Shown: one piece after another, positions 1 to 29,460 of the stretch
How the letters are laid out: the number at the start of each line of letters is the position of its first letter
Position numbering within the stretch: position 1 is the stretch's first letter
Source of the DNA: a virus
IMG/VR virus record: IMGVR_UViG_3300046747_000326
Span: 1 to 29,460 of that record
Reading direction: 5' to 3' (one strand)
DNA length: 29,460 bases
Notes under the pieces: generated by a model
The model's database searches: none
Seen by the model: only the letters and a program-made list of their open reading frames with translations
What the model was told of the DNA's origin: nothing
Position numbers and translations under genes: made by a program

Positions 1-370
1 GTACGAAGTTCTGAAGCCCGGCGGCCGAGACGAAGAGCCGCCCCTCGCCGACCGGCGCCGGCACGCACATCGCGATGTGGCCATGACCGTCGGGATTCGA
101 CCAGCTCGCGATGGTTGGGTACCCAAGGGCCGCCCGCTGCCGTGCCGTCTCAGAGTCGACGTGCATCCAGCCGGCGAGCTGGCCTTCGGGCGAGAGCAGC
201 CACTCGTGCTGCTTGTTCGCGAGCATCGGCGGGATGGCGCACCCGAGCGCCGCTGTGCAGCACGTGACGTAGCAGTTGCAGACGGTCACGCCATCGCGGG
301 CGAGAAATGCGAAGTTGTTCACTACGTCGATGCCGGAGATGAGGCCAAGGGCGGCGTCTGGAGTGCGCAT
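1..370 (-). CDS. Endolysin-like peptidoglycan hydrolase, 3' end cut by window edge
   Basis: The frame is open from an ATG at 370 through 123 codons to the window edge, so the C-terminus is missing. The translation has a Cys-Asn pair at residues 31-32 (Val-Cys-Asn-Cys-Tyr), an Ala-Leu-Gly-Cys-Ala-Ile-Pro stretch near 40-46, a Glu-Trp-Leu at 56-58, and Gly-His-Gly-His-Ile-Ala at 95-100. A nucleophilic Cys followed about 65 residues later by a His in a Gly-His-Ile-Ala context is the layout of papain-like (CHAP or NlpC/P60 type) cell-wall amidases or endopeptidases, which cut peptidoglycan to release phage. It directly follows a small one-helix membrane protein, the usual holin-endolysin order; its ATG overlaps the TAA of that gene by one base. 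No signal peptide is seen, so release would need the holin. The enzyme class is inferred from motifs; the bond cleaved is unknown. Confidence 0.7.
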   Translation of the reverse strand, partial: MRTPDAALGLISGIDVVNNFAFLARDGVTVCNCYVTCCTAALGCAIPPMLANKQHEWLLSPEGQLAGWMHVDSETARQRAALGYPTIASWSNPDGHGHIAMCVPAPVGEGRLFVSAAGLQNFV

Positions 371-654
371 TATCGCCGCCTCGATTTCGGGACGTAGATG
401 TCCAGCCGCGAGTGCGCCGCCTCGGCAATCTTCTTGGCTTCGGCGATGGCAGCCACGAGCTCATCGTGACGCTTGTCGGCGCGCTCCTCGCGCGACTCAA
501 GAGCCACCTCCATCTTGTCGAGGCGCTTTTCCATCGAGTCGAGCTTTTGCCCGAAGCTGCCGAAGAGCAGGCGCACGGCTAGACCCGAGAGGCCTCCGCC
601 GCCGATGAGGGCAACGCCGTGAGTGACCGCAGATTGCATGAGGTCATCAGCCAT
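370..654 (-). CDS. Holin candidate: one membrane helix plus coiled coil
   Basis: This 94-residue protein has a hydrophobic, glycine-rich segment at about residues 9-33 that could span the membrane once. A charged, heptad-like region follows at about 34-80 (Lys-Leu-Asp-Ser-Met-Glu-Lys-Arg and onward), and the tail is basic (Ser-Arg-Arg-Arg). A single short helix with a charged cytoplasmic tail, immediately upstream of a lytic enzyme, is typical of small phage holins, which form the membrane lesion that times lysis. The ATG at 654 has a GAGGAG sequence about 7 bases upstream and overlaps the preceding gene by 8 bases. The holin role rests on context and topology only; it could also be a membrane-anchored virion or lysis accessory protein. 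Confidence 0.5.
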   Translation of the reverse strand: MADDLMQSAVTHGVALIGGGGLSGLAVRLLFGSFGQKLDSMEKRLDKMEVALESREERADKRHDELVAAIAEAKKIAEAAHSRLDIYVPKSRRR

Positions 655-877
655 CGTCCGGCTCCTCGTGGTGTCTCTCTTCTGCCTCGTGCCGCTTCTC
701 TTCTGCCTCGAGCGTTTTAAGCATGATGTCTACGGTCGAGTTGATGTGGCCCATCATGTCGCGCACGTGCTTGAGCTCGTCGCGGACACTTCGAAGCTCG
801 TCGAACATGAGCTTCCTGAGGCTCATGTGGTTGGCCTCGGCGTCGGAAATTCGCGACTCGAGCTCGACGTGCGTCAA
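647..877 (-). CDS. Small charged coiled-coil protein, unknown role
   Basis: This 76-residue protein is almost entirely charged and helical in appearance: Glu-, Arg-, His- and Asp-rich, with Leu/Met/Ile at heptad-like spacing from about residue 5 to 60. It has no hydrophobic segment. It probably starts at TTG 877, because a GAGGTG sequence lies 4 bases upstream and no ATG is available before Met18. The charged helical part resembles the cytoplasmic half of the next gene (the holin candidate), so it could be a soluble partner or antiholin-like regulator, but no family is recognised. It lies between tail-tip genes and the lysis pair. Confidence 0.55.
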   Translation of the reverse strand: MTHVELESRISDAEANHMSLRKLMFDELRSVRDELKHVRDMMGHINSTVDIMLKTLEAEEKRHEAEERHHEEPDDG

Positions 878-878
878 T

Positions 879-1121
879 CTACACCTCGAGACCGTTGGCT
901 ATGCGTAGCGCCTGGAGTGCCGCTGCAGCCATGTTGCTGAGCACGGCGACGCCACTTCCGAATGGCTTGGACGTCGAGATCTGCTCAGTGAACCCGGCAC
1001 CGTCGTCAGCCGTTCCGTACGCCGTGACGATGTAAGAGCCGTCTTGCTGCAGGAAGACGGTGAAGCTCGTCAGCTTAGCCGAGGCTCCAAGGAATGTGAC
1101 GGTCTTGTTTTGGATTGCCAC
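879..1121 (-). CDS. Small unknown protein near tail appendage genes
   Basis: The 80-residue product starts at GTG 1121, supported by a GAGGAG Shine-Dalgarno sequence about 5 bases upstream. The first half alternates hydrophobic and polar residues (Thr-Val-Thr-Phe-Leu, Phe-Thr-Val-Phe-Leu, Tyr-Ile-Val-Thr-Ala-Tyr), as in a small beta sheet. The second half contains an alanine- and leucine-rich helix near residues 62-75. It has no signal peptide or membrane segment. Its position between putative tail appendage genes and the lysis genes suggests a small virion or appendage-associated protein, but no family is recognised. Confidence 0.55.
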   Translation of the reverse strand: MAIQNKTVTFLGASAKLTSFTVFLQQDGSYIVTAYGTADDGAGFTEQISTSKPFGSGVAVLSNMAAAALQALRIANGLEV

Positions 1122-1130
1122 GATGTCTCC

Positions 1131-1781
1131 TCAGTATGCCAAGGCGATGCACAACATGTGGTCGTTCGCCGACCAGTTGCCAGCCACGCCGGTGGTTCGC
1201 ACGTAGTTTGTGAATGTCGCCGTGGTTTGAGTTGAGCCTGTTTGGCCAAGAACGTTCGCATCTGGATGGGTGATGTTCTGCATATAAACAACCCACCCAG
1301 TCGTGGCCGATGGCAGTGTGATGGTGCCAGTTGATGCCGCGGCGCCCAGGTTGATTTCGAACACCGCCGAGCCGTTGTTGGACACGACCGAGGCACCAGC
1401 CCCCGCCACAATTGTTGGAGCGGTGACGGACATCAGCAGCCTTGACGCAAGCTGCATCCCTACGCCAGCCACGTTCACGCCAAAATTGAACACCCAGAAC
1501 GAACCGCCGCCAAGCATTTGGGCGACGAGCGACGTGTTGCTGTAGAAATCTAGGGCCCCGGAGGGATTCGAGTAGACGGCGGTGCCAGCACCAGCCGCTC
1601 CCGCGAGCTTATTGCTGCCGCTGAAGTTGGCTGTGCCGCCAGACGGAAGGACCCAGTCCGCCGCAGTGGTCGAGGTGGCCGTAAGTGTCTTGGCGACGAT
1701 GTCTTGGCCGACGAGCTGCGCAATGGTCGCAGCCACGGAGTTGCCAAACGACTTCAGGCCGCCGCTGCCGAAGAGCCCCAT
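1131..1781 (-). CDS. Probable tail appendage / fibre-tip protein
   Basis: This is 216 residues from ATG 1781; a longer in-frame start at 1877 would overlap the upstream gene by almost 100 bases and adds Arg/Ser/Pro-rich out-of-frame-like sequence, so it was rejected. The sequence is Gly-, Ala-, Ser- and Thr-rich with low charge, typical of beta-structured extracellular phage proteins. A hydrophobic middle (about residues 95-130) is followed by a repetitive beta-like C-terminal part ending in Ala-Leu-Ala-Tyr. The composition and a Thr-Gly-Trp-(x)3-Met pattern fit the C-terminal domains of phage fibre or appendage proteins. It lies one base after the stop of the preceding gene. Receptor binding is inferred from composition and position, not from a recognised domain. 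Confidence 0.6.
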   Translation of the reverse strand: MGLFGSGGLKSFGNSVAATIAQLVGQDIVAKTLTATSTTAADWVLPSGGTANFSGSNKLAGAAGAGTAVYSNPSGALDFYSNTSLVAQMLGGGSFWVFNFGVNVAGVGMQLASRLLMSVTAPTIVAGAGASVVSNNGSAVFEINLGAAASTGTITLPSATTGWVVYMQNITHPDANVLGQTGSTQTTATFTNYVRTTGVAGNWSANDHMLCIALAY

Positions 1782-1782
1782 G

Positions 1783-2310
1783 TCAGAACAGCTCCGTGCA
1801 GACGAGCGAGGCGGTGCCGCTCGCGGAAATCCACTGCAGCCAACCGGTCGTCGAATGCATGATGACGAGCCGGACATCTCCGGCCTGCAGAGGTACGCCA
1901 GGGAACGTGTTGGCGGCTGGCGGAATCGTCGTGTTGAGCGCCACCGTCCAGTAAGCCGGCGAGCCGACGAGCGGCGAGTCCGAGGCCATGAGTGAGCCAG
2001 CCGCCACTGCGTTGACGAGGTATGCGCGGCCCGCCATGGAGCCGATCAGCTGCCTGGATACGCCGTCTGGGTTGAGCGTGCCAGTGGCGAACGGCGTCGC
2101 CGTGGTGACGTTGTTCACGGCCGCGCCGGTCGAAGTGAGCACGCCGCTGCCCGGCGCTTGACCGAGCGCTGCGAGCGCCTGGGTCGAGAGCGTGCCGGGC
2201 ACGGTCGCGCCATTTGTGAGTCCCGGAAACAGCGGGAACATCGGGCAGCCGTTGGTGATGGTGATGAGGTCCTTTTCGTTGAAGGGCCTCGACGGGTTAG
2301 AGCTGGGCAT
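1783..2310 (-). CDS. Probable virion structural / tail appendage protein
   Basis: This 175-residue protein is rich in Gly, Ala, Thr, Ser and Pro, with few charged residues after the first 20. It ends in a beta-like segment (Val-Arg-Leu-Val-Ile-Met, then Thr-Gly-Trp-Leu-Gln-Trp). The Thr-Gly-Trp motif is shared with the next gene down, suggesting a related fold or location in the particle. The ATG at 2310 shares one base with the upstream TGA (TGATG coupling). No catalytic motif, signal peptide or membrane helix is seen. A virion role is inferred from low charge, composition and position between the internal virion proteins and the lysis genes. Confidence 0.6.
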   Translation of the reverse strand: MPSSNPSRPFNEKDLITITNGCPMFPLFPGLTNGATVPGTLSTQALAALGQAPGSGVLTSTGAAVNNVTTATPFATGTLNPDGVSRQLIGSMAGRAYLVNAVAAGSLMASDSPLVGSPAYWTVALNTTIPPAANTFPGVPLQAGDVRLVIMHSTTGWLQWISASGTASLVCTELF

Positions 2311-2543
2311 CAGCCCCTCCCGCGCCGGCTCATGGCGTCAGCGAAGCCGCCGAGACGCCGTATGTGCATGGTGGAGTCCCGCTGGGCGGTCGACTCGCTC
2401 TCGTCGTCGTTGTCGTCCAGCAGCGTTTCGGCCGCATCGTCGACAGCCTCGCCACCGGTCGAGTAGCCATCGGCGTCGACGGCCCCGCCGCAATGACGGC
2501 ACATGAGGCCACCGCTCTCCATCTTTTCGACGTGCTCAGGCAT
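2310..2543 (-). CDS. Small acidic protein with a Cys-x2-Cys-Gly-Gly motif
   Basis: This is 77 residues from ATG 2543, which has a GGAG sequence 6 bases upstream; a slightly longer start at 2561 lacks that support. Residues 14-19 read Met-Cys-Arg-His-Cys-Gly-Gly, followed by Asp-Ala-Asp-Gly-Tyr. The centre is very acidic (a run of Asp/Asn/Glu near 42-51) and the C-terminus is basic (Ser-Arg-Arg-Gly-Arg-Gly). One Cys pair could bind metal only with other ligands or by dimerisation. The gene overlaps the end of the large upstream gene by 8 bases. The function is unknown; its position suggests a late accessory or virion-associated protein. Confidence 0.6.
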   Translation of the reverse strand: MPEHVEKMESGGLMCRHCGGAVDADGYSTGGEAVDDAAETLLDDNDDESESTAQRDSTMHIRRLGGFADAMSRRGRG

Positions 2544-4920
2544 CGCCAGCTCCAATCTCACGCTGCTGCTGAGGCAACGCGGTACGCGCTGCCAACGTCT
2601 GCTCGCTGCGTGAGACTGGTTTTCTGGCTACGTCCGACGACTGAGACTTACCACGGCTGGCGGCTTGATTGCTCGCGATGGCCGCCTGCGACTGCGAGCC
2701 GTCGACATCGATGCCGCTCAGCAGAGACAGCATCATCTTGGCCCGATACGGCACGTTCTTGGGCCCCTCGGCGATGCGTTCGAGCGCCTTGTCTGACATC
2801 GCTCGCGCAAGGCCCGGATAGACCGCCCTGAGGGCCTCCATTTGAGTGCTGGTGAGGGTGCCGGCCGCCGCGTGGCGCATGACGGTGCGCAGGGGGTCCC
2901 TCACGACTTCCACCTTCTGGGCATATGTGTGCCGCTCGGCCTCGCTGGTGTGCCACTTCGGCGCCATCGGCCCCGCAGGCGCGGGCACCGCTGCCGCCCG
3001 GGCGAGGTACTTCACGGCGCTCACAGCGCGCTGCGTCATAGCCTGCGTGACGCCCGGGGCGACGGCGGCCACCTGGCCGGAGTTCTCGGCGACGAGCTCT
3101 GCGACGCGCTGGGGATTGGCGGCGAGGCCGGCCATCTCATTCACGAGCGCGTCGTGCGCCTCGGGGCGCTCCCGCCGCATGCGCTTGGCGCCGTGGTCCT
3201 GCGAGGCGTGGGCGGCCTCGACGGGCGAGTGCGGCGCTCGGTCGCCATCCATGACGCGGTCGATGTGGCGGTCGATTTCATCATCGTGGTCCTCGATGTG
3301 TTGATTGAGCACGTCGAGATGCCGGCCGCGGTCGGAGTTCGACCGCTGCTCTTTATCGCCGCCCAGGAGGTCGGACGCGGCGAGGCCCTCGGCGGCAGGA
3401 AGCGCGCCCGTGGCGCTGCGTTGGAGCGTCGCGGCAAGGAGCGGCTCGAGGCCGCCTCCCTGTCGAGCGGCCAGCCCCTCAAGCGCATTGGTCGCGAGCG
3501 CCGGCCCGCGCTCGCGCATCAATTTGTTGCCGACGGCTCCGGCCGCGCCCAGAACGGCTCCGACCGGACCGGTGGCCAGATGCGAAAGCCCAGACGCGCC
3601 TAGGTAGTCGGTCAGCGAAAAGGTGCGGTTGCCGAGCAACGCCTTGGCGCCGCGCTTGCCCCACTTCTCGGCCTCAGCGAACGAGCCGTAGAGGTCTTTC
3701 GCCTTCTGGAACTTGGCGAACTCCTCCGGCAGCGTGACAGCCTTGAGTTGCGTATCTATCTCGTCTCGGAAGATGCCCACGGCCTGCTTCATGAGCTTCA
3801 GCTTCGCGTCAGCGTCGCTCTTGTAGTTGATTTCGCCCTGCATCGTCGACTTGAGCTCGTTGACGTCTCGGAAGCCGCCGCCCTTCGCCGCCGTACGTTC
3901 GAGCTGGGTAATCTTCTTCTCGAGCTGCGCGCCGATGATGTCTTTCTCTGCCTCATTCAGACCGTCATGGAATGCGCGCAGCCGCGCGATGCCGCGTGCG
4001 AAGTCGAACTTGGGGCCGCCGCTGGTGTCGATGGCGTCGAGCACGGCGCCGATGTCCTGCCCAGCCAGCTCTTTTGCCGCTTTGATTTTCGGCAGGATGT
4101 CGATGGCGCGGTCCGTCTTGCCGATGATGCCGGAGTCGATGACGTCGCGGGCGATGGCGCGTATTTCCTCCTTCTCCATGCCCTTGAACGACGACTGAAT
4201 TCCGCCGATCGCCTTGGCTGCGAAGTCCTCCGACGTCGTCTTGAGCAGCTTGCCGATGCCGCCCGTGGCCTCGTTCACCGCGTCGCCGAGTGCACCGCCA
4301 GCTACGCCGCCAACAGAACCGAGTACGCCGCCGAGGCCCACATGCGAGATGAGCTTTTCTGCTGCGAGATTTGGGTCGCCAAGCGCCGCCTCGGTGACAG
4401 CGTTTCCGGCGCCAAAGAGCGAACCCTCGACGCCACCGGCCACCACGCGCCCCAGCATGCGCCCGCCAAGCGACGTAGCCTTGGCCAGCCCGGCACCTTC
4501 CTGGGCCGCACGCCCGAGCCTCGCCACCAACGCAGGCCCAGAAGCCTCTTGCAGGCCAGGAACGAAAAGCGACGCCGTCGTGCCGGCGACGTCGCCGACC
4601 GTCGAGGCGAGCGGGTTCTCTTCCTTGAGCCCTCGAAGCGTCGACCTGTCTACGACGCCGAGCGCTGGGCCTACGACGTCAGAGAGGCCGACGGTGGCGC
4701 CGCGCACGGCTCCGGCGGCTCCGGCAGCAATTGGTCGGTCACCGAACTTCAGTTGCGAATGGAACTTGGCCTGCTCATCGGCGCTCTGTAAGCGTGCGCC
4801 TTGAGCGAGCGCCTTCTCGTAGTTCTCGCTGCGCACCGATGCGAGCGAGCCATCGGGCTTCACGACCGGGATGCGGTCGGCCGGCAGCACGTCGGCAAGC
4901 AGGTCGGGCGCGTCAGCCAT
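2536..4920 (-). CDS. Large internal virion (ejection) protein, third of three
   Basis: This 794-residue protein has long Gly/Ala-rich, weakly hydrophobic segments at about residues 64-95 and 135-215, and again near 440-475, separated by charged helical stretches (about 225-430). The second half is polar and helical, with a His/Asp-rich patch near 530-565 and a Gln/Ser-rich C-terminus. Amphipathic helical proteins with membrane-active glycine-rich segments, encoded after the tail tube genes of short-tailed phages, are usually internal proteins. They are ejected with the DNA and build a conduit across the envelope. The ATG at 4920 is coupled to the preceding stop. No lysozyme or transglycosylase motif was found. 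The family is inferred from position, size and composition. Confidence 0.65.
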   Translation of the reverse strand: MADAPDLLADVLPADRIPVVKPDGSLASVRSENYEKALAQGARLQSADEQAKFHSQLKFGDRPIAAGAAGAVRGATVGLSDVVGPALGVVDRSTLRGLKEENPLASTVGDVAGTTASLFVPGLQEASGPALVARLGRAAQEGAGLAKATSLGGRMLGRVVAGGVEGSLFGAGNAVTEAALGDPNLAAEKLISHVGLGGVLGSVGGVAGGALGDAVNEATGGIGKLLKTTSEDFAAKAIGGIQSSFKGMEKEEIRAIARDVIDSGIIGKTDRAIDILPKIKAAKELAGQDIGAVLDAIDTSGGPKFDFARGIARLRAFHDGLNEAEKDIIGAQLEKKITQLERTAAKGGGFRDVNELKSTMQGEINYKSDADAKLKLMKQAVGIFRDEIDTQLKAVTLPEEFAKFQKAKDLYGSFAEAEKWGKRGAKALLGNRTFSLTDYLGASGLSHLATGPVGAVLGAAGAVGNKLMRERGPALATNALEGLAARQGGGLEPLLAATLQRSATGALPAAEGLAASDLLGGDKEQRSNSDRGRHLDVLNQHIEDHDDEIDRHIDRVMDGDRAPHSPVEAAHASQDHGAKRMRRERPEAHDALVNEMAGLAANPQRVAELVAENSGQVAAVAPGVTQAMTQRAVSAVKYLARAAAVPAPAGPMAPKWHTSEAERHTYAQKVEVVRDPLRTVMRHAAAGTLTSTQMEALRAVYPGLARAMSDKALERIAEGPKNVPYRAKMMLSLLSGIDVDGSQSQAAIASNQAASRGKSQSSDVARKPVSRSEQTLAARTALPQQQREIGAGDA

Positions 4921-6848
4921 CAGTCGTACACGTCCTCGGGGTCAGCAGGTGCCGATGCGCCACCTTTCGCCCATTTGGCCGCAATGGTACGGCGCAGATT
5001 GCGCAGGTCGTCGGCGCCGGCGCCGCTTGGCGTGTCCGAGCCAGGCACCACACCCTTGATGGTCTGCATCGCCTCCTCCATGGTGCGCGGCGGCTTCGCT
5101 CCTGGACCACGAATGGCAGTAGCGATGGTGAATGCGTCCGTCTGGGCCTGTTGGTCGTACTCGTCGGCCGCGGACCCAGGAAGATGCTTGGTGGCGAACG
5201 AGAACGCGCCCGTCTTCTTGAACTTGTCGGAGAGGCGGTCGATGGCCGCGACGGCATCCAGGCCAGGGTTTGCGGCAGGCCCCTTTGCGCCTGCCATTGT
5301 CTTCGCTGCGCGCGCCTCGAGCTCGTGCGTTTCGGCCAGTGTCTTGCCGGCCTCGAGACGGTTCTTCAGGGCCGCCTGCCGAGCCGCTGCCGCTCCGGCC
5401 AGCGCGTTCTGCCGGGCGATGGGGTCGGCAGCCGTGGCAGCCGCCTTCTCGAACTCGAGCGCGATGTTTTCGTGCGCCGACGATTTCGCCATATTGAACG
5501 CGGCCTGCTCATCGTTGGTGAGCTCGCGGGCCATCGAGTAATGCGTCTGATACCCCTCGACGGCCGCCTTTCCGCGCTGCAGACGGATGTTGTGCTCCGC
5601 CTTCTGCGCCTCGAGGTCTCGCGTCACGGCGTTGTCGAGCATCTGCGCCGCACGATTCTGCCCGTCGGCACCGGCGCCGATGGCCCCGAGCGCGAGGCCA
5701 ATGATGGTGGAGATTTTACCAGCCGTTGACTTCGAGGCCCAGAGCCGGCCCGGGTCTATCTCGGTCGACATCCTCGCGTTCTCGTCGACCTGTGCGAGGT
5801 GTTTCGCGAGTACTTCCTTGGCCTGCATTTGCGACGCCTCGAGAGCCTTCTTGCGTTCGAGCTCGATGGTGCGAGCTTGGTCCTGTGCTGCCGCAATGGC
5901 CGCGACCTTCGACCGCGCCTCCTGTGCCTGGGCCTCTCCAATCAGTTCGTATGGTGACTTCTCTGCCGGCGCTGGCGTCTCGGGGTTGATGCCGGCACGG
6001 TCGAATGCACCAGCGAGCGTCGGAGCGGTCGCCGAGGTGGCAGCCGGTCGCGCCGCCGTCTTGCTGGGCACCGGCGCCGTGCGCGGCGGCGCTACGGTGG
6101 CTGCCGCGGCCGGAGCTGGCGCTGGGGCGGACTGTGGGCGGACCATCGTCTCGCCACCCTCACCACCCCCGCTCACCGCGCCCTGTCCGGTGTCCGGCGG
6201 TCCGCCGCCAGCTCCGGAGCCGCCGGCCCACGGTGCTCCCTCGCGACGGGCCTGTTCGACCATGGCCGGCGGGAGGGATTCGCGACTACCCTCGAGCGCC
6301 CTGGCGAACGGCGAGAAGTACCGCTCCTTCATGGCCTGGGCCCAGTCCTGCTCCGTCGGAGCGCGCGTCGGCTGCTCGCCACCGCCGCCGGCTGAGCCCC
6401 CATCGGCGTAGCCGGGAATCGCCCCACCGTGCGCGCGCTGCACCTCGAGGTCTGGAACGCGCTCGTCTGCGGACTGGCGGTGGGTCGCTCTGGTCGAGAG
6501 CGCCCCGGACGCGGCAGGTCGGCTCGCGCCACTCGCGCGGTAGCCCGCAGCCGGGCCGTGCATGTCGGTGCCTCCGCCTGCCTGAGGCGAATCCTCGCGT
6601 GGCGAACGCGGCGCAATGGCCGGCTCGCTGACATCCATTGTCAGGCCCTCCGGCCCCTCGATGCGTGCGACGGTCTGTTGCCGGCTCTTCTGGCGCTCGA
6701 GGTCGGCGCGCGCCGCGCCGCCGTCTGCCATGCCGCGAATCTTGGTGTGCATCTCCGGAGAGAGCCCGAACTTGGGGACGCGAAACTCTGCCTTCCCGTC
6801 GTGCATCCGGAAATGGTCGCCATTCTCCTCGAGCATGCGCGGCTTCAT
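4920..6848 (-). CDS. Large internal virion (ejection) protein, second of three
   Basis: This 642-residue protein shows three zones. An N-terminal 160 residues carries several Asp-Gly-Gly or His-Gly-Gly turns (for example near 41-44 and 140-156). A low-complexity Pro/Ala/Gly linker occupies about 195-290. A long alanine-rich helical region (about 295-560) contains one hydrophobic segment at about 376-395 (Ile-Ser-Thr-Ile-Ile-Gly-Leu-Ala-Leu). The linker and helical parts fit an extended protein that unfolds to pass through the portal. Its ATG overlaps the previous gene by 4 bases (ATGA). It shares the Gly-Gly turn motifs with the upstream protein, suggesting partners in one internal complex. 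No enzymatic motif is seen. Confidence 0.65.
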   Translation of the reverse strand: MKPRMLEENGDHFRMHDGKAEFRVPKFGLSPEMHTKIRGMADGGAARADLERQKSRQQTVARIEGPEGLTMDVSEPAIAPRSPREDSPQAGGGTDMHGPAAGYRASGASRPAASGALSTRATHRQSADERVPDLEVQRAHGGAIPGYADGGSAGGGGEQPTRAPTEQDWAQAMKERYFSPFARALEGSRESLPPAMVEQARREGAPWAGGSGAGGGPPDTGQGAVSGGGEGGETMVRPQSAPAPAPAAAATVAPPRTAPVPSKTAARPAATSATAPTLAGAFDRAGINPETPAPAEKSPYELIGEAQAQEARSKVAAIAAAQDQARTIELERKKALEASQMQAKEVLAKHLAQVDENARMSTEIDPGRLWASKSTAGKISTIIGLALGAIGAGADGQNRAAQMLDNAVTRDLEAQKAEHNIRLQRGKAAVEGYQTHYSMARELTNDEQAAFNMAKSSAHENIALEFEKAAATAADPIARQNALAGAAAARQAALKNRLEAGKTLAETHELEARAAKTMAGAKGPAANPGLDAVAAIDRLSDKFKKTGAFSFATKHLPGSAADEYDQQAQTDAFTIATAIRGPGAKPPRTMEEAMQTIKGVVPGSDTPSGAGADDLRNLRRTIAAKWAKGGASAPADPEDVYD

Positions 6849-8689
6849 GCGGCCTTCTTTCCGAGCGAGCGCAGGAAGCGGTGCGTCCGGGCCCGTTCGT
6901 CGTCGTCCACAATGATGCCGCCGTGCGCATGGCCTTCGCCGATCGCCCCGCCGTCCGGCCCATTGTCACTGCCGCCGCCCATATCGGTCGCTCCGCTCGT
7001 GTCTTCGCCGGCCCCCGATGAAACGGAGTCCTCGCCCAATGCCCCGCCACCGGTGCCTCCGCTTCCGTCACCCATGTCTGTCGCCCCGGGCTCACCGCGC
7101 CCACGGAGCTGGCTCGCGAGCGCTGCCGCGCCCTGTCCAGCGCCCGACACGAGCCCCTGAATCAGCTTCTGATTTGAGAGGTTCACGCCGATGTTGCCGA
7201 GCGTGTTTCTCCACTCTGCCTGCTGCTGTGCCTGCGCCGTGGCGAGGTCTCGCCCGCGAAGCGCCGAGAGCAGATTGGCGTTCTGACGGTTCGCGCCCTC
7301 CGCCTCCTTCTGCGACTCTCCAGCCGCCTCGCCGCCGGCCCGCTGCTGCTGCGCGACGCTGGCGCTCATGGCCGCCGCGTCGTTGCGAGCCTTTGACTGC
7401 TGGGCCTGCATGGCGCCGGCAATCGAGTCGTCGGCTGCATTGGTGACGAGCTGGGGCGCGACCGACGGTCCGCCGCCGCCTGCTCGAGCCGAGAGGAGGT
7501 CAGAGAGCGACCGCGTCGAGGCTCGGTTTTGGTCGATGGCGCTCGTATCGAGGAGCCCGCCGTTTTCGATGCTCGGGGCCATCGTGGGCATGCCCGTCCA
7601 CGTGAAGCCGCGATTGGTGGGGTCGTCCTGCCCGGGTTGCCACGTCGGGCCGCCGCCCGCGAGATGCTGGGCGCTGCCACGCTCGGCAACTGCCCGAGCG
7701 AATGCCGCGGCTTTGTCGGGGTCCTTGGCTGCGGAGATGGGAACGACAATCTCCTTCGGCGACAGCATGGCTGGCACGGTGTCGTTGCGAGAGTCGTCGC
7801 CGAAGATGAGTGGCTGGCCCGGCACCTCGCCGCCGTCCGAGAAGAGCGACATGAAGGCTTGGCCGGCCGCGTTTGCATAGCCGAGTGTCGCTTTCTGTCC
7901 CTCTTCATTCAGTGCCTGATTCGCCTCGTGCACGCCTTGGCGGGCACCGGCGCTCGAGGCCGACTGCGCGATATCCTGGTTCCCTTCGTTGCTCTGCATG
8001 GCCGCGAGCTGGTCGGTCGCACGCTGTTTCGTCTGCGCGCGCAAAACGTTGCCCTCGCCGACCGCCCGCTGGGACGCGCCGCTCTGGGCGTTCCCGATGC
8101 TGCGCAGGGCATTGCCGATGTTGCCGCCGGTGTTTGCCTGTGACTGGCCGATGGCAGACGCGGTGGCCTGCGCTCGCTTGGTGGCGTCGTCCAGCGTCTG
8201 CTCCCAAGCGCCGCCGCCGGTGGTTGCTTGCTGCTGAAGCGAGGCCATCATGGCCTCGGTGCGTTGACGCTCGGCGTCTGAATTGGCTGTGTCGAGAGTG
8301 CCGCCGGGGACGTTCGCGGCGTTGCCGACGGTGTGGTCAAGGGCGCCGGAGAGGTCCGTCGTACCGACGACCCCGGCCTGACCCATGTAGTTTTGCGTTC
8401 GGAAGTCGTCAGCCGCCTTCTGGGCCGCGGCCGGATCGGCCACGGACTGGCCATAAAGGTCTTTGTTTGCTTGCGCTTGGTTGGCCGGAATCGTTTGCCC
8501 GGCTGAGGTGCCGGTGTCCCACGTCCAACTTCCATCGGGATTCCAATGCCCCTTGGCGCCGCCGGCCGATGCATGCGCGTAGTCCGGCCCGTTGTTCGGG
8601 TTGCGGTAGTTCGCGCTGTTCGGGTCTTGGTCGGCAGCGAACGGGTCGACCCCGCCGAGTGTGTCGTGAAAGAAGTTCCAGCCGCCCAT
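6845..8689 (-). CDS. Large internal virion (ejection) protein, first of three
   Basis: This 614-residue protein is rich in Gln, Ala, Asn and Gly. It has an Asn/Asp/Trp-rich N-terminus (about 1-60) and long Ala/Gln helical stretches (about 80-275 and 420-520). Near residues 290-320 it reads Gly-Asp-Asp-Ser-Arg-Asn-Asp-Thr-Val-Pro-Ala-Met-Leu-Ser-Pro-Lys-Glu-Ile-Val, a motif I know from phage tail and injection-associated proteins. The acidic, Gly-rich C-terminus (about 545-600) ends in a basic tail. It starts at ATG 8689, four bases after the stop of the tail hub gene. With the next two genes it forms a set of three large non-enzymatic proteins, the usual number of ejection proteins in short-tailed phages. 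Confidence 0.68.
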   Translation of the reverse strand: MGGWNFFHDTLGGVDPFAADQDPNSANYRNPNNGPDYAHASAGGAKGHWNPDGSWTWDTGTSAGQTIPANQAQANKDLYGQSVADPAAAQKAADDFRTQNYMGQAGVVGTTDLSGALDHTVGNAANVPGGTLDTANSDAERQRTEAMMASLQQQATTGGGAWEQTLDDATKRAQATASAIGQSQANTGGNIGNALRSIGNAQSGASQRAVGEGNVLRAQTKQRATDQLAAMQSNEGNQDIAQSASSAGARQGVHEANQALNEEGQKATLGYANAAGQAFMSLFSDGGEVPGQPLIFGDDSRNDTVPAMLSPKEIVVPISAAKDPDKAAAFARAVAERGSAQHLAGGGPTWQPGQDDPTNRGFTWTGMPTMAPSIENGGLLDTSAIDQNRASTRSLSDLLSARAGGGGPSVAPQLVTNAADDSIAGAMQAQQSKARNDAAAMSASVAQQQRAGGEAAGESQKEAEGANRQNANLLSALRGRDLATAQAQQQAEWRNTLGNIGVNLSNQKLIQGLVSGAGQGAAALASQLRGRGEPGATDMGDGSGGTGGGALGEDSVSSGAGEDTSGATDMGGGSDNGPDGGAIGEGHAHGGIIVDDDERARTHRFLRSLGKKAA

Positions 8690-8693
8690 GCCG

Positions 8694-11600
8694 CTATCCT
8701 ACCGTCTGTGCCGCGGGGAGTCGCTTCACGCCCTTCTTTACTCCTACCTCAAGCGCCAGCGCCTGGAACCCCGAAAGACCGAGGCTCTGGTCGGAGAACT
8801 GGAAGGCGATGGACTTGCACTTTTGGAGCAGCTCGATTTCGTGTCTGAAGTCGACACACTCGGCCGACGGCGCCGACGCAAAGAGAGTCGAGGTCGAAAT
8901 CGTGAATGTGTACTTCTGCCCAGTGTACGAGTCATCAAAGTACACAATCATGGCCAGGTCGGTGTCTGGGCCTCCGGGCGGAGAGACCGCCGTCATGTAG
9001 AGTTTCCGCACGCGCTGGAAACCCTCCAGAGCCCCGAGCTTGAGGAAGGCTGTGCGGCCCACCGTCGAAAACGGAGTTGATGAGCCCGTGCCGATTATGT
9101 CGGCAGTAAGTCCTGGTACGTCGGAGTTCAGGCCGCTCGAAACGCTCACCCACGTATAGAAACCAAGCGTCGACCACCACACAGCGGAAGAGACGATAGC
9201 GCCCGTGCTGGTGCCAGAACCGTACACGAACACACTCCACTCCCCGAGCAGGGTCGAGTAGACGAGCGTCACGCCGTTCGCGAGCGTGAAGCGAGCTTCC
9301 TTGCGGTCGAGCAGCAACACCGCGGACGTCACGCGCTGCGCGTCATACGTCGACACGCCGGCGCCGATGTATTTCACCGAGAGGTCGCGCCCCAGCAGGT
9401 GCCAGCCGTTCTTTGCCTTGAAGATGATGCCGCCGGGCCCCTGGTCGAGAACGCTCAGTGGGTCCGAGCATCCGACGTCGCTCTGGATGTCGAGCGCGCG
9501 GCTGTAGTTGTTGAAGCTGCCGCTGGGGTTCGGGCCGGTGCCGTACTTCGCGTAGATGCGGTTGCGGCCGAAGATGATGACCTTCTCGTCGAGCGCCGCG
9601 CCGGCCACGAATCCGCCGCTCTCGGTCGGCAGTGAGTCGTTGAGCGCCGGGTTGAACTGCAGGCCCACGTTGTTGATGTATTCCTGCGAGAAGCCGAAGA
9701 AGCCTGGCATGTCGGCGATGTCGAACCAGAGCCGGTTCTGCGCCGCCCAGACGAACGAGGTCGGACCCGGCGCGATGTTCGCGAGCGTGCTGGGGTTGTT
9801 GGGCTGCGTGTATAGTGGCTCGTTTGCGGCCAGCGTCGTGTCGGGGCTATCGATGGTGATGTTGACGTCTTTCGCCGTGATGATGTTCTGCGTGACGGCA
9901 TAGACGCCGGCCACGCGGTTGCTTCGAAAGAACGTGAGCCCGCCTGCCGTCGTCACGTAGGCGATGATGTTGATGCTTGAAATGAACGGAGTGCCTGACC
10001 CCTTCTGCGACAAAAGCAGCGTGGGCACCGTCAGGACGATGCTGTCCGTCGCCACGGTCGTGACCGACAACGGCAGCGACGGCGCGCTCTGGTGGAGCTG
10101 TCCGGCTGCGTCGACCCATTCATAGATGGCGACGACCTGGTGGACACCGGCGTCCATGGTGCCAGATCCGCCGCCGCCGGTGGAAAAGCCGCAGCCCTCG
10201 GGGAAGAGCGGAAAGCCATGCTCGGTGATGGCGCTACCGTCGTAGTCGGTGAGCGAGCCGCCGGCAAGGTACGTAGTCTCCCCGAGTTCGGCTGCGACTG
10301 GTGGCGTAGTTCGGCTCGCGAGCTGGGGCGTCAGCGTCAATCGCACGACGCCGGTCTGACTCACATTGACGACACCCGAGAGTTCAAGGCGCGTCACTTC
10401 CCCGATGGCGATGGCGTAAGTGCCAGACGCGGTCGCCGGGACTGAGCAAGGGGTTGTGATGGTTGGCGTGCTGCCTTCAACAGACGCGAGGCCGTAGGTG
10501 CCGTAGAGCGCCTTGGCGACGACGTTGATTTGCGTCGAGAACGCCGACGACGAGAGGAACTCAGCCACGAAGAACGTGTTCTGGGTGTTGAGCGTGCGCG
10601 GGTTGGCGGTCGTGATGCCGCGGCCGTTGTAGTTGCCGTAGACGTAGAGCGGTAGGTAGATGTTGCCGCTCGAGTTGAACGCCTTGCCGCCGATGAATGG
10701 ACCCTGCGGGCCGCGCGAGGTCGAGCCTGCTCCGAATGTTGAACTGTTGGTGATGGTGGTGACTGCGACGGTGTTTACGGCGAGCGCAGTCGTGACGACC
10801 ACTGTCTTGAGTGGACTGAACGCATTTGTGCCCCATTCGGAGACTCGGTCCCAAAACACCTGAAGCGAGACCGTCGAAGCATAGTTGTCGTTGATGACGG
10901 CGGTGACGTGCACGGGACTCGTCGTGGCGGCAACGGCTGCGTCGAGCTGCGTCGCCGCCTTTGTGACGGTCCATGCCGTTCCGATGACAGCCCCTGCCAG
11001 TCCGGCCATCGCGGCGGCGCCTGTTGATGTCACGAAGGTCGCGGCATGAGTGCCGTCAGAGTAGGCGGCGCACGCAATGCCAGTGATGGTGGCAAATGGG
11101 AGTGGAATCTTCAGGAAGAGGTCAGTGGGTCCAAGACCGATTGACGGCACGCCAGCGGCCTGGTCGACACGGATGGTCCGAATCGTCGGTGTGCCGGCTG
11201 CTGCATCGTTCCACGAATAGGAAACCATGGCGCTGGAACCGGTTCCAAAAGCGCAGCAGTCGAAGTTGGCGAGGCCGAAGCGAGCGTCATTGATGAGAAA
11301 GACTCCGCCCGACAGTTGTGTCGGAGACGACGTTAGGATTGTCCAGCAAAACAACCCGCCTGCTGGCGCTGAAAAGAAGATGAAGAACGCCCCACCGGCA
11401 TAGACGCATCTGGGGCACGAGAAGCCAAACCCCGCGGCAGCCACCGCTGCCGAGTCGAGAAGATGCGCGCCGGTCGTTTCGTCAACCAGCGTGCACTTCA
11501 AGCCGTTGTCGGTATTGGTGACGGTCTTCTCGCGCCAGACATAGAGCGTGAACCCTCCTCCGCTCGCGCAGTCCATTGAGTCCTGCATGCCGGTCGAGCG

Positions 11601-11921
11601 CTTGACCTCCGTCTTTGAGACGCTGACGTAGCCCAGCCGGCCATTGATGGCCTTGGCGACGGTCGGAGATACGGCGGTCGACACTGACGCAACTGCGCCG
11701 CCGTTGATGGTGATGAGCTGGGTGCCGTAGGTCGCGAGGCCATTCGCGTTCGCTGTCGCCACCACTGGCTGAACGCCGTCACGAAGCAGCGGAGTGTTGT
11801 TTTCGCTCAGCGAATAGTTGATGAGCTTGTCCCACTTGCCGGCGACGCGAAGTTTCTGCTGCGTGCGCGTGTCCTGGCCTTGGACGAACTTCACATCCAC
11901 GGTCTGAAATTCGACGGACAT
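8694..11921 (-). CDS. Tail hub / nozzle protein, beta-propeller-like
   Basis: At 1075 residues this is the largest gene in the window. The sequence is Thr/Ser/Val/Gly-rich with regular short beta-like segments throughout. The conserved-looking core at about residues 725-850 contains Trp-Ala-Ala-Gln-Asn-Arg-Leu-Trp-Phe, Asp-Glu-Lys-Val-Ile-Ile-Phe-Gly-Arg-Asn-Arg-Ile-Tyr, and Ile-Ile-Phe-Lys-Ala-Lys-Asn-Gly-Trp. These blade-like strand patterns are typical of the propeller proteins that close the tail of short-tailed phages (P22 gp10 or T7 gp12 type nozzle proteins). It follows the adaptor and a small structural gene and precedes the internal virion proteins, the expected order. ATG 11921 shares a base with the preceding TGA. 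An alternative is a host-binding tail protein; the propeller call is inferred. Confidence 0.72.
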   Translation of the reverse strand: MSVEFQTVDVKFVQGQDTRTQQKLRVAGKWDKLINYSLSENNTPLLRDGVQPVVATANANGLATYGTQLITINGGAVASVSTAVSPTVAKAINGRLGYVSVSKTEVKRSTGMQDSMDCASGGGFTLYVWREKTVTNTDNGLKCTLVDETTGAHLLDSAAVAAAGFGFSCPRCVYAGGAFFIFFSAPAGGLFCWTILTSSPTQLSGGVFLINDARFGLANFDCCAFGTGSSAMVSYSWNDAAAGTPTIRTIRVDQAAGVPSIGLGPTDLFLKIPLPFATITGIACAAYSDGTHAATFVTSTGAAAMAGLAGAVIGTAWTVTKAATQLDAAVAATTSPVHVTAVINDNYASTVSLQVFWDRVSEWGTNAFSPLKTVVVTTALAVNTVAVTTITNSSTFGAGSTSRGPQGPFIGGKAFNSSGNIYLPLYVYGNYNGRGITTANPRTLNTQNTFFVAEFLSSSAFSTQINVVAKALYGTYGLASVEGSTPTITTPCSVPATASGTYAIAIGEVTRLELSGVVNVSQTGVVRLTLTPQLASRTTPPVAAELGETTYLAGGSLTDYDGSAITEHGFPLFPEGCGFSTGGGGSGTMDAGVHQVVAIYEWVDAAGQLHQSAPSLPLSVTTVATDSIVLTVPTLLLSQKGSGTPFISSINIIAYVTTAGGLTFFRSNRVAGVYAVTQNIITAKDVNITIDSPDTTLAANEPLYTQPNNPSTLANIAPGPTSFVWAAQNRLWFDIADMPGFFGFSQEYINNVGLQFNPALNDSLPTESGGFVAGAALDEKVIIFGRNRIYAKYGTGPNPSGSFNNYSRALDIQSDVGCSDPLSVLDQGPGGIIFKAKNGWHLLGRDLSVKYIGAGVSTYDAQRVTSAVLLLDRKEARFTLANGVTLVYSTLLGEWSVFVYGSGTSTGAIVSSAVWWSTLGFYTWVSVSSGLNSDVPGLTADIIGTGSSTPFSTVGRTAFLKLGALEGFQRVRKLYMTAVSPPGGPDTDLAMIVYFDDSYTGQKYTFTISTSTLFASAPSAECVDFRHEIELLQKCKSIAFQFSDQSLGLSGFQALALEVGVKKGVKRLPAAQTVG

Positions 11922-12379
11922 CAGCGCTCCGCCAAGAAAGAGAAGTCGATGTCCAGCGACCCGCCGGCGCCAATGGCGACTTCAACTGTGACGGCGCCAG
12001 TCGGGGAAATACTGATAAACTGGGCGGTCGCAGCATCCCCCTCGACGGCCTTCCGCTGAACTTCAGCCGGTCGATATCCGCTCGGGAACGTGAACACCAA
12101 GGCGCCGCCCGCGACGCCAGCGGCCGTGGTCAGGACGCCCTTGGACCAGACACGGAAGAGAGAATCCTTGTAGTAGCCGGCGACGGCGAAGGTTCCGCCG
12201 ATGTTCCCGAATGCCTTATCGAGCGTGGGTGCAGTCCAAGCCGGCTGCACGCCCATAATGGGCGTTGCCAGCAGCGCCTGTGCCACGGGTCCAAGTGTGG
12301 CCTGAATGCCGTCTTGAACTCGCGACTGCTGCGGCTGCTCATCACTGCGCAGCCTGGGGAATGTCGACGAGAGGCCCAT
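11921..12379 (-). CDS. Small virion protein between adaptor and tail hub
   Basis: The product is 152 residues from ATG 12379, which shares one base with the upstream TGA; an in-frame TTG one codon earlier is less likely. The N-terminal third is helical and polar, and from about residue 60 the protein turns beta-rich (Phe-Ala-Val-Ala-Gly-Tyr-Tyr, Val-Phe-Thr-Phe-Pro-Ser-Gly-Tyr-Arg-Pro, Val-Thr-Val-Glu-Val-Ala-Ile). A short helical N-terminus followed by a small beta domain suits a protein that bridges the tail hub and another component, or a short appendage anchor. The Phe-Pro-Ser-Gly-Tyr-Arg-Pro pattern also occurs in phage fibre-like beta domains. The exact role is unknown. Confidence 0.65.
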   Translation of the reverse strand: MGLSSTFPRLRSDEQPQQSRVQDGIQATLGPVAQALLATPIMGVQPAWTAPTLDKAFGNIGGTFAVAGYYKDSLFRVWSKGVLTTAAGVAGGALVFTFPSGYRPAEVQRKAVEGDAATAQFISISPTGAVTVEVAIGAGGSLDIDFSFLAER

Positions 12380-13116
12380 CAATAGAACCCATCGCCGCCG
12401 AAGTCATCGAGGCCGTTCCAGTCGCCGCAGTCGTACGCCCACCCTGGCGTCACGCCGCCGACGAGCCACAGCTTCGAGCCCCACAACTGGTACTGCATCG
12501 CCCGAGCACGTCGGCCCTGCACGTCAACGATGTGCGCTGGGTTGGCGGCGTCGCGGTTGTCGGCCTCGGCATTGATGCGTTCGGTGAGTTGCGCGAGGCG
12601 ACCAGTGAACATCGACGCGTCGCTCTCTTCCTTCGTCAGCGCGAGCATGCACGCGTAGGCGACCGCGTACTCGCTCCATCCGTTCATCGACAGCGCGTCT
12701 GGCACGGGGTCGGCGTCTTGCGTGAGGGCAGTGAGGCGCGGCACGTACTCGAGCTGCACCGTCTGGCCGGCCGCAGGGATGATGGTGTTGAACATCGACG
12801 CTCGGAAGCGGTCGGCGATGGCGAATGGGCGCAGCGGAACGAACTGCTGCGGCGAGCTCACCTGTACCGCGACGCCGAGAAGCTTGAAGAAGTCAGTCGG
12901 GAGCGCGAACTTCTGGTTGATGCCGTCGGTGACGAAGGTGTAGGCCGGGTCAGCGACGTAATAGTGACCGCCGTACACCTGAGCGGTGAGCCCGTAGATG
13001 TCCTGGAGCCCGCGATTTATCCAGGTGTTCCACTCGGTGTCAGAGACGAACGAGGAGTTCACCATGTCCGCCTCGGATTTGCATTGAGTGCGGAGGTTTA
13101 ACAACGTCTCAGACAT
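12379..13116 (-). CDS. Head-tail adaptor (connector) protein
   Basis: This 245-residue protein begins with a helical segment of the form Leu-(x)2-Gln-(x)n-Asp-(x)n-Phe-Val-Ser-Asp-Thr-Glu-Trp-Asn-(x)3-Asn. A Gly-Leu-Gln-Asp-Ile-Tyr-Gly-Leu follows at about 36-43, then a short beta part with Phe-Ala-Leu-Pro-Thr-Asp-Phe near 71-77. This pattern (a minimally folded head with Ser-(x)-(x)-Glu-Trp-(x)3-Ile-Asn, then Leu-Pro-x-Asp-Phe) is characteristic of the adaptor rings that dock beneath the portal in short-tailed phages. A strong AGGAGG lies 5 bases before ATG 13116. It starts a new block after a 75-base gap with a perfect hairpin, so its level may be set apart from the capsid genes. Confidence 0.8.
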   Translation of the reverse strand: MSETLLNLRTQCKSEADMVNSSFVSDTEWNTWINRGLQDIYGLTAQVYGGHYYVADPAYTFVTDGINQKFALPTDFFKLLGVAVQVSSPQQFVPLRPFAIADRFRASMFNTIIPAAGQTVQLEYVPRLTALTQDADPVPDALSMNGWSEYAVAYACMLALTKEESDASMFTGRLAQLTERINAEADNRDAANPAHIVDVQGRRARAMQYQLWGSKLWLVGGVTPGWAYDCGDWNGLDDFGGDGFY

Positions 13117-13138
13117 GCGACCTCCTCGCGCTCAATGA

Positions 13139-13162
13139 GGCGCCCGAGACGAGTCGGGCGCC
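13139..13162 (-). terminator. Perfect 9-bp hairpin between capsid and tail blocks
   Basis: GGCGCCCGA, a 6-base loop, then TCGGGCGCC form a perfect inverted repeat in the 75-base gap after the structural gene that ends at 13192. On the transcribed strand no U-run follows, so it is not a textbook intrinsic terminator. It could be a partial (attenuating) terminator or a 3'-end stabiliser that keeps the upstream structural mRNA more abundant than the tail mRNA. Confidence 0.5.
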
Positions 13163-13191
13163 CGTTCAGAGCGAAAAGACAAGCAAATACA

Positions 13192-13839
13192 TCAGCTTGC
13201 GTCCTCGACCCATTCAACCACGTAATCCAGCACCGAGCCCGTCGCCAAGTTGGCGGCGTTGATGTTCTGGACCTCGATGAAGTCGGCGGTACCGCGGAGC
13301 ACCAGCGCCTGGCCGATGGCCGCGCCACGCTCCGGGAAGAGCATCGTCGCCTCGCGGCTCGCCACGGTGGGCGTGGTGACGGTGTCCTGGAACAGGCGCA
13401 TCGTCGCGAGCGGCCCGCCGACGCCGGTACCGGCCGCCTTCAGGGTCGCGGTGTAGTGCGCCACGACCGCGGTGGCGGTCACGGACGCCGAGTCGTTCTT
13501 GGCGATGGTCGGGTTGACCGTGGTGCCGCCCGCGCCGAGCGCGCTGGTGCGCTGGAGCTGGAACAGGGTGTCAGACAGTGCCGTCGCCGCACCGCCGACC
13601 ATGAGGCGCACGATGCGCACCGTCTTGGTCGCTGAGCCCTGGATGCTGATGACGGTCACGGCCCCGGTCGGCTGCGGCGTGAAGCTCGCGGACGCGCGGT
13701 AATACGTGCGCGTCGAGTCGAGCGAGTGAACGGGGATGTTGTTTCCGAGGCCGGAGGCCGCAGCCGAGCCGCCCTGGAACATTTCCTGGTTCTGGGAAGC
13801 GCCGTTTCCGTCGCGGATGTTGAGAGGTACGAGAGCCAT
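13192..13839 (-). CDS. Probable capsid-associated structural protein
   Basis: This 215-residue protein is rich in Thr, Ala, Val and Gly, with a polar, Gly/Asn/Gln-rich N-terminal arm (about 1-40) and a beta-like body. Strand patterns such as Val-Arg-Ile-Val-Arg-Leu-Met-Val and Ala-Asp-Phe-Ile-Glu-Val-Gln-Asn-Ile continue to the acidic end (Trp-Val-Glu-Asp-Ala-Ser). Such a composition suits an outer decoration or minor head protein. Its ribosome binding site is the strongest in the window: AAAGGAGG at 13849-13856, nine bases before ATG 13839. This points to high expression and supports an abundant particle component. It is followed by the hairpin gap. No family name can be assigned. Confidence 0.65.
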   Translation of the reverse strand: MALVPLNIRDGNGASQNQEMFQGGSAAASGLGNNIPVHSLDSTRTYYRASASFTPQPTGAVTVISIQGSATKTVRIVRLMVGGAATALSDTLFQLQRTSALGAGGTTVNPTIAKNDSASVTATAVVAHYTATLKAAGTGVGGPLATMRLFQDTVTTPTVASREATMLFPERGAAIGQALVLRGTADFIEVQNINAANLATGSVLDYVVEWVEDAS

Positions 13840-13854
13840 GATTGGTCGCCTCCT

Positions 13855-14373
13855 TTAGGCGATGACTGCGATGAGGTTGGAGTCTGCGCCCTGTTGGAAC
13901 AACGCCTCGCCACCCTGGGGCACAGGGAACGGGTACACCGAGCTGAGCGCGGACACGGCGAAGTTCGTGGTGGCAACCGTGCCATCCGAGAACATCGCCT
14001 GCGCCTGAAGAATGAAGTTGGAATCCGCCTCTTGGGCCCTGGAGCCAGGCGCCGCGCCGCCGGGGTTGTTCGGCGAGATGCCTGGGTCCCGAGGCGAGGT
14101 GAAAACAACGGTGAAGCCGTACGAGAGCGACCCGCCGCCCGTCAGCACGGGGTTGGCCGAGTTGATGGGGACATTGTTCGGGAAGATGTTGGGCTGCGAG
14201 ATGGCGGCGTCCGACTCCGTCGCCTCACTGATAGTGATGGACTGCAGAATCACGGCCGCATCGGTCGAGAGGCTCGACACGGCCACGGTGAAGAAGGCCT
14301 GCTGATTGACGATGGCGCTGCCGGCGGACGCGCCGCCGGTGAAGGGCCCGGTGATGTTGACGCTCTTTGCCAT
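13855..14373 (-). CDS. Virion protein, divergent third member of the tandem set
   Basis: The product is 172 residues from ATG 14373, which shares a base with the preceding TGA; an in-frame GTG one codon upstream is possible. The sequence is beta-rich and weakly charged. Its middle (Phe-Thr-Val-Ala-Val-Ser-Ser-Leu, then Ser-Ile-Thr-Ile-Ser-Glu-Ala-Thr-Glu) and late motif (Phe-Ser-Asp-Gly-Thr-Val) match the layout of the two upstream genes, which carry Tyr-(Ala/Gly)-Ser-Asp-Gly-Ser-Val at the same relative place. I read it as a distant paralog with an Ig-like or jelly-roll-like surface domain. Its role may be capsid decoration or a head fibre. The TAA stop lies just inside the strong Shine-Dalgarno sequence of the next gene. 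Confidence 0.62.
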   Translation of the reverse strand: MAKSVNITGPFTGGASAGSAIVNQQAFFTVAVSSLSTDAAVILQSITISEATESDAAISQPNIFPNNVPINSANPVLTGGGSLSYGFTVVFTSPRDPGISPNNPGGAAPGSRAQEADSNFILQAQAMFSDGTVATTNFAVSALSSVYPFPVPQGGEALFQQGADSNLIAVIA

Positions 14374-14879
14374 CACAGCACCGCCGCAGTGAGTGGTGAG
14401 TCGCCGTACGCCGAGAAGTCAGCGTTGCCACCGAGGTACGTTCGCGTCGGCGCGTTCGGCAGCGCAAGCAGCAGCCGCGCCCGACCCGCCACGTTCACGC
14501 TTCCGTCGCTGCCGTACACGAGGCCGGCCACCCAGACTTCGAACTGAGGGAAGCCCTGCGTGCTGAGCGGCGAGCTGTCGGGCGGCATCATCTTGAGCGG
14601 GTCGAGCACCGCTGCGCTCCACGTCGAGAGCGGGAACGGGCCGTAGTTCGAGGTGGTGCCGGCCGTGATGATGGCGGACTGGCCGACGCCGAGCGGCAGC
14701 GAGGGAGGCGTGGCGGCCGGGCGCGGGTTGACTGAGCGGTCGGCGAAGATGACCTCGACGCCGGTGACGGTGACCGACGTCGAGCCGGGGTTCGTGATGG
14801 CGAGCGCCAGCGTCGGCGGAGGCGGCTGACCACTGACCTCGGCCGTCGGCGCGATGGTGAATTGGCAGTTCAGCGGCAT
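14373..14879 (-). CDS. Virion protein, second copy of a tandem paralogous pair
   Basis: This is 168 residues from ATG 14879. It is clearly related to the gene just upstream: both start Met-x-Leu-(x)-Cys-Gln, both carry Pro-Pro-Pro-(x)-Leu-(x)-Leu and Val-Thr-Gly-Val-Glu near residues 20-42, and both contain Ser-Asp-Gly-Ser-Val-Asn-Val-Ala-Gly-Arg-Ala near 124-134. Both end with Gly-Gly-Asn-Ala-Asp-Phe followed by Ala-Val-Leu. The fold appears all-beta, suggesting a surface or decoration domain. The frame has a much longer upstream extension, but it overlaps two good genes and is Arg/His-rich out-of-frame sequence, so the internal ATG that overlaps the previous TGA was chosen. The function is inferred only from position in the head block. 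Confidence 0.7.
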   Translation of the reverse strand: MPLNCQFTIAPTAEVSGQPPPPTLALAITNPGSTSVTVTGVEVIFADRSVNPRPAATPPSLPLGVGQSAIITAGTTSNYGPFPLSTWSAAVLDPLKMMPPDSSPLSTQGFPQFEVWVAGLVYGSDGSVNVAGRARLLLALPNAPTRTYLGGNADFSAYGDSPLTAAVL

Positions 14880-15394
14880 CAGAGCACCGCCTGAATCAGC
14901 GCCGCGTTGTTGGCGCCCGCGAAGTCGGCATTGCCGCCCTGGTAGCCGCGAGGCGGCGCCGGGTTGTACGAGACGAGCAGCTTGGCGCGGCCCGCGACGT
15001 TGACCGAGCCGTCGCTCGCGTAGACGAGCGCGCCCACGTACACCTCGCGCTGCGGTGGCAGCGAGCCCTGCGTGACAGTGGGCTGCGAGCCCGGCTGCAC
15101 CATGATGAAGGTGTCGACGTTGCCAGCCATCCACACCGGCAGCGCCATCGGGCCGAACGTCTGGCTCGAGAGCGCCGCGACCGTGGTGCCCATGCCGGGC
15201 CCGAACGGGAAGATGGGCGGGTTCACGGGCGGACGCTGGGCGTTGCCCAGCTGGTCCATGAACTGGAGCTCGACGCCCGTCACCGCCACGGCGACGGCGT
15301 TGCCGTTGACGACGAGCAGCGACAGCGCCGGAGGCGGCGTGTTGCCAGCCGCGTAGCTCGGCGTGTTGATGCTGAGTTGGCAGGTCAGCGCCAT
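14879..15394 (-). CDS. Virion protein, first copy of a tandem paralogous pair
   Basis: This 171-residue all-beta-looking protein has a hydrophobic strand at about 24-32 (Leu-Ser-Leu-Leu-Val-Val-Asn) and then Val-Thr-Gly-Val-Glu-Leu-Gln-Phe-Met. A Pro-rich segment lies near 55-65, and Val-Tyr-Ala-Ser-Asp-Gly-Ser-Val-Asn-Val-Ala-Gly-Arg-Ala near 124-137. It is a close paralog of the next gene, with colinear motifs over the whole length. The pair was presumably made by tandem duplication followed by divergence. It lies two genes after the major capsid gene, where phages commonly encode decoration, head-fibre or head-completion proteins. No signal peptide or enzyme motif is seen. Confidence 0.7.
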   Translation of the reverse strand: MALTCQLSINTPSYAAGNTPPPALSLLVVNGNAVAVAVTGVELQFMDQLGNAQRPPVNPPIFPFGPGMGTTVAALSSQTFGPMALPVWMAGNVDTFIMVQPGSQPTVTQGSLPPQREVYVGALVYASDGSVNVAGRAKLLVSYNPAPPRGYQGGNADFAGANNAALIQAVL

Positions 15395-15397
15395 CCG

Positions 15398-15895
15398 TCA
15401 GGGCTCCGTTGCGTCGGCGAAGAGCATCACGAGACGCACGACCGTCGAGGCATCCGCGGTCGGGTCTGCGAGCGTGTTGGTGGCCGACAGCAGCTTGAAG
15501 CCGACGACGCTTCCGTTGGCGCTCGACATGCTGGTGATGGTCGGGTTCTCCGCCACCTCCACGATGTTGTGCACCGCCGTTGATGCGATGCTGAGCGAGC
15601 CGAACGCGATGAGCAGCCGCTGGTAGTTGTCCTGCAGTGTGATGGTCCACAGGCCGGTGCCCGTGCGCGCCACACTGAAGATGCCCTCGCTGCCGCTCTG
15701 GTAGTTCTGCGGGAAGCCGAGCGGGGTGGTGCCGACCGTGGCGGCCGAGAGCGTACGACCACCGCTCCCGAGCACCGGGTAGTTGTACTTCTGCAGCACC
15801 GGCGTGGTTCCGGTGGGGACCGCCACGTTGGCCGTGATGAGCACCACCCGCTTGGGGATGGTCCACAGCCACTGGTCGAATGCTCGGCTCGCCAT
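15398..15895 (-). CDS. Minor head or capsid-associated protein
   Basis: This 165-residue protein follows the major capsid gene by 6 bases and starts at ATG 15895 with GAGGA just upstream. It has a hydrophobic, Val/Ile-rich first third (Lys-Arg-Val-Val-Leu-Ile-Thr-Ala-Asn-Val-Ala-Val) and then a Gly/Thr/Ser-rich beta-like body. The motif Trp-Thr-Ile-Thr-Leu-Gln-Asp-Asn-Tyr lies near residues 82-90, and the end is acidic (Phe-Ala-Asp-Ala-Thr-Glu-Pro). This looks like a small structural protein of the head. It shows no close similarity to the paralogous pair that follows. The role is inferred from position. Confidence 0.65.
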   Translation of the reverse strand: MASRAFDQWLWTIPKRVVLITANVAVPTGTTPVLQKYNYPVLGSGGRTLSAATVGTTPLGFPQNYQSGSEGIFSVARTGTGLWTITLQDNYQRLLIAFGSLSIASTAVHNIVEVAENPTITSMSSANGSVVGFKLLSATNTLADPTADASTVVRLVMLFADATEP

Positions 15896-15901
15896 GGTTC
15901 C

Positions 15902-17329
15902 TCAGCTCTGCAGCGCGACCTGCGAGTTCCAGCCCGGTGCGGAGCACCCGAGCTGCGAGTAGGCTCCAACACGGAGCTCCATCGCGTCGGCGTTGCCGAG
16001 GCGCAGCATCTCGACGCCGTCCTTGTACTTGAAGATTTTCGGAACCGGCCCGAGTGAGTAGAGCTTCCAGACGTTCATCTGGAGTAGGAAGCCCGTCGCC
16101 GCCTGGCAGTTGCGGTCGGCGTAGCACTCGATGGGTCCGGCTGGCCCGATGACCTTCAGGCCGCTGAAGCCGATTTCGCCGTCGCCCTTCCAGTCGACGT
16201 ACTCGCGGCGAGTGCCCATCGCCTTGGTGATGGCGCTGAGCGAGCCGTAGTTCGTCAGGAAGTGTTTAGGACGGCCCTTCTCGCGCCGCACGACCATCGC
16301 GGCGTCAATGAGAGCCTCTTCATGTGGCTGCTGCGCGCCGTTGTAGAAGAGCCCGTACAGGCGCGAGTCGACCGAGCGGTTGACGCCGAAGTAGTTGTCA
16401 GTGGTGGCCGGCTTGGTGCTCGGCAGCCACGCGGTGAGGCCCGACAGCTTGGCGTTGTTGTCGCCCTGCACGAGCAGGAAGTCGTTGGCCGACCACCCGG
16501 TCGGAGCGCCAGCCGCGCCCTGCCAGGTGATGTTCGAGAACGTGATGGTGCCGCCCATGACGTCGCGGGCGATGACGTAGCCGTTGGCCGCGCGAGGCGA
16601 GCCGCCGTCGGTCTGGTTCGCCTGAACCACCTGATTGATGGCGAACTGCGAGACGTCGGCGGGGTTGGTCAGCGTGGCGACGCCGCCCGCAGTGATGCTT
16701 GAGATTTGAGCGATGGTGCCGGTGCCGGCGCGGAAGAGTGAAGACGCCTGCGAGTTGCTCGCGCCCTGGATGGCGAGGTCGACATGCACCGTCGCGAACT
16801 CGAGGAAGGCGCCGCGGTCGTCGCCAGAGGCCTCCATGGCCTGGTTGCCGAGCGTCGCGATGTCGTAGTCGGCGCGCAGCGTGAGCAGGAAGTCGGCGAA
16901 CTGGCCAGCAGTCTGGTTGCCCTGGGCGTTGACGAACTGGCTCGAGCGGCCTCCGTTCACCTCGTAGATGATGGGAATCGGGATGACGCGGCCGGTCGCG
17001 TTCGTCTTCTTCGGCACCATGACGAGGAACGGGTTGTCGTCGTAGGCGAGATTCTCGACCTTCTGGTCGTCGTACCACTCCTTCAACAGCGCGCTGCCAG
17101 ACGCGGTGTCGAAGTAGGCGCCCCACGCCGTCGCGGCGTCGAACGTCTTGAGGCCGAACGCGCGCCCGATGAGCGTCGAGCCGGCGAAAAAGAGCAGCGT
17201 CGCGGCGCCGACAGTCATCGGCGTCAAGCCGAGGTCGGCGACCGATGCGGCAACAAACAGCGCAAGCGCGACGTGTGCTGCGACGAAGCGACCGAATCGC
17301 GACGTGGCCAGCGAGAGAATCTTGCCCAT
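15902..17329 (-). CDS. Major capsid protein with hydrophobic N-terminal extension
   Basis: This 475-residue protein lies directly after the scaffold gene and is the best capsid candidate by size, position and pattern. The body has Glu-Trp-Tyr-Asp-Asp-Gln-Lys-Val-Glu-Asn-Leu at about 84-94, Asn-Pro-Phe-Leu-Val-Met-Val-Pro-Lys-Lys near 99-108, and a long beta-rich region. The end contains Lys-Ile-Phe-Lys-Tyr-Lys-Asp-Gly near 427-434. HK97-fold capsid proteins of this style are known in several tailed phages. The first 60 residues are unusual: two uncharged hydrophobic stretches, about 15-36 and 38-55, look like a helical hairpin or signal anchor. The only nearby alternative Met is at 38. GAGGA lies 7 bases before ATG 17329 but inside a hairpin. 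The capsid assignment is inferred, not homology-tested. Confidence 0.8.
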   Translation of the reverse strand: MGKILSLATSRFGRFVAAHVALALFVAASVADLGLTPMTVGAATLLFFAGSTLIGRAFGLKTFDAATAWGAYFDTASGSALLKEWYDDQKVENLAYDDNPFLVMVPKKTNATGRVIPIPIIYEVNGGRSSQFVNAQGNQTAGQFADFLLTLRADYDIATLGNQAMEASGDDRGAFLEFATVHVDLAIQGASNSQASSLFRAGTGTIAQISSITAGGVATLTNPADVSQFAINQVVQANQTDGGSPRAANGYVIARDVMGGTITFSNITWQGAAGAPTGWSANDFLLVQGDNNAKLSGLTAWLPSTKPATTDNYFGVNRSVDSRLYGLFYNGAQQPHEEALIDAAMVVRREKGRPKHFLTNYGSLSAITKAMGTRREYVDWKGDGEIGFSGLKVIGPAGPIECYADRNCQAATGFLLQMNVWKLYSLGPVPKIFKYKDGVEMLRLGNADAMELRVGAYSQLGCSAPGWNSQVALQS

Positions 17330-17334
17330 CGAAA

Positions 17335-17363
17335 GTCCTCAGTGCCGTTTCGGCGTGGAGGAC
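17335..17363 (-). promoter_or_regulatory. Hairpin overlapping the capsid gene ribosome binding site
   Basis: On the transcribed strand the order is GUCCUC, 3 bases, GCCG, AAA loop, CGGC, 3 bases, GAGGAC, then UUUCG and the AUG. The outer 6-bp arm pairs with the Shine-Dalgarno GAGGA of the major capsid gene. The 3-by-3 internal loop weakens the structure. It may time or tune capsid translation, or mark an mRNA end; this is an inference from sequence only. Confidence 0.4.
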
Positions 17364-17391
17364 CTGGGGGCCGCGTTCGTGCGTGTGTGGC

Positions 17392-18333
17392 TTACCTGCC
17401 GAGGTCGAGCGCTTTAATGGCCGCGAGCCGCTCTTCGTCTGTTCGGTAAGACCGCTTCGCCGGTGACGTGGTTGCCGTCAGGTCGTTGCTCAGCGTGCGC
17501 CGTTCCACTTGGCTGCTACGTGAGACCTGACCTTCGTTCGACCCAGCAACAGTGACAGGCTTCAGCTTCTCCGTCAACTTCAGGAGTTGAGGCCGATACT
17601 TCTCAATGACTTTCGGGGCCAAATCCTCACCCCGCGCGAAGCTGGCGGCGACCGCATTCCACTCGACGGCATCGGCGGCTTCCTTGTTCGTGAGCGCCTT
17701 GCCCGTGCGATTCCATTCGGCCTCGATGTACTGCGCCACAGCCTTGCCGACGGTCTCGACGGGGTACCGCTCGAAGCCCGGGTACTCGGATTTCGACTTC
17801 GCGACGTAGCCACTGGCCTCGCTCGCGAGTGTCGCGCGGGTCTGCTCGTCGCGGGCCTGCGCGGCCTTCTGCTCTTCGGCCTTCGCGGCTTCGGCTTCGG
17901 CTCGTAGCTCGGCGCGAATCTCTTCCTTGGTGCGCGACAGCTCCGAGGCGAGCACTTCGGCCGACGGGGCGCCGCTGATGCGCTGCTCGACGAGGGTATC
18001 CCAGTACTTCTCACCCAGCGCCTTCTTGAGCACGCGGTCGGGGTTCAGCTTGAAGTGCTCGAGGTCTTCCGGCTCGAGGCCGGCCGCTTTGAGCGCCTTT
18101 TCCATGCGGTCATGCGCTGTGAGTTTGGCGCCGAAGGCCTTCTTCTCGGCACCAACCTTTTGCACTTCGATGCCGGTGACGCGCAGCTTCTTGTCGGCGG
18201 CTGCGAGGCGCTGCTCGAGCTCTGCGGCGCGCGTCTCGGCTGCGAGCCACTCCGGAGACTTCTGTGGCGCGGCTGCGGCGGGCTTCGCGGCGGTCTGCTG
18301 GGCTGCTCCAGGTCCTACGATTTCGTTCGACAT
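17392..18333 (-). CDS. Scaffolding protein
   Basis: This 313-residue protein lies between portal and major capsid genes, the standard scaffold position. It is highly charged and helical. A Pro/Ala-rich N-terminus (about 1-30) leads into coiled-coil-like stretches at about 33-70 and 128-170 (Glu/Lys/Ala/Arg-rich). Two short conserved-looking motifs follow: Glu-Asp-Leu-Glu-His-Phe-Lys-Leu-Asn-Pro near 89-98, and Tyr-Pro-Gly-Phe-Glu-Arg-Tyr near 181-187. The C-terminal end is basic (Lys-Arg-Ser-Tyr-Arg-Thr-Asp-Glu-Glu-Arg-Leu-Ala-Ala-Ile-Lys-Ala-Leu), as in scaffolds whose tail contacts the capsid. It has no membrane segment and no protease motif. A good AAGGAG precedes ATG 18333. It would direct procapsid assembly and leave before or during packaging. 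Confidence 0.78.
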   Translation of the reverse strand: MSNEIVGPGAAQQTAAKPAAAAPQKSPEWLAAETRAAELEQRLAAADKKLRVTGIEVQKVGAEKKAFGAKLTAHDRMEKALKAAGLEPEDLEHFKLNPDRVLKKALGEKYWDTLVEQRISGAPSAEVLASELSRTKEEIRAELRAEAEAAKAEEQKAAQARDEQTRATLASEASGYVAKSKSEYPGFERYPVETVGKAVAQYIEAEWNRTGKALTNKEAADAVEWNAVAASFARGEDLAPKVIEKYRPQLLKLTEKLKPVTVAGSNEGQVSRSSQVERRTLSNDLTATTSPAKRSYRTDEERLAAIKALDLGR

Positions 18334-18343
18334 GGCGACTCCT

Positions 18344-20263
18344 TCAGGCTGCCTGTGGCATTAGGTCCGACTGTGGGGCGGGCTGCGGTTGTCCCTGTGG
18401 CGTGGCGCCAGGCTGGGCGCCCATCGGCGGCGCAGCGGCGAGAGGCGCGAGCATCTTTGACATGAGGGCGTCCACCTGCTGGCTGTACGTACGCAGCAGG
18501 TCGAGCTTCTCGGGCTCCAACTCGAGGCGACGGTAGAGCTGGATGTAGTGCAGCACCGTCTCCTTGCAGAGCGCGAGGTCATCGGTCGGCTCAGGCGGCG
18601 TGTACTCGCCGTCGTCAACGATGCGATCGAGCGCTTCAGTGATGAGCTCTTCCTGTGCGTCGGCGAGCGAGTTCGATGCCTGGAGATCGGGGAAGTCCAT
18701 CAGCTTCCGGCCCTGCCGCGGCGTCAGCCAACCGGCCTGCACCCACTCCTGAATGGTTTGCGTGCGGCCCGCGGGGTCTCTCGGCAGCGACGAGACGGGG
18801 AAGCATTGCAGCACCTGCTCTTCGTCTTTGGTGCCGGCGAGGTCGGCCGTGCTGATGCTCTTAAAGCCCGACGCGCCTGGGACGCGAACCTTGTAGCCCT
18901 TGAGCTTCGAACCGAGAGCGCGAGCGATGCGCGCAATCTGCAGAAAGTAGTCGTCGTACGCCTCGGCCTTGCCCTTGTGCCGCTCGTTCTGGGTGTCTTT
19001 GTACTCGCGGAGCGCCGGCTTTGAGTCGAGGCCGGCCGGCTTCATGTTCGAGGCCGACAACTGCGAGACGCCAAGCTGCTCGTAGATGTCCTGCTTCGTC
19101 TCGCGCATCTCCTGAAACACCGACTCATGCAGCGGCGCGGCGGTGAAGAAGACGGGCGGCTTGCCAGGCGCGTGGCGGATGCCGGCACCAATCTCGTTGT
19201 TGATGTGCTCGTCGACAATCTTCGAGCCGTGCTCGACGGCGTACTTGATAGTGCCGGCGAGGCGAGTCGCCTTCTGTGCCATCCAGTAGAGCTCGTTGAG
19301 CCAAAGCTGCTTGCCGCGCACCTGCTCGGCACCACCCTGACTCCAGAAGCCCACGAGCGGCGGGCACCAAGAGAAGTGAGCGAACGGGAAGAAGTCGTGC
19401 GGCCACTCAACGGGCTCCTCGAGCATGACGCCGCTGCCGACAAGCGCGGTGGCCCACTTGCCGCCCTTGAGCTCGCCGTCCGGCGTGTAGCTGGGCAGGT
19501 GCCACGCCTCGGCCACCGCCACCATGTCGGAGATGTTGTTGCCGACGCCGCTCTGTGTGTCTTTGGCGCGCGGGGCCTTCGCGATGTCGTCGCGGTGCTC
19601 TGGCCAGAGTGCGGCGAGCTCGTCTCGGTCAACCACCTTCACGCGGTGCAGGTTACGGGGCGTGCCGTACTGACCCTCAACCTCGTCAAGCCACAACTCG
19701 GCCGGAATGACGCGCTCCAGGCAGATTTTGCCGCCACGCACGAAGACGTACGTGAAGCCGTCGCCCCACACCGCGCCGTCGCGGAACGCCATCGGGCCCT
19801 TGCGGTAGGCCTGCGTCTCGTAAAAGACGCCGTCGTTCCACATCGTGAGCTTCTTCGCCTGGCGCTGCTGTTTGTAGTTGCCGCCGCTCGTCAGGTAGTA
19901 GGGCCGCGGCTTCGTCTCGCCGATGTGAGACACCATCGTATCGATGCCACTGAGGCACGCATTGAAGCGCGCGCCCTCTTTCGACTGTTGGCTGACTTGC
20001 GGTCCGCTCTGTCGAAGCAGCGACGAGTTGGTGCCGTACATGCCGAGGTTGCCGTACAGGCGACCATTCTTCACCATGTTGAGGATGCGCGGCTGCTGCG
20101 CCTTCTCGAGGAAGTTGACGCGATTCGAGATGGCTTCGGCAGCTTCTCGGCCTTTCATCTCCCACCAGCGCGACTCCTGCCGCTCGCCGTTGAATTTCGG
20201 GCGCGCGGGTTTCGTGGGGCTCTTGCCCTCTGGGTCGCTGACTGTGCCGTCGCGATAGTCCAC
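18344..20263 (-). CDS. Portal protein
   Basis: This 639-residue protein has portal features: a polar N-terminus, a mixed alpha/beta body, and a helical stem region. The segment Gln-Leu-Gly-Val-Ser-Gln-Leu-Ser-Ala-Ser-Asn-Met-Lys-Pro-Ala-Gly-Leu-Asp-Ser-Lys begins near residue 391 and is followed by Ala-Leu-Arg-Glu-Tyr. It matches the Gly-x-(x)-Pro-x-x-Leu-x-Ser-(x)-x-Ala-Leu-Arg pattern of podovirus-type portals. The C-terminus is Pro/Gln/Ala-rich, as in the barrel or crown extension. The portal forms the dodecameric DNA channel at one head vertex and binds terminase. The likely start is GTG 20263 with GGAG 6 bases upstream. It heads the virion block, followed directly by the scaffold. Confidence 0.85.
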   Translation of the reverse strand: MDYRDGTVSDPEGKSPTKPARPKFNGERQESRWWEMKGREAAEAISNRVNFLEKAQQPRILNMVKNGRLYGNLGMYGTNSSLLRQSGPQVSQQSKEGARFNACLSGIDTMVSHIGETKPRPYYLTSGGNYKQQRQAKKLTMWNDGVFYETQAYRKGPMAFRDGAVWGDGFTYVFVRGGKICLERVIPAELWLDEVEGQYGTPRNLHRVKVVDRDELAALWPEHRDDIAKAPRAKDTQSGVGNNISDMVAVAEAWHLPSYTPDGELKGGKWATALVGSGVMLEEPVEWPHDFFPFAHFSWCPPLVGFWSQGGAEQVRGKQLWLNELYWMAQKATRLAGTIKYAVEHGSKIVDEHINNEIGAGIRHAPGKPPVFFTAAPLHESVFQEMRETKQDIYEQLGVSQLSASNMKPAGLDSKPALREYKDTQNERHKGKAEAYDDYFLQIARIARALGSKLKGYKVRVPGASGFKSISTADLAGTKDEEQVLQCFPVSSLPRDPAGRTQTIQEWVQAGWLTPRQGRKLMDFPDLQASNSLADAQEELITEALDRIVDDGEYTPPEPTDDLALCKETVLHYIQLYRRLELEPEKLDLLRTYSQQVDALMSKMLAPLAAAPPMGAQPGATPQGQPQPAPQSDLMPQAA

Positions 20264-20326
20264 GCGCTTCTCCGACTGCGAGTTCTCAGCGTGCGACTTG
20301 CGAAGCGTGCGACGACAACGGTGTTT
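20264..20326 (-). repeat. 63-base gap with a 10-base direct repeat before portal
   Basis: AGCGTGCGAC occurs at 20288-20297 and again at 20304-20313 (plus strand), 16 bases apart start to start, in the gap upstream of the portal gene. It could be a regulator site ahead of the late virion block or chance. No clear promoter hexamers or terminator are visible. Confidence 0.35.
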
Positions 20327-20569
20327 CTACTTCACTTCTGTGTCTGGGTACCAAGCCTTGAGGAGCGGAGCCGAATCAACAAGCACGGCGTGGCGCCCAT
20401 CACCAGCGCTCGCTTGGTCCAGGGCGGTTTGCCGCAGCTCTGGATGCCGTCTATCGATTTCTGCCTGACGCTTCCGGATGAATTCCGCGTGGGCCGCGTG
20501 GCCACGCAGGACATACAACTTCGCCCGATACAGCGCCCGAGACTTGAGGCCGCGTCCGTTCGGGCTCAT
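20327..20569 (-). CDS. Small basic protein, unknown
   Basis: This is 80 residues from ATG 20569, which overlaps the previous stop by 4 bases (ATGA); longer starts upstream have no coupling. The N-terminal half is basic and helical (Gly-Leu-Lys-Ser-Arg-Ala-Leu-Tyr-Arg-Ala-Lys-Leu-Tyr-Val-Leu-Arg, then Arg-Lys-Arg-Gln-Ala-Glu-Ile-Asp-Arg-Arg). The C-terminal half contains Val-Leu-Val-Asp-Ser-Ala-Pro-Leu-Leu. It could bind nucleic acid or be a small packaging factor, since it lies between terminase and portal, but no family is recognised. It is the last gene of the small-gene run before the portal block. Confidence 0.6.
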   Translation of the reverse strand: MSPNGRGLKSRALYRAKLYVLRGHAAHAEFIRKRQAEIDRRHPELRQTALDQASAGDGRHAVLVDSAPLLKAWYPDTEVK

Positions 20570-20886
20570 GCCTTCTCCTTCGGATTGCACTGCTCTTCGG
20601 TGCATCCCTCGACGCACATGCCGTTAGTGTGCGCGATGTGCTTGTGATGGCCGCATGCACACATCTCGACGTCGACCTGCTTCGCCACCTTCTCGGCCAC
20701 CGGCTCAAGCGGGAAGAACTCCACCTCGATGCCGCTGCCCTTGAACGACTTGATGCCGAGTGACTTGAGCGCGGCGATGTCCGCCGCCAGCTCTTCGCGG
20801 GCCGCGGCGACCTTACGACTGCGCTCCGCGGCCTGGTTGCGCTCCAGCTCTGCGCGGCCGGCATCGTGCTGTTGTTCAGGCGTCAT
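20566..20886 (-). CDS. Small protein with C-terminal Cys/His cluster
   Basis: This 106-residue protein has a charged, alanine-rich helical N-terminal half (about 5-45) and a short beta-like middle (Ile-Glu-Val-Glu-Phe-Phe-Pro-Leu). Its compact C-terminal cluster holds Cys76, Cys78, His80, His81, His83, Cys91, Cys95 and Cys100. Eight potential ligands within 25 residues suggest one or two bound metal ions, probably zinc. The helical half could mediate dimerisation. It overlaps the upstream gene by 11 bases and the downstream one by 4. The role is unknown; metal-binding phage proteins of this size often bind nucleic acids or host proteins. Confidence 0.65.
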   Translation of the reverse strand: MTPEQQHDAGRAELERNQAAERSRKVAAAREELAADIAALKSLGIKSFKGSGIEVEFFPLEPVAEKVAKQVDVEMCACGHHKHIAHTNGMCVEGCTEEQCNPKEKA

Positions 20887-21310
20887 CGCAGAGCAGGTCT
20901 TCGTCGAGGAATGCGACGCTGGTGTCGGGGCGCATGGCGGCGATGCCGGGGCCAGACTCGGTCGTGAAGGTGACCGTCGAGGCCAGCTTCATGTCTGCCT
21001 GAATCTGCGCGCGCAGCTCAAGACATTCGCGTACGCCGCGCTCGTAGTTCTCGACCTTCGCCTCCGCCACCTCGGCCCGGCGCTTCCACTCGTCGCGCTC
21101 TTCGCGCTCGATGACGGCAGCGGAGGCGATTGCGGCGCGCTTGGCAACACGCTCGGTCTCGGCCTGTGCTTTCTTGACGAGCCCGTCCCATCTCTCGTCG
21201 CGCGCGCCGTACTCGTTCCCGAACCGCCGCTCGCACTCGGCGCGCAGCTGGTCGTCGGAGACGAACTTCTGCATGTACTCCGACTCTCGATCGCTCACGT
21301 CGTCACTCAT
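20876..21310 (-). CDS. Charged coiled-coil protein, unknown
   Basis: This 144-residue protein is dominated by a long Glu/Arg/Ala-rich region (about residues 20-112) with heptad-like hydrophobic spacing, most likely a coiled coil. A short hydrophobic or acidic tail follows (Ala-Phe-Leu-Asp-Glu-Asp-Leu-Leu-Cys-Asp-Asp-Ala). The start at ATG 21310 overlaps the preceding gene by 8 bases. It contains no catalytic or DNA-binding signature that I can identify. Its position in a run of small genes between the portal and terminase genes leaves both host-takeover and structural roles open. Confidence 0.6.
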   Translation of the reverse strand: MSDDVSDRESEYMQKFVSDDQLRAECERRFGNEYGARDERWDGLVKKAQAETERVAKRAAIASAAVIEREERDEWKRRAEVAEAKVENYERGVRECLELRAQIQADMKLASTVTFTTESGPGIAAMRPDTSVAFLDEDLLCDDA

Positions 21311-21554
21311 GGCTGTGCGTCCCGTTCATCCGCGTGCACCCCGGGTGACGGCACCAGATGGAGCTGTTGCGGTAGGCCTCGGAGTTGGTCGAGCCCTCGG
21401 GGTTCTTCATGAATTGGCGCATGAGCCCATTCTTGATGTGCTGCTCGGTCGGAGTCCACGTGTTGCCGTCGTAGCGACCCTTGCGGCGCTCACGGTTCTT
21501 GCCGCGCGGCGCCTCGCTGCCAGGCGGGTCGCCGTTGTGCCAGTCCGACCTCAT
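21303..21554 (-). CDS. Small protein with Cys/His C-terminus
   Basis: This 83-residue protein starts at ATG 21554, coupled by a 4-base overlap to the preceding gene. The N-terminal 30 residues are polar and basic (Arg-Gly-Lys-Asn-Arg-Glu-Arg-Arg-Lys-Gly-Arg). A helical middle contains His-Ile-Lys-Asn-Gly-Leu-Met-Arg-Gln-Phe-Met. The end reads Trp-Cys-Arg-His-Pro-Gly-Cys-Thr-Arg-Met-Asn-Gly-Thr-His-Ser-His-Glu, a Cys-(x)4-Cys-(x)6-His-x-His arrangement that could bind one zinc ion. The basic N-terminus plus finger would suit RNA or DNA contact, but this is only inference. Confidence 0.62.
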   Translation of the reverse strand: MRSDWHNGDPPGSEAPRGKNRERRKGRYDGNTWTPTEQHIKNGLMRQFMKNPEGSTNSEAYRNSSIWCRHPGCTRMNGTHSHE

Positions 21555-21811
21555 GCGATCTTCTTGCCCTCAATGACGGCTGAGGCCGGCGCAATGACAA
21601 TGCTGCGCTCCCACGACTGCCGCAGCCGCGCGTAGTCGTTCGTGAGCGTCTGATGCGCGAAGAGCACGGCGTTCGCGGCGGGCTCGTACTTCAGGAAGCC
21701 GCCGAGCTGGTTCGCTGCAAGCTGCATCGTCGCGAGCAGGTTCTCGATGAGCAGCAGCGACGCGAGCTGTTCATGGTTCAACTGCATCTGCACGGCGCCG
21801 TTCTGGCTCAT
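21551..21811 (-). CDS. Small helical protein, unknown
   Basis: This 86-residue protein is predicted to be mostly helical, with leucine-rich stretches at about 15-40 (Leu-Ala-Ser-Leu-Leu-Leu-Ile-Glu-Asn-Leu-Leu-Ala). The amphipathic second half contains a Trp-Glu-Arg-Ser-Ile-Val-Ile motif near 67-73. The helices are not hydrophobic enough for a convincing membrane span. It overlaps both neighbours by 4 bases. It may be a small oligomeric protein, but no family is recognised. Confidence 0.58.
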   Translation of the reverse strand: MSQNGAVQMQLNHEQLASLLLIENLLATMQLAANQLGGFLKYEPAANAVLFAHQTLTNDYARLRQSWERSIVIAPASAVIEGKKIA

Positions 21812-22167
21812 TCGTTCTCCATGGCGCGGCGGATGTCATCATCCATGCCCGGGTCCGCGCGCTGGCGCCCGAGCAGTGCGTTGCGTTGATTCACCTCGGC
21901 CGCGCTCAGCACAGGGTGACGTCCGCCGGGCGGCGGCTCGGGCGGCTGGAACTGCCGGCGCCGATGCTCGGCCGCGGCGTCATCGGAGACGGGCGGGGCT
22001 GTTTCATGACCAGAATCCACAACGGGCGTCGCAGCATCTCGCTGCGCACCATGGCCTCCACCCAGGAGTAATTGCGCGTCGCGAATCTCGTTCGCGGCCT
22101 TCGTCATCTGCGCCGCCAGTCGCTTGAGGTCGCCGAGCGTCAGCTTGTCCATCTGGGCTTCGGTCAT
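21808..22167 (-). CDS. Unknown protein with disordered Pro/Asp-rich middle
   Basis: This is 119 residues from ATG 22167, supported by GAGGAG just upstream; a longer in-frame start at 22227 would run across the operator region and has no support. An N-terminal helix (about 3-35, Leu-Gly-Asp-Leu-Lys-Arg-Leu-Ala-Ala-Gln) is followed by a Gly/Pro/Asp-rich disordered middle. A polar C-terminal segment ends in Ala-Met-Glu-Asn-Glu. It is the first gene of the minus-strand run that leads to the portal and lies across a divergent control region from the lipoprotein gene. Its function is unknown. Confidence 0.58.
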   Translation of the reverse strand: MTEAQMDKLTLGDLKRLAAQMTKAANEIRDAQLLLGGGHGAQRDAATPVVDSGHETAPPVSDDAAAEHRRRQFQPPEPPPGGRHPVLSAAEVNQRNALLGRQRADPGMDDDIRRAMENE

Positions 22168-22219
22168 GGCTCCTCGCTGCGTGTCACCGTGCGACGTGTG
22201 GGCCGCATGGTGCCAGACA

Positions 22220-22257
22220 GTTGCCATTCAGGCAAGTCTCGTTGCCAAACAGGCAAC
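22220..22257. promoter_or_regulatory. Two tandem TTGCC-N5-GGCAA palindromes
   Basis: The sites read GTTGCC ATTCA GGCAAG (centre about 22228) and GTTGCC AAACA GGCAAC (centre about 22249). Their centres are 21 bp apart, two helical turns, in the divergent gap between a minus-strand gene (start 22167) and the plus-strand lipoprotein gene (start 22296). This is the layout of a repressor or activator binding two dimers side by side. The second site closely matches a third copy near 24967. Confidence 0.62.
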
Positions 22258-22295
22258 CACTTGCGCGATTCGACCCTCGTCACAACGATAAGGGA

Positions 22296-22568
22296 ATGCG
22301 CTATCTCGCCCTGTCGCTGCTCGTCGCATGTGGTGCCCCTGTCGTCCCTGCCACGTCGTGCCAGGCCACGCCAAGCCACGAGGCTCCGTGCTGCAACTTC
22401 GGCGAGCAAAGGTGCGTCGGCACTCAGCGATGGTCGTGTGAGGACCGCCCGCCCTGCTACGACTACGAGTCGGTCGATGGCAACTGCCCGAACGCACCAG
22501 ACGGCGGGGCTCTACATCCCGAACTCATCACTCAGCTCGTGTGGTTCGAGAACAGTACCTGCCCCTAG
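22296..22568 (+). CDS. Cysteine-rich lipoprotein, probable cargo (moron) gene
   Basis: This is the only convincing plus-strand gene. From ATG 22296 the 90-residue product starts with a short basic-hydrophobic signal and a lipobox (Leu-Leu-Val-Ala-Cys-Gly) with Cys12 as the lipidation residue. The mature part has eight further cysteines (22, 32, 33, 40, 48, 54, 64, 89), probably disulfide-bonded outside the cytoplasm. AAGGGA lies one base before the ATG, a weak Shine-Dalgarno. It is convergent with terminase and their stop codons overlap by two bases, so no terminator separates them. Two operator-like palindromes lie 40-75 bases upstream. An opposite orientation in a one-way phage block, with its own control region, is typical of lysogenic conversion genes. 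Function unknown; superinfection exclusion or host-surface change are possible. Confidence 0.65.
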   Translation: MRYLALSLLVACGAPVVPATSCQATPSHEAPCCNFGEQRCVGTQRWSCEDRPPCYDYESVDGNCPNAPDGGALHPELITQLVWFENSTCP

Positions 22569-23989
22569 TACCAGTCGGCTTCATTCTCGGGGTTGCGCCG
22601 CTCGGTGCGATTGGCGGCCATCTCGCGCTCAAGCTCAGCGTCGAGATCGGCCTGCTGCGAGGCCTCGAGGGCTGCGATGTGTTCTGGTGAGCCCGGACGC
22701 GGGGCCTTGGGCTTCTCGGGCTCCTCGAGCCAGTGCAGTGCCTCGACGTAGGCATAGAGCAGCCCGTCGGCCGTGTCCGAGTGAAACCGGTCGCTGATTT
22801 TGGGCTTCTCGGGGTTGCTCCGGTCCCACTCGAGCAGCAGTGCCTCCTGAGCGAATCGCGAGTCGGGCGGTACGAAGAGCTGGCGCGTGCGAAGCGCTGA
22901 GTTCACCCATTCGATGTGCTCGTTCTTGCGCAGCTTGTCGGCCGCGGCGATGGAGATGCGATGCCGCGCGCCGATGCTCTCCGCGAGCTTCTTGCCGCCG
23001 CCACCCGTGTCCATGACGACGGCCAGCGGCTGGTACTTCTCGTAGACCTTCACGACCTTCGCAGCCAGCGCGTCGATGTGCTGCTTCGCGCAGACGTCCT
23101 CGAAGACGAGGTCCACCTCGCGCACGTGGTCGCTCCATCCGAGCACGTCGATGGCGTCTGCGTCATTGAAGCCGACATCGATGCCGATGACATGATGCTG
23201 ATGCTCGCGCGCTGGCCGCGTGTTGATGCTCGCGTCGAAACTGAACACGAGCGAGTTGGGGTCGCTCACCCACTGGCGAAACCACTCGCGCTGAATCACC
23301 GGGTCGTTGACGGTGACGCCGCGCCGCTTGAGTTCGGCCTCGAGCAACTGCTGCGGCGTCTGCCCACTCTTGCGCTCGATGTGTGGGTTGTCGAAGACGG
23401 TCCAAGAGTGGTGCGCCCACTCGGCGGAGTGACACGCGGAGTGGAAGTAGCCGACCGGCACCGGGCCTGGTGTGCCAACGAGCACGAGCAGGCCAGCGAA
23501 ATCCATGAGCGCAGGCATGAGCACTTCGTCAATGAGCCGCTGCAGCATGAGCGTCGGGAAGCTCTGTGCCTCGTCAATGACAACGATGGCGAGCGCCAAG
23601 CCGCGGAACTTCTCCACCTCGCCCATGTCTGCGCAGCCCGTGAGGTAGATGCGCGCTCCGTTCGGCAGCGTGAGTAGAAGCTCGGACTCGTTCGCTACGC
23701 CGCCAATGCCGTGCTCCGAGTTGAGGGACTTGAGGATGTCCCATGCGAGCCGCTTCGCGTTGATACGCGAGAGCGTGATGTACAGGCAGACGCTATTGGG
23801 TGTGCTCTCGGCCTTCTTGAGCAGCTTCGCGAGCAGGCCGACCGTCTTGCCGCTGCGGCGCGTGCAGCACGCCGTTTGAAAGCGCGCTTCGTCGAGGCCG
23901 AAGGGCAGTTGCTTGCCGAAGAGAGCGCGGGCGAGATCGAACGGCGGAGGTCGTTTGGGGTTGCGACGGCGAAACAGCTCATCCGCCAT
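22565..23989 (-). CDS. terL: Terminase large subunit
   Basis: From ATG 23989 (474 residues; an in-frame GTG at 24007 adds six) this is the packaging motor. The ATPase half has a Walker A-like Thr-Arg-Arg-Ser-Gly-Lys-Thr at 43-49 and a Walker B Ile-Val-Val-Ile-Asp-Glu-Ala at 135-141, with Glu140 as the catalytic acid. A coupling-type Gly-Thr-Pro-Gly lies at 172-175. The RNase H-like nuclease half has Gly-Ile-Asp-Val-Gly-Phe-Asn-Asp at 269-276 with Asp271, a second acidic site near Val-Met-Asp-Thr-Gly-Gly-Gly, and a third near Ser-Asp-Thr-Ala-Asp-Gly-Leu. It cuts concatemers and pumps DNA through the portal. Neither start has a clear Shine-Dalgarno. The small subunit is not obvious; the gene ending at 24138 is a candidate. 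Confidence 0.92.
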   Translation of the reverse strand: MADELFRRRNPKRPPPFDLARALFGKQLPFGLDEARFQTACCTRRSGKTVGLLAKLLKKAESTPNSVCLYITLSRINAKRLAWDILKSLNSEHGIGGVANESELLLTLPNGARIYLTGCADMGEVEKFRGLALAIVVIDEAQSFPTLMLQRLIDEVLMPALMDFAGLLVLVGTPGPVPVGYFHSACHSAEWAHHSWTVFDNPHIERKSGQTPQQLLEAELKRRGVTVNDPVIQREWFRQWVSDPNSLVFSFDASINTRPAREHQHHVIGIDVGFNDADAIDVLGWSDHVREVDLVFEDVCAKQHIDALAAKVVKVYEKYQPLAVVMDTGGGGKKLAESIGARHRISIAAADKLRKNEHIEWVNSALRTRQLFVPPDSRFAQEALLLEWDRSNPEKPKISDRFHSDTADGLLYAYVEALHWLEEPEKPKAPRPGSPEHIAALEASQQADLDAELEREMAANRTERRNPENEADWY

Positions 23990-24007
23990 GTCGCGCGGCG
24001 AGGGCAC

Positions 24008-24137
24008 TAAAATGCTCGGCGACCAGAGACTTTCACTCTGGAATTCCCAGGTTGAAGCCCGACATCGGGTAACGGGTTTCGCGCAGGGAGGTTTCTTTTC
24101 GCGACATTGCGCGCATTAGCTTATCGCCGATCCGAAC
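24008..24137 (-). other. 130-base structured gap before terminase
   Basis: The gap holds several inverted repeats (plus strand): CCAGAG/CTCTGG at 24024-24042 with a 7-base loop, the palindrome GGAATTCC at 24041-24048, and CCCGA/TCGGG at 24059-24070 with a 2-base loop. A 27-codon minus-strand ORF from 24117 to 24034 crosses them but lacks a clear ribosome site. The region could be a terminator, a small RNA, a leader, or a packaging (cos/pac) site; no single assignment is supported. Confidence 0.35.
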
Positions 24138-24410
24138 CTAGTGTGCCTCCGGTTGCTTCGCTGACTCACGCTCGCGCCACAACTCCTTCACGCGCGGCAG
24201 CCACTTTGAGTCACGCGCGTCGATGTGCAGCCCGGCGAGCGTGTTGAGCGCGAACACCAGCGCGTTTCCGACCTTCGGCTCGAGCGTGCCTGCTTCGATG
24301 CGTCGACAGACGAACTTCAGCGCGCGGCGAATCTCGGCGAGGTTGTCGAGCTGGCGGCCTTCGGGCTCTAGCTCTGTCGCAGGGGGGTGGGGGTTAATTT
24401 CGTCCGACAT
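24138..24410 (-). CDS. Small helical protein upstream of terminase, possible small subunit
   Basis: This 90-residue protein has a polar, Pro/Glu-rich N-terminus (about 1-18). A helical region at about 20-60 (Leu-Ala-Glu-Ile-Arg-Arg-Ala-Leu-Lys-Phe-Val-Cys-Arg-Arg-Ile) is followed by a hydrophobic helix (Ala-Leu-Val-Phe-Ala-Leu-Asn-Thr-Leu-Ala-Gly-Leu), and the C-terminus is charged. Small terminase subunits are short, helical DNA-binding proteins encoded just before the large subunit, so position makes this the best candidate here. No clear helix-turn-helix can be identified by eye. The gene ends in the structured 130-base gap. If it is not the small terminase it is an unknown early or packaging protein. 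Confidence 0.5.
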   Translation of the reverse strand: MSDEINPHPPATELEPEGRQLDNLAEIRRALKFVCRRIEAGTLEPKVGNALVFALNTLAGLHIDARDSKWLPRVKELWRERESAKQPEAH

Positions 24411-24419
24411 GGCGCGAGT

Positions 24420-24731
24420 TTACTCCTGCGCCGCGTAGGCCACACACCGCACGTCGCCGAACGGCACGAACGTGCGCGCAGTCAGCTGTTTGTTGGCCGC
24501 ATTCGAGTGTCGCCGCCGCGAGAGCAGCAACCCGTTGGCCGGCTTGCCGCTGCGCTCGAAGGTGCCGTCCGAGAGCACCGTCACGGGCTCGATGCTGTCG
24601 ACGACGTTGCCGGGCTGGTGCGCCTGGCCGCTCATCGGCAGCGATGCGGAGTCGCGCTCCTCGCCGCAGATGTTCACGCTGCGGTTGAAGTACACGACGG
24701 TGATGCGCGGCGGCTTCGGTGCGTCCGACAT
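24420..24731 (-). CDS. Unknown small protein
   Basis: The 103-residue product starts at ATG 24731, chosen because GAGGAG lies 5 bases upstream. An in-frame GTG at 24737 would overlap that ribosome site. The sequence is mixed alpha/beta in appearance, with a beta-like start (Ile-Thr-Val-Val-Tyr-Phe-Asn-Arg-Ser-Val-Asn-Ile-Cys) and a basic patch (Ser-Arg-Arg-Arg-His) near 71-75. It has three widely spaced cysteines or none in a metal-binding pattern, no signal peptide and no membrane helix. It sits between the operator-linked small gene and the small gene before terminase. No family is recognised. Confidence 0.6.
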   Translation of the reverse strand: MSDAPKPPRITVVYFNRSVNICGEERDSASLPMSGQAHQPGNVVDSIEPVTVLSDGTFERSGKPANGLLLSRRRHSNAANKQLTARTFVPFGDVRCVAYAAQE

Positions 24732-24733
24732 GG

Positions 24734-24943
24734 TCACTCCTCTGGAACGTACAGCTGTGCCTCTTGCGCTCGCAGCAACAGCGCGGAAGCGAAGTCTTTC
24801 TGCAGCACGCCGTAGCTGGGCTTGCGAATCTCGAGAGCGAGGGCATGGAAGAACGCCTGCGACTTGGCCAGCGTGTGGTCAATGACGCTCACGGTTCCGT
24901 TGCTATCAATGGCGATGGTGTTCGACAGCTCAATCGAGCTCAT
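24734..24943 (-). CDS. Unknown small protein, first gene after a palindromic operator
   Basis: This 69-residue protein has a beta-like N-terminal half (Ile-Ala-Ile-Asp-Ser-Asn-Gly-Thr-Val-Ser-Val-Ile-Asp) and an amphipathic helical C-terminal half containing Ala-Leu-Leu-Leu-Arg-Ala-Gln-Glu. ATG 24943 is preceded by GGTGG. It is the first gene after a 58-base gap holding the third TTGCC-N5-GGCAA palindrome and a CACCAATGGTG palindrome, so its transcription, and perhaps that of terminase downstream, may be regulated there. It has no known family and no membrane or signal sequence. Confidence 0.58.
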   Translation of the reverse strand: MSSIELSNTIAIDSNGTVSVIDHTLAKSQAFFHALALEIRKPSYGVLQKDFASALLLRAQEAQLYVPEE

Positions 24944-24966
24944 GCGCCACCAATGGTGTCAGGGCC

Positions 24967-24981
24967 TTGCCGTTTTGGCAA
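24967..24981. promoter_or_regulatory. Third TTGCC-N5-GGCAA palindrome
   Basis: TTGCC GTTTT GGCAA lies in the 58-base gap upstream of the gene starting at 24943. Read on the minus strand it is GTTGCC AAAAC GGCAAG, matching the second lipoprotein-promoter site at all but a few spacer and edge bases. CACCAATGGTG (24948-24958) is a second palindrome nearer the start codon. Together they suggest a regulated promoter for the packaging genes. Confidence 0.55.
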
Positions 24982-25001
24982 CCCGCGTGTCTTGGCGGGC
25001 A

Positions 25002-25250
25002 TTACAGCGCCTCCAGCCAATCCATGTGGCAACCCCTGGGTTCGTAGCTGTTCGTGCGCCATATCGAATCCTTGGCCGCCTGGCGGCCATTCGCGTAAGC
25101 CTCACCCACATACCGGTCGCCATCAAACCACCGGCGCCAGGGCGAGCCCTCGCCGCGAACGCCAGCGGGCGGCTTGCGGTCGAGCCACTGCAGCAGACAC
25201 TTGCGGCACAGACCCACATTCGGCGCGCAAGTCATGCAGATCGCACTCAT
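25002..25250 (-). CDS. Zinc-ribbon-like small protein
   Basis: This is 82 residues from ATG 25250, coupled by ATGA to the preceding gene; the longer upstream start is unsupported. The N-terminus contains Cys5-x2-Cys8 and Cys15-x2-Cys18, a Cys4 cluster likely to bind zinc. It is followed by Trp-Arg-Arg-Trp-Phe-Asp-Gly-Asp-Arg-Tyr near 41-50 and an acidic end (Asp-Trp-Leu-Glu-Ala-Leu). The cluster is very tight, as in small ribbon or knuckle modules that bind nucleic acid or proteins. The last gene of this run ends 58 bases before the operator-linked gene. Function unknown. Confidence 0.6.
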   Translation of the reverse strand: MSAICMTCAPNVGLCRKCLLQWLDRKPPAGVRGEGSPWRRWFDGDRYVGEAYANGRQAAKDSIWRTNSYEPRGCHMDWLEAL

Positions 25251-25570
25251 CGCACGTCCCCGCTCTCGGTGAACGCAGGGCAGTCCGGGCGGTGCGGCTC
25301 CTTGTCGCCTGCCGACGGCTTGCGAAACGCGTCGCACCAGTCGCAGTGCTGAGACCTGTGTTCGCCGAGCGCGATGACGGCGCGCAGCCGCGCGTTGTCG
25401 GCGCGCAGCTCTTGGCGCTCGTCACTCGCCTGCGCCATCGCGAGTTCGGTCGTCAGCCGCCGCACCTCGGCGAGCAACGCTCGACCATGCCGCTCGCGTT
25501 CGGCGGACACCGACGGTCTCCACTCGACGTCGAAGTCGTGCTCAATCGCCTTCAGCTCGTCGTCCGTCAT
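25247..25570 (-). CDS. Coiled-coil protein with C-terminal Cys/His motif, paralog A
   Basis: The product is 107 residues from ATG 25570 (4-base overlap with the preceding gene). A charged helical region (about 24-70, Glu/Arg/Leu/Ala-rich with heptad spacing) leads into a C-terminal Cys76-x2-Cys79, His93, Cys97 cluster. The ending is Ala-Phe-Thr-x-x-Gly-x-Val-Arg. The same ending occurs in the gene at 25764-26018, which shares the start Met-Thr-Asp-Asp, so the two are probably tandem paralogs separated by one unrelated gene. The cluster would bind one zinc. A dimeric coiled coil with a zinc tail suits an adaptor or nucleic-acid-binding protein, but the role is unknown. Confidence 0.62.
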   Translation of the reverse strand: MTDDELKAIEHDFDVEWRPSVSAERERHGRALLAEVRRLTTELAMAQASDERQELRADNARLRAVIALGEHRSQHCDWCDAFRKPSAGDKEPHRPDCPAFTESGDVR

Positions 25571-25767
25571 CGCGCCCTCCGAGCCCGCCAGTACCGACGT
25601 CGGTTCTCGCGCCAATCGGCGGTCGGACCGAGGCGCACGTAGAACGCCACCTCGCGGTTGACGTGCACGCGCGGGCGACCGTTCGGGCGACGGGCGCGGA
25701 CCGAGTCAACGAAGAGCACCCAGCCAGAGACGGGCGGGGCGGGCATGTCGTCATCGTCGAACGTCAT
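25567..25767 (-). CDS. Small basic protein between two paralogs
   Basis: This is 66 residues from ATG 25767 (4-base overlap). It has an acidic start (Thr-Phe-Asp-Asp-Asp-Asp), a hydrophobic segment (Gly-Trp-Val-Leu-Phe-Val-Asp-Ser-Val), and a strongly basic end (Arg-Arg-Arg-Tyr-Trp-Arg-Ala-Arg-Arg-Ala-Arg). It also contains Pro-Arg-Val-His-Val-Asn-Arg-Glu-Val-Ala-Phe. The basic C-terminus would favour nucleic acid contact. It is coupled to both flanking genes and interrupts the paralogous pair, so it may have been inserted between them or may cooperate with them. No family is recognised. Confidence 0.58.
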   Translation of the reverse strand: MTFDDDDMPAPPVSGWVLFVDSVRARRPNGRPRVHVNREVAFYVRLGPTADWRENRRRYWRARRAR

Positions 25768-26018
25768 CGGACGTTGCCCTCGGGCGTGAAGGCTTCGCAG
25801 TCCGAATGTGCTCGGTAGTTGCGATTGTCGATGGTCCGACACCAAGGACACGATTCGCAGCCTCGGGCGCCGGCGCGCCTCACCAGCCCGCGCAGTCGCT
25901 GCACCTCCACCTCGAGCTTCACCACCTGCCGCGCGCCTTCATCCGCGCCGAGCCTGAACGCCTGCTCGAGGGCGAGCTTTACGGCCAGGTCCATCGCCTG
26001 CTTTGCGTCATCCGTCAT
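25764..26018 (-). CDS. Helical protein with C-terminal Cys/His motif, paralog B
   Basis: This is 84 residues from ATG 26018, coupled by ATGA to the resolvase gene; an upstream extension to 26078 lies wholly inside that gene and was rejected. It has an alanine/leucine-rich helix (about 5-50) and a C-terminal cluster of Cys54, Cys57, Cys60, His71 and Cys74. The ending is Ala-Phe-Thr-Pro-Glu-Gly-Asn-Val-Arg. It matches paralog A in start (Met-Thr-Asp-Asp), helical core and ending, but is shorter by about 20 residues. It probably binds one zinc ion. Its function is unknown. Confidence 0.62.
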   Translation of the reverse strand: MTDDAKQAMDLAVKLALEQAFRLGADEGARQVVKLEVEVQRLRGLVRRAGARGCESCPWCRTIDNRNYRAHSDCEAFTPEGNVR

Positions 26019-26371
26019 GGCAGCACCTCGAAGTCGACGAGCACCATCGCCTTGCCCTTCAGCTGCCCGTAGCGCCACGTCACCCGCGAGTCGCCGTCAT
26101 CGACGCCGATGTACTTGGCCACCTCGTCGCGCACGGCCTTGAACGCCGAAACGAGATTGTCCGAGTCGAGCTTGCGCGGTGCGACGCGAGTGAGTGTCAC
26201 GGCGACCCTGTGACCTGCGACTCGACCGACGAGGTCCGTCAGCAGTGCCGCCTTTAGACGCCACGCGACGGCCAGTCGCTGCGCCTTCACGAGTCGCGCT
26301 TTTTTTGCCCAATGGAGCCGCATGTTCGCAACGCTCGGCAGCGTCAGTGGCACCTCGATGCGGATGGTCAT
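26015..26371 (-). CDS. rusA: RusA-like Holliday junction resolvase
   Basis: The product is 118 residues from ATG 26371, which shares a base with the upstream TAA. The family signature is present: Leu-Pro-Ser-Val-Ala-Asn near 11-16 (RusA members usually have Pro-Ser-x-Asn), then Leu-Asp-Ser-Asp-Asn at 68-72 with Asp69 and Asp71, Lys78 in Ser-Ala-Phe-Lys-Ala-Val, and Asp91-Asp92 in Gly-Val-Asp-Asp-Gly-Asp. These acidic residues coordinate Mg2+ in RusA, and the Lys is catalytic. It would cut branched DNA intermediates before packaging or during recombination. The usual RusA length is about 120 residues, so this appears complete. It lies in a run with the replication genes, consistent with clearing replication forks. 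The assignment is by motif, not by search. Confidence 0.88.
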   Translation of the reverse strand: MTIRIEVPLTLPSVANMRLHWAKKARLVKAQRLAVAWRLKAALLTDLVGRVAGHRVAVTLTRVAPRKLDSDNLVSAFKAVRDEVAKYIGVDDGDSRVTWRYGQLKGKAMVLVDFEVLP

Positions 26372-26673
26372 TACGGGCCCTCCGGAATTCCGAGCGCCGC
26401 GCGCAGCGTCTCTTCGGCAGCCGGGATGCTGCACTCGCCGAAGTGCACCAGCGCCTGCGTGATGGCCGCCTCGAGCTCTTCGACACGGTCGCAGAGCGCC
26501 GCGGCGTCAGCGTACGAGCAAGCGGTGATCGATGTTGGCGCGCTGCCGCTGAAAGAGCGCCGAATCGCCTTCGTGTCGAGCGGGGTCGCCTTGAGCAGTC
26601 GCCCGCTCGTCGGGTGGATGCGGCCCTGCAGCGCGTCGGCGAGCACTTCGGGTGGCAGTGGCTTGTCTCTCAT
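26371..26673 (-). CDS. Unknown small protein
   Basis: This is 100 residues from ATG 26673, coupled by ATGA to the preceding gene; a longer in-frame start at 26694 is less likely. The N-terminal half is polar with Lys-Pro-Leu-Pro-Pro-Glu-Val-Leu-Ala near 3-12 and Arg-Ile-His-Pro-Thr-Ser-Gly-Arg near 18-25. The second half is an amphipathic helix region (Leu-Cys-Asp-Arg-Val-Glu-Glu-Leu-Glu-Ala-Ala-Ile) ending with Gly-Ile-Pro-Glu-Gly-Pro. The heptad-like helix suggests a dimer or partner-binding role. Its position between the helicase-loader side and the resolvase suggests a DNA-metabolism accessory role, but no family is recognised. Confidence 0.58.
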   Translation of the reverse strand: MRDKPLPPEVLADALQGRIHPTSGRLLKATPLDTKAIRRSFSGSAPTSITACSYADAAALCDRVEELEAAITQALVHFGECSIPAAEETLRAALGIPEGP

Positions 26674-26903
26674 GGCTTCGCCTTCGAAAGCCACGTGTCG
26701 CGAAAGACATTGGCGGCGGTGATGGCTTGCTCCGCGATGTCAGCCATTGAGGCTTCGTCCTTGATGTACGTCGCCGGTCGTACGTCGATGGCGTAAATCA
26801 GAGAACCATCGTTGCGCTCCACGCTATGCACTTCGACACTGCCCTCGCCGAGCAACAGCCCAACATAGATGCGCTCGGCCAACTCCTTCGTCTCGTCGCT
26901 CAT
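26670..26903 (-). CDS. Unknown small protein downstream of helicase loader
   Basis: This 77-residue protein starts at ATG 26903, overlapping the stop of the loader gene by 4 bases. It has a helical N-terminus (Thr-Lys-Glu-Leu-Ala-Glu-Arg-Ile-Tyr-Val-Gly-Leu-Leu-Leu) and a beta-like middle (Val-Glu-Val-His-Ser-Val-Glu-Arg). A second helix follows (Ile-Ala-Glu-Gln-Ala-Ile-Thr-Ala-Ala-Asn-Val-Phe). It has no cysteines or charged clusters. It is tightly coupled to the loader, so it is probably co-expressed with replication, but its function is unknown. Confidence 0.58.
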   Translation of the reverse strand: MSDETKELAERIYVGLLLGEGSVEVHSVERNDGSLIYAIDVRPATYIKDEASMADIAEQAITAANVFRDTWLSKAKP

Positions 26904-27718
26904 GTCGCTCCTCGCATCGATGCTTCGTTGGTGGAAACCACGGTGCCCTCACGCAGGCGGTCGACCAGCCGCGACCCCAGCCACGTGCTCAGTTCGGTCG
27001 GCGTGCGGTTCGTGGTGATGACCGTCTTGCGCCGCCCTGCATGACGCTGCGTGAGCACGTCGTCGACCCACGCGCGCCACGCTGCGCGCTTCTCATTGAG
27101 TTGCTCGCCCTCGCCGAGGTCGTCGAGCACCAGCACGCCAGCCTGAGCGCAGCGCCAGCGGTACTCTTCGGCCTCGCCACCGTACAGCGGCGACTCCGAC
27201 ACGCTCGGGCAGATTGCGCACCACGGCGGGAAGTTGCGCTGCATGAGCTGGAACGCCGCGTACGTGGCAGCCTGCGACTTTCCGCAGCCGCGCGGGCCAG
27301 ACAGCACGAGGCACCACGCGACGCCATCGAGCATCCAGTCACGCGTCGCCGTGAAGCACGCGTTGTCGCGCAGCTCACGCATCGAGCGCTCCACGAGCAC
27401 CTGGTCGATGAAGCCAGCGCGCCGCATTCGCTCGCGCGCGTAGGGCTCCGAGCCGTAGCGCTCTTCGTAGAGGCGCAGCTCTTCGGCCTTGGCCTGTGCG
27501 CGCAGCTCGAGCCATCGCGCCGCCTCAGTCGGGTGCGCGTACTCCCAAGCCTCGACGGTGGCGCGGTGCTCGGCGAGCAGCGTACGGCTGAGGGCCTGGC
27601 GGACGCTGAGCGCTGGCCGGCCGAGCGCGACCATCTCGGCGTCGATGGCGACTTGGCGCGGCGTGTAGCCCGGGGCGAGCGGACGCATGTGCTCGGGCAG
27701 CGATGGGTTGGTGCTCAT
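26900..27718 (-). CDS. dnaC: DnaC-like AAA+ helicase loader
   Basis: This 272-residue protein has an AAA+ core with Walker A Gly-Pro-Arg-Gly-Cys-Gly-Lys-Ser at 141-148 and Walker B Val-Leu-Val-Leu-Asp-Asp-Leu-Gly-Glu at 195-203. A sensor-1 Thr-Thr-Asn-Arg lies at 235-238 and Gly-Ser-Arg-Leu-Val-Asp-Arg-Leu at about 247-254 (arginine-finger region). This is the pattern of DnaC or IstB-type loaders that place the DnaB helicase on the origin. The N-terminal 120 residues are mostly helical and charged. It overlaps the initiator-like gene by 4 bases, a common phage pair. With no phage polymerase in the window, host DnaB and polymerase III would be recruited. IstB (transposition) is less likely because no transposase is nearby. 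Confidence 0.88.
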   Translation of the reverse strand: MSTNPSLPEHMRPLAPGYTPRQVAIDAEMVALGRPALSVRQALSRTLLAEHRATVEAWEYAHPTEAARWLELRAQAKAEELRLYEERYGSEPYARERMRRAGFIDQVLVERSMRELRDNACFTATRDWMLDGVAWCLVLSGPRGCGKSQAATYAAFQLMQRNFPPWCAICPSVSESPLYGGEAEEYRWRCAQAGVLVLDDLGEGEQLNEKRAAWRAWVDDVLTQRHAGRRKTVITTNRTPTELSTWLGSRLVDRLREGTVVSTNEASMRGAT

Positions 27719-28530
27719 AGGAAAACTCTCCCTTCGGGGCGTGGCGTGGCGGGCTCTTCACGGCGGGCGGCGGGTGGGCCGGTGCTCCGGTCAAAGGCGC
27801 CCTCGAGTACCTTCGTCGCCGACTCGGGCTTTTTGCCCTCAGCACGAATGGCCCAATCGAAGTCGGCCTTCCAGCCGCCGTCGGAGCCGCGAAGGAATGC
27901 GCTGGCGTTGATGCGCAAGAACACCGCGCGCCACTCGTCGAGCGGGCGACGAGCGAGCGCGGCGACTGCGACCGATGCCCTGATGGGACTCAGCGGCAAC
28001 GTCACTCGCGGCAGCGGCGCGGTCGTGGTTTCGTTCCACGCGACCGCGAGCGGGGTGCCGGGGGCCTCGCGCGCCGCGGGCGCCAAAGAAGGCCCCGAAG
28101 GCCCCGCAGGCTCAGAAGTACTAGAAGGCTCAGAAGACAAGGCGAAATTCTCTTTCCGGCCGGAACGAGCCGCGGAAAGGTTGTCCTTTTCACGGCTCGT
28201 AGTAATTCCGGCCCAGTCCGGTAGCCTCGACGCCATCTCCTTTGGGTGGACGCGCTGGTGTGTGGTGAATCCTGGGATACCGATGCACCTCACGCCCCCG
28301 ACCTCGTAGCGAACGATGAGGCCGGCATCGGCCAGCTCGGCGAGGTACTTTGGTGTCGTCTTGGGCTCCCAGGGTCGAATCTTCAGGCCGATGGTGACCG
28401 GCTTGTCTTCGAGGCGCCCGTCGCGGTCGGCGAGACACCACAGACCCTGGAACATCAGCTTGGCGCCGTCGCTCACCGACACGATGCGCTCGTCGGTCCA
28501 GAAGTCTGGCTTAAGGTCTCGAGTCCTCAC
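27715..28530 (-). CDS. Replication initiator / replisome organiser-like protein
   Basis: This is 271 residues from GTG 28530, supported by GGGAGG four bases upstream. The start resembles phage replication organisers: Asp-Leu-Lys-Pro-Asp-Phe-Trp-Thr-Asp-Glu-Arg-Ile, then Ala-Lys-Leu-Met-Phe-Gln-Gly-Leu-Trp-Cys-Leu-Ala-Asp-Arg-Asp-Gly-Arg, a winged-helix-like N-domain (about 1-115). A Ser/Pro/Ala-rich linker (about 120-170) leads to a C-terminal region with Phe-Leu-Arg-Gly-Ser-Asp-Gly-Gly-Trp-Lys-Ala-Asp-Phe-Asp-Trp near 211-225. That Trp-Lys-x-Asp-Phe-(x)-Trp pattern is known from phage replication proteins. It probably binds the phage origin and hands over to the loader encoded next; the origin may lie inside or near this gene but I see no iterons. 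Confidence 0.78.
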   Translation of the reverse strand: MRTRDLKPDFWTDERIVSVSDGAKLMFQGLWCLADRDGRLEDKPVTIGLKIRPWEPKTTPKYLAELADAGLIVRYEVGGVRCIGIPGFTTHQRVHPKEMASRLPDWAGITTSREKDNLSAARSGRKENFALSSEPSSTSEPAGPSGPSLAPAAREAPGTPLAVAWNETTTAPLPRVTLPLSPIRASVAVAALARRPLDEWRAVFLRINASAFLRGSDGGWKADFDWAIRAEGKKPESATKVLEGAFDRSTGPPAARREEPATPRPEGRVFL

Positions 28531-28730
28531 GCCGCCTCCCTTCGCTGTCGCTGCACCGTGTCGATGCAGTCGATGAGCAGTCGCTCACACAGCGTCAGCG
28601 ACGACCGTACGCGCCCGAGCTGGAACGCCATGCCATCGGTGCGGCCATGCCGAATCGCCGCGCGGCCGAGCGCACTACGAGCGCCGCGAACGAGCGCCAG
28701 CACGAGACGGAGCGAGTGGCGGCGGGTCAT
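28527..28730 (-). CDS. Small basic protein, unknown
   Basis: This is 67 residues from ATG 28730, coupled by ATGA to the zinc-ribbon gene upstream; a long alternative start at 29060 runs through that gene and was rejected. The protein is helical and strongly basic (about a dozen Arg, few acidic residues), with Leu-Arg-Leu-Val-Leu-Ala-Leu-Val-Arg near 7-15 and Leu-Cys-Glu-Arg-Leu-Leu-Ile-Asp-Cys-Ile near 47-56. It may bind nucleic acid or membrane. It is the small gene immediately before the initiator-like gene. No family is recognised. Confidence 0.58.
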   Translation of the reverse strand: MTRRHSLRLVLALVRGARSALGRAAIRHGRTDGMAFQLGRVRSSLTLCERLLIDCIDTVQRQRREAA

Positions 28731-29026
28731 GAACCATCCCCCAGCAGCGCCCGCACCGCCGCGCCAAGGTCGGCATCGTTCGGGTAGCGCTCGGCGAGCG
28801 CCGCAATGCGCGCGACGAATCGCGGGGCCGTGTCGGGCGCCGGCTCGTAGTCGATGGCGCTCTCGGCGTGGTGTAGACCTCGCCGCCGCCGCCGCGCCGT
28901 GCCGCCGCACTCGGTGCAGTCGCGCGTGAAGCCGTCGAGGCCGGTGCGTAGGCCGTTGACGCAGTGGCGACAGTTTTCGAAGAGCTCGGCGCGGGGGTCG
29001 AAGGCGCGTTCGTCGTGGATGGTCAT
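28727..29026 (-). CDS. Zinc-ribbon (DnaJ-type Cys4) protein
   Basis: This 99-residue protein has Cys19-x2-Cys22 and Cys37-x2-Cys40-Gly-Gly, a Cys4 cluster of the DnaJ or ribbon type. An Arg-rich segment (Arg-Arg-Arg-Arg-Arg-Gly near 45-50) and an acidic, alanine-rich helical C-terminal half follow. The Arg patch next to the ribbon suggests nucleic acid binding. Start ATG 29026 overlaps the winged-helix gene by 4 bases. It could be a small regulator or an anti-host factor; neither can be shown here. Confidence 0.62.
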   Translation of the reverse strand: MTIHDERAFDPRAELFENCRHCVNGLRTGLDGFTRDCTECGGTARRRRRGLHHAESAIDYEPAPDTAPRFVARIAALAERYPNDADLGAAVRALLGDGS

Positions 29027-29229
29027 GGCGCCACCCCCGGCAGGCAGTAGTCACCAGCACGCAGCCGCACGACGAGGCCGCGCTTGACCGCGCGCTGGAG
29101 CATCTGGTGCACGCCGTCGAGCCGCAGCCCGAGGCGTTGGGCGATGTCGTGGGGGCGGATGCTGTCGCCCTGGTGCGGCACCAGACGGAGGAGGCGTTGC
29201 ATCTTCTGGGTGAGGGGGCGGTGAGTCAT
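29023..29229 (-). CDS. Small winged-helix DNA-binding protein
   Basis: This is 68 residues from ATG 29229; the upstream in-frame start at 29316 lies inside the preceding gene and was rejected. The sequence is a compact winged-helix pattern: helix 1 (Lys-Met-Gln-Arg-Leu-Leu-Arg-Leu-Val), a turn with Asp-Ile-Ala-Gln-Arg-Leu-Gly-Leu (helix 2), then a recognition-type helix (Gly-Val-His-Gln-Met-Leu-Gln-Arg-Ala-Val-Lys-Arg-Gly-Leu-Val) and a short beta wing. This matches MarR/IclR-like small phage regulators in architecture. It is a candidate to bind the TTGCC palindromes described above, though there is no direct evidence. Confidence 0.62.
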   Translation of the reverse strand: MTHRPLTQKMQRLLRLVPHQGDSIRPHDIAQRLGLRLDGVHQMLQRAVKRGLVVRLRAGDYCLPGVAP

Positions 29230-29460
29230 GGGCGCACCTCGGCGCGCGCGGCCTTCTCGCGGCAGACGCAGATGTTTTCCCGAGTGAGCACGAGCTGAAC
29301 ACCGGGCTCGCCGCACGACTGAGCGCAGGCCGTGGTAAAGTCGCCGGGCGTACAGCCCATGCCCTTGCAGTTCAGCGCAAGGGCCAAGAGCAGGGCGATT
29401 CGCCGTGGAAACCTCGTGGACTTCGCATGTTTGGAATGGTTTGTTCCGAGGCGTTCTAAG
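29226..29460 (-). CDS. Cysteine-rich small secreted or lipoprotein, 5' end beyond window
   Basis: The minus-strand frame is open from the window edge to a TGA at 29226-29228, where it overlaps the ATG of the next gene by 4 bases. It reads Arg-Arg-Ile-Ala-Leu-Leu-Leu-Ala-Leu-Ala-Leu-Asn-Cys-Lys-Gly-Met-Gly-Cys-Thr-Pro, a signal-like hydrophobic core followed by cysteines. Then come Thr-Ala-Cys-Ala-Gln-Ser-Cys-Gly-Glu-Pro and Ile-Cys-Val-Cys-Arg. No convincing ATG with a ribosome site is visible inside the window, so the start is probably upstream, or at a rare codon. The frame is coupled to the downstream gene, which supports its being translated. The function is unknown; exported Cys-rich phage proteins can affect the host envelope. 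Confidence 0.5.
   Translation of the reverse strand, partial: LERLGTNHSKHAKSTRFPRRIALLLALALNCKGMGCTPGDFTTACAQSCGEPGVQLVLTRENICVCREKAARAEVRP

Follow-up and report, generated by a model that had tools for sequence, protein, structure and literature searches.

The window analysed here, a stretch of 29,460 bases of phage DNA in which no terminal repeats were found, is probably a fragment of a phage genome. Nearly all of its genes lie on the minus strand, and they encode an initiator, a DnaC-like loader, a RusA-like resolvase, small proteins, a terminase, a portal protein, a capsid protein and one tail protein. The gene for the terminase large subunit, terL (22565-24007, minus strand), was assigned by its match to phrog_2 (E 5e-34); the capsid and portal proteins had no match among the public (named) phage records searched, and an Rfam search of the window gave no match. 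Tail to tail with terL, and antisense to the other genes, an open reading frame with a lipobox at 22296-22568 on the plus strand encodes a 90-aa lipoprotein (MRYLALSLLVACGAP...), whose start was set at the ATG at 22296 because of the signal peptide. Its label as cargo is a guess. The adjoining small minus-strand gene at 21808-22167 (gene 21808) starts at either 22167 or 22149 and encodes an N-terminal region that by eye resembles one in a related contig, L004. Profile searches found no family match for this gene or for the lipoprotein. On the other side of terL, an open reading frame of 69 aa at 24734-24943 on the minus strand (gene 24734), with a stretch 44% identical in the related contig L056, is followed downstream by genes 24420 and 24138 and then terL. 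Between terL and gene 24138, a gap of 130 bp contains a perfect inverted repeat, CCAGAG-ACTTTCA-CTCTGG (24022-24040), which might be a terminator or have a role in packaging.

A single regulator-like gene was identified in the fragment; it encodes a 68-aa MarR_2-type helix-turn-helix protein (29023-29229, minus strand; PF12802, E 3.9e-7, above its cut-off). Upstream of this gene, at 29230-29400 on the minus strand, is a reading frame resembling that of a secreted protein or lipoprotein (...RRIALLLALALNCKGMGCTPGDFTTACAQSCGEP...), and near the contig end, at 29418-29450, lies a near-palindrome, on the minus strand GGAACAAACCATTCC, that could represent a second type of operator.

Scanning the whole window for the pattern TTGCC-N5-GGCAA identified three exact matches, each a proposed operator, and no fourth. 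Site 1 (22221-22235) reads TTGCC-TGAAT-GGCAA on the minus strand, site 2 (22242-22256) reads TTGCC-AAACA-GGCAA on the plus strand, and site 3 (24967-24981) reads TTGCC-AAAAC-GGCAA on the minus strand. With the outer bases included, the sites are GTTGCC-ATTCA-GGCAAG, GTTGCC-AAACA-GGCAAC and, on the minus strand, GTTGCC-AAAAC-GGCAAG, respectively. Sites 1 and 2 are in tandem, 21 bp apart from start to start and likewise from centre to centre, within a divergent non-coding gap of about 130 bp (22168-22295), and site 3 lies within a 58-bp non-coding gap (24944-25001). The sites are dispersed across 2.7 kb, flank terL and are not AT-rich. The exact positions agree with the first-pass annotation, which had reported three near-identical palindromes, all intergenic, with tandem centres 21 bp apart, and had quoted their sequences correctly. 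It had also called for a scan of the pattern to see whether it is common at random; in the window it is not, with three exact sites found against 0.042 expected from the product of the half-site frequencies.

No TTGCC/GGCAA pair occurs in the window at any spacer from 0 to 15 bp other than 5. When up to two mismatches were allowed there were 24 matches, the only one with a single mismatch being at 20049-20063, inside the portal gene. Because any palindrome could have caught the eye at the outset, the arm and spacer were left free in a shuffle test: after correction over all 5-bp arms and spacers, a repeated palindrome this extreme arose in 2 of 100 dinucleotide shuffles, and none of the 100 contained a closely spaced tandem pair whose arm was equally rare. 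The three palindromes are real and stand above chance.

Read on the minus strand, site 1 (TTGCCTGAATGGCAACTGTCTGGCACCAT) and site 3 (TTGCCAAAACGGCAAGGCCCTGACACCAT) both follow the form TTGCC-N5-GGCAA-N4-CTG[AG]CACCAT, with 9 of 10 flanking bases alike at the same offset, an agreement matched by 2.35% of random position triplets treated alike. On this strand of the window TTGCC-N18-CACCAT occurs at these two sites only, and in the relatives it was not seen at all (0.48 expected). The distance from TTGCC[TA] to CACCAT is 17 bp at both sites, which is the usual gap between a -35 box and a -10 box. A candidate leftward promoter was placed at 22207-22235 (minus strand; TTGCCT at 22235-22230, N17, CACCAT at 22212-22207; predicted start ~22200), and a candidate promoter for the packaging genes at 24953-24981 (minus strand; TTGCCA at 24981-24976, N17, CACCAT at 24958-24953), with a predicted start at ~24946, 3 bp ahead of the ATG of gene 24734 (24943). 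A leaderless candidate promoter for the lipoprotein gene spans 22261-22296 on the plus strand, with TTGCGC (22261-22266), N17, AACGAT (22284-22289) and the ATG at 22296; it fits the consensus poorly and was missed by the promoter scan, a sigma-70 consensus scan of the window that found no promoter. The regions upstream of the lipoprotein genes are laid out alike in the window (TTGCGC-N17-AACGAT-6-ATG), in L004 (TTGACG-N17-CACCTT-6-ATG) and in a further relative, L055 (TTGACC-N19-TAGGCT-6-ATG), and by eye TTGACG-N18-TACCCT can be read directly ahead of the gene 24734 homologue of L056. There is no general excess of TTGAC 35-37 bp ahead of start codons in the relatives, so the leaderless promoter reading draws on a few genes only. 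We infer all three promoters, at sites 1 and 3 and ahead of the lipoprotein gene, from these sequence features.

The one-mismatch palindrome in the portal gene, TTGCCGTACAGGCGA, is likewise followed by CACCAT at equal distance (20049-20077), on the plus strand and thus opposite to the gene; it was provisionally taken as a chance occurrence within coding sequence, but it counts against the promoter reading.

Matching sites in related phages, on which the first-pass annotation had made its proposal depend, were absent. No exact TTGCC-N5-GGCAA was found in ~0.55 Mb of related contigs, and three relatives whose records were scanned in full had none even when one mismatch was allowed. L004, whose terminase is 72% identical and which carries an antisense lipoprotein gene at the equivalent place, has a different palindrome there instead: the sole perfect 5-5-5 palindrome in its gap is TTAGA-CTTTT-TCTAA, which stops 69 nt short of the start of the corresponding downstream gene, compared with 71 nt between the end of site 1 and the ATG at 22149. 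Perfect 5-5-5 palindromes are not rare in L004 (5 per 4,231 bases), giving about a one-in-six chance of one in that gap, so the weight of this observation comes only from the matching position. Conservation of the position but not of the sequence would be consistent with divergence of the immunity type. In distant relatives, the palindromes found at repressor loci showed no resemblance to the window sites. A terminase alignment added one distant relative only, and searches with the DnaC-like gene or gene 24420 found none. Among the 14 records searched, HTH_3 genes were present in four distant relatives and an integrase in one, and temperate members therefore probably exist. The style of the lipoproteins of the window, L004 and L055 hints at myxobacterial hosts, which is only an impression.

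When 2.9 million viral contigs were scanned for TTGCC-N5-GGCAA in two copies within 30 bp, 48 contigs were obtained. The spacing of the close pairs peaks at 33-34 bp, TTGAC or GTCAA lies between the paired sites in 30 of the 48, and a relative of HTH_3 plus Peptidase_S24 (CI-like) repressors is encoded within the stretches examined in 20. Given the pairs around TTGAC and the nearby CI-like genes, the palindrome is a probable operator of a CI-like repressor family, one for which no description as a phage operator was found in the literature searched. The survey thus points to TTGCC-N5-GGCAA as an operator that recurs beside CI-like phage repressors. The operators of this kind in L009, L021, L031, L035 and L040 have the same palindrome as the window, with an AT-rich centre, and likewise occur in pairs at promoters; there the two sites of a pair lie 33-34 bp from each other on either side of a TTGAC -35 box, and the repressor gene is close by. 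The window resembles them in having more than one palindrome. It differs in that its sites lie before late genes and the lipoprotein gene, in that no HTH_3 and S24 gene is found near them, and in that its pair is 21 bp rather than 33-34 bp apart with no TTGAC between, which is a point against the same interpretation here. As the window is a fragment, the HTH_3/S24 repressor gene may lie outside it.

Pairs exactly 21 bp apart were found in only two other viral contigs, L005 (2678-2713) and L006 (10037-10072), where the tandem sites lie within replication-initiator-type genes and resemble the iterons of lambda O. Bacterial genomes gave 25 stretches with 21-bp pairs, of which the largest group represents a site recurring in Streptomyces, where the pair adjoins GATTGAGCCAG (L062, L065-L067, L071-L073, L075, L079, L080, L082 and L085). 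A Clostridiales contig containing the 21-bp pattern twice was set aside; by eye it looks like a dispersed repeat.

Most likely, the three palindromes together make up the operators of a single regulator that acts on a pair of leftward promoters and on the divergent promoter of the lipoprotein gene. This reading was preferred because in many unrelated phages the palindrome forms paired operators around TTGAC, often near CI-like genes. On balance we favour a single dimeric helix-turn-helix regulator that would bind all three sites, with sites 1 and 3 inside the leftward promoters and site 2 available to a second dimer. At sites 1 and 3 the left arm of the palindrome would serve as the -35 box and the remainder would fill the spacer to CACCAT, placing site 1 within the promoter of gene 21808 and the portal and capsid genes, and site 3 within the one that would drive gene 24734 together with the packaging genes. 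Because the palindrome would occupy the -35 box and the spacer, the bound protein would be expected to block RNA polymerase, and so to act as a repressor, at both the portal/capsid and the packaging genes. A second, possibly cooperating dimer could sit on site 2, which lies immediately ahead of the lipoprotein promoter, 21 bp behind site 1. The regulator itself would most likely be CI/XRE-like, with its gene in the portion of the genome that the window lacks. The search for the phage's own repressor, which the first-pass annotation had recommended, yielded neither an HTH_3 gene nor an integrase match in the fragment, only the small MarR-type protein. The suggestion that a single regulator connects the packaging genes with the lipoprotein and the minus-strand genes is therefore upheld in part: the palindrome above chance, its recurrence near CI-like genes and the shared flank speak for it, while the relatives lack matching sites and the fragment has no HTH_3 gene by which the regulator would be the phage's own. 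A further proposal is decidedly tentative, namely that in this uncultured phage group the packaging and structural promoters and the antisense lipoprotein gene are direct targets of the regulator, by way of operators incorporated in the promoters, and that relatives exchange one operator sequence for another at a fixed position (TTGCC here, TTAGA in L004), much as lambdoid phages swap immunity specificity.

Recognition by a MarR-family regulator rather than a CI/XRE protein, whether the phage's own MarR-like protein (29023-29229) or one of the host, is unlikely. MarR is about 140 aa long, roughly twice the length of the window protein, which at 68 aa therefore probably lacks the dimerisation helices; the half-sites of marO are less than five bases apart, a shorter spacer than in the window, and in other phages the N5 form goes with XRE/S24 genes. 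The reading is kept because the window does encode a MarR_2-type protein and because the half-sites recognised by E. coli MarR are also TTGCC, arranged at marO as inverted repeats with two sites per operator (PMC6158253). Borrowing of sites for some other host regulator, through which the phage would adjust the timing of its own genes, or of the lipoprotein, to the physiology of the host, appears distinctly unlikely, the palindrome being so strongly tied to phage repressors elsewhere; the fragment does, all the same, contain no CI-like gene, and the recurrent 21-bp pairs in Streptomyces genomes imply that cellular regulators of such geometry exist.

Chance, or RNA hairpins formed with no DNA-binding protein involved, would be an improbable explanation of three sites where 0.04 were expected, of a tandem arrangement found in no shuffle, of the non-coding placement and of the shared flank. 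The two shuffles that matched the repeat statistic and the lack of the motif in every relative would fit chance, and folding of the three regions is slightly better than that of shuffled sequence (z -1.7 to -2.3), as any palindrome would give; in the plus-strand fold, however, the tandem sites pair with each other instead of forming two hairpins. A role in replication or packaging, as initiator-bound iterons or as recognition sites of the small terminase, was counted as a rival because the 21-bp pairs of L005 and L006, both with the same palindrome and the same 21-bp repeat as the window, lie inside initiator-type genes, and the window sites do flank terL. We regard it as very improbable. The L005 and L006 iterons are within initiator coding sequence, whereas the window sites are intergenic, ~2.7 to 6 kb from an initiator gene (27715-28530) that contains no TTGCC-N5-GGCAA repeats; they are also dispersed over 2.7 kb, are not AT-rich and have promoter-like flanks in two of three cases.

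If the favoured reading, a single regulator acting at all three sites, is right, that regulator would coordinate the packaging genes, the structural genes and a surface lipoprotein, and the palindrome offers a concrete DNA probe for finding it. The kind of element is well known; what seems to be new is its location and its apparent incorporation into packaging and structural promoters.

The lipoprotein gene itself may be likened to a phage moron: it appears to be an additional gene within a structural operon, lies antisense to it and has a candidate promoter of its own, and those of L004 and L055 are comparable. It differs from morons in that one pair of operators would serve both this candidate promoter and the promoter of the structural genes. 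L056 has no lipoprotein gene between terL and the next gene, and that of L055 sits elsewhere. By eye the lipoproteins of the window, L004 and L055 are unlike one another. The lipoprotein genes of the relatives (L004 1554-1916, L055 8413-8817 and L118 771-1172) are seemingly mutually unrelated, and several of them are antisense to structural genes.
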